In this document: positions 1 through 64,000 of the stretch, in pieces
Layout of the letters: each line of letters starts with the position of its first letter
How positions within the stretch are numbered: the first letter of the stretch is position 1
Assembly (NCBI GenBank): GCA_946894095.1
Contig: OX335656.1
Coordinates: 6,463,001-6,527,000, forward strand
DNA from: Incurvaria masculella
Taxonomy: Eukaryota; Arthropoda; Insecta; Lepidoptera; Incurvariidae
DNA length: 64,000 nt
Direction of reading: 5' to 3'
The notes under the pieces: model-generated
The model's database searches: none
What the model was told of the DNA's origin: nothing
What the model saw: the letters and a program-made list of their open reading frames with translations, nothing else
Position numbers and translations under genes: made by a program

Positions 1-84
1 GACGCTGAGATACAATAAAAATAATTCCAAAATATTGGAGGTTAGCGTCATATGGAACGCCAGCCATTGCAGGAAGATACATCT

Positions 85-232
85 ACAAAAGTTAATCAGA
101 CATTAAAGACGTCATAGTTAGTGAACCGCATGGAGTTGATTCGGCTTCCTTCCATACTGACTACAAAAAGTGAGGTATTTAATTACACGTTGACGTTGAT
201 CCCATTTTGTGCAATCGGCCCTAATTATTTTA
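85..232 (+). mobile_element. Foldback MITE copy, older member of the 30795-30948 family
   Basis: The segment contains GTTAATCA, a central block TTCCTTCCATACTG, then CGTTGACGTTGAT and the end block TGCA-TCGGCCCTA. The same blocks occur in the same order at 30795-30948. The left end is poorly kept. It is noncoding and presumably a non-autonomous DNA element. Confidence 0.55.
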
Positions 233-639
233 AGTGCAACGACTGCATCATGAAGATTCATTAGTGTGCCTTTATTAATTTATATTCTAAGTTTTTAGTT
301 CTCTATATGATTTTTATTTCTTTTCTTTTAGACATCATAACATCGTATGAATCCCAACACCATTATACGAATGCAGATATAATTGATTTTAAAATTGTAA
401 AGTATTTCCTATTTACGCTTAAATAGGATCAATCGTGACGTATCCTGCCCTGGAGTGATTCCGCCGCCGCAACATTAGATCAGCTCGGTGACAATAAGGA
501 AATAAATATGTCTTATCGTGGGAAAATAAATATGTAGTGACGCACCAAATCGGAGTTTTTATTGCTGCTTGGTTTTTTTAAAATAGGGTTTTTTTATTAA
601 ATTTAAATAATGCTTTTGTAACATTATTATTATACTAAA

Positions 640-890
640 TATAGCTGAGATACCTGGCCCGCTTGGGTTAATAAGGTTTTGAAGTGATGTTAGGGTGAAT
701 TATTTCCTAGATGTTATATGAGTAGCCCATACAAATTTTCATGCCCTATTTCACCCCGTCAAGTAAAATTTTTGCCACAAAAGGTAGCCTAGGTCCCTTT
801 TAAAGGTACAAACTACTAAGTTGGCGTGAAAACGCAACATAAAAACAGACAGATTTACTTTCGTGTTTTTAATATTGGTATGGATTATAC
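640..890 (+). repeat. Interspersed repeat family F1 (GCTG-GGTACCCGGC type), diverged copy
   Basis: The ordered landmarks are a start like GCTGAGATACCTGGCCCGCTTGGG, a middle block AATTATTTCCTAGATGTTAT, then CCCTATTTCACCCCGT, then GGCGTGAAAACGCAAC. They recur at 8210-8400 and 13543-13830 (+) and inverted at 7926-8130 and 26998-27248. The family shows no coding potential. It may be the 3' part of a retrotransposon, but that is inference. Confidence 0.55.
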
Positions 891-894
891 ACCA

Positions 895-1345
895 GCTCAT
901 GATTTAGGGAGCTTGAGGACTTGCCTTCGATGTGAGAGGTTATGGACTCAAATCCTCTCCCCAGTATTTCAGTATATTTTATTGAAAAAAAGATTAAAGT
1001 AAACATGAACACATATATGTTTAGGAAAAGATAACATCAATGAAATTATTATCAAAAGTTCGCATCGTTGTCGGTTGTGATAGTGCTGCCGGACTAGGCT
1101 CTGCCCGTATCTCGGCTAGTTCAGTCATTCAGGGACAGTGTGTACATGTGTCATCCATTCTTTGCCCCAGTCATACACCACCTTCCTTCTTTTTTGAGTT
1201 GGATAAGTGCATTTCGTTACGAAGGTGAGCTGTTCCATGGCTCTGAACCCATGTAAAACTGTAGGTCCCCTTCCGCTACTAGGGTTATACAAATGCAGTC
1301 CGGTGACCCACCCGAGGTGGTACCACCGCATTGAATGAAGCTATC
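895..1345 (+). repeat. tRNA-derived SINE, interrupted
   Basis: A tRNA-like head at about 895-965 (ending GGACTCAAATCCTC, B-box-like) is followed, after about 200 bp of unrelated sequence, by the SINE body at 1175-1345 (GATAAGTGCATTTCGT, GTAGGTCCCCTTCC, GGTACCACCGCATTGAATGA). The same body is continuous with its head at 5764-6178. The 200-bp gap is therefore probably a later insertion. Confidence 0.5.
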
Positions 1346-2780
1346 GTTGTCCGTGTGCAACAAATTGCTACAAAACGTCATATTTCATCTCACGCTTGCC
1401 TGTTACCCGAACGAGTAAATGTTCCATGGTAACACTAATACTTTTTATCTTTACATTGCGGCGGAGCAGTTGGATGGCGGCAGCGTCGCGGAGGCGGTAG
1501 CGGAGCCCAGCGGTGCTCATCAAACAGCTTTATTGACAACAATGCCCAACTAAACTATAAATTCATTTCGTTTCGTATTGGTATGTACAGAGTGTGGCCC
1601 GCGTGGGTGAGTAGAATTTCAATGAGAACGTGGCGTAGGCTCGAAATGAATATTAGCATTGTAATTTTATTTAAAATAGGATACAGAGACCGTATTGGCG
1701 TTGCAATCAAACAAAAGTTACGTTTAAAGTGAATTCTCATCCGTGGTTTTTATTTTTGTAGTAAATCCTATAAAATAAACACTACAGAAATAACTTAAAT
1801 TTCTCATAATCATAGAATAAAAACACAGAAAGTTTAGTGTTTACTTCCAAACTTTGGCTTGGTACAAGAGCAACAAAAACCCTAAAAACTAACAAGATTT
1901 ACACGTTTCTTCCAAATATGTGTACGTTAACTATTTTTCGTGTCCACTCAAGTTATTATCTGCTGCCTATCCGAGCATAATGGCTCTATAACACGGAAAA
2001 AACTGACGTCACCGAACGAGAACATAATTGTGATTTTATTAGTCCTTAAAGTATAATAAGTATTCATAAATAAGATCATATGTCCATTCAAAGTAATTTC
2101 TAAACCGACCAAGAAGCCTTATATGCCTTAGACAAAGTCAAATTTCATTAGTTCCATATAAACACACTAGAAAATTTTAATACTAAACTAGAAACTCATA
2201 ACGGTATGTAATATGTCTTGAACATAAAGAAATGACATTACATTAAAATGAGCATGAATGCAAACAATAAAGTTTAAAGTTTTGCACGCTTGCAACAAGT
2301 AATGTTGTCGTCCGTTTCAGCCGTATGACGTCTCGCGAGCGCTGAAAATTTATGAAAGTAATATGCGAGCAGTGTCTGGTATACAGGGCAGGTAGTACGC
2401 GTTATACAAATAAACAACTTCCGCACGATTGCCAGACAAAATCCAGATGAGTTGGTGAGAATTTCGTGGGTCATAGACGTGGAAAATATATTGGTTGGTT
2501 CTCAGAGCTCTGATCATCTTAAAGCCAAGATTTGGAAGAAATTGATATTGTTTGCTAATATCACATCTACCGTCACCAGATGATCGTAGTCTGTCGCAGG
2601 TACTTTTAATTTAATTTACGACTTAGAATGGTTGACGGTTTCATGAGAAGATATCTTTTAATTACGAATTTTAAATGTTTGACTATGAAAAGTTTGACGT
2701 TTTAGAGATATCTTGGTTAACTTCTCCACTGCTTGTCATTTTGTCTGATCTTAAGACACACAAATGTATTACTTAAGAAC
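1346..2780. other. No recognisable gene
   Basis: AT-rich sequence with a short GC-rich patch near 1455-1515. The open frames here are at most 66 codons with no recognisable motif. No clear repeat boundaries were seen. Confidence 0.5.
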
Positions 2781-3140
2781 GGCCCGTAAGCTAAGCTCCC
2801 CATACAAACGTAGTTTACTAATCATTTGGAAACCGCTATTCCAATTTAATTGATATTTAATATATAATATCAGGTAACAAATATCTGTGTCTGCATGCTT
2901 TTGTTTTTTTGAAAAATCCAAACCGAATGAAATGAAAGCAAAAAGAAAATCTTCATACGAATTTTGTTTTCTCTGTGGTTTGACCCAGAATACATTTACC
3001 GAAAAAACAAAGGCATGCAGACACAGATATTTGTAGCCTAATATTAGATACCAAATATCAAGTATGTTGGAATAGTGGTTTTCAAATTATTAGTAAACTA
3101 CGTTTGTATGGGAGGCGAAATTTTCTAATGCTTACGGGCC
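2781..3140. mobile_element. Palindromic MITE with ~130-bp terminal inverted repeats
   Basis: The left arm 2781-2909 begins GGCCCGTAAGC and runs through CCCCATACAAACGTAGTTTA to TGTCTGCATGC. The right arm 3002-3140 is its imperfect reverse complement and ends GCTTACGGGCC. About 90 bp of AT-rich loop separates them. No transposase frame is present. I could not identify a convincing target duplication. Confidence 0.8.
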
Positions 3141-3369
3141 GACCTTAATTCGATCTCGTTTGTCTTCTATCGACATTTTTGCTATGGAAAAGCATTTGAT
3201 GGTGCTGTGTTTCTTAGTTTATCAGAAACTTGTAATATCCTGGACTTCTGGGTATTTTATCGCTTCATCTGATACTATAGAACAAAGTGTCGGATGTGTT
3301 GTGTTCTTACTTGTTTCTGCACCTCTTTTCTTAAAAACACCGAAAGATGTTCTAGTCGATATTGACACA

Positions 3370-3545
3370 CCTCTCCATGCTACTCATTTGCTATTCAAGC
3401 ACATTCCCGAAGTAACTAGGTGCACTATTAGCACCTTCCTTTTATATGTACATTGCTGCATTGAGTTGGATGAAGCATGCGGACAAATTTTCATTGCTAC
3501 TTCGATAATACAAATATTCAATTCGGTAGTCCGGGCTGGCTGAAC
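3370..3545 (-). repeat. Ancient SINE fragment (minus strand)
   Basis: Read against the copies at 37863-38262 and 42035-42448, this follows the same order: CATTCCCGAA, ACTAGGTGC, CACCTTCC, GCATTGAGTTGGATG, CGGACAAATTTTCATTGC and CCGGGC. It is strongly diverged. It makes up the 3' part of a 127-codon open frame (3160-3543), which is why that frame is not annotated as a gene. Confidence 0.5.
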
Positions 3546-4732
3546 AACAGTAACTAAGGAAGAGGACTTTTAGCGTTACGTGTGTTTCGAAACATAAATT
3601 GATCCATACACACGATTAAAATTCAAAATATCTTGAATTAGAAATAAAGAGAACAAGAAGACATGAGACAGACATAAGGTGCGCCATTACTTCAAGCTGG
3701 AATAAAAACTTCCCCAAGGAATTCTATTAAGCGATTAGTTCCAAATTGCTTGAACATTTAAAAAGCAATGCGATTTAAACCATTTGTCATTCTCAAATTA
3801 GTATCAAAGCAAGAACTCACTACGAACAGAAAAGTATCTGGATTTCATGTCACCTTTCATTGTGTGCCTCGTATTCGTGTAATACGAGTAAACTCTCATC
3901 TTTACGGGATTTCAGTAAATTCCGGATCAGATTCTCTTCCATGCAGATCTTTTCCACGTAGGAAGCAGTGGATCTCAACGTATTTTCGTCTTTCATCTCG
4001 TCAATGATCTTCAGCAAAACTTGCTAAAAAAAGAGATGAAACTACTCAACATTATTTTTTGTACAAGAAAACAGGGGCTTAATCTATTAAAAATTTGTCA
4101 ATTATTCTATTAAAAATACCCCAAAAGTGGAATTTTCCGTTCATGCATGAATGGAAAAATAATCGTTTCGAATGTTTCTTCTCAAGCTTTTGTCACCATG
4201 TCACCATAGTAAATTATGCTTCTAATTTAAGGAAAAATTAATTATTTAAAAATAAAGAAAAAATACCGTTAAAATGATATCTAAATGTAAATAATAATAA
4301 ATATTGAGGATATATGTGTACAACAAGGTTAATAATATTATTTCGTAACTATTACTTCTACCTCGTAATTAGGGTGAACATTGGGATGCTACATAAATGC
4401 ACAACCTTTATAAATGTTCTAGCTACTCAGCGGTTTATGTAACGACAACTGAAGTTGGTACATAACTATATTTTCTTCTTAAATGCCTATTACAACGGAT
4501 ATTTTAACGTTGTATGGATGTAATGTTCCGATTAAGTATGGAATAAGATATTAGGCAAATAGACCCCACGGCTTTGATGATAGACTCTGAAAATGAGTTC
4601 GGAATTGCGGTGACTGTGAACGGCATTCGTTACAGGAACATGATAACTGATTCTAACTGATTAAGAGTTACAAATCACTTATCGAATTTTCGCTAAGATG
4701 AACGGTGCCGCAGGACAGCAGGAATTTTAAGG
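3546..4732. other. No recognisable gene
   Basis: AT-rich. It includes a near-palindrome at 4131-4159 centred on TTCATGCATGAA. No supported coding region was seen. Confidence 0.5.
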
Positions 4733-5262
4733 ATACACTAAATCACTCGTCCATGGAGTTTTATATTTGTGTAGTTAAATATTTTCAACAGATTTATGTT
4801 AAATAAATATACTTTTGCGTCGCTTATTCCGAAACGCAGGTAGCGTTAAATAAATGTATGTAGGTATAATCTTAAATATTGTGTTAGTAGGAGGCATTGA
4901 TTACGGGAAGAGGGACTGTAGGAGAATTCCAAATTATGGGTATACAGCAGGTTGGTTAGACGCAATACCCGCGAATGGTATGTTTTGCTGGTTCGGGTCC
5001 AGCCTTGTAGTAAATTCGTAAAGTAGTTCTTTTTACAGGGATCTTTCTTAAATTAATGTTTCCTTGCTTCACGGTCGATTAAACATACATACATGTCACA
5101 TTCCTTGACATTTATATTATTTCATTATTCTACACAAAGATAAAAAACCGTGGCCGACGATGTAGTGTATAGTATCCTTTAAATGCCTGCTCTATTCAAT
5201 GATCTAAACCCGCAGTATCGATGTAAGTGATTTGAAACTCGTAATAGAGGCTCTACATGCCT
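4733..5262 (+). repeat. Repeat family F4 copy, split by an insertion with a tRNA-like head
   Basis: The left part (about 4733-4830) starts AATCACTCGTCCATGGA. The right part (about 5145-5262) carries TTTAAATGCCTGCTCTATTC and GAAACTCGTAATAGAGGCTC. In the copy at 21478-21695 these parts are adjacent. The intervening ~300 bp contains TGGTTAGACGC and GGTTCGGGTCC at about 4950-5010, A-box- and B-box-like, suggesting a SINE insertion. Confidence 0.5.
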
Positions 5263-5278
5263 ATTCTTAACACTCCGA

Positions 5279-5446
5279 AATCAGGCATCCTGAGTCTCAA
5301 AATCCGATTTTATTGCAGTTTTCAAAGCGATTTTTTCGACGGAAATCCTTGATGAATTGAAATACAATCCTCCGGAATCTTTTCGTCGCGAAAATCGCTT
5401 TGAAAACAGCTATGAAAGCTGTTTTCGAGACTCAGGATTCCTGATT
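5279..5446. mobile_element. Short palindromic MITE
   Basis: The ends are AATCAGGCATCCTGAGTCTC and its near reverse complement GAGACTCAGGATTCCTGATT. TTCAAAGCGATTTTT in the left arm pairs with AAAATCGCTTTGAA in the right. The element is 168 bp with arms of about 65 bp. A related partial copy is at 17851-17985. Confidence 0.75.
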
Positions 5447-5763
5447 ACTTTTTATGGCTTTCCAGGAATAGGCCTACTGATAACGGAGTTCTTGTGGCAT
5501 CAACTTGACGGCATGGATCTGGACGGCATGTGGTCATAGCAGAACGGCGGTGCCACCTACCGCACCACGCAAGAAACAATCTATTGATTGTAGAAACGGT
5601 TTCCAGAACAAATAATCTCACGAAATTCTGAAGTCATCTGGCCATAGAAGCCATTTCTTCGGCTTTCTGAAATATCGGGTTTACATGAATAAACCAGATA
5701 CAATTCTTGAGCTCAAAGCCAAGATCCAACGCGTCCTTCGTTGAGACACATCCACATCTGTCT

Positions 5764-6178
5764 GAGCGGCTCGTAGCCTAGTGGCGTTGGGACTGGCTTA
5801 GCGTACCAGAGGTCTGGGTTCAATTCCTCGCCCGACAAGCTCAACTTTATTTCTCTTTCTGAGTTCGATAAGTGCATTTCGTCACGAAAGCTCCAAAGTT
5901 GCTCCATAGTTCGGAATCCACGTAAAAGTGTAGGTCCCCTTCCCCTACTAGGTGGTAGGGTTTAAGCCCGCCCGGGTTGGTACCATCGCATTGGATGAAA
6001 ATATGGTCGAAGCGGCAATTAAACGTCCGTGTTTTCCATCCAGTTCAATGTAGCCGTGCTCATAAAGGGAAGGTACTGGCATTGCACCTAATTCCTTCGG
6101 GAATGTGGTGTATTGGGCTAATATCATAACGGTACTTGTGTGGTATTAGCCATTCATGTCAGGTTGGATAAAAAAACT
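5764..6178 (+). repeat. Full-length tRNA-derived SINE, best-preserved plus-strand copy
   Basis: About 415 bp. The head GAGCGGCTCGTAGCCTAGTGG resembles a tRNA 5' half with an A box, and GGGTTCAATTCC is a B-box-like internal RNA polymerase III promoter element. The body carries GATAAGTGCATTTCGTCACG, GTAGGTCCCCTTCCCCTACT and GGTACCATCGCATTGGATGA. The copy ends at a short A-tract after CATTCATGTCAGGTTGGAT. Minus-strand relatives are at 37863-38262 and 42035-42448. Confidence 0.85.
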
Positions 6179-7030
6179 TTCTCAAAAGGTCATCGAAAAT
6201 TTCATGAGAAGAGCAATGACCTATGGGGCCATTTTCCGAATATTTAATTCCATTTTCTTTACGATGCAATAAAAATATAACAAATCGCTCAAACATTACG
6301 CGTTTTATTTTTTATCTAAAATAGTGCACTCATCGAAAATGAATGAGAAACATCATTGCGGCTACTCCACACATAAAGACAGCCATATACGTTTTAATTC
6401 ATGTTTTTAGATACGTTCTAAGTAGCAATTATAATGTCAGCGCTCTATGCGGCGGCGGCGCGGCCACGGAGACGAGCGGCGGCGGTTGTCGGCACCACAT
6501 CAAAGGACGCCGCGCCGCCACCGCGCGGGTCCCCTCAGCCCTGCCTCCCACCGAGCCATGCCCTCCACTTTGGTCACCCGCAAATTTTATTATATTTTTT
6601 CTCGCTATTGCTAATTAATTTATTATCCTCCTTGGGCATTGTTGAGCGATCGAAGATTGATTTATGACCGAATGCGAATGAAGGCTGTTTGATTGTAGGT
6701 AATTATTAAAACAAATTGATTCCTTCGTATTAATTTAGTCTAATAGGGTTGACCACTTTAATGTGCTGTAAGAGGGACGCATCATAAAGTCCGAAAAAAG
6801 ATCCGATACCCATAGCATGCAAAACTTCTATGAATACGGATTGTAAGATTTTATGCTTTTTATAATACACTCGAAAAATACGTACTTTTGGATGTTTTTG
6901 AATGTTGTCCTTATTTTGGACTTCATGAAGGTGACCCGCAGTGTGCTTCAAACTTCACAGGCGAAATTACCTCTTCGGAGCCAAAAATGGCACCCGAAGT
7001 GTTTTTTTTTACAATAAGAAAAATAAACAT
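6179..7030. other. Unassigned; contains a ~100-bp GC-rich patch
   Basis: A GCC/CGG-rich patch at about 6448-6560 stands out from the AT-rich surroundings and opens frames of 77 and 91 codons. Neither shows a domain, signal or conserved motif. It could be an exon or CpG-rich relic; nothing supports a gene call. Confidence 0.4.
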
Positions 7031-7049
7031 AGGTTAGGTTAGGTTAGGT
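7031..7049 (+). repeat. Short TTAGG run (insect telomere-type unit)
   Basis: Nearly four copies of TTAGG in register. Interstitial and far too short to be a telomere, but it fits an insect source. Confidence 0.7.
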
Positions 7050-7098
7050 GAACCCTACCTAAACTGCACCAAGCTAATCTGTTGTACAGGATTTTAGC

Positions 7099-7308
7099 GG
7101 AGGTTTGGTCCAAACGTCAACCAATTATTCCTTGGGCCATTTGAAGCAAAAATGGTAGATACAATTAGTTCGGTGTCCCCATACATTTTGTATATATCTA
7201 CACTTTAAAATGTATGGGGCGGGCGAAACATTTTGAAACCGTACAAAAAAATGTACTATTTATGCTCCAAATAGGTCAAGGAATACCTGGGTTACGTTTG
7301 GACCTCCT
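7099..7308. mobile_element. Palindromic MITE
   Basis: The left end GGAGGTTTGGTCCAAACGT pairs with the right end ACGTTTGGACCTCC. Further in, TCCTTGGGCCATTTG pairs with CAAATAGGTCAAGGA, and CCCCATACATTT with AAATGTATGGGG. About 210 bp. A half copy of the same end is at 29470-29530. Confidence 0.75.
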
Positions 7309-7925
7309 ACCTCTGTTACCAACCGGTACGAACTGAAAAAAACAGACAAAAGCAACCTTGTAAATAAAGTCAAACAACCAGTGACCTTCCGAAAATGTCA
7401 GCTATTCTAACTGCGCTAAAACTGCGCTTCAAATATGTTTGTCTCCCTACAATGAGAGCCATCCCGATACATGTTTGATCAGTACGATGACGCTACTGCC
7501 CGCTAGATGGCGCTGAATTAATGAATAATTTCTGCGCCAATTTAAATCGATTAGTTTGCACTTTAGACATATCCAAAGTCATTGTAAATTACCATTATAA
7601 TGAATCATAGATAAGTTATCAATCCAAACTGGTTACGTAGCCGGTATATACGTTTTTTATAGATCGTCTGGCTATTTGAATGAGATGCGTGATCGGATCA
7701 ATGCATGATTTACTTTTTGTCATATGACATTGGTCTCACTTTAGCTACCTATCAATTATATAGTCCTTTTATTATTATTTTAATTGTAATTACAATATTC
7801 AATAGATTTAATTGTAATAAAATTTTCAATAGACATTTTTAATCTCTTCTGGAACAATTGACAAGAGTAAGAGTAAATTTAAAGATGTCAAAAAATCAAG
7901 GTGATGCGATTCAACCCCTGACTTG
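7309..7925. other. No recognisable gene
   Basis: AT-rich, no coding signal or clear repeat structure found. Confidence 0.45.
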
Positions 7926-8130
7926 CTTTCCATATTCATACTTATCCATACTAATGTTATAAATGGGAATGTAACTCTGTCTGTCTGTTGCGTTTTCAAG
8001 CCTAAGTCAATGAACCAATCAATGAATTTCGGTACAATGATATGGACCAAGACATTAAACTCGAAATGGGGTGACATGGGTTATGAAGTTTTGTATGGGG
8101 AACTCATATCCAGGAAATAATACAACCCAT
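7926..8130 (-). repeat. Repeat family F1, inverted copy
   Basis: Reverse-strand landmarks of F1: ATCCAGGAAATAAT, TTTTGTATGGGGAACT, AAATGGGGTGACATGG and TTGCGTTTTCA. It lies head-to-head with the plus-strand copy starting about 80 bp downstream. Confidence 0.6.
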
Positions 8131-8209
8131 TCAAGTAAAGGTGAGTTCTATTTCGTTAGTGAGTTAACTAATTGAAAAACTGTTATTATTGAAATAACGA
8201 AACTGTTAT

Positions 8210-8400
8210 TTTACACTAGCTGCGGTACCCGGCTCCGCTCGGGTCAATGTCATGTTGTATTGATTTCGGTCTGCATTATTTCCTGGATAAAAAGTAACCC
8301 ACCAAAAGGCTGGTCCAAGACTTTGTATCCATCTACCAAATTTAATCAAAATCGTTTGAACCGATAAGGCATGATTTAATGATAAACATCGACACATTCC
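8210..8400 (+). repeat. Repeat family F1, plus-strand copy
   Basis: Starts ACTAGCTGCGGTACCCGGCT, followed by CGGGTCAATGTCATG and ATTATTTCCTGGAT. Truncated after about 190 bp compared with 13543-13830. Confidence 0.6.
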
Positions 8401-9344
8401 GATTTAGAGCTTCGTAAACATTTGGGAGCGATTTTTAAAAGCATGTGCCGCCAATCCCTTATTGCACTGGCACTGCTACATAGAAATCGATACAAAGCAA
8501 TAAAGGCGGGATTAACCCTACCACCTTCCTTACTTTTACAAAGTTTTATGATGAATACGAACCACAGCCACCTTCAACATCGAAAACGGTAACCCATCCA
8601 GAATTTGACAGCGCCCAGAGTTGCCATACGTTGATAAAATACGCAAATAAATCGGGCGAGTGGTTCGAATTTATCGCTCTACATGATATCGTGAAACTTT
8701 AACACCTACAATTTTCAAGTACATAGTTTTCATTTTTCTCTTAAGGTTTGTATTAAATATTTAAAAATTACATACGCAATACTTGCTCGTTGATCGCTCC
8801 TTATATTAATGAAAACCGTATCAAAAAGTCCGTTGCGTGACTTAGAAGAAGTAGACGAAGAAATAAAGGCAGATAGTGATTACCCCCCAAGCCGCCGCCT
8901 CGGGGCATTTCGGTTTGTATGACAGCTACATCTTAACGTAAGCGGATCTGAATTTTATATAGCCAATCCTGTGTCCCGTGTATTTACATATACGTGTACT
9001 AAGTTACATCGATTTCGGATGATCGGTTTAAGAGTTATGGAGGAACAAACATACATACATACGTACATACAGAACAGAGATCTAAAAATTATCAATTTAG
9101 TCTTAGTATTAGTATTAGTATAGACATAAAGCCTACAAACGAAGTATCTTAGAAAACAAAACAACTTACTCCATGAACACCCCTTACAGATTTATTATTA
9201 GTATAGATATGTAAAATTATCGGCCAAGCACGGCATTGCACACCGGAAAACCGTAAATTTTCAAAACATTCTGTTATTTTACCTTCCAACCTATTCATAC
9301 GAAAAATCAGATTTTTAACAAACTAAAATGACATTAAAGAACAT
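8401..9344. other. No recognisable gene
   Basis: AT-rich with short ACATAC repeats near 9048-9070. No supported frame; the longest open frame is 69 codons. Confidence 0.45.
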
Positions 9345-10175
9345 AGTTGATTCGCTCAACTCCCTATGTAAACGTGGAAAGAATGCGCATATGTCTTGTC
9401 ACATATCCAAAATAATACTCAAAACAGCTTTATTTGATCGAACAGAGCCGGTAGTCTAAGTTGTCACCTAAATTGGCGTTACGGCAAACCGATCGACTGG
9501 CGTTTTCAAATGTATGTAGAAATTGAAGAGCGCGCGCAGCGGGCGTTAAGCGAACTAACATTTGCGAGTCCGAGCTTGATTTGACAGCTTACTCAACGTT
9601 GCCGTAAATACGTCGACGTTGCTGTTTACGTCCACTCCGCGTTTTCATACAAATCGGAAGTCCCCGTTTGACTTTGATAGCTTGAAGAAGTAAAACCACA
9701 GAATATCTAGTAAAAACTTGTATGGAGTTTGGAGAAAACGCCAGTCGATCGGTTTGCCGTAAACGCCAATTTAGGTGAGAACTCAGACTGACCACTCTGG
9801 ATGTCTGATGACCATTGGCATTTTAAAATAGTGTTTAGTTTCGTAGTTCGAATTTTGTGCGCCTTTCACATAATAATTTTGGACGTGGATTACTCAACGA
9901 TAAAACTATAATTAGTTAACTAGAATCCTTGCTATCCTAGCTTGCTTCATGAAGATTTATAATCAATTTGGTTTTCGTTTGATTTTTTACTATAGCGGTC
10001 GTGATTTACTTTTAGCTATAAGTCGTTTCGTGATTAAAATTTTCGTAAATCTTACCAAATCAAACTATGGAGCCTGTCTTGTTCTTTGAAACAGAGAAGG
10101 TCCCAGAGCGCAATAGTACGGTTTTGCACCTTGCTCGCGAATGAGTTAGTCCCGTCGGGCAGGGCCACCTTAAGT
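9345..10175. mobile_element. Foldback element FB2, right-arm remnant, interrupted by a MITE
   Basis: The stretch ending ...AGGGCCACCTTAAG at 10175 matches the right arm of the foldback element at 24357-25956: GAAACAGAGAAGGTCCCAGA, TTTTACTTTTAGC-type blocks, and TATTTGATCGAAC / GATGTCTGATGACCATTGG near 9440 and 9800. The matching left arm was not found. A 355-bp MITE (9444-9798) sits inside it, splitting a block that is continuous at about 24906-24940. Confidence 0.65.
9444..9798. mobile_element. MITE nested inside foldback element FB2
   Basis: The left end AGAGCCGGTAGTCT matches the reverse complement of the right end AGACTGACCACTCT at most positions. Further in, the arms are nearly perfect: CACCTAAATTGGCGTTACGG in the left arm pairs with the block ending CGCCAATTTAGGTG, and CCGATCGACTGGCGTTTTC with GAAAACGCCAGTCGATCGG. 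The ~225-bp centre has no recognised gene. Confidence 0.75.
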
Positions 10176-10899
10176 TTAAATAAATAAATAAAGTTTAAAC
10201 ATTTTCAAGCACAAATTATAATTTTATGGAAATAGGAGGTCACGACATTTTTGGTCACGATAAGGTAAATGGCTGAATCTGGGTTCACATGTTAGAGACC
10301 AACCTTCTGATGCTAAATATGTCGGTTTGCCTGCGCCAAGTGGTTGCGTTATCTAGATTGGCTCTATAAAATAGATGCTGGTATGTACCTGCTGATGAAT
10401 ATACTGATTGTCTGGAAACATTGATACCTATTAATTATGCAACAATAACCAGTCGGTTTTTCAATTAAATACTTAAATATACCTAAAGTTATATCTGTAA
10501 CCTAAATCGCCTATAACTAAGAAATGCAATCAAAGATTTGTTTAGTTTTTGTATTGCTAAGCAAGTATGTACTGATACTTTCATGCTTCGTCATTTACAT
10601 CCATTTACCTTATCATTTATATTGTTTGTCACCATAACTACCTTTCCAATCGCCTTATCTAGGTAACGCAACCACTTGGAACAGGCAGACTGACACCTTT
10701 AGCTTCAGAGGGTTGGTCTCTAACATGTGAACCCAGATTCAGCCATTTACCTTATCGTGACAAAAATGTCGTGACCTCCCGTAATATTTCCATAAAATTA
10801 TAATTTGTGCTTGAAAATGTTTAAACTTTATTTATTTATTTAAACATAAGGTGGCCCTGCCCGACGGGACTAACTAATTCGCGAGCAAGGTGCAAAACC
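10120..10899. mobile_element. Foldback element FB3 with ~240-bp arms
   Basis: The left arm is about 10120-10357 and the right arm about 10657-10899. Matching landmarks are GCACCTTGCTCGCGAAT / ATTCGCGAGCAAGGTGC, GGTTCACATGTTAGAGACCA / TGGTCTCTAACATGTGAACC and CCAAGTGGTTGCGTTATCTA / its near complement. The ~300-bp loop is AT-rich and noncoding. The outer ~50 bp of each arm is the terminus shared with FB1 and FB2. Confidence 0.75.
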
Positions 10900-11058
10900 A
10901 ACATAATGCAACATTTATACACAAATTATGCGATCTCTCTCCCCTAAACTAGCTATACAGCTTTAACATAAAGGAGAGTTACAAAGTAAATTTAATTAAT
11001 TAGTTTAGGTATGCGAGTATTTCAAATTAATCTATTACATTTCTGTTTTTAGGACTAT

Positions 11059-11228
11059 GGTGTGTTGTGTTTTCTATGGGTTTGTGGTGTGATGTGTTGT
11101 GTTGTGGTGTGGTGTGGTGTGGTGTGGTGTCGTGCGATGTGATGTGATGTGATGTGATGTAGTGTGGAGTGAAGTCGTTTGAGGTGGTGTCTTGTGTTGT
11201 GACGTATCATAATGTGGTGTGTGTCAGG
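11059..11228 (-). repeat. GGTGT/GATGT pentamer minisatellite, probable LINE 3' tail
   Basis: Degenerate tandem pentamers, including runs of GGTGT and of GATGT. It lies directly downstream (minus strand) of the retrotransposon coding remnant 11245-11703, so it may be that element's 3' untranslated region or tail. Confidence 0.6.
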
Positions 11229-11244
11229 TTTTTATGTAATTGGC

Positions 11245-11703
11245 TCAAACCAAAACCGAGAGTTTGAGTTCAGTACCTTCATAATCCATTTTCATAAGCC
11301 AATTGAACACTTGTGTTTTGCAGTTATAACGAGTCATTTTTCTTATGTCTAATTCTTTATCAGCTTTGTCATACATATGCGGTCCCAAATACCATGTAAA
11401 GCGCTGTGCAAATCTAGTTCTTGTAGCCGAGACTGTTAGATTGTTTGAGGATTTAGTTCTGTGAATGTGTGAAGGCCTATTGAGTGGTTCTTTCGATTTT
11501 TGTTGTTTTATAATCTCCGCAATGTACAACTTTCGTACGCACAAAATGTTGCTTTCATTAAGGAGTTGATGTGTGGGGTAACGGAAAGTTTTCCGTGACA
11601 TTACCCTTAAAATCACTCTTTGTGACCGCTCGAGCTGCAGTAGGTACGTTTTTGCCGCTCCACCCCAGGAGGATATGCAGTAAGTAATCAGGACATGGAT
11701 CAT
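11245..11703 (-). pseudogene. Non-LTR retrotransposon, C-terminal end of the reverse-transcriptase ORF (5'-truncated)
   Basis: Up to 152 codons on the minus strand. Early residues include YCISSWGGA, then LLQLERSQRVILRVM. This is the pattern that follows the reverse-transcriptase core in jockey/CR1-like LINEs: a short conserved block around WGGA, then a helix with LERxQR. The rest (residues 40-152) is basic and matches the usual variable C-terminus. The RT catalytic core is absent, so the copy is 5'-truncated and dead. A GT-rich tail follows at 11059-11228. Assignment to a non-LTR element is fairly safe; the clade is not settled. Confidence 0.7.
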
Positions 11704-11969
11704 ATTACTACGAAGGACAAGCCCTTCTATACAACATACGTGGAGAACAAAAGTGGTGTTCTATGCGTCGCGGGGACACCACTTTGTCGCCAGATAGCCG
11801 CTCGCTGTCGTCATGTGCCTATCCATCGCCTCTGGCTAATATTGCGCCCCAAAAATGCCCAATGGTGTGGTAAAACCTTGCAAGAATTGCAAAAAAAAAA
11901 CGAACAGACAGACGGAATTTCGGAATACCGCAACAGACGACAGATTTGTATGAAAGGGCACATCCTTAA

Positions 11970-12290
11970 CTTTTACATATCACTGACATGGATAGCTAAT
12001 TCATGATAATATCCCAAAATACTGTATTCCCGATGGAATTACGTGGCATGCCAGGAACGTCCCGATTACAAAAAAATAATCAATTGATTATATAGACGTG
12101 CCTTTTAAACGTCGCCATTATTTTGATCATCGCGCCACAAAATTGTCCGTTGGTGGTACCAGTCTGGGTGAGCTTACCCTACCACCTAGTAAGTGGGAAA
12201 GTAGATACAGTTGGACATGGGTTCTGAACCATACAGTGAACTGTATTCCCAAATCAAAGGAAGATATTAATCTCGGGTAAGAAATAAAGT
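11970..12290 (-). repeat. SINE, minus strand, diverged
   Basis: Carries ACATGGATAGCTAAT, CATGCCAGGA, GGTGGTACCAGTCTGGG, CCCTACCACCTAGTA and ACATGGGTTCTGAACCAT in the order expected for the SINE read on the minus strand. The tRNA-like head is missing. Confidence 0.65.
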
Positions 12291-12658
12291 GGAATTCGTA
12301 TTCATAGAACTCAACATTTTAAAATATTTGTTTGGTTTTCATAGTTTTTTTTTAAACAATATTGTGGTTTGTCCTTTTTCATTTGTGTTAGAGAATGCGC
12401 TTGAGAAAAAACCCAATGGAAACATAATTCTTAACAAAAATTAAATGTGATCAGGAGGCCAATTTTTTGCGCTAGTTAATTTACATACGGAATACACACT
12501 TCTAAATGAAATTAATCATAAATGACTTTCGACCTATTCTGTTGCATTTAAAAATCGCTTATGGAAATGGATATAAAATTATGAGTCAGCGATAAATTCT
12601 AAAGCACATGGAAATTATTCATTTCATGCCAATAAGTCCGTGCGGCGCTGCGATTACC

Positions 12659-12920
12659 AAAACTTTTAACAAAAAAAAACGACTTCAAAGAAAAAGCACC
12701 AAAAAGTAAAAAAATAATTGCCTTTTTTGTAGTTACGATTATTGTTATTTTTCGAGTGGGGGTTAGCCGGGCACACGCTGCGCCAGTCAAGAGAACCTTG
12801 GCTACCTTGGCTGACCCCGACTCAAAAAATAACAATAATCGTAAGTACAAAAATGGTTTTTTTTTTTCTTTTCAGTGCCTTTTCTTTGAAGTCGGATACT
12901 TTTTTGTAAAAGTTTTTTTT
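12659..12920. mobile_element. Palindromic MITE with ~100-bp arms
   Basis: The left arm 12659-12762 contains GACTTCAAAGAAAAAGCAC and TTACGATTATTGTTATTTTT. The right arm 12814-12920 has the complementary ATAACAATAATCGTAAG and TTTCTTTGAAGTC. The core GGTTAGCC / GGCTGACC extends the pairing. The terminal block GACTTCAAAG is shared with the palindrome that hosts mariner copy A (43243-44708). Confidence 0.75.
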
Positions 12921-13038
12921 TCTTTGTTTATTTTTAGTGAATCTGAAGTACACTAACTCCAATAAAAAAAAATCGAAATCGGTTGAGTTTTTCGTCCATT
13001 TTTCGCGCACCTATTTAATACAAATTTAAGACTTTTAT

Positions 13039-13123
13039 GAATTCCTTCGGGAATGTTGTGTATTGGGTTAATATAATAACGGTAGTTGTTTGGTATCAGC
13101 CATCCATGTCGCATAAAAAAAAA
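13039..13123 (+). repeat. SINE 3' fragment
   Basis: Matches the last ~85 bp of the SINE at 5764-6178 (ATTCCTTCGGGAATGTTGTG ... CATCCATGTCGCAT) and ends in an A-tract. Confidence 0.7.
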
Positions 13124-13542
13124 TGAGGACCAGAACACTCCTGATAGATCAGCTCGGGATTCCCAAATTGGCCTACTGAGCGTCGAAACTTGACTTTCAG
13201 AAATGACAATTTGTATGCTTCGAATTTGAAAGGCTTGTCCTTTCGGGGTTTCCCCAGATAGTCATATCTGTGCCTTCCCTTATCCTTGGATGGGTAAATT
13301 ATCATTTTGATTGAGTCCAATCTGCAGTTTTATTCTTGATGGTGAAGTACGCTAAGCGGATAATATGTACACTCGGGACCAAATAGCACTTTCGAATCAG
13401 GATATTTTTAATAAATTCATCGTCTAACAAAATGATTGAACAAATCAATGCTGCCATTAAGAGGGCGTATGCGTGACAGTAGATGGAGCCACGGTCGTTA
13501 ATAGCTGTTTCTGCTATCAAGTCTCAAAAATGTGAATTTACA

Positions 13543-13830
13543 AACTGCTAGCTGAGGTACCCGGCTTCACTTGGGTCAATGTCGTTTTAGACTGATAACG
13601 GGCCGAATTATTTCCTGGATATTATATTAGTTCCCGATACAAACTTTCATTCCCTATTTCACCGCGTAAGAATTAACTTTAGCCAAAAAACGCAGCCTAT
13701 GTCCTTCTACAAGGTTCAGATTATCTCTATAGCGAAATTGAACAAAATTAATTTAGCGGTTTAGGCGTGAAAACGCAAAAGACAATGTTATTTTCACATT
13801 TATAATAGTAGTTTGGATTAGTATGGATCA
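13543..13830 (+). repeat. Repeat family F1, longest plus-strand copy
   Basis: Runs from GCTAGCTGAGGTACCCGGCT through ATTATTTCCTGGATATTATA, CCCTATTTCACCGCGT and GGCGTGAAAACGCAAAAGAC to a TATAATAGTAGTTTGGAT end. Noncoding. Confidence 0.65.
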
Positions 13831-13914
13831 CTGTATTGGCGAGCATAATAGGCAGTTGTGCATTCAATCTTTTTAAGCAATATAAGGAATATATAAGGAA
13901 TATAAAGCAATATA

Positions 13915-14031
13915 ATGCAATATAAGGAAGGTCCTGGCATGGCACCTAGTTCCAATGTGGTGTGTTCGGCTAATACCATGACAGAAGGTGTGGTATTAGC
14001 CATCCATGTCCAGTCACATAAAAAAAAACCA
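13915..14031 (+). repeat. SINE 3' fragment
   Basis: GGAAGGTCCTGGCATGGCAC, GTGGTATTAGCCATCCATGT and an A-tract match the SINE 3' third. Confidence 0.7.
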
Positions 14032-14136
14032 AAAATAAACTTGAAGTTATTCGATACTTATGAGGATGTGTCCAAAAAGTTGTTAATTACAATAATCTAC
14101 TTTTGCTTAAAAACTCACGGCTTTTCACGCGGCGGG

Positions 14137-14281
14137 GGAAGAGACATTATCCGACGTTTCGAGCTGTCCGTTCAGTCCGTTGTCAGCCCGTCGTGAGCTG
14201 TCAGTCGGCTGCTGCAGCGGCTGTCTCCTTGACAACGGGCTGAACGATCAGCTCGAAACGCTGCAGAGTGTCTCTTCCTTC
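14137..14281. repeat. Long imperfect palindrome (~145 bp)
   Basis: The core arms 14155-14184 and 14231-14260 are 30 bp each with about three mismatches (CGTTTCGAGCTG ... GTTGTC against GACAACGGGCTGAACGATC ... CGAAACG). Pairing extends outward through GGAAGAGAC / GTCTCTTCC. The 46-bp loop is GC-rich. Probably a small MITE. Confidence 0.65.
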
Positions 14282-14382
14282 CTAACTAAGAAAATAACTG
14301 ACAATATTCGATCGTCGTTTGTGAAAATAACACCTAGCTATAACAGCAAGAGTAGGCAGATGGCATCAGGCTGCTCATAGCT

Positions 14383-14628
14383 CAGAGGCACTTGCCTTCT
14401 ATTCTAGAGGTCCTGGGTTCAAACCCCTGTTCCATTCATGAACCTTTTTCTTTGTCATTCTAAGTTGGATAAGTGCTTTTCCCTACGAGCTGTTCCATGG
14501 TTCGAAATCAATGTAAAATTGTAGGTCACTTTCCTATACTGGTTGGTACCATCGCACTGGATGAAAATATAGTCGAAACGAGGGGTGTGGTATAAGCCAT
14601 ACATGTCCAGTTACATTAAAAAGGTGAA
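14383..14628 (+). repeat. SINE, partial, with tRNA-like head
   Basis: The head (CATAGCTCAGAGGCACTTGC, then GGTCCTGGGTTCAAACCCC with a good B box) is followed by GATAAGTGC, GTTCCATGGTTCGAA and GGTACCATCGCACTGGATGA. It jumps to the 3' end (GGTATAAGCCATACATGTCC). Internally deleted relative to 5764-6178. Confidence 0.65.
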
Positions 14629-14692
14629 TGTGATGCTTCTCTACAGTTATTCCACTTCTGGCTAATGTCTCGACATCGCGCGTGGTCCGGCA

Positions 14693-14770
14693 ACACGTCG
14701 CGACACGTCAGCATACGCCGGGCCACACGTCGCGACACGTCCGCACACGCCGGGACACGTCGCAACACGG
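14693..14770 (+). repeat. GC-rich ~31-bp minisatellite, 2.5 units
   Basis: ACACGTCGCGACACGTC recurs at 14693 and 14725, and a diverged third unit starts at 14755. It lies in a GC-rich island (about 14670-14840) that opens a 99-codon minus frame without recognisable features. Confidence 0.6.
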
Positions 14771-14899
14771 CCCAGCCGCGGCTCACATTTTCCGCTAAGT
14801 AGCCCGAGCACTCAGGGCGGCCGCCTCGCCGCAGCGTCGAGGGATTTTCAACTAAGCTTATTTTGCCCGCTTTGGGTTTCATCAAGCTATGTAAATACA

Positions 14900-17126
14900 C
14901 TAGGAATACGTTCAATTGCCCGCGTGTATCGCGTAGTATGGTAACTTTTACTTTAATTTGACTTAAGGGCGTGTCTGCGTCTAGATGGCGCCACAGTCAT
15001 TTTTCGCAATTTCTGTTACAACTTATTAAAAATAGGAAATTAGAAAGTATCTATTTCTGTTATCGATTCTTGAAAATGTGAAATTACAAACTATAACTGT
15101 ATTGGCACTAATCATTATGTAATTAATGTCATTAAAAATTAACAAAAGGCTAGCATTTGTGAAATAATGCTCAAAAAGTTCCCAATTTGAAATACCATCT
15201 TTTCCCATTTATTGTTTATTTTTGAAATTGTTGATGATGAAGAACTGACAAGAAACTTCGCCGTTATTCAAAATACGAATACATTTTATTCTCATAACTA
15301 AGAAAATAAATATAATATTATCCCTTGAAATGCTTTCACTTACAGAAAATTAAGATTATAACGGTTTGAAAGCAACCTTAACGATAAAGTATGAATCAGA
15401 TTACAGATCTAATAAAGGGATGCTGATCAACATGGTTTTCGCAGCCCCCTTAAAAGTTCGAAAGCTCATGGGCGTCGTCGGGCACCTTAAGAGGTCCTGG
15501 CGTACGCCAGATGCTGCCGCGCTTTACATAAAAAAACCAAATATTGCTACTATTCGGGTGCATAAAAAAAACAGTGTCAAAATCCCTGGCGAGGAAACAG
15601 TTAAATAAATAAAAGGTTTCAAGTCGGGTATGTGCCCCCAGTTAGCAGGCGTAACAAAGGAATTGCGGTTTCGGTACCCGCGTAAAATCTCGCTGGAGGA
15701 ATGAAAATGTCGCAATTCCAAAGACTAGCGCTGACCGTTTTAGGGAGATTTGTGCGATTATCTTAGTCTATTTGTTTGCTTTGGGAATTTGTGTTGCCAC
15801 CTGCGGTCGAAGCGACTCGGATCTGGGGTACAATCCGTAGAAACGTAAAAAATATGATACAATTGCACCCTTAAGGCTGTCGTGAAGCGGACATCGAAGA
15901 ATTGAAATTTTTAAGAAATGCATTCTTCGTTTATTAGCTGAAGCACAATTTTGCACGGTGACTGCCATTAAAACTAGCGAAATCGTCTTCCAGGCCCTTA
16001 ACAGTTCCCTACCCCTAAAAGTTGTAAGATTTTAATAAAAAAAAATCTAACCACTTGATAAAATTTCATTTTATTTCGATATGTTTTATTTTTTGTCCTT
16101 ATTTTTCAGTGAAAATAAATTCTAAAATGAAGGTAAAAAAGTCAACTATTTTTTAATGTTCTTTAGCCAACATTTTCTTATCTTAAATGTAAATAAAAAA
16201 AATCAAAATTACATACGTAGATATTGATAACATATTTTAGAATCCAGAATTTCAAAAACCTAGTTAAACATTAAGCATGTAAGCATTTATCACCCGTAGT
16301 ATGGGGAATCGATAGGGTCACGACTCTCTTAAGAAGGCCCCGTAGTTTAGAAATAATGTTACAACCCCTTTATCGATACAATAGATTTTTTATATGCGAT
16401 GAGCATGGAAGGAGGGAAGGAACAACCGAAACTGGATTGTATGGAGGCGGGCGAACTAACTACAGTTAGAACAATCCTACTAAGTCCTGGCTTCACTGCC
16501 GCCATACGAATGAGTTCCGATTGCCACTTCCATCCTTGCATACTTGTCGGTGACACCGGTGTCTCTACGTTAAGGTATTTTTGATAACTATGTAAATTGA
16601 TCATACATACAATCTACAGATAACTAGTGTTTCCTTGCTCTGGATTGACACTGAATATGTAGAAGAAAAAAAAACAAACGCACTTAAGTTACATAAAAAT
16701 AATTTAGTGAATCTACGCAGTGGTTTTAAAATGAAATCCAATGTACGTTTATAGGGGAGCGTGATTTTCGGATCATAACTTCCGAACAAGTGTTAATTAA
16801 CCGAGCGAGCGCGAAATTTGAACGGATCCTCATTTCGGCTTGGACAAAAATGCTTTCGTTTATCTGTCCGCTTGTTTTTCTCTACAGGTCGCATGTATCA
16901 ACCGATTCTCGTGAAATTTTGTCAACACGTTCGAAAATTAAGTATATTTTTTTATCGAGTTAGTTTTCCACCGCCATTTTGAAAACCTTTCACATATGTT
17001 ACACATTTTTTGTTTTGTGACAAGACCTAAGTACTAAGTAAGGAAAATACAAGTAAAATAATAAGATTTTGTTTTAAGATGCGCGGTGATTAAACGGCAA
17101 CACTATTAAAAATCCTTTATTATTCA
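14900..17126. other. No recognisable gene
   Basis: AT-rich. Short frames at 15366-15608 (+) and 16359-16604 (- and +) show no domain. 16849-16950 resembles unclassified interspersed sequence also seen near 42960 and 43130 (CCGATTCTCGTGAAATTTT-like). Nothing supports a host gene. Confidence 0.4.
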
Positions 17127-17190
17127 ATAATCGCATTGAATGAACGAAGGTCGGAGCGGCAATGATAATTGTCTTTGTTTTTCATTCAGT
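17127..17190 (+). repeat. Short SINE fragment
   Basis: GCATTGAATGAACGAAGGTCGG ... TTTTCATTCAGTTCATT corresponds to the SINE segment GCATTGGATGA...ATGGTCGAAGCGG...CATCCAGTTCAAT. Confidence 0.5.
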
Positions 17191-17850
17191 TCATTTTAGC
17201 TTGCCAATATATTAAAGGTCTTGCTAGGTTAATAATGTGACAGTAGGTATTTTTACGAATTTAGTAGTTGCTTACTTTGTTGTGTTAGATATATTACTTC
17301 TATGCTCACTACCATATCCTGCGGAAATATTGACATTACATTGATGGGTATTAGTAGGAATTGCCGCCACAGGCTGCAGCCGTCTAGACCAAAGGAGCTC
17401 GCTCGGCGTAACAGAATAGTAGGAGGATACATTTAATAAGACGGTCTGGTAACAGGTGAGCGGCTGCAGAGGCGACCGCAGCGCAGGAGGCGCTCGGCTA
17501 CATCGAGTAAGAAAACACGGAAGTGGCGACAGAGACAGATCCATACGTACGAACGGCGTAGCTGAGCTTCCCATCTCCGCTCGGGCCGATTTCGTTTTGG
17601 ACATTCACCTGCTCGGAGCCCGGTAAAATGATGAAAGCCTCTCAAAACAGCGGGCGGCCCATCACCCTATGGCTAAGAACCATCCTTGGACTTAGACGAA
17701 TGTTGGAAAACAAATTTCACCGACACATTGAGGCATTTGTTTTATTATACTCGTATATATAGATTCACTGATGGTAGTTTTTAATAAGTTTTATATTAGT
17801 TATATTACTTTAGTAATTTGCGAATTCAACTGGCCTATTACCGGAATTCC
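17191..17850. other. Unassigned, moderately GC-rich block
   Basis: 17330-17610 is less AT-rich than its flanks and opens overlapping minus-strand frames of 110 and 70 codons in different phases. Neither has a recognisable motif, so no gene is called. Confidence 0.4.
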
Positions 17851-17985
17851 GTAATCAGGACATAGGAATCCTAAGGTTTTCAAAGCGATTTTTTTGACGG
17901 AAAACCTAGATTAAACTAAAAATTAAGCTTTCGAAATATTTATGTCAAGAAAATCACTATAAAAGCGGTTTTCCGAAATAGGTCT
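17851..17985. mobile_element. Partial MITE of the 5279-5446 family
   Basis: GTAATCAGGA, GGAATCC and TTTTCAAAGCGATTTTT match the left arm of 5279-5446. GTCAAGAAAATCAC and GCGGTTTTCC resemble its right arm. Confidence 0.5.
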
Positions 17986-18028
17986 GCAGTACGCGCAACA
18001 TCGAATATTCGTTAGACTAAATGGCGTC

Positions 18029-18099
18029 GAATATACTCTTCTGAACCCTCACTGAATCAGTTCCTCACTGATTCAGTGAGGATTCAGAAGAGTATATTC
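18029..18099. repeat. Near-perfect hairpin, 33-bp arms, 5-nt loop
   Basis: The left arm from 18029 reads GAATATACTCTTCTGAA then CCTCACTGAATCAGT. The right arm ending at 18099 is its reverse complement with one mismatch. The loop is TCCTC. Little decay suggests a recent origin. Confidence 0.85.
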
Positions 18100-18131
18100 T
18101 CCACCTCAGCCGAACCTAGAGTAATAATACC

Positions 18132-18256
18132 CGTTTTCACTACCTCCAGCTACAAAAATCCCAAAGTTATCTTTTAGTTACCCATGTAAATATGCAACGT
18201 AACCGAAAGATAACTATCGAATTTCAGGTAGCTGGAGATGGTGAAATTAGCGGTGA
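18132..18256. mobile_element. Small palindromic MITE
   Basis: GTTTTCACTACCTCCAGCTAC pairs with GTAGCTGGAGATGGTGAAAT, and AAGTTATCTTTTAGTTAC with GTAACCGAAAGATAACT. About 125 bp. Confidence 0.7.
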
Positions 18257-18869
18257 GACGTTCATAGAATTCATGTCAAAAAAAGTAACGCCACAGAGCA
18301 TGCTCTTATAACATCAGTCGTAGCCGCCAAGCCCCTGTGTAGACGCCGACGCCGTTTGTCGTGCCGTCTGCGGGATGACAAGTCTATTGCAATTATGAGA
18401 AGCACTTTCTTCTGATTCAATTGGCCAGACGTACAGCGACCCGGCACGTAAGGCGCAACACCAAAGAGCTATGCTTCGCGCAGAGTGGTCTGACCTATAC
18501 ATTTTTGAGTCGTGTCTAATTTCAAAGGAACGCAGTAATTCAGAGCCTTTATGTTATGTTTAAGTTTTCTCAAAGAGGAGTATTCTCATTAAGAAAAAAA
18601 AAAATCTTCATTACTATTCAAGGCCTAAATTTAACGTACAAATATTAACGTACAAAATATTCACCTTATATACCTTTCCTTTAATTCATACGACTGAATA
18701 TAAAATAAAAGATCAATTTTAACGTTGTAGAATTTTTACAGGGCCTTATTTTTTATTCGTTCCTCTTGTGACTATCACACTAGCATGTATAGATTATAAC
18801 GGTACATGCAGGAAAACAATATTTAAAATATCGACTAAACACTTTAAAGCGTCGCCATAATCGGATGTA
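18257..18869. other. No recognisable gene
   Basis: AT-rich; the longest frame is 62 codons. No supported feature. Confidence 0.4.
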
Positions 18870-19712
18870 TGGGTTTTACAAACAGATACAGAGAATTATT
18901 GAAACATTACCTGATGGATTGCTCGCCTTTTCCGCCAAAGAGAAGGCCGACCTTCTAATGGGGGTCCATTCAGAGCAAGAGTGAGTTCGAGTTCGGGAGT
19001 GAGTTAACCTAAAAATAGCTGGGAAATATATTATTATTTAAATAACGGAACCATTATTTACAATTCCAACGTATTTACGGGACAAACCAGATTTTTACCT
19101 AACTGTAATGATGTTCTAGAAGTGTGGAAACAGTAACTATTTAAAAAAGTGAGTTAATATTTAGTGGCGAATTCGAACTCACTCTTTCTCTGAATGGACC
19201 CCCTGGGCCTCTTTGCGGAGAACTCATGCCTGGACGATGGCGGCTCAATTTCGCCATCTATTCATAGGTGCGAATGTTCTATGCCGAACATATGATTCCG
19301 CCAGGGAGCGGTGCGGCGTGAGCCCTTGGCCTTAGATTCCAGGAAAGCGAGTGGCGAATGTTGAATAAATGTGCTCTAGAATTAGCCCCTGTCTTAACCC
19401 GTCTTTACCGCCTTTCGTACTCCACTGGATGTGTACCTACAGCTTCGAAATCGGCCAACGTTCAGTCCGTGCCTAAAATAGGCAATCAATACCCGGTCAA
19501 CTACCGACCCATATATATTACTTCTCTTTTCTGAAAAGTGATGAAGCGCATCATTTACTTTCAGTTGATCACCTAGAGAGCAATGAACTCCTCAGCGATC
19601 ACCAATACGGCTTTCGTACGAATCATTCTGCAGGGGATCTCCTAGTTTACGTCTCACATGAGATGAGTGATGCGCTCAAAAAGAATGGCGAAGGCATCGC
19701 GAAAATGTTAGA
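18870..19712 (+). pseudogene. Non-LTR retrotransposon reverse-transcriptase fragment, broken
   Basis: In pieces across frames one can read AFSAKEKADLL (about 18925-18957), SLFAENSCLDDGG (about 19207), then LAPVLTRLYRLSYSTGCVP (about 19385) and NYRPI (about 19498). QYGFRTNHSAGDLLVYVSH follows (about 19605). This is the usual N-terminal half of the RT domain in jockey-superfamily LINEs, where (N)YRPI and YGFR..hS are conserved. Stop codons (after ITSLF and before LESNELL) and a frameshift break it. The catalytic YxDD part is absent. A MITE (18960-19203) is inserted between the first two pieces. The fragment cannot be functional. Confidence 0.85.
18960..19203. mobile_element. MITE inserted in the LINE reverse-transcriptase pseudogene
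   Basis: The ends GGGGGTCCATTCAGAG and CTCTGAATGGACCCCC are complementary. AGAGTGAGTTCGA... in the left arm pairs with ...GAACTCACTCT in the right. 244 bp. LINE-derived codons resume directly on the other side, so the MITE arrived after the LINE. Confidence 0.8.
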
Positions 19713-20617
19713 CCGGATCTAACATGTTCGTAAGTTCTGTTGGTTTTGCATACTTCAATTTTACATCACAGCGAATCTTGGCTTATGGCATTTGCATCTT
19801 TAGATAAATACTAGGCGACAAGTTTTCAGGGAGTGCCTCTAGCTAATCTATCCCTTTTTAAACGTTTTTGAGGACTAACAATTTTACATGGAATCCAATC
19901 TACGTTACTTAATAATAATGTTATTTAATTTCGATGATCGAACACCGAGGCATTGCTTGATTGGGTTATAGGGGCTGGTAGGGAGAGAAATTGGAGTGTT
20001 ACATGAAAGTAGCATAATGATTTTTAGCCATACAATTTAATTCAAAATCTACCATCCTGTTCATTTGAACCTGTAACAATAAACAAAATATGAAAACTAT
20101 AACGAGCCGTACGTAACATTATTGCCCATAATACGTAAATCGATGTCATGGTTTGACGAAAGACATCGATAGAAAAGGCAAGGGCGTAAATGCCGGGTCG
20201 CTGAGTTTCTATGGCAATGCAGACACAGCGCCGTCGGAACTAAAAGCCGCAGGCAACATTTTACACTCGGGCGGTGAAAATTTGAATTTAAATTGGGAAA
20301 TATTGTGTGCGGTGCGCCGGCCGCCGCCGGTGCCGCCGCCATTTTCGGGCTGTGACTGTACTTTCAGTTACATTTCAGTGTTTTTGGGGGACAGCCTCTG
20401 GGTACATTTAGTTTTATTACCCTACTGTACCGTTTGGGGTGCTCAATTTAGGTGTTTCACTATAACGGCGCTGTTGTGAGGTAATTTCTATTTTAACCCA
20501 TGCAATTTTTATATTTGAACATTTTTTGAGAGCGAAATCATGAATATTTCTTACTATTTAACAACTCAATATTCAAATTTGTCCCTGTTTTTAATCACGT
20601 TCAATTTCGCCATACAG
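19713..20617. other. No recognisable gene
   Basis: AT-rich with a GC-rich core (about 20290-20350). Open frames of 81 (-) and 108 (+) codons span the core but lack motifs. A small hairpin ATCGATGTC / GACATCGAT lies at about 20138-20169. Confidence 0.4.
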
Positions 20618-21015
20618 TTTAAGGAAGGTCCTGCCATGGCCCGTACTTCTCTTCCCTGTAGGCTAATATAACACCCACCGTGACATCAGCACAACGTACA
20701 TTATTCCCGAAGCACCTTCCCTTTATGAGCACGGCTCTGTTGAACTTGATGAAAAACTCGGATCTTTTCATTGCAGGCTAAACCATGTTTTCATCCAATG
20801 CGATGGTAGAAGCCGGCTATGGGCTTGAACCCTACCACCTACGTAAGGAAAGGGCATTTAGAGTTTTACATGGATAACAAGTCATGAACCAGCTCACATT
20901 CGTGACGAAATGCAATTATCCAACTAGAAATAGAGAGAAAATTTTGCATTAACGGGGCGAGAATTTTAAACCATGAACTCTGGCATACAAGGCAAATCCC
21001 CACACCCTTGAGCTA
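20618..21015 (-). repeat. SINE, minus strand, diverged near-full-length copy
   Basis: CCTTCCCTTTATGAGCACGG, ATGTTTTCATCCAATGCGAT, GAACCCTACCACCTA, CATTCGTGACGAAATGCA and a tRNA-like end (TGAACTCTGGCATACAAGGC) follow the minus-strand SINE order. Confidence 0.7.
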
Positions 21016-21477
21016 ATTTTTTTGTAATTCCAACAATTCTTCTAACCCTCACTTTATTGTTCCAGAATACATTTTCTATTCCGGCTGCACATCCAGCACA
21101 AAGGCCCTTCCATCTTGCGCAGAGCCACGTAACATAGTGTTGTAATCTAAAGTGATCTGATACCCGAATGCGCATAGATATTCGATAGACTGGGAGCGGT
21201 TGGCTAAATCGGCATGTAATATGATGATTAGGATCATCGTAAAAAATAACCATTACCAGGATAATTAATTTAAGATCATACCTGTCAGTACTTTATTTTT
21301 GACCAAAATCTGCGTGATGAATTTATTTCCAAAGTCATGTGAATACTATTTTTATATTTTATTCCTGCAATATCCCTTCATATCAAGCAACGTGGTTAGA
21401 TTATAAGCCTGTTTAACTTTGAGACCAGATTCTTTATCACGAGCTAAAATGAATTTATAGAAAATAATGTCATTTGA
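21016..21477. other. No recognisable gene
   Basis: AT-rich; a 95-codon minus frame (20966-21253) has no recognisable motif and overlaps the SINE head. Confidence 0.4.
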
Positions 21478-21695
21478 GGAAATCACCCGTCCATGGATTT
21501 TTATTTTTCATGTAGAAAGATGAAATATTATGAATATTTTAAAAATAAATATCTATATAATTGCAAAAATCCATGGACGGGGATTAAGTGCATCCTTCAA
21601 ATGCCTGCTCTATTCAATGGTGTAAGCCCGTGAAATCGATGATCTTAGCGGAATAAGTGATTTTTAACTATTGATAAAGGCTCTGATCGTTGTAT
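21478..21695 (+). repeat. Repeat family F4, most complete copy
   Basis: An inverted pair AATCACCCGTCCATGGAT / ATCCATGGACGGGGATT brackets about 75 bp of AT-rich loop. It is followed by CCTTCAAATGCCTGCTCTAT, ATCGATGATCTTAGCG and AAAGGCTC. Other copies: 4733-5262 (split) and 63725-63905. Confidence 0.65.
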
Positions 21696-22717
21696 CAGTA
21701 TTTTTTGTTTATTTTTGGTATGAAATATCAGTTTGAGTTGCTTTTTCAGTGTTTTTATTTTAACCATTAGATTTATACTAAAAAATGGGATTCGTTAACT
21801 AATGACTATGTCCATTTGAATAGTGGAGCTGAAGTTCAGGTAAACTGTTCCCAAAAAATTACTCAGTTGTTGGAATTGCATATTAATATGAAGACTTATG
21901 GGGTCATTGTTTCATCGCAGGAAGATTGCATAAAAAGGTTTACTTATTAAATTGTGTTTTAAATTCCAATTGCGCCAAACGAGCGCGATTACGCAAGTCT
22001 CCAAGAGAAGTCGCTCGCTGCTTTCATTTGTTTTGTTGACATTGTTAATATACTCTTTGAAAAAAGATATTGCTTTATTACTTGAACAATATTTACATAA
22101 TCACATATTTCTTAGTAAAGCAAAAATATTAAAAATAAAAAGGACTTGTTCATTTGACACCCATGCGGAGTTCGCCTAACTACATTAAACTAAATGTGAT
22201 TTAAAAAAAATATCTATGGCTTCCAGTCTTCAGGAAAACTGAAATATTTCAATTATAATACGATTAAATATGTACAAACAAACTAGATTTGTTTCATAGA
22301 GGAACATTCAACTTGACACTGCTTTTTTCGCCCATACAAGAATGGACGTTCTACTTGTCAGCCTGCTCAATTACCTTTCGCGAATCACAAAGGTTAAAAT
22401 TTTATTGAAAAACGAAAATAATTAAAATTTGGGAAGCTTTCCCAGCAAATCTAAAACAGAACGCAGAACCAGAACTGATATTGAATTCAAAAATTATTTA
22501 AGTAGCATTCAATGCACCTAAAACGTTACTGGCTCTAGGACCATAACGTTGCAGACTGCAAGTGCAATTACGATCTTGGTGCCACTACTGTTTGCTTTAT
22601 TTCAGCACTTCAGAATTAGGACATATAGAATATGGGATAAGTAAACAACTGTCTTATATTCTTATTTCATGTTACTGCATAAACTTAAAACGTTTAAGCA
22701 ACATCTCACTTAGCCTG
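21696..22717. other. No recognisable gene
   Basis: AT-rich; the frame at 21952-22179 (75 codons) has no motif. No supported feature. Confidence 0.4.
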
Positions 22718-22822
22718 GTTTTCACCAAGTGCTGATTTATTTTAATCGACACTTAAATTGCCTCTATTACTAAAGTGCTAAGAAAGGCTCGTGATTAGGT
22801 TAATCAGCAGTAGGTGTATTTA
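22718..22822. mobile_element. Internally deleted MITE of the 33907-34170 family
   Basis: GTTTTCACCAAGTGCTGATT and AATCAGCAGTAGGTG form the inverted ends. CTCTATTACTAAAGTGC and GCTAAGAAAGGC match internal blocks of 33907-34170. Confidence 0.6.
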
Positions 22823-23418
22823 GTTTTACTAGTATCATTTTGCTTTTGATGTTTTTACCGGAGACTTTGCACAAAAAAGCTCACGAAACTGCAGTATTTC
22901 AGTCCAAATCTGGAAACCGAACCGCTTAGCTTCAATATGAAACGTTTCGCTATCCTTCGCAAGCAATGTCAGAGGCGTTCCTCGGTTCGGTATTCAAATA
23001 CATCAATCGGGAAGGAGACAACGATTGATTGCGATAGTTTGCGCCTGCACGGAGCCTCGTGTAGACTGTTACGGATATTTTGACGTTACTATACGTTTGC
23101 ACAAACAGTAGATTGCTAGTAAAATATCGTTGTAAGTTTCGTCAGGAGATCCCGGATGGCTTGCATGTGTGGAATTCCTGCATTGGCTTCACCCTGGAAC
23201 TATGCCGGGCCAAAGGCATTCCTCACGAGTGTACGGCCATGTGATAGGATAGGTCAGCGTTGGTCCTGTCAGATTCCTAGCAGACCAAATTAACACTTTG
23301 TACGAAAGTACTAAAGCAGTACGTTCTACATAGGTGTACTACTTGTTTTCGGGACTGGCTACCGAAATATTTACAATATCGGAAAATTTACCTGTTCGGC
23401 CTTAGAATGCTGTTTATT
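22823..23418. other. No recognisable gene
   Basis: Moderately mixed composition; no open frame of 60 or more codons. No feature supported. Confidence 0.4.
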
Positions 23419-23703
23419 TATAATATTTTATGAATGTATTGTTGCACAAGGTGAATTTTATATTTTAAATTTATATTTAAAAATTTTTATTTTATATTTT
23501 ATAATATTTTATGAATGTATTGTTGCACAAGGTGAATTTTATATTTTAAATTTATATTTAAAATTTTTTATTTTATATTTTATAATATTTTATGAATGTA
23601 TTGTTGCACAAGGTGAATTTTATATTTTAAATTTATATTTAAAAATTTTTATTTTATATTTTATAATATTTTATGAATGTATTGTTGCACAAGGTGAATT
23701 TTT
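23419..23703 (+). repeat. 81-bp minisatellite, ~3.5 units
   Basis: The block TAATATTTTATGAATGTATT (followed by GTTGCACAAGG) starts at 23421, 23502, 23583 and 23664, an exact 81-bp period. The three full units are almost identical, differing in the length of an A/T run. It abuts repeat F5 on its right. Confidence 0.92.
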
Positions 23704-23930
23704 CAAGTATGCCTTCAGGGCCGAATCCGAAACTGTAAGAAATTGCGAAAAAACTCAAAGGATTTATGACGCATATTTTGATTTAAAGTAAAACTCCATA
23801 TTAGATTTTAGAAAAAATATTTTTTCCAGCCGAGAATCGAACTCGTTGCTTTTGTTAAAAATTACGCATCTTGTATTATTCCACAGGCCAAAAGCGTCGC
23901 TTGTACAAAAAAAATCCTTTGATGTAATGT
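23704..23930 (-). repeat. Repeat family F5, tRNA-like SINE on the minus strand
   Basis: TTCAAGTATGCCTTCAGGGC, then GCCGAGAATCGAACTCG, whose reverse complement CGAGTTCGATTCTCGGC is a good polymerase III B-box context. A second copy is at 34231-34445. Confidence 0.55.
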
Positions 23931-24104
23931 TATACGGCAAACTAAAATTAAACTAAACTAATTAAAATAAAATTTTAAAATAGTTGAAAATCTGACTCTC
24001 TTGCTTTAGAATACATTTGCTTTTTTCTTTAACTGTCACTTATTTGTACATTGCGGCGCCATTTAAAAGTTTGGATTTAACCCTCTCAAAGTATACTTAG
24101 CTCC

Positions 24105-24147
24105 TGTCATCTCATACAGCTTGCACTACTAAGTATGGGATGACAGA
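24105..24147. repeat. Hairpin
   Basis: CTGTCATCTCATAC and GTATGGGATGACAG pair with one mismatch around a ~15-nt loop. Weaker pairing continues outward (TAACCC / GGGTTA). Confidence 0.6.
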
Positions 24148-24965
24148 ACGGGTTGGGTTATTCTTAAACGTATGTCAGTTTTAAAATTGGAAAAAAAACA
24201 TGACTTTCCCGCTCCATCCAATATAATATATCCAGTCCAATATCCAATCAATAGAATTTGTGCTTCCCGTGCAAAGCCGGGTCGGGCCGCTAGGTATTCA
24301 ATGAAATGAAGAATTATTTAGATTTGATGATTTGCAGCACAGAGCGTGTCACCATTTTAAGGTGGCACAACCCGGCGGGACTAACTCGTTCGCGGGCACG
24401 GTACAAAACCGTGCTGTAGCGCTCTGGGACCTTCTCTGTTTCAAAGATAAAGACAGGCTCCGTGTTGAGGAAGATTCAACATGTCCACAAAAAAGACAAT
24501 GTGCATAGTATATGATTTGGTAAGATTTACGAAAATTTTAATTACAAAACTACTTATAGCTAAAAGTAAACCACAACTGCTGGAGTCAAAAATCTAACAA
24601 AAACCAAATTGATTAAGAATCTTGATTAAATAAGCTATGTCTGATGACTAATCTTTTTAAGATATTCTTACTATATCATTGCGTAATCCACCTCCAAAAT
24701 TATTGTATAAAATGCGCGAAAAATTCGAACTTTCGGACCTTATAACTTAGAAAACAAACACAATTTTACAATGCCAATAGTCATCAGACATATAGTTCGA
24801 TCAAATAAAGCTATTTTGATCTTCTTTCCCCATACAAAAGGGGAAAGAAGATCACGCCCATATTTCTTGTCAGAGATCCAAAATGTTGCTCAAAATAGCT
24901 TTATTTGATCGAACTAGATGTCTGATGACCATTGGCATTGTAAAATTGTGTTTGGTTTCTAAATT

Positions 24966-25559
24966 TTTGGTCAGTCTGAATGTTTTTTTTATTGTTATAA
25001 ACACAGAACACATGCAAATACACAACAAGAAACAGATACATATGAAAAAATTAAAATAATATGACAATCTACTTAACCCTAACAAACAGTAATCATAAAT
25101 AAAAAAGTTCTTCAAAGTCAGCTGAAGCTGCTATGGTCCCTAAGACACTTATTGCGTTACCCCTTTGGATCTCCAGGCTAATGCGGCGAATAAAGAAAGC
25201 CTTTGAGCGTAAGTCACCTGAAGCCTCCGTCAACAGTTTACCTAGACTGTCAGCAAATTTCAAAGCTTCGTTTGACCATGCTCCTAAAGTTTCCACTGCA
25301 AAAGGCAAGAATTCAAATTGGGGTAACAGAGAATCATATTTTTTTATCTTATTTGATGCTGCAGTGGCTGCCGCAGAACCAGCTGAGCGCGAGGAGACAC
25401 CTACGTGACTGGGTGCTAATGTGTCAACGCATGTGGCATCCCACACCAAACAAAGCCTTTCCCCGCTTCCATGGAACGAGAGTCATACCGTCAGGTCGTT
25501 TCCCATCTGACCGTGACAACCCTGGAGGCTCACGCAAGCTGGGTATACCAGCGGAATTC
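24966..25559 (-). mobile_element. 5'-truncated retrotransposon insertion with 10-bp target duplication
   Basis: TTTCTAAATT stands at 24956-24965 and again at 25560-25569, just outside this segment. The foldback left arm has no equivalent of the segment between them. The insert is read on the minus strand: a partial coding region (25559 down to 25093), then about 125 bp of AT-rich 3' untranslated sequence. This layout, 5' truncation plus a ~10-bp duplication, is typical of target-primed reverse transcription. Confidence 0.75.
25093..25559 (-). pseudogene. Retroelement C-terminal domain, restriction-like-endonuclease-like, frameshifted
   Basis: On the minus strand the reading starts near 25559 and gives [18 protein letters not shown], then KRGKAL. 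A shift of frame at about 25450 (an apparent 4-nt insertion) follows. It then continues [26 protein letters not shown] and, near the end, RRISLEIQRGNAISVLGT. I recognise this string of blocks from many unannotated invertebrate retroelement proteins, downstream of a reverse transcriptase. RPDG...WDATC followed by a KY helix and VETLGAW resembles the PD-(D/E)XK endonuclease at the C-terminus of R2/NeSL-type LINEs; that fold assignment is inference. The RT itself is missing and the frame is broken, so it is not functional. Confidence 0.65.
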
Positions 25560-25956
25560 TTTCTAAATTATAAGGTCCGAAAGTTTAAATTTTTTGCGCG
25601 TTTTATACAATAAATTTGGAGGTGGATTACGCAATGATAAAGTAAGAACATCTTAAAAAGATTAGTCATCAAACATAGCTTATTTAATCAAAATTTATAA
25701 TCTATTTGGTTTTTGTTAGATTTTTGACTACAGCGGTCGTGGTTTACTTTTAGCTATAAGTTGTTTTGAAATTAAAATTTTCGTAAATCTTACTAAATCA
25801 CACACTATGCACATTATCGTTTTTGTGGACATGTTGCATCTTCCTCATCTCGGAACCTGTCTTATTCTTTGAAACAGAGAAGGTCCCAGAGCGCAACAGC
25901 ACGGTTTTGTACCGTGCCCGCGAATGAGTTAGGCCCGCCGGGTTGGGCCACCTTAA

Positions 25957-26997
25957 GCAAAGATATACAGTCCAGCCTCAGAAATATTCGTGCACGTAGC
26001 ATAAATATATGGCACGCCTCAAGGGTAAGAGGCTTGGAGTGCTCGCGGCTTGAAAGGGAAGTGCTCAAGCCACCGGGCCGTGTAAATATGGCTTTTCATA
26101 CAGCCTGGACATCGCGAGCCTCGCTGAACCGCTGAATGCGACTGGACGGATTATGAATATGTATTAGGCTTGCTGGGGCCTTATACACTGGCTATACGGG
26201 GGTATGTTAATAGTGTAGCTGCGGCGCCCGTGTCTTTAGAGGACCGTGTCAAAGAATGAGATCGATTTGAAGTTTCGAAAATTTTTCTCGCGATTGTCGT
26301 ACTTGTTATGTAGGGTGTTATACCTTAATAGGTAAGACACGATATTTAAAATATCACTGGAATCTCGTACCGGTTTAAAAACAATTAAAAGGCAGCGAAG
26401 TCGATGCCCGCAGCTTCACCGAATCAAACGCCGATGAAATAGCAATATATGAAATAACAAGTCCTCTAGCCCCTAGTCCACGAGCTGTACTATGTATATA
26501 TTTATAAGTACATAATTAATATATTTATTTTATTTTATAGCAAAGCTATTTAAGCTCACCACACAGTTCCTCATTTCCTACTCAATACACATTTCAAAGA
26601 AAGCTATAGCCACAGAACTGTGCCCGTCTGATGTCGTGCAATTCATTCATTAGCACAGTCGCGCGAAGCCGCCGGGCCCTAACCTGTCTCGAGTCGCCGA
26701 CAAAGAGAAAAAAATAGCGGCACACCTTATTTATTTGTTTAAAGTTATTTCAGGTCCGCTGAAAATAAGAACAACGTACCTTACGGCACACTGCGAGTTG
26801 AAGAGTTTAGAGTTCGCGAAGAACCATTCGTGGCATTGTGAAATTGGTCAATGAAAATCTAATATTCGCTCACCTTTTGCAATATTGGTAAAGAACAATC
26901 ATTGATGTTTTAATTATATTGTAACAGTTGCCGTGTATATTGACGGACGTTGGATAGAAAACAGGTTCTGATAAATGTATGATTTGAGTTATGCATA
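25957..26997. other. No recognisable gene
   Basis: 25960-26180 is relatively GC-rich and opens 68- and 88-codon frames with no identifiable domain. The rest is AT-rich. A short hairpin CACAGTTC / GAACTGTG lies at about 26562-26625. Confidence 0.4.
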
Positions 26998-27248
26998 CTC
27001 ATTTAAAATTATAAAATGCGGAAATCGGTCTGCTGTGTGTTCACGCCTTATGGCTGAAGCAATTTTGATGAATTTAGGTATAAAGGATATTTGGACCACA
27101 GAGGAGAACATAGGCAACCTTTTGTGGCGAAAATTAAACTCGAATGGAGTGAAATAGGGGATCAAAACTTGTATGGGGAATTCATATAATATCCAGGAAA
27201 TAATTCAGCCCGATATCAGTCCCAAACGACATTGATCCTAGCTAGTAA
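26998..27248 (-). repeat. Repeat family F1, minus-strand copy
   Basis: GTGTTCACGCCTTATGGCTG, GGAGTGAAATAGGGG, ACTTGTATGGGGAATTCAT, ATCCAGGAAATAATTC and ACATTGATCCTAGCTAGTA are F1 landmarks in reverse. Confidence 0.65.
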
Positions 27249-27265
27249 TATATATGTATATATAT

Positions 27266-27500
27266 TTTTTATGTGACTGGACATGGATGGCTAATACCAC
27301 AAGTTTTGTCATGGTATTAGCCCAACACACCACATGGGAACTAGGTGCCATGCCAGTCCCTTCCTTATATTGCACGGCTACATTGAACTGGATGGAAAAC
27401 ATGGACAATTTTCATTGCCGTTTCGACCATCGTTCATCCAATGCGACGGTACCAACCCGGGCGAGATTAACTGTACCACCTAGTAAGTAAGGAAGGATAG
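27266..27500 (-). repeat. SINE, minus strand, 3' part
   Basis: ACATGGATGGCTAATACCAC, ACTAGGTGCCATGCCAG, ACATTGAACTGGATGGAAAA, GGTACCAACCCGGGCGAG and CCACCTAGTAAGTA match the SINE. The tRNA-like head is absent. It abuts the F1 copy. Confidence 0.75.
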
Positions 27501-29448
27501 GAAGTAATTGACAGATATTTTAATTTTTTACCAGCTTCAGATCCTACAATCTTGGGATTTAATTTTCATTTCATCTATTTTATCATTTGCCAGTCAAACA
27601 ACAATAAGTTACATCACAAACTGATATTATTTATACATACATTTTTTTTCCGTCCGTATCAATGAAATTAACATTTAGATCTTAATGGTGTCGCCAAAAA
27701 AAATTTTTTTTGTGGTAATGTCTAGGAAAAAAAATCAAATAATAGCCTCAATGGAACGCGGTTAAAAAATGGTCTTAATGTTAGAAAAAAGCGATTGGCT
27801 CATCAGTAATTAGTTACCTTAACAGCAAGAAAGCTTTATTACTGACTCCAAGAACTTATCTTTACAGGTTTGCGTAATTGACGGTACCTTTCTTACCGGA
27901 AAGCTATTTCATCAAAAGCAACACAAAAAAATATATATTTACCTGTTAAAAACTGTTTTGCAAACTCAACCCCGCTCTCAGACTTCAGCGCCGTAATGGG
28001 CTCTATTTTTCAGAATGTTTGCGCGGCCAACGACTGTCGACTTCCCGAGGTGCATTGTTTCGTTGCGCCGGCACAGCCCCGGCTCGGCCGGTGTGCGCGT
28101 CAGCTTGGACCCGGCCCTGACGTTTTGGTAATTTGCGGCTGGAAGATCTAAATTACTCCTTTGATGGTAATTGGAATTTAGAAATGCTCGGGGGCAATGA
28201 GAGTGTCAGGCTTATGAATAAAGAAAAACGTCTATTTGACATGCTTAAATCCAAAATTTTAAGAGGCATCAAATATTAGGCTACCTTGAACTTTTTTTGT
28301 TTATTAATGAGATGGTATTATTTTTCCAACTGTAGAAGTTTTATTTGATAACAAGTTTTATTAAATTATACAATTAAATCATTGTAGCTTAAATTTACAG
28401 TCAAAAGTCTAAACTCTTAAAATTAATATTAAATCTAATACTAAAGAGAATTGTGGATTTGAGAACAATTTTGATGTATCCATGATTTTTATTTGCATAA
28501 GATTTTTTTGATGCGTATATCACGGATTAAAATGTTTACATTATCAAAAAATAAATAACTTACAGACAATTCAAAATTTCTTATTTTTACTGAGGAAAAT
28601 CCTCGAGCCATTGTATAGAACTTGATCAACTCATTATCCTTATAATGTTTTTGAACGTTAAAAATAATGTTTACGTTATCAGCTGAGGACTATGACATTT
28701 TTAGACATTTAAATGAAACAGTCATTAAGGTTCTTTTAGACAGCAATTACTTTTTAAATATTAAAATTTACTTTAAATATTATTATATATTTCAACTGAT
28801 CAACAAAACGGACTCCGCAAGGTATAGTAGGTTAGCACCAGAGTATCGTGCCACTACTGGAAGCAAGAAAGCATTGAAGATAACACGAGTTCGTGCCTGA
28901 AATGTTCAGCTCCGAATATTCTCCTCCATGTTATTACTGGTGACTCATGGAACAACTACGGACACCCTGCACTGTAGTTTGCAAATTGTCTGCTTATCGC
29001 TGTACACTTATTTTTTATTACATTAAGTTTCATTCTGTATACCGAGTAGTTTTTTTTATCTGGAATCACTTAGCCAATTCTAACATCAATAGTTTTTTTG
29101 TGTCTGCTATCCTTTCGAATTAAGCGTTAACTTAAATTTATATTCCGTTTCAGCAGCCTGCATAAGTCGTGATCCCTCGTTTGAAATTGGAATTTTTCGA
29201 GAAGCCCTTGACACGATTTTAATTCACTTGTATCACCACGATACATAAATGTTATTTCTAAAACATATTTTATTTATTAAAAATATGTTTTCATTAAGAA
29301 TGTTTTATTAAAATAACTTTACTTTAAAAATACTCAGTGAGTGGGATAGGCATCGGTCATTTGTGAGAGCAAAGTTATATGCTAGATGGTGGTCTGGTTC
29401 TCAAAAAATATAGAAACAATCTCGTTGCATAATCTACATCCAATAATA
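27501..29448. other. No recognisable gene; GC-rich patch at ~27970-28140
   Basis: The patch contains CGCCGGCACAGCCCCGGCTC-like sequence and could be a CpG-rich relic. No frame with features crosses it. 28100-29448 is AT-rich, with an A/T hairpin at about 29261-29292 (AAAACATATTTT / AAAATATGTTTT). Confidence 0.4.
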
Positions 29449-29540
29449 ACTACAACTCTTACATTTAGGATGTAAACGGAGGTATTGTCCAAACGTTATA
29501 CATGTTTTCCTAGGTATAATTGGATAAAAACATGTGTGTA
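29449..29540. mobile_element. Half copy of the 7099-7308 MITE
   Basis: ACGGAGGTATTGTCCAAACGTT matches one end of that MITE, followed by a TTCCTAGG block. The opposite end is not seen. Confidence 0.4.
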
Positions 29541-30794
29541 GGTATCTGTAATGTTAGTTAACACATTATGAACATTTGTAGGTAGTTAAAAATCTGCCTC
29601 TTGCGATTATATGATCAAGCTGTATGGACGTGTTTCCTTTACTTCAGTGGCGACGGGATGGGATGTACGGGAGGGTGAATTTATTTTAGCCGGAACAACA
29701 AAATGTTTTCTACCTTATTTGCCCAAAATATACCAATATCGAAATATGGTATACTTTCGACACTTGTGTTTGCCACTGAACGCCTCCTAAACGGTTCACC
29801 AGATTTTGACGAAATTGTATTTGAGTGGGTGCCTTGATAATTGCGATGCATGTTTGGACTAGGTAGGTGGTGCTTTAGTCAAGGTATTGACTCATTGAGC
29901 CAGGAACTCAGCCAGTTATTGTATATATCACCAGTACAGTACACACACGTATCTAATGTGTGATATGGCTAAGCATTGAACCACAGTTTTCCATCCAAAC
30001 GGGCTGACGGCAGCAGTAGCAACTTTACGGACTCGACCGACCTCGCCTAGCTACAAAAACGCAATTACTTTGTATAATTAGCCTTTAAAAAGCGCCTTCG
30101 TATCGCTTAGTTCACAAGATGCAAATGAACTTGGCCCTAGCCTTCCGCACGATAGGTAGCCAGATCTCCCCAATTCCACTAAAGCATTTAGCAACGATTC
30201 TACATAGCACTTTCGTCCTTCAAATTATGAGACATAGGTTCAAATTTGACCAACGCATGTGGACTTCAAAATGTAATGCAAAATACGCCACGCGCTGAAG
30301 ACTAAATAGAATAAAGTCACTTAGCTAGAGACGAAAAAGGTTTAAGTATCTATTTTTATTTCAGTACGTAAGCTGTTTTGCAGTTGAACAAAGATTGTAC
30401 TTCTAAAAATAATTGACTAAACAAAGAGAGTGTGGTTATAGTGAGTGTGGCAGCTCGTCTGATTTTTTTGGACATATATGGAAGGAAGTATTACTTCCTT
30501 CTTTGGGAAAATTGGACCGGTCGCGGTGGTCTATTTGATTTTATCGCAGATGTCATTAATATTTACGGGGCTAAGAACTTATTTGAAATCAAATCAAATC
30601 GTTTATTCAGCGAAACACACATAAAAACAACAATAAACAAGACATCATAAAAAGAAATAACGTATAACATAAAAAGCATGCATAAAGATGTTTAAAATGG
30701 TTTCATTTAACCTAGTCTATATTCGTAAGTGCTGCGCTAAATAGGTAGCCTCTGTCCGTATCATGTCATGTCATCAAAATTGGTGACTAAACCC
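29541..30794. other. No recognisable gene
   Basis: Mixed AT-rich sequence. 30580-30640 resembles the end of a retrotransposon 3' region (AATCAAATCAAATCGTTTATT). No supported frame. Confidence 0.4.
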
Positions 30795-30948
30795 CGGTTG
30801 CACGAAGAGACGGACGAGTTAATCAATGTTCAAACACGTCACTTTTAGTGATCCGCATAGAATTCCTTCCATACTGTCCACACAAAGTGACGTGTTTGAT
30901 CAGACGTTGACGTTGATTTTGATTTTTTGTCCTTTCGTGCACTCGGCC
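30795..30948. mobile_element. Palindromic MITE
   Basis: The outer ends GGTTGCACGAA and TTCGTGCACTCGG, and the inner GTTCAAACACGTCACTTT and AAAGTGACGTGTTTGATC, are inverted. The centre is TTCCTTCCATACTG. The older copy is at 85-232. Confidence 0.7.
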
Positions 30949-30954
30949 CTAAAT

Positions 30955-31046
30955 CTCATAAAAATCATTTCAGCGGTTTAAGCATGAAAACGTAACTTTT
31001 AATTTACTTATTACTTATGGATTTACAATATTGGTATGAAATCCGT
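30955..31046 (+). repeat. Repeat family F1, 3' fragment
   Basis: CATTTCAGCGGTTTAAGCATG then AAAACGTAAC ... TACAATATTGGTATG matches the F1 3' end. The (TCCG)n repeat F2 starts immediately after it. Confidence 0.5.
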
Positions 31047-31047
31047 T

Positions 31048-31455
31048 TTAGGGCTCCGTACCCAAAGGGTGCCAGCGGAACCCTATTACTAAGCCTCCGC
31101 TGTGCGTCCACTCGTCCATCCGTCCATCCGTCCGTCCGTCCGTCCGTCCGTCCGTCCGTCCGTCCGTCCGTCCGTCCGTCCGTCCGTCCGTCCGTCCGTC
31201 CGTCCGTCCGTCCGTCCGTCCGTCCGTCTGTCACAGGACTGCATATCATTAACCGTAATAGGTAGGCAGCTGAAATTTTCACTAAGTGGGTATTCATTTT
31301 GCCACTGTAACAACTAATAGGGTTACATAAAAAAATATAAAAAATAAAGGGGGCCCCATACAAAAAAGTTGATTTTGTATGGGGGTGATGGTTCTTCTCG
31401 TACCATCACCCTTCGTCTGCGAGTCCGACTACCCATTGGTAGGTTTTTTACCATT
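31048..31455 (+). repeat. (TCCG)n-bearing interspersed repeat F2, copy 1
   Basis: AGGGCTCCGTACCCAAAGGG, CGGAACCCTATTACTAAGCC, the TCCG array, CTGTCACAGG, ACCGTAATAGGTAGGCAGCT and GGGGGCCCCATACAA. It ends with a CCCTTCGTCTGCGAGTCCG block. Family members are at 32129-32399, 59751-60060 and 62926-63249 (minus). No coding potential; the open frames here are only translations of the tandem array. Confidence 0.85.
31114..31228 (+). repeat. (TCCG)n microsatellite, ~28 units
   Basis: Almost pure TCCG tetramers; the first few are interspersed with TCCA. It sits at the fixed position of the array in family F2. The other copies carry only a few units. Confidence 0.95.
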
Positions 31456-32128
31456 ATCACCGTATTATGTTTGGGCCACAAGTGTGTTCTGTTTGAATCA
31501 TCGCACAAAAACATTGTTGCAAGCCCATCGCGCTGTGAAGAAGTGCATTTTATTTTTATAACATTCAGATACAATAGAGGTCACCTTTCCGCGGCAACCA
31601 AGGTATGCTAACGCGCTTCACGCGTTGGAAACTTCCCGATAAAACCTGATTCATATTTTCCCGCTTTTGTTAAATTAGTCATCGGATTCGCTCGCCTCTC
31701 TGACATTGAACGGTACTTCTGGATCGGAATACATTTGCATTGCGAAGTCGCGGCGCGGGTGGCGGCATGTTTCGAACTCGGAATGGCTCCTAATGTTTGC
31801 GAAGAGGGCATTTAAGCACTTTGTTATTGTGCGATAAGTTTAAAGTAATTCATGAGGCGTGCTCGCGTTCCGTTCGGAAGGAAATGCAGGCGAGGAGAGA
31901 ATTAGGAGCTAAGCGTAATCGAAGGTAGACTGATTAATTAAACTATGGCGGATCGTCTAAATTTGGGTTTCTTAACTTTTTGTATTCTTGGACCTCTTGC
32001 GAAATTTCAAAAATATAATAGGCTCCTTTCAAACTTAGGTGAAGGATAAAGCAAACGGGGCATTTTATTTATACATGGGGAGAACTTTTTATTTATTCCG
32101 AAAGAAAAAGTAACGGCTCCTACTTTTA
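31456..32128. other. No recognisable gene
   Basis: Short frames without motifs; no feature supported. Confidence 0.4.
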
Positions 32129-32399
32129 AGGGTTCCACAACCAAAGGGTGCCAACGGAACCCTATTATTAAACCTCCGTTGTCCATCTGTCTGTCCGCCC
32201 GTCCGTCCGTCTGTATCTCATGTACCGTAATATGTAGGCAGCTGATTTTTTCACAATGCGTGTATTTATTTTGCCACTATAACAACGAATAGATAAAATT
32301 TAAATCAACGGACCTAAATATTTTTTTTAATGTTAAATCTCATACGATGGCACGGAAACTTTCGTGAGCGAGTCCGACTCGCACTTGACCGGTATTTTT
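32129..32399 (+). repeat. Repeat F2, copy 2
   Basis: AAGGGTTCCACAACCAAAGG, CGGAACCCTATTATTAAACC, a short CCGT array, ACCGTAATATGTAGGCAGCT and CGAGTCCGACTCGCACTTGA define it. Confidence 0.8.
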
Positions 32400-32454
32400 T
32401 AGGTTGATGACCGGCAGTTCTTGGTATCATCTTATCATAGATGGGGGGAACGGC

Positions 32455-32925
32455 AGAACGTCTAATATGCAGATCGTATAATGTCATATTTTAACAAAAT
32501 TTTAAAACCATGCACAACGTATAATCGGCAGATCGTATAATTTTATACGTAGTGCATGAAGAAGTTAAAAAAATAAAGTTACGTATTTCTTCATGCATAA
32601 CGTATAATAGTCACAACGTGTAATATTATGATCTTTATTTAACAAAAAAAGAAAACCATGCATATCATATAATCCAAAAACTTTTCATACGATAAGCGCC
32701 CTTATGTATATACTTTTAAAGCGTATACTCGCACGTGACGTTTCGACCGTCTCAATTAGCGTAAGGAAGCCTTTCGAAATTGTAGCAAATATAGATTCGT
32801 AGCAATTTCAGCTTTAACATTAACGTATAACATTATACGTTGTGAATATTATACGATATGCATGGTTTTCATGTTTTGGAAAAAAATACTATTATACGTT
32901 GTGAATATTATACGTAGTGAATACG
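32455..32925. repeat. Cluster of ACGTATAAT / ATTATACGT motifs in mirrored orientation
   Basis: About a dozen near copies of (A)CGTATAAT lie in the left half (for example near 32477, 32521, 32537, 32600). ATTATACG(T) lies in the right half (near 32833, 32850, 32890, 32907). Each is often next to GCATG or GTGAATA. The orientation switch implies a large degenerate inverted repeat. It is noncoding and has no known family name to me. Confidence 0.6.
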
Positions 32926-33351
32926 ACTCCATAGATGGACCCCTATCACTAATGCTACGAACCCCCAAAGGACCCATGGACCCCAGGTTAAAAAAATCTG
33001 CTCTAAATCAACTCAATAAGAGTATATAGAGAGATACACTCAAGAGCGATTTAATCACGTGAGCGACCATAAACCCTAAAATTGACCAAGAAAAAAAAAA
33101 CCGTCCTTCTTGGTTTTGCTCTCTGACCAAATGCATTCGATCGGTCGTCAGTTGCATCGCGGGCAAACATGATGAAAAGTAGAAAATCCGACATTAATGC
33201 GAGGAGAGCTGCTGGTAAAAGCCATTTAACTGGGTTCCAAACATGTCCAACCCACAACCGTCCTTTCAAACAACACATAGAAAGCTATAGACTTTGAAAC
33301 ACTTACTTATTAATAATAAATATAGCGTACTGTGTGGGTTCCGGCACGTAA
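32926..33351. other. No recognisable gene
   Basis: A 75-codon minus frame (33051-33278) has no motif. Nothing else seen. Confidence 0.4.
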
Positions 33352-33545
33352 AAATAATACAATTGGACCCACTGCATTTCCTCCCGTGCATGTCGTAAGA
33401 GCCGACTAAGGGATTTCGTCATTCGTCGGTTTGGATTCCACGCTAAACTGTAGGTCCCTCTTACTTAGCAAGTGGCAGGATTGATCCCGGCCAGATTGGT
33501 ACCATCGCATTGAACGGTCCTGGCATGTCAACTTTGACAATGTAG
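33352..33545 (+). repeat. SINE-related fragment
   Basis: CGTGCATGTCGTAAGAGCCG, TTTGGATTCCACGCTAAACTG, GTAGGTCCCTCTTACTTAGC, GGTACCATCGCATTGAA and GGTCCTGGCATG follow the SINE body order with deletions. The first block is also shared with 61430-61470. Confidence 0.55.
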
Positions 33546-33906
33546 TGTTTGGAAATAACTTTGATTCGCTTTGAATACATATGTGTAAATCAAAACCACA
33601 AGTCTTAGCGGAGCTGACCTCTGCTCCAACGCCAAATTCAATGTAAATCTCCACGAACTTAGGTCGCGTCTCGCCCGAACTTAGCTTCCAAAAGTAATCT
33701 AGTTCACTGATTCAGAAAATTAAATTATATTCAACATTTCTAACTGCTACAGAATTACTTAAGCAGTTTGGCAGACACGAAAAGTTGCGAGGCTCAGTCG
33801 ACTACGGCCGGTGGTGTGAGAAAATACCAGATCATGGCGGTCACTTGTGGGTGTACCATCGCACCGACACGTGTGTGACGTCATCACTCAATTATTATGT
33901 TGATAA
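33546..33906. other. No recognisable gene
   Basis: No coding or repeat structure identified. Confidence 0.4.
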
Positions 33907-34170
33907 GGGCCTTTTTCACCTACTGCTGATTAGCTTATTCACCACATATTAAGGGTATTTCTTAGTAGCTTGCAATTAATACCAGTACAAGATAATCACT
34001 TTAGTAATAAATCCCCTTTAAATGTCAATTAAAATTAATAAGCCAAGTGAAACCAGGGGCCTCTATTGCTAAAGTCTGATTATCATGTACTGGTATTGAT
34101 TGCAAACTGCTAAGAAATGCCCCTAATATGTGGCGATTAAGCTAATCAGCAGTAGTTGAAAAAGGCCCTA
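33907..34170. mobile_element. Palindromic MITE with ~110-bp arms
   Basis: GGGCCTTTTTCACCTACTGC pairs with the end block GCAGTAGTTGAAAAAGGCCC (one indel). Inside, ATTAATACCAGTACA pairs with TGTACTGGTATTGAT, and CACTTTAGTAATA with TATTGCTAAAGT. 264 bp with a short loop around 34020-34060. No gene. Confidence 0.85.
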
Positions 34171-34230
34171 AGTATCCTTTCTGAGCGTCCCATTTCCTGT
34201 TAGGAAAACAATAAATAGTATTTATACAGA

Positions 34231-34445
34231 TGAATTTTTCAAGTGTACCTTCACTGTCAAATCAGAAACTTTTATGTAATAGCGAAAAACATTTAACTTA
34301 GGGCCGATATTAACAAAAACTAAAACTGCATTCAGCCGGTAATTGAACTTGTTGATTATGAAAAAAAACCGCATGCTGTATTATCTATCGCACCCCTCAG
34401 CAGGGTCGCTTGCAAGGCACAGAATGTGTGAGTTTATTTTTATAA
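34231..34445 (-). repeat. Repeat family F5, second copy
   Basis: TTTTTCAAGTGTACCTTCA, AGCCGGTAATTGAACTTGTT and a CAGCAGGGTCGCTTGCA block run parallel to 23704-23930. Confidence 0.5.
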
Positions 34446-34698
34446 ATGGGAAACTAAATTAATAAAAAAACTAAACGTGAATAATGAATTTAAAATTAGA
34501 AAGGAAAATTTTACCATCCATGCCCGATCAGAATCGATTCAAAAAATATTCTCAAAGACCAGCACTAATATACGGTCACAGAGTACCCAGCGGTTAACAA
34601 TTGTCAACCTGTCTTCGCACACTTTAGGCACAATAATGAGTGGCGAGTCTGTATCATCTAACTATTTGCTATATTTGCTATAAATTCTAACACCACTG

Positions 34699-34990
34699 AA
34701 TTTATTTATTTATTTATTTCATAGGAAAATCAACAGCTTACATAGTAAAACTTAAATTCTAACTTAAATATCTAGAATAAAGCCAATAAAAGATTTTCTC
34801 CAGTTTTACAATTTAGAAAGCGCTTTACTAAACAAGTTTAACATGTATGTGTGTGAGGTAGGGTGTGTATGTTTGTATGATAGGGTGTGTGTGTGTGTGT
34901 AGGTCTGGTTTTTTGAGATGTCTGAAAATATGGATGTTTACTGGTCGATGTGGATGTTTCTATTAGCCAGTAATTGTTTTTTTTATATCA
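34699..34990 (-). repeat. Probable LINE 3' end (minus strand), with ATTT tail and GT run
   Basis: A TTTA tetramer run (34699-34720, an AAAT-type tail on the minus strand) is followed by CATAGGAAAATCAACAGC and a GT-rich stretch ending (GT)n at about 34880-34902. The layout resembles the regions at 45001-45430 and 11059-11245. No coding part remains. Confidence 0.4.
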
Positions 34991-36302
34991 TTCTTAAATT
35001 TCAGTTTATTTGGTATAAAAATATCTACATCACTAAAACTGGTATTGTAGGTGTTTGAAAGTCGTTTTTGGGTTTCAACTCGTTATTTTTTATCTTCTAG
35101 AGAAATTACATCTGGTTAATTCCTTTATCAAAAATATACCAAAGGCCGTATTCCATTATGTCCGTTACTGCGCATCGATGTCAAATACATTTATATTTAT
35201 TATAATTGCCCTCTGTGTGCTTCGGAATCATTTTTTGAAATCGCGGTCTCAACTCTCGCCCGTCGCGTCGTGAGAGACCGCGTTATGAGCTGCAGCAGCG
35301 GGCTCCGGCCCAAGATAACTACAGCGTCCTCGTTTTAATTTTACGGTTAATTGTATACGGAACCCCGAACATACGGAGCGGAGAAATAGAAGTTCGAAGC
35401 TCACTTGTAAACTCACAAGAACGCAGTACATCGATACAGTACACCCCCACTTATAAAATCACCCTGTCTATTACATAAATACAGCCACTTCATTAGACAT
35501 TGAAACTGTAATATCGAGCTTTCAACCATAAAATAATAGTTGTTTCCAAGGATATGTGAATCATGTAATCGCTTGGTCCCCCGCCGCTCCGCTGCCGCCC
35601 CGCTGCCGCTCCGCCGCTCCACGCAGCCTTGACACACAAACTAAATGTTCGCGAATTATACTTGGCTTAATTGTAAGCCAGCCATAGTGGATAGGATGTC
35701 CTTATTTGAATCCTTATAGCTTGATACATTTTAATTTAGAAGAATGATGAAAATATTCGATGCAAGGCATAACGACGTTTCCTGGAGAGGCAATGGTAAT
35801 GTCGACTGCACGCGCGACTAGATGTCACGTAAAATTAAAGTGTTCGGTAAAATTTACGCAAAAAGAGCAGAATGACGAAACATTTGGAGCATTATAAAAC
35901 TTTACTATCACCTGTGCATGTTTGGATACTATATTTTCGGTATTTCATTCTGAAACGGGCTCGTATAGCTACGGGGGTATTCATGCGAACTATGAAAACC
36001 TTGCTTTCATTTCTTTTTAAAGTTTCTTGCAATACACGTGGGGACGATCTGGCCTGATGGTTTTAGCGGGGAAATGCTGTTTATAAACTCTACTTATAAA
36101 TGTGGGAATCTTGGAAAGGCTGTGGGTTATACATACCTTGAACCATGGTGCTATGTCAATACTATGAGTATAAAAATCGAAGCAATTTCTTAAATCATAA
36201 CAAAATATTGACGAGTCAAATAATCGTTTAATGAAAGAGGAATAAATCAATGTCTGCATATTATGCTTATGAGACATAAAATCCAACTATCCTTTATTAC
36301 AT
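34991..36302. other. No recognisable gene; small GC-rich patches
   Basis: 35243-35282 holds a GCGGTCTC / GAGACCGC hairpin, and 35578-35623 a CCGCTGCCG repeat patch. Frames here (72-89 codons) lack motifs. Confidence 0.4.
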
Positions 36303-36376
36303 AATCGAGGTTAAGCAACACTGAGCGTAGGGTTTCTGGCTAGGTCACCGGATAGCCGTGATTCGGATTCCATAAA
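36303..36376 (+). repeat. 5S-rRNA-like SINE head, diverged
   Basis: CGAGGTTAAGCAACACTGAGCG then GGTCACCGGATAGCCGTG resembles the internal-promoter half of 5S rRNA (AGTTAAGCAAC..., GGGTGACC...). Only about 70 bp is alike and it is degraded, so this could be a SINE3-type relic rather than a 5S gene. Confidence 0.35.
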
Positions 36377-37862
36377 ACTGAGGACCTGCTTACAATATTA
36401 TGTGGTCAGTATTGAATATCCATCTCCAGTTCCAAAAAACATGTATGTGCAGATGCAACGTGTTTGTACAGCGCAGTAAAGAACCTATAAGTCGCTTTGT
36501 TTATTCTCAAATATAAAAGTTTATTAACTGCCACTACTTGCACAATTATTCCTGAGGACTTTAGGAACTAATCTTCAATGAATGACATATGCTTACTATT
36601 ACGCCGCTACCCCGAAGTAGTAAGTAGATACGTTGGAGCGCAACCCGGTATGGTCACTTCACACTTTCATCCTTCCTTCAACAGCTTTCTCTACAGACGT
36701 GCACATTTATATACGCCCCTCTTCTACGCTTACTTTGCCAATCTCCATCGATTCCATCCACTTGCGCTCTGTAAATTTGTTTCATGAAAGAAATAAATAA
36801 AAGTAAGAAAATACGTTTAGTTTTTCACAACAACAATGTTTAGACTATTACAAAATTCAACATACACATTTGTGGAGAAAAAAAAAGGAGCCAGCTCAGC
36901 ATTTTGTGCTGCAGGTCCCTCCTGATGAGTGAACTACTGCGCTGATTTTACGCTCGTCCGGACACACTTACGACGAACATAAAGTGAGAGCAACAGCTGT
37001 TTGACGTGAGGGAGTAAACATAATACGTAAAACCAGAAAAAAACAGTATGAAACCCTTAAAATTAATTTAAGCATGTACGATTATTTACTCAATTAAAGA
37101 AAAAACCCAAAAATACGATCACCCGAACTTTTTGACAACACAATTCAATCCAATTACAAGATACAACTTTATCTCATATAACAAGTAAAACATTTTGATG
37201 GGGCATTTTTCCATCATTATTTCGTCACTCATTCGCTCTGAATGTCCGCCCAAATCATCTCTATTCTCATCACTATATCTTCCTTCAGCTTAAAACGCTC
37301 TCTGACTCAACAATTTCGGAGCTTGCCCGGTAAACTCACCACGCCAACTTTCCTCAACAGAAGATTCAATAATAATATTAACGGTTGCAGCTTCTACAAG
37401 AAACGACAGCTTTTGCACGCTATTAATATTCCTCCGGGGCCACCCTGTACTACCGAACGGCGAACACAGCAGCACTACGCCATACTACGCAGCCAGCTCC
37501 AAGTTTATTTGTTCGCTACCCGCGCTGCTATTCTCCGTTACACAACAGCTATTTGCTCCGGAGTTTAGATATGTCGCTAGTTTAAACATTAACACAACTA
37601 ATTGTACGGAGTTGTCGGGATACATTCGACTGTGAGGGCTCGCTTGCGGGAAATCGTGGGAATAATTCTATTATAATATATCTGAGTACTATTGGCACGT
37701 CCTTGCGTAAATAAACTAGTTATATTCCTTCAATTGCGCCTGAGAGATCCCAGTTTGGTGGACAGTGAACAGAGTGAGGTGAACAGTTTGGATGCCGAGA
37801 CACATCGTTGTTCAGAAACATATCTATAATAGATTATAATATGACAAATCAGATAGGCTCTT
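36377..37862. other. No recognisable gene
   Basis: A 108-codon plus frame (37242-37568) has no signal peptide, domain or repeat relation that I can see. Not called. Confidence 0.4.
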
Positions 37863-38262
37863 TTTTTTTATGCGACCTGACATGGACGGGTAATACCACA
37901 CAACTACCGTTATGATATTAGCCCAATACACCACATTCCCGAATGAATTAGGTGCCATGCCAGGACCTTCCCTTTATGAGCACGGCTACATTGAACTGGA
38001 TAGAAAACACGGACAATTTTTCATTCCCGCTTCGACCATCTTTTCATCCAATGCGATGGTACCAACCCGGGCGTGCTTAAACCCTACCACCTAGTAGGGG
38101 AAGGGGACCTACAGTTTTACATGGATTCCGAACCATGGAGCAGCTCGCATTCGTGACGAAATGCACTTATCGAACTCTGAAAGAGAAAGACAGTGGTGCG
38201 GTATTGAACCCGGGCCTCTGGTACACTAGGCCAGTCCCCGCGCCACTAGGCTACGAGCCGCT
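37863..38262 (-). repeat. Near-full-length SINE, minus strand
   Basis: A T-tract then GCGACCTGACATGGACGGGT, CAATACACCACATTCCCGAA, CTTCCCTTTATGAGCACGGC, GGTACCAACCCGGGCGTG, CATTCGTGACGAAATGCACT and the tRNA-like end (TATTGAACCCGGGCC, CACTAGGCTACGAGCCGCTC). It matches 5764-6178 closely over its whole length. Confidence 0.85.
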
Positions 38263-41200
38263 CAAATGCTAATGTAGAATGCTATAATGTATATATCGAA
38301 ACATTATAGCGTTATAGCATTATATGATTAGATAGCGATAATCCGTCTTTAATCTGGCTCTAATCAATAATGCCTCCAATAATATATAAGTTCATTACGT
38401 GGTATTTCCCATACCAATTAAAGTATCTACCATAATATAGGTACCAATATAATAACCACATTTTTTAAACAGCTTATCTGGAACGCGTAATTATACTAAG
38501 AGTCGATATCTGCTCAACTTATGTAGTCGAGCAGATATCGGTATTTCTGGCCATGCTTAAATGTATTTAATTTATACTTTTGAGACCGTAACGTAGCTAC
38601 TCATCATCAAAAAACAAATAACCTCAATAAAGCCTGAAGTGTTGAAAATACGATGGCGGACTGCATGATATTTAAATATTGTAATTAGATAGGTCCTTAC
38701 AAATATTTGAATAGATTTACATATTTCAGTATAAAAGTTTAAATTGTGTATGTTACGGCTTGGACGTGAAACTGGCAAGCATGCGTACTAGCTAAGAAAA
38801 TAGGTAATTCAAGATTACTAGTAAACAGACGTAAATATGATAAATTTGCCTGTAAACCGGTGTACTGACTGATTATGTGCCGCGTGAATGTGTTGCGGTC
38901 TCGGCCAGCCCTATCATCAAGGGAAACAACAACAAACCAATATCGGGGATTATTGTTCTTACCAAAATGACACTCTTAAGTAATCTCGATAGAATGTAAT
39001 AATGTTATTTGCTTCAAGCATGTTCAAAAATTGCATATACACCTGATGCTTTGAAGATGGGATGTGAGGGTTCCGCTGGTTGTGTCGAGAGGACAGCATG
39101 GCAGCGAGCGGGCACTGTTTTGTCAGTTGCAAACTTAAAACCAAATAATATAATTTAGGATTCTTACAGAAATACCATAAATGACGTAAGAGTCACTAGA
39201 ATGATGGCAAAAGGCTGAACTGTCACTAAACTGCCTCAGCGGTGATGAAAAAAAGGTGGCTGATGCCGGGTAAGACTTCAATTTTTTCCAGAAAAGAGAG
39301 AGACAACTACACTACGCTGGACGCCCAAGCTTTATGCGCTAGATTGGATTGTTTATTTTATTAGCATCGAACAAACCATTTAGATTTGACTGCTTACGAT
39401 AGCTTAGGACTGATGTGATACGTTTTAAGTTACACGTCTAGATGTCGCTGGAATCAGTTAGGACTGGCAATTCAGAATTACCGAAGGGTGAATTTGATGC
39501 TAATTCATGAACAGTCTAGCGCCCGATACTCTCAAAAATAGGCTCCCAGTGTTTGTCAAGTAATTTTGGAAAATAACCGTGAGCTTCTCATTCGGACATG
39601 TTAAAGGAAAAATAGATGACGCAATACTAATAGAGGCATTGCTATAATTTTCTAGTCGGGAATCTAAAATAACGTATCGGACGAAATTGTATTGTAAGCA
39701 CTACTGGCCTACGAAAGTAGATGTTAACACGCATATACGTCGATATTCCCAGTCAATACTCATGCAATCCAGTTTCACGTTCTAGCTGCAACATGTTATG
39801 TATTTCTCAAAAATACATATAATTTGCGCGGAGTGAATTGACCTGCAATTGTTTCTCAGAACACTCTCGGCTGGCGGAAGAAACATCCGTGACTGTTGCA
39901 AGTCGATTGCATGAAGCCATGTATAAAAACAGGTCAAACACAAGTCAGACTCATCAATTGTTCTGGACTTTACTTTAATTAATTATTTGAAATATGGTTG
40001 TAGGAATTAGTGAGCATGGTTGTGAGCAATATTGTTATTATTCATCATCTCTGATCTTAACACGTTCACTGAACAACGTGACATTACATTCGACATGTTT
40101 GAATGTTCTTTAATGTCACCACCATTTTAGCCCACTCAAACATTACTCATGCATTATCTCTGCGCATGAAGTCTCTATTTTGTTAACCCTGTGCTCTCAA
40201 TAGTGTACAAATAAGAGAGTTGTGACATATCGACGAACAGGCAGATTGACAACGGAGTCACATCACTAGTGCCCTCGTTAATAAACATCGCAAACTTTGT
40301 ATAGGAAATAGAGTTATTATTTTTTAGATATATTCTGTTTAAAATGTATCTAGCCAAAAAAAATTTGTTAACTCACGTTCATCGGTAGAGAGAGGGTTCA
40401 TCACTCCACGTGTGTTACACGGTAGAGAATTATTTAATCAAATAATCATTAAAAGTGGTCGCACGCACGTCCCGTCCCGTGCGTCCGACTCGTTAATGTA
40501 ATATACGAGAACATTGCGAATTAACCTCCTTTTAGGCACGGTTTTCACGTGTAAGATTGATATTTTAATGAGATTCATTCATTTTTCAGATTTGTGTATA
40601 TCTTGGAAACAATTAAGAACTCTATTAGACTAAGTACAACTTTAAATTCATTTATTTATTCCCCAATGAGGTTTTCTGTTTATTCACAAGGATGTCCTCG
40701 AACCGTTTGCCTCCTACCAGCATTAATTTAATCTCTACCATAAAATATTCTTAATATTGATGTAGTATGAACACTACCTCCATAGAATAATGGTAATTTT
40801 CCTTTAACCTATTTGACATAAAATCAACTTCAGCCAAAAGTTTATATTTGAATGACAGGTTAGTTTTAATTCCGTTATTCAACATTAAAACATTGTTGGA
40901 AGTTGAATATAGCTGTACACAAAAACTCCCTTATTCGACTATGAATTAATTAACATAAAATCATTCTCGACTTAATTTAATATTTTAATTACAGGTTAGT
41001 GTCTGTCAACAAGAATTCCGCTATTCATTTATTATTTATAAAATCTGTAAACAAACAATCATAATATTTTTTCTCGGTCCTTGTGGCCGAAATTATAAAC
41101 GGTCCCGTACAATTAATTTTCAAGGCGAGTGCGTGCGTGCGGCTGGGCGTCCGTTTGACATTACAGTACGGGAGCGGCTGCGAAGATTGTATGAGTGGCT

Positions 41201-41314
41201 GTGGGTAGGCAGCAAACTTGTTGCGGCTGCGTTCTGTGCTCCCTGAGTGAGTTGCCGACATCTTCCTGCGAATGCTTGTTAAGTGAGTAGGACTTGCTAC
41301 ATCTCAGAGGAGCC
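38263..41314. other. No recognisable gene
   Basis: About 3 kb of AT-rich sequence. Small hairpins: about 38285-38328 (AATGCTATAATGT / ACATTATAGC...AGCATT) and about 38503-38541 (CGATATCTGCTC / GAGCAGATATCG). No frame over 78 codons and no conserved motif. Confidence 0.4.
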
Positions 41315-41531
41315 AGAACCGGATTCCAAACTGCTGATAATTTGTACGAGTCTCTCCTATTGAAATTGGCGTGCTTCGAAATCTCGATGGACTCGCAGAT
41401 AATCCTTGGGAAGAAACGTTTTTCGGTGACATCACCTGATCGAATCTTATCCAGTGGTGTAGTCCGGAGTCGGCGTGCTCGGCAATCGCAGATTTATTTT
41501 TGTCCATTTTATTAAGGGCACGTACACACAC
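41315..41531 (-). pseudogene. Penelope-like element remnant, GIY-YIG endonuclease C-terminal part, frameshifted
   Basis: On the minus strand one frame reads NKSAIAEHADSGLHHWIRFD. After a shift of frame near 41440 another reads RFFPRIICESIEISKHANF, NRRDSYKLSAVWNPVL. The pattern SAIAEH..., then (R)ESIEI.KH..NFNR.D.Y.LS..W.P, is the characteristic C-terminal region of the GIY-YIG endonuclease domain in Penelope-like retroelements. The catalytic GIY-YIG start and the reverse transcriptase are missing, and the frame is broken. Dead fragment. Confidence 0.65.
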
Positions 41532-42034
41532 AGAACACTCAAGTCAGTTAAACAATCATAAGTAGCTACCTTATTTTTATTATTTATACAAGAATTCTCT
41601 TCTATGAGTAATGATAACAAATCTTGAAATTTTAGGTAAATTTAGGTAACAACGTTAATGGTCCTATAACATCATACAATAGATCCCGATGGAACATCTT
41701 ATGCGGATCGCCTGAAATATCCGAAAAGACAAACGGTCTTTCGATGAAATATGAAGAGACTTTCAAACGAATTCGTGTTTTAGCATTTTAAATATGTACT
41801 CAATTTTAACAAAAGAAAGTTGATAGTTATATATTTAAGAAGAAATTAAGGCTTCTAAGAAGTTCCATATTACTTATTCTGTAGCAGTTCGCAAATCTAT
41901 ATGTGATGACGTGAAAATGTGTCGCTGAAGTGTGAATTAAAATAAAAAGTTTACTATGTTTCATTTACACACTGTGAAAGTAATTTTATTGTAAAATATT
42001 TTTATGATACTTTATATGTGTTTTCTGCAATGTA
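41532..42034. other. No recognisable gene
   Basis: AT-rich; nothing supported. Confidence 0.4.
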
Positions 42035-42448
42035 TTTTTTTTACGCAACATGACATGGATGGCTAATACCTCAAAACTACCGTTATGATTTTAGTTCAAT
42101 ACACCACATACCCGAAGAAATTAAGTGCCATGCCAGGACCTTCTATTTATAAGCACGGTTACATTGAACTGGATGGAAAACACGGACAATTTTTCATCAC
42201 CGCTTCGACCATATTTTCATCCAATGCGATGGTACCAACCCGGGCGGGCTTAAACCCTACCACCTAGCAGGGGAAGGGCACCTATAGTTTTACATGGGTT
42301 CCGAAACATGGAGTAGCTCGCATTCTTGACGAAATGCACATATCCAACTCAGAAAGAGTAAGAAAATGATGCATGAACGGTGAGAGGATTTGAACCCAGA
42401 CCTCTGATATGCTAGGCAAGTCCTCGCGCCACTAGGCTACGAGCCGGC
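42035..42448 (-). repeat. Near-full-length SINE, minus strand
   Basis: A T-tract, ACATGACATGGATGGCTAAT, CACCACATACCCGAAG, ACATTGAACTGGATGGAAAA, GGTACCAACCCGGGCGGG and the tRNA-like end (GGATTTGAACCCAGACC, CACTAGGCTACGAGCCGG). The B-box complement GGATTTGAACCC is well preserved. Confidence 0.85.
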
Positions 42449-43242
42449 ACGTAAGTGATAATTCATATTGTTGTTAGTTGTTTATTGTTTATTCATCATC
42501 CATAGACAGTACACTGCACTCGGATTTGTCATATTTTATCATTAGCCAGTTCGGCAATCCCAGCGAAGAAGAACTGGCAAGAAACTCCGCTGGCTTTTTT
42601 TCCAACCTCCTATAACACCTTATTAATTACCGTAGAAGTGAATATGAAAAAACACTTTAATAGGGTATTTCTTGTACTGTTTACAACCTTTATTACTGAT
42701 AAACCAGCTATCCTTGGGATCTTTGTCGGAGAGGTATAAGTTCTAGTTGTAACAGTAAGCTGGAGCTTCAAGGGCGTGGCTGTAACCTTGATCTCTATCT
42801 GCGCAGCGAACGAACAAGGATTTCAGGGACGCTGGCCATCTTTAGTGATGTCATCAGTTCTATAGTAGCAAACGTGAATATAATTCTTGATACGTTTTTT
42901 CAACTGAATTCAAATTCGACTCAATTCAAATGTATTTTTTTTTATTTTGTTACCTCAGAACTTTTCGCCTGGGTGAACCGATTTTGATAATATTTTTTTT
43001 ATTTGAAAGCTGGTGCTCCTCGTGTGGTCTTATTTCAATTTAATTTAGTTATAACAATGATTTCCATAAGAATATCATATACGTCTTAAATTTGCATTAA
43101 GTATATGCGCGACAAATGGACGAATAACTCAATATCACGCCAACCGATTTCGATGATTCTTTTATTATTGTAAAGGACGTGTACAAATTAGGTAGTGTAC
43201 TTGAGATCCACTAAAAATAAACAAATAAACCAAAATTTTACC
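42449..43242. other. Unclassified interspersed sequence
   Basis: CAGCGAAGAAGAACTGGCAAGAAACTC at about 42558 is like 15236-15260. The blocks around GGTGAACCGATTTTGATAAT (42974) and CCAACCGATTTCGATGATTC (43140) are related to each other and to 16895-16920. Probably 3' parts of old elements; no gene. Confidence 0.4.
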
Positions 43243-43313
43243 AAAAAAAACTGACTTCAAAGAAAAATAAGGTATTCCAAAACTAATTAACATGGCCAAA
43301 ATGGCAATTAATA

Positions 43314-44637
43314 GGTCGGGGAAAAAGTCTTTTCGCATTATAGTATGTATGAACTTGTAATAAAATCTCTTTGGCTATACTATTTGTATCTGGCTGGTTT
43401 TGGTATCATTGAAAGTTTAAATTTTAAAGAACATAATTCCAAATTCAAATTAGGAAAATGTGTGATTCTCATTTGTTTTTCGTACTGTCAAAATGAGTGA
43501 ATCTAATGAAGAAATTCGATACATTTTAAAATTTTACTACAAAAAAGGTAAAAATGCAACGCAAGCCGCGAAAAAAATTTGCGATGTTTATGGACCTAGT
43601 GCAGTGTCTGTGAGAGTAGGACAAATTTGGTTTAAGCGTTTTCAATCCGGAAATTTTGATGTCAAAGATGCACGTCGCTCTGGTCGCCCTATTACGGATA
43701 AAATGGATGCCATTTTTGAAAAAGTGGAGCAAGATCGGCATATCAGTAGTTACGACGTAGCTGAAGAACTAGAAATTGACCACAAAACAGTTTTGGCGCA
43801 TTTGAAAAAAACTGGGTACACAAAAAAGCTCGATATTTGGGTACCTCACGAGCTCACTGAAAGAAACCTAACGAACCGTGTACTCATTTGTGATTCTTTA
43901 TTACGACGTAATGAAACCGAACCATTTTTGAAGAAGCTGATAACTGGTGATGAAAAGTGGATCACGTACGACAAGAACGTGCGAAAAAGGTCGTGGTCAA
44001 AGGCCGGTCAAGCTTCACAGACTGTGGCGAAACCCGGGTTAACTCGCAACAAGGTGATGCTGTGTGTGTGGTGGGATTGGAAGGGCATTATTCATTATGA
44101 GCTGTTACCACCAGGCAGGACCATCGATTCTGAACTCTACTGCGAACAACTGATGAGATTAAAGCAAGAAGTTGAGAGAAAGCGGCCGGAATTAATCAAC
44201 AGAAGGGGTGTGGTTTTTCATCATGATAACGCTAGACCTCACACATCTTTAGCCACTCAGCAAAAACTAAGAGAGTTTGGCTGGGAGGTGTTAATGCATC
44301 CGCCGTATAGTCCTGACCTTGCACCTTTAGATTTCCACCTGTTTAGGTCTCTTCAGAATTCTTTAGGCAGTGTCAGGTTAACATCACGAGAGGACTGCCA
44401 AAACCACTTGTCGCGGTATATTGATCAGAAGTCCCAATATTTCTATAGCAATGGGATCATGTCCCTACCTACAAGATGGCAAAAAGTTATCGAACAAAAT
44501 GGTACCTACATACTTTAGTTAAATGTAAATAAACCATATTAAAAAATTTTTTGAATTAAAAAATGAAAATAAATAAAGTTTCAGCCAAAAAAAAAAAAAA
44601 ATTTTTTTCTTAAAAAATGCGAAGAAACTTTTTCCCC
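43314..44637 (+). mobile_element. mariner transposon, copy A
   Basis: The 5' terminal repeat GGTCGGGGAAAAAGTCTTTT starts after a TA dinucleotide (43312-43313). The 3' end has the inverted equivalent AATGCGAAGAAACTTTTTCC then CC, but lacks the last GACC of the 5' repeat, and is followed by ATA. About 1.32 kb, with a single intact transposase gene. Confidence 0.88.
43493..44518 (+). CDS. mariner transposase, copy A, intact
   Basis: 341 aa, normal for mariner (about 345). It binds the element's terminal inverted repeats and performs cut-and-paste transposition at TA sites, in the nucleus. The N-terminal ~110 residues form the paired helix-turn-helix DNA-binding part. WVPHELT (about residue 116) is the mariner signature between binding and catalytic parts. 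The catalytic triad is intact: D153 (TGDEKW), D245 (HHDNARPH) and D280 in YSPDLAPLDFHLF, giving the D34D spacing. The residue just before D280 is Leu, where copy B has the usual Ser. The ATG follows GTCAAA. There are six amino-acid differences from copy B. The type looks closest to cecropia/Hsmar1-like mariners, by eye only. Confidence 0.96.
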   Translation: MSESNEEIRYILKFYYKKGKNATQAAKKICDVYGPSAVSVRVGQIWFKRFQSGNFDVKDARRSGRPITDKMDAIFEKVEQDRHISSYDVAEELEIDHKTVLAHLKKTGYTKKLDIWVPHELTERNLTNRVLICDSLLRRNETEPFLKKLITGDEKWITYDKNVRKRSWSKAGQASQTVAKPGLTRNKVMLCVWWDWKGIIHYELLPPGRTIDSELYCEQLMRLKQEVERKRPELINRRGVVFHHDNARPHTSLATQQKLREFGWEVLMHPPYSPDLAPLDFHLFRSLQNSLGSVRLTSREDCQNHLSRYIDQKSQYFYSNGIMSLPTRWQKVIEQNGTYIL

Positions 44638-44708
44638 ATATTTTTTAACTTTTTAGTGCACGTTAATTGGTTATGGAATACTTATTCTTTGAAGTCAGTT
44701 TTTTTGTT

Positions 44709-45943
44709 GCTGTAGATTTTATATTGGTTCGTATTTCTCAATTTCTAATCAAAGTTCGATGGGCTTACAACGTCCCGTTTCCGTGTTTCTGAGTGTAGCA
44801 CTGGGTTCTGTTGTGTTGTGCTTTGTACACAGAACCACAACACTCTCCGACACAGACTATACGATTGTTCTAGTTCTCAGGACAATTCCTCACCAATTTT
44901 TTCTTCTAATTCTCCTATTATTTCTTAACCTCGAAAGGTATTGACAAACGAAATAAAAAAATCCTTTTTCATAAAATTCAGCTTATTCAAAGGTATTTAA
45001 TACTTTTTTTGTATAGTATAGTATAGTATTTTATTTTCATCAAGCAAACAGACATTTACATGCTTAGAAACATTAACTTAAGATTAGACATTTAACAATA
45101 ATAAGTATTGGATGTGATGGGTGAACAAGTTAATAAAATAACTGCAGCCGTAAAAAGAACTGAATTCTGAGTAGTAGGCGACATTCGACATAGAATTCAT
45201 AAAAAAAAGGTGAACGCACACTTACTATGCAAGCTGAATAAAGTTATGCTAAATATGAGTGGATGTGTAAGAGGAGGTAGGAAAGGGTGTTAGGTGAAGT
45301 ATGATGGTGAGTTTATTACTTAATTTAAGAAATTGTATGTTTGTGTTGTGTGTCAGGGGAAATGTTTATTGCAGCAAGTTAAATTATAATATTAAACATT
45401 TTTTTAATTTCACTTGGTAGCATTTCTAGTACAATATAAGATATATTTTTTGTATATATAATATAATATAATAATATAATAGGGCTACACAAACAACCAT
45501 CGACATCGCGAATAGATTCGGATTCCCTTCACAACACTAAACAGACGATGTTTTCATTATTCGTGTCAGTTTATAAAATTATAACTCAAAGGACCTTGCA
45601 ACACGCTCTCCTTAAGGCGACATCCGTGCTGCCTTGTACTGACACAGAAACGTTACTAGAGTATTTCAAATTTCAGTTTATTGTCTGCAAAATTTCAACA
45701 CGGGACCGTAAAAATTGCAAGAGCACTAAAACGTTATATTTTTCAGAAAAGTTTTATTCACAACGACGATGCAAACTGGTCAACATTTTTTCCTGAAAAT
45801 AATAAAACCATTTGTAGCTTAAATTATGGAAAGTTAAATTGTCGTAAATTATTAAAAAAATGTACGATTGCAAAGAATATTAAAGTCTATGTATACTTTT
45901 ACATACTGTTTGATGAGTGTTCACTGGACCATTTCAATTATTT
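44709..45943. other. Spacer between the mariner copies, with a probable LINE 3' end
   Basis: 45001-45430 begins with a TATAG pentamer run and contains GT/GG-rich text (GTGTAAGAGGAGGTAGG, GTGTTGTGTGTCAGGGG), much like the retrotransposon 3' regions at 34699-34990 and 11059-11245 on the minus strand. 45450-45480 is an AT microsatellite. No supported gene. Confidence 0.45.
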
Positions 45944-47215
45944 CAAAAAAGTTTCTTCGCATTTTTTAAGAAAATTCAAAACATTTTTAATATGGTTTAT
46001 TTACATTTAACTAAAGTATGTAGGTACCATTTTGTTCGATAACTTTTTGCCATCTTGTAGGTAGGGACATGATCCCATTGCTATAGAAATATTGGGACTT
46101 CTGATCAATATACCGCGACAAGTGGTTTTGGCAGTCCTCTCGTGATGTTAACCTGACACTGCCTAAAGAATTCTGAAGAGACCTAAACAGGTGGAAATCT
46201 GAAGGTGCAAGGTCAGGACTATACGGCGGATGCATTAACACCTCCCAGCCAAACTCTCTTAGTTTTTGCTGAGTGGCTAAAGATGTGTGAGGTCTAGCGT
46301 TATCATGATGAAAAACCACACCCCTTCTGTTGATTAATTCCGGCCGCTTTCTCTCAACTTCTTGCTTTAATCTCATCAGTTGTTCGCAGTAGAGTTCAGA
46401 ATCGATGGTCCTGCCTGGTGGTAACAGCTCATAATGAATAATGCCCTTCCAATCCCACCACACACACAGCATCACCTTGTTGCGAGTTAACCCGGTTTTC
46501 GCCACAGTCTGTGAAGCTTGACCGGCCTTTGACCACGACCTTTTTCGCACGTTCTTGTCGTACGTGATCCACTTTTCATCACCAGTTATCAGCTTCTTCA
46601 AAAATGGTTCGGTTTCATTACGTCGTAATAAAGAATCACAAATGAGTACACGGTTCATTAGGTTTCTTTCAGTGAGCTCGTGAGGTACCCAAATATCGAG
46701 CTTTTTTGTGTACCCAGTTTTTTTCAAATGCGCCAAAACTGTTTTGTGGTCAATTCCTAGTTCTTCAGCTACGTCGTAACTACTGATATGCCGATCTTGC
46801 TCCACTTTTTCAAAAATGGCATCCATTTTATCCGTAATAGGGCGACCAGAGCGACGTGCATCTTTGACATCAAAATTTCCGGATTGAAAACGCTTAAACC
46901 AAATTTGTGCTACTCTCACAGACACTGCACTAGGTCCATAAACATCGCAAATTTTTTTCGCGGCTTGCGTTGCATTTTTACCTTTTTTGTAGTAAAATTT
47001 TAAAATGTATCGAATTTCTTCATTAGATTTACTCATTTTGACAGTACGAAAAACAAATGAGAATCACACATTTTCCTAATTTGAATTTGGAATTATGTTC
47101 TTTAAAATTTAAACTTTCAATGATACCAAAACCAGCCAGATACAAATAGTATAGCCAAAGAGATTTTATTACAAGTTCATACATACTATAATGCGAAAAG
47201 ACTTTTTCCCCGACC
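45944..47215 (-). mobile_element. mariner transposon, copy B
   Basis: Inverted relative to copy A. Its 5' terminal repeat ends at 47215 (TTTTCCCCGACC) next to TA (47216-47217) and is identical to that of copy A over at least 26 bp. Its 3' end near 45944 keeps GTTTCTTCGCATTTTTTAAG but has TTTCAA where copy A has GGGG, and a ~45-bp deletion lies between the stop codon and this end. Confidence 0.85.
46011..47036 (-). CDS. mariner transposase, copy B, intact
   Basis: 341 aa, colinear with copy A, no stop or frameshift. It differs at six residues (for example K for E at position 3, G for E in the EELGIDH block, and S for L just before the last catalytic Asp). The helix-turn-helix N-terminus, WVPHELT, and the D153/D245/D280 triad with D34D spacing are all present, with the standard YSPDLAPSDFHLF. 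The protein could be active, but the element's own 3' terminal repeat is damaged. It lies tail-to-tail with copy A, 1.3 kb apart. Confidence 0.96.
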   Translation of the reverse strand: MSKSNEEIRYILKFYYKKGKNATQAAKKICDVYGPSAVSVRVAQIWFKRFQSGNFDVKDARRSGRPITDKMDAIFEKVEQDRHISSYDVAEELGIDHKTVLAHLKKTGYTKKLDIWVPHELTERNLMNRVLICDSLLRRNETEPFLKKLITGDEKWITYDKNVRKRSWSKAGQASQTVAKTGLTRNKVMLCVWWDWKGIIHYELLPPGRTIDSELYCEQLMRLKQEVERKRPELINRRGVVFHHDNARPHTSLATQQKLREFGWEVLMHPPYSPDLAPSDFHLFRSLQNSLGSVRLTSREDCQNHLSRYIDQKSQYFYSNGIMSLPTRWQKVIEQNGTYIL

Positions 47216-47217
47216 TA

Positions 47218-47681
47218 TTACGTAGATGTTTGGATTTTTTTACTCTTTTAAATAAGTCAAAACATTTTAATAAATCTCGATTTGTAATTTTTAGATCAGA
47301 GTATGACCTGTATTTCTAACGGACTACAAATTTTTATAAAAAACTGAATAAATTGTCTTTCAATCATCGATTTTTCACGTTTTGAGTCCTGTTTTCGCTT
47401 TAAGAGTCATTACCCTATTGATTTCCAATACTACGGGTGAAAACTGTGTACATGCTATTAATGTTTTACTAGGTTTTGGAAAAGTTTGATTCTACATTAT
47501 ATTGTCAAGATCTAAGTCTGTATGTTTGCATTTTTTTAATATACCTTTCAAATTGTAAAATATTGACAAAAATAGTTTTTTTAACCTTAATTATAGTTTT
47601 TTTTTACCTAAAAATACAGATATTCATAACATACAAACATAGAATCTAGCTTTCACAATTAATTACATTTTTTTTACTAAA
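47218..47681. other. No recognisable gene; left flank of the LTR retrotransposon
   Basis: AT-rich with several T-runs; no frame of note. Confidence 0.45.
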
Positions 47682-47685
47682 ATCT
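47682..47685 (+). repeat. Target site duplication, left (ATCT)
   Basis: ATCT directly precedes TGTAGC of the 5' LTR and recurs right after the 3' LTR at 59300-59303. If the last A of the LTR is counted as target, the duplication would be AATCT (5 bp). Confidence 0.85.
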
Positions 47686-49068
47686 TGTAGCGTCCGCCGC
47701 GCCGCCTTATGACGTAACGATACCAGGGGCGAGATTATCTTTTTGCATTGAGTGCGAGACAAGGACGCAACGGCATCGCTCCCAGCAAGGTGCGAGCGAG
47801 ATGCTGCACCGGATCTCGGCACTGGTGCACAAACAGCGCCGTTTGAGTTAAATTCGTTAGACACAAGACAAGGACGCAACAGCAGCGCTCCCAGCAAGGT
47901 GCAAGCGAGATGCTGCACCGGATCTCGCCACTGGGGCCTTAGCGACGCCGATTGGGAATGTCGAAACACGCGGCAATCCTCCGCCGCGCCGCCCGCGGGA
48001 CACGGGCAGAAGCGGGCAGCACCTTGAGACGCACGGTCGCGCCACGTGCTCCGACGAGTGCGGGTCCCGAGGCCGCGGAGTCAGGCGACATGAACAAAAT
48101 GTGAAAACTTTCGCTCCCAAAAGTTGGTTGAGCTGTCCGCGTACCACCCTTCGCGAATATCGGTGCGCCCGCCGTGCCGCCGTGTTCCGTATCCGTGTGA
48201 GCAGCCGGGCGTGATCTACTTCGAGGCCACACCCACGCCTTCCGATGTCTTCAGCCCGTGGACCAGCAGCCACATCCTCCGCCGTGCCCTGTCACAGTCG
48301 CCGGTCCGACATCTTCAACACGTAGACCCACCACCACAGCGTCGCCGTACGCCTGCTGGATCCCCGCACGGTACCTATACTCTAACGCCAGCCCCCCCGT
48401 AGAAATCTACGATGAAACCGCAAAGAGCGTCTATCAGGACCACCCATTGAAGCAGGACACCGCCCATTCGACTACGCACGACCTCGGACCCACCCCGAGC
48501 TCCCGGCATGGAACCCCGGCCATTTGGATATTAGGTTAGGCTAAGGCCGTGTTAGAACACCGCCTTGATTGTTAATTATTTATAGTCTTCTTTGTGCTTC
48601 TAAATATAGGCTATTTTAGGTAGATGGTTAGATCGCCACAGCCCAATTTTCTTAATTTGTAGGTGTCTTAAATAGGACAATGCCAGGGTGTATTTTTGAT
48701 TGTCTGTTTGTGTTTTGTGCCTCAAATGGTCTATAATTTATTACATCTTTTTTGTACCTACTGTAGTCTGTTAATTCGCTATTCATCGATTCCCTACAAA
48801 TTCACCCATCCCCAACCTGTGAACAGCCTCCCCCACACGCTGCAGAGCTGCCACCAAGTACATTCATGAGATCCCTCCTCTACACATCACACTTTATACA
48901 CCGGCGTAACCACCTGGATATCTTGTAGCCTAATTAAATTACAACGAACCACCGGAAGATCCCTGGGCCCTTGAAACCCTATATATGTCTGTCGGTCTGT
49001 CCGTGGCAACCACTCCTACTTACTCATTTCTTCTAATGCATCACACCCTTTAAATTAACAAGGCTACA
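47686..49068 (+). repeat. 5' LTR (1,383 bp)
   Basis: Begins TGTAGC and ends GCTACA, a perfect 6-bp inverted terminal motif with TG...CA. The first ~850 bp is GC-rich and holds a ~65-bp direct duplication (GACAAGGACGCAAC...GATGCTGCACCGG at 47757 and 47876). The last ~500 bp is AT-rich. Open frames inside (91-138 codons) lie in the GC-rich half and are not supported as genes. It should contain the promoter and polyadenylation signal; I could not place them. Confidence 0.95.
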
Positions 49069-49070
49069 AT

Positions 49071-49085
49071 TGGCACCCGAACTGG
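49071..49085 (+). promoter_or_regulatory. Primer-binding site
   Basis: TGGCACCCGAACTGG begins 2 nt after the LTR end. The TGG start is complementary to a tRNA CCA tail. Which tRNA primes is not determined. Confidence 0.8.
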
Positions 49086-49855
49086 TTTATTTTAATTTCC
49101 TATTTGTATATATTAATTATATTTATTTTATTATGGTACGCCTCACTTGTTTTATACACTACAAATTAACTCTCCATTTCAGCCCTGACGGTAAGCAAAT
49201 AGCGAATTAACAAAACTGAATATTAAATGTGTCAATAACGAGTTGTGTCCACCAACGTAATAGGTATATAGGTACTTACGCACGTTATTTCATTTTAGAA
49301 TATCGAGTCTTGCAATAGCGCACGAAGGCGGTAACTCTCGCTCTTATAGGTGTGCACTGTTTCCTTAGGTTTTTAGGTCATCATATATTGGAAGCCGAGA
49401 GCAGAGCATATTCTTTGTCTTTCTCTCATTTCTTATAAATATAGCTTATAGCACGTTGCGCGTGGACAAATCGCGAGCACGTGAGCACGCGACCGGCCAG
49501 TCCCGCGATCCGGAACTTCTTGGGTTAGTATGAAACAACGAAATATAAAAAACTGAAATGTGCTGTTTCATTTAAGTGTATAATTTTATGTGTTCTTGAT
49601 GCTTATGTATTGTGTGTGTAAATAACGTGTGTGAAATTTTTTTTTCTTCTCGCTTTATTCTCTTGCGTTGAACACGTAGGTTATATTTGGAAGTCAGGTT
49701 AACTACGTGCTTATTGTTAATCACTCGTTAAAACAAACCTTAATCTGTAGTTATCAGGCTTTCGTCTCGTTCGATCTAGTCGCGTGTCGCGTTAACGGAA
49801 ATTTACGTAATTTTTTTTTAACTCATTTTAAGTAAGTTATTATAGGTACTGCAAA
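49086..49855 (+). other. Untranslated leader of the retrotransposon
   Basis: 770 bp without a long frame. It probably carries dimerisation and packaging signals of the genomic RNA, but none can be recognised. Confidence 0.6.
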
Positions 49856-51199
49856 ATGGAAAGCCAGGACCATTCCGTGTGCATTGACATGCCAGAGGAC
49901 CAATTAATTATGTATGACAATCAATCCATAAATTCACAGTCGGAGGTTAATGTTGTAACACGTAGTGGTGGTGATTATGGACCCAGTTTTTTTTCCTTGG
50001 ATAACGATTCCAACCAGTCATCTTCAAGTACCGTGGTAAAACCAGAAGGTCTCCACGAAAATTGTGTGTTCAACAAACATTACTACAACTTATCGTCCTG
50101 GAATCTAAAATATAGTGGTGAAACAGATGTACGTGAATTCATTGCCCGTGTCGAAGAGCTTACTTATGCGCGGAAATCTAACTATGACATCGTACTGAGA
50201 TGTTTCATTGATTTGTTGTCGGGCACTGCTTTGAAATGGTTCCGTACCGTGAGGGATGGAGTTACGAATTGGGACCAGCTTAAGAAAGCCTTGTTAGAGG
50301 AGTACGATAATATCGACTACGTTTTCGACACGGAATCCCGTATTCGCTCGTTAAAACAAAAACCTAACCAGAAGTTGTCAGATTTTGTAACAGATGTGAA
50401 TGATTTGGCAAATAAAATCAAGGGTCAAATTTCCGATATCATGCTTTTCGAAATAATAAAACGAAATATGTTACCTAAGTACAATCAATGTCTGATTTAC
50501 GGTACGATTAAAAATACTTGCGACCTTCTGGCGTATGGTAAGAAAATTGAACGTTTTAATAATGAGGCCCCCTTCAGTAATATCAAATCAGAGGTGTCCA
50601 AAGTTAACAGTTATATTCCTAAAGCCGAGACAGTGTCGACTTCAAACGCAAACGCTTGTCTCAAATGTAAAAATACGGGCCATTCTTTTAAAAACTGCCC
50701 GAATATTTTAATACCTATCTGCTTTGACTGCGGCAAGCTAAATGTCACGTCCAAAAATTGTCCCACATGTGCCGCGAAAGGTAACCAAAATTCGAGGTCT
50801 ACGCCTCAGCCCCACTCTCGGTTCACATCTCGTGCTGAAGCGTCACACCAACGCAGCGGACAACAATACCCGCCGTGGTATAACAATAATGCAGGCCAAT
50901 TTAGTGTTAGGCAACAGAATCCTCCAACTTATATTAACAACGCCAACAATAACAATTTTAATGGCGGTCAATATCCTCGTTTTAGGCCAGTCTATTCAGG
51001 CCAATACAATAACTCTTACCGCCCTAGGGGTCAGCAATACCGACCTTATTTTCCGAACGCGAGTCACCCCCCGGCGACTCACTTTCACTCATCGAACTAC
51101 GCCGATAGCGCGCGCGAGCTGCCGCATAACAATATTCGAGCGATCGAGGCCCCCCCATCCCCCCCTCAATCTTCCGCTTCTCATACAAAAAACGGGTAA
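49856..51199 (+). CDS. gag: Gag polyprotein
   Basis: 447 aa; assembles the virus-like particle and packages the element's RNA in the cytoplasm. Residues ~80-200 resemble the retrotransposon capsid domain (YSGETDVREFIARVEEL, LSGTALKWFRTVRDG, LSDFVTDVNDLANKI). A CCHC zinc knuckle is complete: C268, C271, H276, C281 (CLKCKNTGHSFKNC). A second one starts at C289/C292 and ends at C302 but has Val where His is expected. The C-terminal ~130 residues are rich in Asn, Gln, Pro, Tyr and Arg with RPRGQQYRP-like repeats, suggesting low-complexity RNA binding. The ATG is preceded by AAA, a good animal context. The stop at 51197-51199 comes 3 nt after a slippery heptamer. Confidence 0.95.
   Translation: MESQDHSVCIDMPEDQLIMYDNQSINSQSEVNVVTRSGGDYGPSFFSLDNDSNQSSSSTVVKPEGLHENCVFNKHYYNLSSWNLKYSGETDVREFIARVEELTYARKSNYDIVLRCFIDLLSGTALKWFRTVRDGVTNWDQLKKALLEEYDNIDYVFDTESRIRSLKQKPNQKLSDFVTDVNDLANKIKGQISDIMLFEIIKRNMLPKYNQCLIYGTIKNTCDLLAYGKKIERFNNEAPFSNIKSEVSKVNSYIPKAETVSTSNANACLKCKNTGHSFKNCPNILIPICFDCGKLNVTSKNCPTCAAKGNQNSRSTPQPHSRFTSRAEASHQRSGQQYPPWYNNNAGQFSVRQQNPPTYINNANNNNFNGGQYPRFRPVYSGQYNNSYRPRGQQYRPYFPNASHPPATHFHSSNYADSARELPHNNIRAIEAPPSPPQSSASHTKNG
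51187..51193 (+). promoter_or_regulatory. Programmed -1 ribosomal frameshift site
   Basis: The heptamer A AAA AAC is in register with the gag frame and sits 3 nt before the gag stop. Pol is in the -1 frame, open from 51130, so slippage here fuses Gag to Pol. A downstream structure (CACCGG / CCTCGG area) is possible but not clear. Confidence 0.82.
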
Positions 51200-54100
51200 A
51201 CGCACCGGCGACTTATACCTCCTCGGAAGAATGGCATGACTGGTTAAAATTTGTTCATGACTTTCCGAAAGTTAGCCCGGTGCTATCAAACCAACATGGC
51301 GATAGGAGGCCTTACGTTCATTTCAAGTTAAATAATAAGGATTTTACAGCTCTATTAGATAGTGGAGCCGAGATAAATGTGTTTGGTAATAATTCACATC
51401 TTGAAATACTGAATATGGGATATACTTTAGACAAGTCCAAAATTTGTTCCGCCTCTACGGCAGACGGGACTAAACAATTTAGTCCAGGCTCAATCCATTG
51501 TAATATCGTGGTCGACGGCATTGAAATTCCACTTACTTTTGAAGTTATTCCAGAAATTAAATCTGATTGCATTTTAGGCACAGAATTTTGGGAAAAGTCC
51601 GGTCTATCAAAAAAAATTTCCGGCTGTATAAATAAAAAAATCACTTTCCCCATTCCGTCAGAATTTCAGATTTCTTCATTAAACATTGATGGGGCCATTA
51701 AAAAAATTAAAGATATTATTTCCAGCTTAGATATCATTAAAAGTAAAATTTCTAGCTTTAACAGCCCCCGTTCGAGCAAACATTATAAGTTGTTGGATGA
51801 ATCACTTACTAAGTTATTGTTAGCTTTGGACGACATTCCGTCTAATAATAACCCGGACATTAAGTCGGCCCGCAAAATAGCCGTCGCTTCTGTGCAAGAG
51901 TCAATAGATGTCTTAGAACGCAAAGCGTATCGGCCGAATTCTCCCCCGCCCACCCTCCCTACGTACGTGCCGCTCGCGTCGGTCGGTGAAACCAAGCCTT
52001 CTTCCGGAGCGCTCAATGCCACACATCGCGCTCAGAGCGCACAGCCCCCGCATTCTGTTTCTAACGCGCAACAGCTGCATTCTATTTCTAACTCGAGTAA
52101 TTGTAAACTTTCTCCAGATGAACAATTAATATTAAATAAAACGATAGAAAAGTTTGAGTCCATATCTTTTGAAAAATGTGGCCTAGGTCGAACGCATCTT
52201 CTTGAATATGAAATTGATACGGAAGGTCCTCCAATCAAACAAAGGTTCTATCGCATGTCACCCTACAAACAAAAGTTAGTGGACCAATTAATAGATGAAA
52301 TGATAGACTTGGATGTTCTGGAACCATCATCGTCACCCTGGGCCAGTCCTGTGTTAGTAGTACCCAAGAAGGACAACTCCTTCCGCCTTTGCATGGACTC
52401 TCGTAAACTAAACGCTGTTACAAAAAAATGTAGTTATCCTCTCCCTCGCATAGATAACATTCTTGATAATTTAAAGGACGCAAAATATATTTCTTCCATT
52501 GACTTATCTAAGGCATTTCTTCAGCTCCCTCTGGCAGAATCGGCTAAGGAAAAGACAGCGATTATCTCACAGGGCCGAGGCTTATTACAATTTAAGGTGG
52601 TCCCTTTTGGGCTATCTAACGCACCCCAGAATTTACAACGCCTGGTCGATGCGTTACTACCAGGTGCAGAATTCGATGACCATGTGTTTGGTTATCTAGA
52701 CGACCTAATTATAATTTCCAACAATTTTGCAGACCATATTTCTTACCTTGACAAAGTTTACGAACGTTTACATTTCGCTAACCTAACAGTTAACCTAAAG
52801 AAGTGTGAATTTCTAAAATCTGAGCTGAAATATCTTGGTTACGTTATAAACGAGTTCGGCTTAAAGACTGACCCAGCCAAAGTGGAGGCAGTGAAAAACT
52901 TTCCAACACCCAAATGTGTCAAAGATGTACGCAGTTTCTTAGGACTAGCTTCCTACTACCGCCGTTTCATCAAAAATTTCTCTACTATTGCGGCGCCCCT
53001 GTCCAATCTCACAAGTTCCATCTCTGAAAAATATTCAAAATTTAATTGGACACCTGAGGCAGAGGCAGCCTTCGTAAAATTAAAATCCGCCCTCACTTCA
53101 GCCCCAGTTTTATGTGTTCCCAATTTTGAAGCCCCCTTTTTCCTCCACTGTGATGCAAGTTTAGTGGGAATTGGTTCAGCAGTTGTACAAAAGGACGCAA
53201 ATTTTCAGGAACACCCCGTAGCTTACTATTCGAGAACGCTAACAAAACAAGAGCAAGGTTTTTCTACCACCGAAAGGGAATTACTTAGTATTGTGGAAGC
53301 TACCACACATTTTAGACATTACCTAGAAGGAACTCATTTCACGATTGTGACTGACCATGAAAGCTTGAAATGGTTATATAAACTCGAGAACCCCACGGGC
53401 AGGCTCGCCCGTTGGTCTACTAGGCTCTCGCAATTCTCCTTTGATATCGTCCACAAGAAAGGCAAACTCCATGTTGTCCCGGACGCGTTGTCACGTATTA
53501 AGATCGAAAGTGTAAACTCATCCAACCCAAACGTTCCTATAACTGATGAGTGGTTTTTGAAAATAAAAAATAGTATACAAAAATCACCCGCTAGTTACCC
53601 GAACTTTAGGTTGGAAGACGATAAGCTCTTTCGTTTTTGCAAACCTAAATTCAATCTTTTAAATTCATTTTCATGGAAAGAAGTTATTCCCGCTGACCAT
53701 ATTAAACAGCTAGTAACTGCTACTCACGAGAGCCCTCTATCGGCACACCTTGGCCCATTTAAATGTTTTAAAAAGTTACAACTGAATTATTACTGGCCCA
53801 ACATGTTTCCTTCAATCAAATCAATCTTAAGTTCGTGTGAAGTTTGTTTGGCATTTAAAGCTAATAATCAGCTACCCCATGGTAAAATGTTATTTCAGAA
53901 GAAGGTCTACGCTCCAATGCAAACATTAAGTTGCGATCTCATTGGTCCTCTGCCGAGGTCTTATTCAGGACACGCATACTTGCTTACTGTAGTTGACATT
54001 TTCTCCAAATTTGTATGGTTATGCCCACTTAGAAAAGCCAATAGTAAGTCAATAATTAAATTCATTGAAAATGAGATTTTCCTAGTCTATGGCGTGCCAT

Positions 54101-54768
54101 ATTGTATGATAAGTGATAATGGCGTGCAGTTCGTCTCTAACGAGTTTCAGGCACTTTTAAAAAGGTATAATATCCCTAAATTTTTCAAAAATTGTGTCTA
54201 TTTCCCACAAAACAATCCAGTGGAAAGACACAATCGTACCATTGAATTAGCCATTGCTTCTTATGTTGAGACAGACCATAGAAACTGGACTAAAAATTTA
54301 CCTAAGATTCAGGCAGCTTTAAATAGCCATGTCAGCTTAGCCCATGGGTTTTCACCCAATTTTGTAATGACAGGTAGAGAACTCATCTTCGATGGTCGAT
54401 TCCATAAATTTGCAGATTTCACTAAATTAGAGGAGTTAATTATCGATGGTCGCGACGAATGGACCACTAGCTTAAAATCATTGGCAAGCGTTTTTCATCA
54501 AATCCAAGCGAACCTGACTCAAGCATATCAAGCTAATGCCAAACGCTACAACCTTCGTCGTTCAGTGATACATTTCAATGTAGGTGACATAGTCTGGCGT
54601 CGATCCCATGTTCAATCGGACGCCGCTAAATTCTTTTCAAATAAATTAGCCCCTCGTTTTATTAAATCTGTGGTCCTTGAGAAAAAATCTGAAAATACAT
54701 ACATTTTGGGCAACATGGATGGTTCCAAGGCAGGCCTAATACATGTGAGTGATATTATTAAATACTAA
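51193..54768 (+). CDS. pol: Pol polyprotein: protease, reverse transcriptase, RNase H, integrase
   Basis: Made as Gag-Pol by frameshifting; the frame has no ATG near its start. Residues here are counted from the GTG at 51280. The aspartic protease has LLDSGAEINVFG (D27-S28-G29). The reverse transcriptase has D408 (SIDLSKAF) and Y472-L-D474-D475 (GYLDD). RNase H has D625, TTERELL (663-669) and D692. Integrase has a zinc-binding HHCC region with CEVC, then the catalytic D886, D946 and E982 (D-x59-D-x35-E). The C-terminus ends in a GPY/F-like module (FNVGDIVWRR ... ISDIIKY-like end); there is no chromodomain. All catalytic residues are present and the frame has no stops. Usual length for a Gypsy pol. 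It copies the RNA into DNA and integrates it. Confidence 0.97.
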   Translation, partial: RVNAPATYTSSEEWHDWLKFVHDFPKVSPVLSNQHGDRRPYVHFKLNNKDFTALLDSGAEINVFGNNSHLEILNMGYTLDKSKICSASTADGTKQFSPGSIHCNIVVDGIEIPLTFEVIPEIKSDCILGTEFWEKSGLSKKISGCINKKITFPIPSEFQISSLNIDGAIKKIKDIISSLDIIKSKISSFNSPRSSKHYKLLDESLTKLLLALDDIPSNNNPDIKSARKIAVASVQESIDVLERKAYRPNSPPPTLPTYVPLASVGETKPSSGALNATHRAQSAQPPHSVSNAQQLHSISNSSNCKLSPDEQLILNKTIEKFESISFEKCGLGRTHLLEYEIDTEGPPIKQRFYRMSPYKQKLVDQLIDEMIDLDVLEPSSSPWASPVLVVPKKDNSFRLCMDSRKLNAVTKKCSYPLPRIDNILDNLKDAKYISSIDLSKAFLQLPLAESAKEKTAIISQGRGLLQFKVVPFGLSNAPQNLQRLVDALLPGAEFDDHVFGYLDDLIIISNNFADHISYLDKVYERLHFANLTVNLKKCEFLKSELKYLGYVINEFGLKTDPAKVEAVKNFPTPKCVKDVRSFLGLASYYRRFIKNFSTIAAPLSNLTSSISEKYSKFNWTPEAEAAFVKLKSALTSAPVLCVPNFEAPFFLHCDASLVGIGSAVVQKDANFQEHPVAYYSRTLTKQEQGFSTTERELLSIVEATTHFRHYLEGTHFTIVTDHESLKWLYKLENPTGRLARWSTRLSQFSFDIVHKKGKLHVVPDALSRIKIESVNSSNPNVPITDEWFLKIKNSIQKSPASYPNFRLEDDKLFRFCKPKFNLLNSFSWKEVIPADHIKQLVTATHESPLSAHLGPFKCFKKLQLNYYWPNMFPSIKSILSSCEVCLAFKANNQLPHGKMLFQKKVYAPMQTLSCDLIGPLPRSYSGHAYLLTVVDIFSKFVWLCPLRKANSKSIIKFIENEIFLVYGVPYCMISDNGVQFVSNEFQALLKRYNIPKFFKNCVYFPQNNPVERHNRTIELAIASYVETDHRNWTKNLPKIQAALNSHVSLAHGFSPNFVMTGRELIFDGRFHKFADFTKLEELIIDGRDEWTTSLKSLASVFHQIQANLTQAYQANAKRYNLRRSVIHFNVGDIVWRRSHVQSDAAKFFSNKLAPRFIKSVVLEKKSENTYILGNMDGSKAGLIHVSDIIKY

Positions 54769-55002
54769 AAAAAAATTAATTAAAACTTTTGTTGAACTGG
54801 TTTGCATTTCTTTGATATATTTGGTCATAAATTTAAACAATAACTTTAAGTAACAATAAGTTACAAAATTTTTAAATGGTTAAATTCTCTATTAAATTGT
54901 ATCTTGTGTCACACGCCCTAAAAAGGAGCCAGGTGTCAAGGGATACATGGATGACGGTAATTCTTGGAGAAGTTTTTTTAGTAAAACAAGCTATACTCCA
55001 AT

Positions 55003-55017
55003 AGTTAGGTTAGGGTC
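55003..55017 (+). repeat. Left 15-mer flanking the hairpin array
   Basis: AGTTAGGTTAGGGTC, repeated exactly at 55698-55712. Confidence 0.9.
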
Positions 55018-55020
55018 AGT

Positions 55021-55648
55021 CGTGCGCGGTTGTTTTTTTTGGAATATTTTTCGAACGCACGTTAATATCTAAAGCCTTATTGAAAAAATATCCCGTGAAC
55101 GGTATTGGCAAGGGAATTCACGTTAATAAATAAAAAGCCCTATCCTTGCTCACGGACGGTTACGTGGGAATCCGTGTTATAAATCTAAGCCTTATCCCGC
55201 ATCTAGGTGTTCGGTCACAAATCATGCCGACACACTACCTAGGTTAGATTCGTTTTGGTATGTTTATTTAAGTTTTAGTATATGTCTTGTTCTTGGAAAA
55301 TTTTGTCTTTGGAAAAAAAAAATATATTTTGTCTTTTAAAAAAAATGTGCTTGTGTCACAATGTACTATTGGGTACACGTGTGTCCTGGGCGATATGGAA
55401 CGCGGTCGAGTTAACGTTCTTTGTTATAAATTAAAGCCTTATCGACTCACCGGTGCGCGGTTTTTTATGGTATTTTTGAAACGCACGTTAAACGCCCAAG
55501 CCTTATTCAAAATATCCCGCAGGACGGTTGGTTGAGAATCCTGCGTAGCAAAAATAAAGCCTTATCTCTCAAACTTATGTGTACGGTCACTCTTGTGTCG
55601 TCACAGCTGGAGGCGGTTGTAGAACCTCCATATAAATATAAGCCTTAT
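55021..55648 (+). ncRNA. Tandem array of seven structured hairpin units with covarying stems
   Basis: Each unit is stem, loop beginning CGGT and mostly ending GAA or AA, matching stem, 10-14 nt of A/T-rich spacer, then AAGCC(T/C)TAT. Stems: CGTGCG/CGCACG (55021, 55056), CGTGAA/TTCACG (55094, 55117), CACGGA/TCCGTG (55151, 55171), GAACG/CGTTC (55398, 55415), GTGCG/CGCAC (55453, 55482), CGCAGGA/TCCTGCG (55518, 55539), TGGAGG/CCTCCA (55608, 55625). The tail motif starts at 55072, 55135, 55187, 55434, 55498, 55557 and 55640. An extra larger hairpin (CTAGGT/ACCTAG, 55203-55242) lies between units 3 and 4. Pairing is kept while sequence varies, so the structure is probably what matters. A role in packaging, stability or translation of the element RNA is inference. 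Whether it is processed to a separate RNA is unknown. Confidence 0.75.
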
Positions 55649-55697
55649 CTACACTCCACATTGTTCGAATCCGTTAAAATCAGTTCGACAAATTCTT

Positions 55698-55712
55698 AGT
55701 TAGGTTAGGGTC
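55698..55712 (+). repeat. Right 15-mer flanking the hairpin array
   Basis: AGTTAGGTTAGGGTC, identical to 55003-55017. Confidence 0.9.
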
Positions 55713-57099
55713 TTTCACAGACGTCCGCGAAGCAAACCAGCCTCGCGTTCGTCGGGTTTTTTTTTCTTCTCTCTCTTTCTTTTACCTCCACCTCACTTAA
55801 CCTCACCCCTCACCCTATTCCCTAGCAAGCTTGCGCCCTCCCACCCTAACACCAACCACCTCACCCAACCCAGTATGATAGATAATTTAAAAGAAAGGAT
55901 ACGACAGGATAAGTGAATGATGATGTAAGCAAGTGGTTCCTACCCTTTTCCCCATATCTGTCCTCTGTCACTAGTAAGTGGTCTCAACCGAGTCACTTAC
56001 GTAGACAAGGCATACAGCGCATTCACCGCGCTTTATTTTATGTTAGTTCTTTTGGTTATTCTCTATTTTTTTTTTTCTCTTTTCTTTTTTTTCTTTTAAC
56101 AGCTATAGTGTACTGTAACGGGCAACACGTCGCGTCAGACACGTTCAGCTGAAAACACATAATGGTGTATTTCGTGATAGATGCCGCCTCCCATGAGGGG
56201 GGCAAAATTCTATAGAATCTCTAGGTGCAGGCCATACCCCATTTAACGCTTCTCGACAGGCGGTGCACTAGGCACCTACCTAGGGCCAAGATGAGACACG
56301 AGACAGTTCGCGTGTCTTGATCTGAAGGGGTTTTACGAGTTCTCACTCTGAGGCTCACCAATTACAACCAGTTTTTTATGTTAAGTCGGCATAATAAGAC
56401 TGGTTGGGTTGCATTATTTAGTTTTAAGTTCCAAACAACCATACCCTCCCAACACATGTTCTCTGTACATACCTGTATATAAAAATACTTATAAGTCGTA
56501 TTTAGATAAAATTTACTCTAGGTAAGAACAAGGATATGACATTTATAAAGCGTCCCTTATAAAAAGGCACTTATTATTTTGGATTTTGAGCGTCTACGGG
56601 TTAAATGTTAATGACGTTTCCCATAGGATTCTATTCGGTTAATGTAAACCATTTTGAAGACTGCTGAGTCTTATTTGCCAAATCATTTCATGTGTCTCAA
56701 AACGCGTTCGTGAGTGTTGGTAAAACTTTCGTATTAATTGTACAATTGTAAATATTGCTAATTTTAGTTTAAACTTAAAATTAATTTATAGGCGCACAAT
56801 AGCGACCAATAAGAGTAGGAACTCTAAATAAATATGGCATAGTGAGCCACTGAACATATAAACTCTCGGAAAGACAAAATTAAACACGGATTTTGAGAAA
56901 ATTCAAATTGTATTAAGATATAAACATGCTAATTATATAAATACAATTAAAATACTTAAGCGTAGGTACTTAGTTAGTTAGTTAGTTCGCGTTCAGAGTG
57001 ACACATCTTAAGTAGGATGTCGCTAGACACATTATAGTATTTAGAAAGTATACGGAATGTTAGAAATATAATGTCCGGAACACACAGTGGTTCCTACTA

Positions 57100-57490
57100 T
57101 CGCTTTAATAATGCTGGTGGACACAACTTCGCTTAATAATGTTTTCTCATACTTGTCTTAATTTTTATTATTGAAAATACACTCAAGGACAAAACTTCCT
57201 TTATTGATGTTTTTTTTTCTTAAATTATTTGTCTTAATTCTTATTATCGAAAGTACACTCATAGATACAACTTCTTTAGTGATGTTTATTTTTATACGTA
57301 TCTCAATTTTCCTTATTATTGAAAGTACACTCAAGGACACAACTTGTTCTCTTTATGCCTTGCTTTTCTTGTTTTTATTTAAAAAAAAAAGACATTCATG
57401 AATATAATTTCGGCTAGTAATGTTTCTTCTCATACTCGTCTTATACTTTTTATTAATAATGAAAGTCAACTTAAAGGATATAAGTCATTG
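57100..57490 (+). repeat. Degenerate ~70-76-bp tandem repeat in the retrotransposon 3' region
   Basis: TTGAAA(A/G)TACACTCA with GGACA(C/A)AACTT recurs at 57171, 57247 and 57319, with weaker units before (about 57110) and after (about 57390, 57459). The block CATTGGGCT-TGGCTT then repeats near 57487 and 57640. Confidence 0.75.
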
Positions 57491-57916
57491 GGCTGTGGCT
57501 TCCATAGGACTGTAAATATGTGTTAGCTTGTACATGTGTGTAAATATTTTACTGATTGATAAAAATGTTACTTATATGTTAATGTCATAACACTGTGTTC
57601 GATATTAATTCTATTTCTGTTGTCATTTAGATGTTTTAGCATTCCATTGGGCTTGGCTTATAGTATTGTAAACCTGTTGAATGTCTAGAAATTTAAAACA
57701 GTTTTGCCAATCGATATCACATTGATGTAAAGATTATCATTAGTAACATTTTGGTTAGCTTCAGTATTAATTATTACTTTTGCACTGTCAATTATAGTTC
57801 AGCAATTAATGTTATAGTCACTGTGACATTCTGGTCACTTTGTTAAATGTCTAGGGTACTTAAATTCTTTTTTTTTTTTTGCTTGTTTTTTTTTTGTTTT
57901 TTAAGTAACCGGGTAT

Positions 57917-59299
57917 TGTAGCGTCCGCCGCGCCGCCTTATGACGTAACGATACCAGGGGCGAGATTATCTTTTTGCATTGAGTGCGAGACAAGGACGCA
58001 ACGGCATCGCTCCCAGCAAGGTGCGAGCGAGATGCTGCACCGGATCTCGGCACTGGTGCACAAACAGCGCCGTTTGAGTTAAATTCGTTAGACACAAGAC
58101 AAGGACGCAACAGCAGCGCTCCCAGCAAGGTGCAAGCGAGATGCTGCACCGGATCTCGCCACTGGGGCCTTAGCGACGCCGATTGGGAATGTCGAAACAC
58201 GCGGCAATCCTCCGCCGCGCCGCCCGCGGGACACGGGCAGAAGCGGGCAGCACCTTGAGACGCACGGTCGCGCCACGTGCTCCGACGAGTGCGGGTCCCG
58301 AGGCCGCGGAGTCAGGCGACATGAACAAAATGTGAAAACTTTCGCTCCCAAAAGTTGGTTGAGCTGTCCGCGTACCACCCTTCGCGAATATCGGTGCGCC
58401 CGCCGTGCCGCCGTGTTCCGTATCCGTGTGAGCAGCCGGGCGTGATCTACTTCGAGGCCACACCCACGCCTTCCGATGTCTTCAGCCCGTGGACCAGCAG
58501 CCACATCCTCCGCCGTGCCCTGTCACAGTCGCCGGTCCGACATCTTCAACACGTAGACCCACCACCACAGCGTCGCCGTACGCCTGCTGGATCCCCGCAC
58601 GGTACCTATACTCTAACGCCAGCCCCCCCGTAGAAATCTACGATGAAACCGCAAAGAGCGTCTATCAGGACCACCCATTGAAGCAGGACACCGCCCATTC
58701 GACTACGCACGACCTCGGACCCACCCCGAGCTCCCGGCATGGAACCCCGGCCATTTGGATATTAGGTTAGGCTAAGGCCGTGTTAGAACACCGCCTTGAT
58801 TGTTAATTATTTATAGTCTTCTTTGTGCTTCTAAATATAGGCTATTTTAGGTAGATGGTTAGATCGCCACAGCCCAATTTTCTTAATTTGTAGGTGTCTT
58901 AAATAGGACAATGCCAGGGTGTATTTTTGATTGTCTGTTTGTGTTTTGTGCCTCAAATGGTCTATAATTTATTACATCTTTTTTGTACCTACTGTAGTCT
59001 GTTAATTCGCTATTCATCGATTCCCTACAAATTCACCCATCCCCAACCTGTGAACAGCCTCCCCCACACGCTGCAGAGCTGCCACCAAGTACATTCATGA
59101 GATCCCTCCTCTACACATCACACTTTATACACCGGCGTAACCACCTGGATATCTTGTAGCCTAATTAAATTACAACGAACCACCGGAAGATCCCTGGGCC
59201 CTTGAAACCCTATATATGTCTGTCGGTCTGTCCGTGGCAACCACTCCTACTTACTCATTTCTTCTAATGCATCACACCCTTTAAATTAACAAGGCTACA
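57917..59299 (+). repeat. 3' LTR (1,383 bp)
   Basis: Same TGTAGC...GCTACA boundaries as the 5' LTR, offset by exactly 10,231 bp throughout. Reading the two in parallel, I found no difference. Confidence 0.95.
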
Positions 59300-59303
59300 A
59301 TCT
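59300..59303 (+). repeat. Target site duplication, right (ATCT)
   Basis: Matches 47682-47685. Confidence 0.85.
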
Positions 59304-59750
59304 GACAACTTTTAGGAGAAAGGCCATTAGGGCCTGGAAGACAATTTCGCTAGTTTTATGATAGTCACCGTGCAAAATTGGGCCTAGGCTAATGGACAAA
59401 GTATGCATATCTTGAAAATTTCAAATCTTACCAGCCCTGCACGCACACACGCAGGCACAAACTCAATCTTGAGAGCGTGAGTAGTTTTTTGCCCGGTGGC
59501 CGATTTATCATAGGAATTTCGGAGTGTCGTAGGTGTTAAAGTATGGAGTTGAATGCAGAGATCAGGTCATCCGGCCAGGTGAGGTCATCCACTACAGTAT
59601 TCTAACACCAGGTGGATCAGTAGCACTGCCATGAGTTAGTGCATTGTAAAACTGCAGAAGTTGGATCGGTGTGAATAGCCGTCGAGGCTTCTAGAACGAT
59701 ACCCAATTTCTCAGAAGTGACCTGTAGGTTCTTTGGATTTCATATTACAT
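59304..59750. other. No recognisable gene; right flank of the LTR retrotransposon
   Basis: Mixed composition with a direct repeat GAGGTCATCC (about 59563-59590). Origin not recognised. Confidence 0.4.
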
Positions 59751-60060
59751 TTTTTAGGGTTTCGTACCTAAAGGGTACTAACGTAACCCTATTACTAAGT
59801 CTCCGCTATCCGTCCGTCCGTCCTTCCGTCCGTCCGTCTGTCACAGGGCTGTATCTCGTGAACCGTAATAGGTAGGCAGCTGAAATTTTCACAAAGTGTG
59901 TATTTATTTGGCCGCTATAACCACAAATAGGTAAAATAAAAAAATAAAAAAAAATTAAAGGGGGGCCCCGTACAAAAAAACCTTGATTTTTTGTGTTAAA
60001 TCTTGTACGATGGTACGGAACCCTTCGTGTGCGTGTCCGGCTCGCACTTAGCCGATTTTT
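59751..60060 (+). repeat. Repeat F2, copy 3
   Basis: TTAGGGTTTCGTACCTAAAGG, a short TCCG array (about 59811-59838), ACCGTAATAGGTAGGCAGCT, GGGGGGCCCCGTACAA and ACCCTTCGTGTGCGTGTCCG to the end GCCGATTTTT. Nearly full length. Confidence 0.85.
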
Positions 60061-60780
60061 ATATAAAGATAAAATTGAGCAAAGTATTTTGAGAAGATAC
60101 AGTACGTGTAGTAATCACAATCATTGGTTCTTTAAAATATATTTTCGTAACTATCAGGATTCTTAGCTTATAAATGCTGCCTCGAAGATATGAAGGAGAA
60201 TTTTTGAAAGTGATTCTAGAAACAAATACGAATGTATTGCATTAAATTTCTTTCAACAAAATAATGTCTTTGATTATGGTCACGTGACTTCGAGTTAAAT
60301 ATTAATTACGAAAATAAGAAATGCTTAATAAAGGTGTAGATTTCACTTCAGTTTCTGATTTTATTAATATTCCATTCATAACAAGCTCAATTAATATGTA
60401 ACCTCAGTATCTTATTCATAAAACATCAAAGGAACCAAACAACAGATACACATGTGCCATCAAAGGAAACATTTTAATAATATCTGGCTCCCAGCCCGCG
60501 AATATAACGGCTTCCTTAAGAATTATAACCCGAACTCCGCAAAAAGCCCTAGCAGTTACAGTTAATGACTTCGTTGCGTAAACAAGACCTCATCTATTTC
60601 TTAATAATGGACCTACAATAACCTTCGCACGACTGCCTCGTGTCTTCCCTATTTTCGTTGTAGAATTTCTAATTCATTATAATTTTATTATTACTGAAGT
60701 ATAGAGAGCTTTTTGAAGAATAAGAACACTAATTATACAGACTTTGCCTTCTTTTTGTAAATGAGTGTAACACATTAACC
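60061..60780. other. No recognisable gene
   Basis: AT-rich; no frame of 60 or more codons. Confidence 0.4.
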
Positions 60781-60954
60781 AACATATATTTATTAATTTA
60801 TTTTATATTAGACAGGCTATCCTGATGTGTCTAAATCATGTTCAAGTATGGTTATCACTTTTCATGTTTATAAGTTTTTTTTTGTCCTAACGGTAGTTGA
60901 CTTAGTCACTTCCTTGTAATCTATGAATGTCAGTTTTGGTTATTAACACGGTCT

Positions 60955-61381
60955 TTAATTAATCTTACACAAGTTGTTTAAATGAGTGTCCAAACGGTTT
61001 TTAAATTGATTAACATTATTTGCGTTGAATATGTCCTCAGGCAGTTTGTTCCAGTCCTCTACAACTCTGTTGCTAATAAAGTGTTTGCGTACATTAGTCT
61101 TGTGCTCTGTTGTGTCCAGGTTCAAGCTGTGACCACGTAGTTGAGGGTTTTTGTTAAGACTGAACAGCTCTTGCATGGCTTGGCAGTTGTATTTGGCTGT
61201 AAGCATTTGGTATACCTCGATTAGGTCACCTCGTATTCGTCTTTGTTTTAGAGACGATAATTTGAGGATCTTGAGTCGGTCTTCGTAGGAAATGTTGTTC
61301 AATTAATGTGGGATTTTTGGATTTTTTTTGTACCTTTTCAAGAATATCAACATCCTTCGCGAAGTAGGCTGGCCAAACCAC
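60955..61381 (-). pseudogene. Non-LTR retrotransposon, C-terminal end of the reverse-transcriptase ORF
   Basis: The minus-strand frame includes YEDRLKILKLSSLKQRRIRG then DLIEVYQMLT, LRGHSLNL, RKHFISNRVVEDWNKLPEDI and FKNRLDTHL. This is the classic post-RT C-terminal block of CR1/jockey-type LINEs. Upstream (61303-61381) another stretch reads WPAYFAKDVDILEKVQ in a frame broken by a stop just before the main part. About 150 bp of AT-rich 3' sequence follows downstream to about 60790. The catalytic RT core is missing, so it is a 5'-truncated dead copy. Confidence 0.85.
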
Positions 61382-61429
61382 AATTTTGTGGTTTTTCCGA
61401 AACGTTTAAAATACAAGTCGGATAACTGC

Positions 61430-61790
61430 ATTTCTTACCGTGCATGTCATATGAGGTGACTAAGAGATTCGTCGTTTGTTGATTAAGTGGAAAAGACAAC
61501 TGTCTATATTTTCCATTCATTATAGCCGTTCAAAATAAGAAAGGTCCTGGCATGGCACCAATTTTGCAGGTGGTGTGTACATTATAATTGAATGAGTCAG
61601 TTGAGCGCGCATGCTGGGTCTGTGGTTGTACTGGTATTATGAAAATTGTTGTCTTCTAATCAATAATGTCCAGTTACTTAATACAGGTAGGGTTGGTCAC
61701 CCAGGGAGGAAAATGACCACAACCTCAAAACCTCTAAGGTTAAGAGAGGCCTAAGCCCTGCAGTGGGTGGTACTAGAGCTATATAAGATA
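61430..61790 (+). repeat. SINE-related composite repeat
   Basis: CCGTGCATGTCATATGAGGTG is like 33390-33410. GGTCCTGGCATGGCACCA and CCAGTTACTTAATAC match the SINE 3' part. GAGAGGCCTAAGCCCTGCAG is an old retroelement-type block I have seen widely in moth genomes. Boundaries uncertain. Confidence 0.45.
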
Positions 61791-61834
61791 ACTTTAGGGA
61801 AAAAAAAATTGTAATATGTGTGCTAAAAAGGCTT

Positions 61835-61858
61835 AAATAATAATAATAATAATAACAT
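61835..61858 (+). repeat. (AAT)n microsatellite
   Basis: Seven or so AAT/ATA units; an AAAT run follows at about 61935-61957. Confidence 0.85.
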
Positions 61859-62925
61859 AATACACATTATCAAAAGCCATTGCATACAAAATAACTAAGG
61901 CAAAATTACGTTTACCGCGTATACTGGGTTGAAATAAATAAATAAATATCACCCTTTTGAAACGGGTGTGACAATGACAAGAGGTCACCGGCCAGGAGAT
62001 TCCCATAAAACAAAGAGGCTCGCTCGATAAATTCTCCACCGATCAGAAGCGCCTTCTCTCCTCGTCAAACATTTGACAACCAGTCCCTGATCAGATGAAA
62101 ATGTATCATTCAGTTTATTATAGAGAAAAATAATAAGTCTTTTTCTCTGTATTAAAATAGTACTACCTCGATATCAAAATATGTGTTATTTTTATATCGA
62201 GGTAGATGAAGTGGTTTATTCTATCCTGTAACTTCCAAATTAAAGATATTATTTATCTAAAACGATTCCGCGTTGCTTTCAACTCGAATGTATGGCTAAA
62301 TTTCGGTTATAAATATAGATGTGTGTTTAGATTAAATGTTTCCAATTCCTTGGTCACCGTGGCCAGAATCTTCGCTTCACAATTGACTTTTTCTCACAAA
62401 AATATTCGAAAACAAATGATCGGACTACGCTCCACTCGTTCTAATCAGTTCATGCATATGTAAAGGCGACAGTGCCTTCGTATCGTCGCTTCGACGCTGA
62501 CATTCAGTCCGGCCTTACCCGACGAAGGCCACCTCAGCGGGTGGAAGGCCAAGGCCACACCCACGCTGCCTCGCTACATGAAACGAGCTCGATTAGAAAG
62601 CACAATCTCCTACTGTGCAGAACGAGCGCTTTCCAAAGGACGACTTTGTTCGCTCTGACGACGTGTTTACGATTTAAACGCGGAACGGGCAGGAAATGCA
62701 CGCATTTCCTATTTATATTTAAAAAATACGAACGAACCGATCCTCTAGATTGGTTGGTAAACTAAGGGATCGACTCCTTGCCGAAGTATTTTTCACGTAG
62801 TCCAATCTGGGGTCCTTCAAACATGGTGTGAAGAAACACCCGGTCGGTGTTCGCAGCCCCGGGAAAGGTCGAAAACCCATCGTCTGGGGCTTCTCATGAG
62901 TGTCTCTAGTGCCGCGCTCTACATA
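61859..62925. other. No recognisable gene
   Basis: Contains a perfect 12-bp hairpin CTACCTCGATAT / ATATCGAGGTAG (62163-62205). 62460-62900 is GC-richer with a 97-codon plus frame and an 89-codon minus frame, neither with motifs. Confidence 0.4.
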
Positions 62926-63249
62926 TAAAAACCGGCCAATTGCGAGTAGGACTCGCATACGAAGGGTTCCGTACCTAAGATTTAACATAAAACAATTATG
63001 TTTTTTTTTGTATTTGGGGGCCCCCTTTTATTTTATAATTTAAAAATTTTACCTATTTTTTGTTATAGAACAAGCTATATAAATACACACTCTGTTAAAA
63101 TTTCAGCTTCATACCTATTACGGTTCATGAGATACAGCCCTGTGGCAGACGGACGGACGGACGGACGGACTGACGGACGGATGGACGGACGGACAGCAGA
63201 GGCTTAGTAACAGCGTTCCGTTGGCACCCTGGGTACGGAACCCTAAAAA
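62926..63249 (-). repeat. Repeat F2, copy 4, minus strand
   Basis: Reverse-strand landmarks: AAAACCGGCCAATTGCGAGT, GAAGGGTTCCGTACCTAAGA, GGGGGCCCCC, CTATTACGGTTCATGAGATA, a GGAC array (about 63149-63192) and GGTACGGAACCCTAAAAA. The open frames across it are array translations. Confidence 0.85.
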
Positions 63250-63445
63250 GGAAAACACATTACACAATGCACAAATTTGCGTTCCACTTGATTCACTCTT
63301 ACTACAAAACTTGCAAAAAATTCCATCGCATTCAGGCTGAACATCAACATCTAAGTGCATGGATAATGCCGTAAAGATGCTAAAGCTCTTTGCACATAAG
63401 CAGCACCAAAGAATAGGCTCATTCCTCTATGTTTAACTTACTTGA

Positions 63446-63500
63446 ATTTAACTTCCTCCGCTGACAAAAGGATGTAATCCTTTGTCAGAGGAGAATTTGT
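63446..63500. repeat. Short near-perfect palindrome
   Basis: CTGACAAAAGGAT pairs with ATCC-TTTGTCAG across a 3-nt loop. Outer CTTCCTC / GAGGAG and AATTT extend it. Confidence 0.7.
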
Positions 63501-63724
63501 TTCTGTTTATTTTAACGCTGTAACCAACAGAAGGTATAGCAGAATCACTGAGGGGCGATTTTAGGAACACAAATCAATATAGAAATCACGTCGAGGTGTT
63601 ATTCAAGACGTTGTGTTTGAGCAAGTCTTGGAATTTACAAAATGTGATATATGTTTTTAATTGTAACCGTTTGTTTGTGCACTGCTATATACTTTAACCC
63701 CAAAACGAATAATTAATAGGGACA

Positions 63725-63905
63725 AACTAGAAACCAGAAATATGAAATAATATAAATATGTATCTAAAAAAATATTTAATTCCGTGGACGGGCGATTTAA
63801 TATATCCTTCAAATGCCTGCTCTGTTCAATGGTGTAAACCTGTGGCATCTATGATCTTAACGATTTTTCGATACGCCATTTAAACTCGTAATAGAGGCTT
63901 ACTCG
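63725..63905 (+). repeat. Repeat family F4, third copy
   Basis: CGTGGACGGGCGATTTAAT, CCTTCAAATGCCTGCTCTGT, ATGATCTTAACG and AAACTCGTAATAGAGGCT match 21478-21695. Confidence 0.65.
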
Positions 63906-64000
63906 ATATCTTCGCAAGAGATAAAACAGAAAAAAACATCACTTAGATACGACCGTGTTAACACGTGTCTTGAAATGAAAAAAAAAACAATTGATATCTA

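Follow-up and report, generated by a model that had tools for sequence, protein, structure and literature searches.

A tandem hairpin array in the 3' region of LTR retrotransposons of Incurvaria masculella as a candidate cis-acting RNA element

Introduction

What maintains a row of small hairpins whose stems differ in sequence, and what might it do for the retrotransposon that carries it? The question is raised by a locus within a 64,000-nt stretch of the Incurvaria masculella genome, here called the window. A first-pass annotation of these letters had proposed an array under selection for RNA structure, with packaging, export, decay control or translation as possible roles, and had named a covariation test and a comparison of stem decay with that of neighbouring sequence as checks. 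To our knowledge, beyond a few models little has been established about the RNA signals for LTR retrotransposon packaging, and the mobilisation of gene-less LTR elements is open for most families. The array described below is supported as a structure and is the only detectable sequence common to an ORF-less element and a young coding family, which makes it a small, testable candidate for a packaging or mobilisation signal. One decayed unit (unit 0) offers a natural negative.

Results

The element that carries the array, GYP (47686-59299), is a young LTR retrotransposon of Ty3/Gypsy type. The array lies within its 3' non-coding region, which bears out the earlier placement in a retrotransposon 3' region (Table 1). 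GYP has both gag and pol and is classed by the order of the Pfam matches in pol, whose relatives include Plutella and Manduca entries. Its LTRs, 1383 bp each, lie inside a 1386-bp repeat and are 100% identical; the target duplication ATCT is present on both sides and a PBS-like site directly 3' of the 5' LTR. A zinc-knuckle-like CX2CX4HX4C motif was read by eye in gag. Between pol and the 3' LTR there is no ORF of at least 100 aa, and the array starts about 0.2 kb and ends about 0.9 kb (about 180-880 nt) past the pol stop codon.

Further features of the element and its surroundings were observed. Pol residues 153-214, between protease and RT, match the Pfam BAG domain above cut-off (E 3.4e-10, 40.7 bits), and PF02179 is absent, among the matches listed, from the Pfam lists of at least 120 pol relatives. 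Imperfect 76-bp tandem repeats occupy 57158-57345 of the 3' region, shortly upstream of the 3' LTR. Upstream of GYP, a 1.25-kb DNA element forms an inverted pair (43309-44557 and 45973-47220, 99.4% identity) containing a 341-aa ORF (46011-47036, minus strand) that presumably resembles a mariner transposase.

All seven reported units of one layout, termed A units, were confirmed letter by letter between 55019 and 55648 on the sense strand, with the perfect stems, CGGT loops and AAGCC tails that the first-pass annotation had described. Each consists of a stem, a loop starting CGG, an A/T-rich spacer and the tail. The stems are perfectly Watson-Crick paired (6, 6, 6, 5, 5, 7 and 6 bp in order), and every one abuts CGGT (loop starts at 55027, 55100, 55157, 55403, 55458, 55525 and 55614). 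AAGCC(T/C)TAT closes every A unit and is found in the window eight times on the plus strand, seven of them in the array, and never on the minus strand. Beyond the seven units there are a decayed eighth unit, two bulged B hairpins and a longer hairpin, H, just upstream of unit 5. Units 1 and 6 partly duplicate each other (76% over 55 nt). Unit 0 is the only GYP unit with a broken stem, and its tail is broken as well; an intact counterpart with the stem GGAAGA/TCTTCT occurs in two related elements (L062 and L041).

Table 1. Features of GYP and its hairpin array, in window coordinates.
Feature	Position	Strand	Basis
Target duplication ATCT	47682-47685 and 59300-59303		4 bp, read from sequence
5' LTR (TGTAGC...GCTACA)	47686..49068	+	Identical repeat; ends read from sequence
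PBS-like site	starts 49071		
gag ORF, 447 aa	49856..51199	+	Retrotrans_gag domain (Pfam)
pol ORF, 1162 aa	51280..54768	+	Protease, RT, RNase H, integrase, in this order; plus BAG-domain match (Pfam)
Decayed A unit 0, stem no longer paired, tail AAGCTAT (one C lost and a change)	54947..54994	+	Covariance model, E 3.9
16-bp direct repeat, left of block	55002..55017	+	Exact match to the right-hand copy
A unit 1, stem CGTGCG/CGCACG	55019..55080	+	Pairing check, covariance model
A unit 2, stem CGTGAA/TTCACG	55092..55143	+	Pairing check, covariance model
A unit 3, stem CACGGA/TCCGTG	55149..55195	+	Pairing check, covariance model
B hairpin B4, one bulged base	55203..55242	+	
Hairpin H, 15 predicted pairs	55349..55391	+	RNAalifold alignment
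A unit 5, stem GGAACG/CGTTCT	55395..55442	+	Pairing check, covariance model
A unit 6, stem GTGCG/CGCAC	55450..55506	+	Pairing check, covariance model
A unit 7, stem CGCAGGA/TCCTGCG	55517..55565	+	Pairing check, covariance model
B hairpin B8, one bulged base	55578..55605	+	
A unit 9, stem TGGAGG/CCTCCA	55606..55648	+	Pairing check, covariance model
16-bp direct repeat, right of block	55697..55712	+	Exact match
3' LTR	57917..59299	+	Identical repeat; then target duplication ATCT

The units are more than a chance occurrence: stems of at least 5 bp accompany 7 of the 10 CGGT sites on the plus strand of 55000-55700, as against 10 of 267 elsewhere in the window on both strands, and none of these 267 sites combines such a stem with AAGCC within 40 nt. 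A covariance model trained on five of the seven A units recovered the two left-out units (E 1.4e-4 and 3.1e-3); besides decayed unit 0, it found no further unit in the window up to E 10. The 633-nt array as a whole folds no better than its shuffles (z +1.02; 18 of 20 shuffles as stable or more), and units 2, 3 and 6 favour an alternative pairing when folded singly. The array is thus a string of small elements and not one stable fold. Single-sequence folding is no proof of structure, and the case therefore depends on comparison.

The genome searched, a single one of 552 Mb in 31 contigs, contains 160 matches to a 26-mer from unit 2 at up to three mismatches; the reversed control gave 0. Twenty of the 100 listed places (of the 160) were read as 3.5-kb loci (C1-C4), omitting places already found by an earlier search. 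They comprise 14 loci of GYP type, three copies of an LTR element called NA13, one sibling coding element (L062) and two elements of a type called G4 (L053 and L056). The array had been taken for an element of this one retrotransposon; its presence in GYP stands, and it also occurs in other element types of the same genome. L062 and GYP are 78.6% identical in pol DNA (720 columns) and 90.4% identical in units 1-3 (178 columns). A tandem series on contig C8, with a unit of about 5365 bp at no fewer than 13 places, is of the L062 type. A search with the G4 array returned 11 of 11 candidates scored, including two older relatives, L069 and L070. The older copy L070 has CGC in place of CGG and one mismatched stem position. 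The pattern GGGNNATAYGGABNNCGG occurs at nine places, seven of which coincide with places from the G4-array search, and its C5 match was rejected as chance; the ninth lies at C8:6432108. Each of the five places of the pattern CCCTAGCAAGCTTH adjoins G4-array search places.

The tail of the A unit is not a general motif, since the genome pattern GTTA-gap-AAGCCTTATR has 34 places against 144 for its reversed control. Among 30 loci cut out for this pattern, one (L030, an NA13 copy) bears the array; L014, L023 and L036, by eye apparently one unrelated repeat, were dropped. Three of the four pol matches found with P0002 were checked (C11, C10 and C9, with C3 left aside). The 1.2-1.4 kb adjoining each, where the C9 match is incomplete, contains no A unit, so the array may be restricted to one branch of pol relatives. 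IMG/VR holds neither an exact match to an array 27-mer nor a relative of pol.

Other arrangements among these relatives were recorded. The C8 series (G000:C8:16602817-16683917, L041-L044) consists of LTR-type units; on the strand opposite to the element runs a 475-aa ORF, which has no Pfam match at cut-off, none among PDB sequences, and no protein homologue among the candidates scored. Five GYP elements stand in tandem at G000:C13:9109876-9149553 (L045-L048) with a spacing of about 9905 bp. The GYP copy L067 has a duplication (915-1602 and 2670-2922) that covers part of the 3' region, including the second half of its array. A second conserved 3' stretch lies at 55819-56034 of the window; it matches the L062/C8 type at 71-74% identity and G4 more weakly, and no match to it was found in NA13.

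Comparison between element types revealed stems changed on both sides. The unit 3 stem CACGGA/TCCGTG of GYP is CGCAGGA/TCCTGCG in L062, G4 (L053 and L056) and L069, and the unit 5 stem GGAACG/CGTTCT is GGAGTG/CACTCT in G4 (L053) and L069. RNAalifold recovered H and unit 5 unprompted from a five-sequence alignment, in which 4 of the 15 pairs of H and two pairs of unit 5 changed on both sides between element types; three H pairs and one unit-5 pair are broken in one or two of the five sequences. Among the stem cells of 22 distinct A units, 94.7% are paired, with a score of 0.941 versus 0.296 for shuffled units, and sliding the partner strand leaves 28-64% of cells paired (highest at the +2 slide, 63.9%). 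Two of five measures on the 22 units were not above shuffles (double-change pairs, 111/500; pair types, 98/500).

The covariation test called for by the first-pass annotation was run in the manner of R-scape on 23 units and 36 columns from this one genome, with 3' strands positioned by complementarity and substitutions redistributed on the tree in 200 simulations. The top five of 528 column pairs were all stem pairs. Four of the six stem pairs fell below E 0.05 (0.000, 0.010, 0.030 and 0.045) and the remaining two gave 0.295 and 2.0; the best non-stem column pair had E 0.47.

Sequence variation among copies is distributed unevenly. In the 14 Gypsy-type loci of the 20, with 26 finding bases excluded, the 160 stem, CGGT and tail sites are all invariant. 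By contrast, variation occurs at 53 of 1145 other sites of this 3' region (p 0.0019) and at 18 of 445 sites in the remainder of the array (p 0.0054); for stems alone against the remainder of the array, p is 0.09. A broader set of 24 loci, some picked for array identity, contains one varying tail site and otherwise points in the same direction. Between G4 and L069, the latter found independently of its stems, no change falls in the 82 stem and core sites, whereas 29 of 286 others differ (p 0.00075); for stems alone the count is 0 of 50 (p 0.012). GYP and four single NA13 copies differ by too few changes for significance, and the same comparison of stem and core gave p values of 0.13, 0.59, 0.13 and 1.0. 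Selection on RNA structure, as proposed earlier, is supported by the covariation across units and types together with the invariant stem, loop-start and tail sites, and stems decaying like their neighbours were not seen in intact arrays.

NA13 is a 5015-bp LTR element with 984-bp LTRs (99.8% identical), the target duplication TAGG, its own PBS-like site, and no ORF of at least 120 aa between the LTRs. When compared with GYP (word size 7, E up to 1e-3, same strand only), the array was the only match, with 97.7% identity over 688 columns; the LTR, leader and remaining compared sequence likewise had no match outside the array in GYP, L062, the C8 type or G4. This array identity may reflect recent exchange and not selection. 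The NA13 leader is present in 16 genome copies (16 of 16 candidates scored), and the array accompanies it in every one at the NA13 position, seven recognised through a listed array place directly downstream and the other nine by reading the sequence. No coding partner with this leader was seen among the 16 copies. The block of units lies 3' of unit 0 and between 16-bp direct repeats in GYP, and 5' of the unit-0 counterpart in L062. On the simplest reading, GYP would have acquired the block by recombination or insertion, after which the older unit 0 decayed, stem and tail together. A 99% copy of the 1.25-kb DNA element is found just upstream of NA13 on C13.

Rfam gave no match in 54760-56000 at E up to 5, ribozyme models included, and, at E up to 1, none in the arrays of five other loci, where one chance-level hit fell outside the array. 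Pistol, twister, hammerhead and other ribozymes, riboswitch-like pseudoknots and the histone stem-loop were dropped for lack of a match. A pseudoknot between GGU(U) and AGCC is possible, with weaker pairing in 62u0, GYPu2 and GYPu5 as read from the unit alignment; covariation is blind to it because those letters hardly vary. A literature search at abstract level, with most subscription journals outside its scope, found no report of such an array.

Discussion

The array looks like a working RNA tag because its shape is kept while its letters change, and because it is the sole detectable likeness between GYP and a gene-less element. We tentatively favour, at a little under an even chance and from sequence comparison, the view that the array serves a group of LTR retrotransposons as an RNA element acting in cis and recognised in trans, with Gag packaging as the preferred role. 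Each A unit would offer a single protein CGG(U) and AAGCC in a fixed arrangement, repetition of the units would increase avidity, and the most likely reader would be the zinc-knuckle part of Gag. Full-length RNAs bearing the array would then enter virus-like particles and be copied, and gene-less NA13 would borrow the packaging step through its array. An ORF-less element requires transcription, export, packaging, reverse transcription and integration, and does not require translation. Gag packaging is favoured because selective uptake is the step that such an element must borrow. A packaging signal is expected to be kept by elements unable to make Gag, as the array is in all 16 NA13 copies. 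Against Gag packaging, the retroviral signals described in the accessible part of PMC5035971 are 5', whereas the array is 3' of pol, away from the usual though not obligatory place in the 5' leader or start of gag; the whole array is no stabler than shuffles, two of the six stem pairs miss E 0.05, and the more distant pol relatives on C11, C10 and C9 have no A unit beside them. A broader proposal, which the sequences allow but which we consider somewhat doubtful, is that the array might be a mobilisation tag capable of transfer: hairpin and tail would form a modular code, swapped between LTR families and recognised by Gag or by a host factor, through which an element that lacks ORFs and differs in LTRs and leader could ride another family's machinery.

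The main rival is a nuclear export or stability element, whose hairpins would bring in a host factor for the export or protection of unspliced RNA. It draws on the same structural evidence and on the 3' untranslated place, an ORF-less element needs export too, and export by a host factor would account for most of the same facts. No Rfam family matches the array, however, and export alone, though compatible with the sharing of solely this stretch by NA13 and the Gypsy element, leaves that sharing unexplained; we consider this reading unlikely, but a serious competitor. Control of translation or of 3'-end processing of gag-pol could be argued from the distance of the array to the pol stop codon and from the AATAAA in some spacers, a signal not common to all units. 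A translation role, which the first-pass annotation had included, is not supported, since NA13, without an internal ORF of at least 120 aa, does not need translation yet keeps the array; control of this kind is very unlikely.

Two readings do without a function for the RNA. The block might be a DNA module, mobile or recombining, that spreads from one LTR element to another through template switching or insertion, in which case the identity would mark recent transfer and not function. The direct repeats flanking the block in the window, the different placement of the block relative to unit 0 in L062, and the 97.7% identity between otherwise unlike elements all fit it, but transfer alone predicts neither both-side stem changes nor invariance confined to stem, loop start and tail. 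Transfer and function are moreover compatible with each other, and the module reading by itself appears improbable. Mutational bias would keep the inverted repeats perfect through hairpin-templated repair, a process that can generate double-sided changes, without any selection. It does not explain why, outside the stem, CGG is invariant and AAGCC nearly so, or why stem and tail decayed jointly in unit 0, and we rate it the least probable of these explanations.

Packaging by Gag, the reading we prefer, can be set beside several known systems. The constitutive transport element of MPMV consists of repeated structured sites in the 3' non-coding region that act via a host protein, NXF1. The array resembles it in these repeated sites and their place, and differs in motif and layout and in having no Rfam match. 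BARE2 is a close relative of BARE1. According to the accessible part of PMC3735527, BARE2 is unable to make Gag but is packaged and retains packaging signals; NA13 is alike as a Gag-less element that keeps candidate cis signals, and unlike in that it shares only the array with the Gypsy element, the array being tandem and 3' of pol. In retroviral psi, a zinc-knuckle protein recognises a short RNA structure, as would be the case here, but psi lies in the 5' leader and the start of gag (PMC5035971, accessible part), whereas the array is 3' of pol and without an Rfam match. Retrozymes, in what is accessible of PMC4918200, offer another small conserved RNA structure in non-autonomous retroelements; the array differs in matching no ribozyme family and in its internal position. 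Cis-acting structured RNA is thus known from LTR retroelements, and what is unusual here is that hairpin-plus-tail units form a tandem array on the 3' side, one that has apparently passed from family to family.
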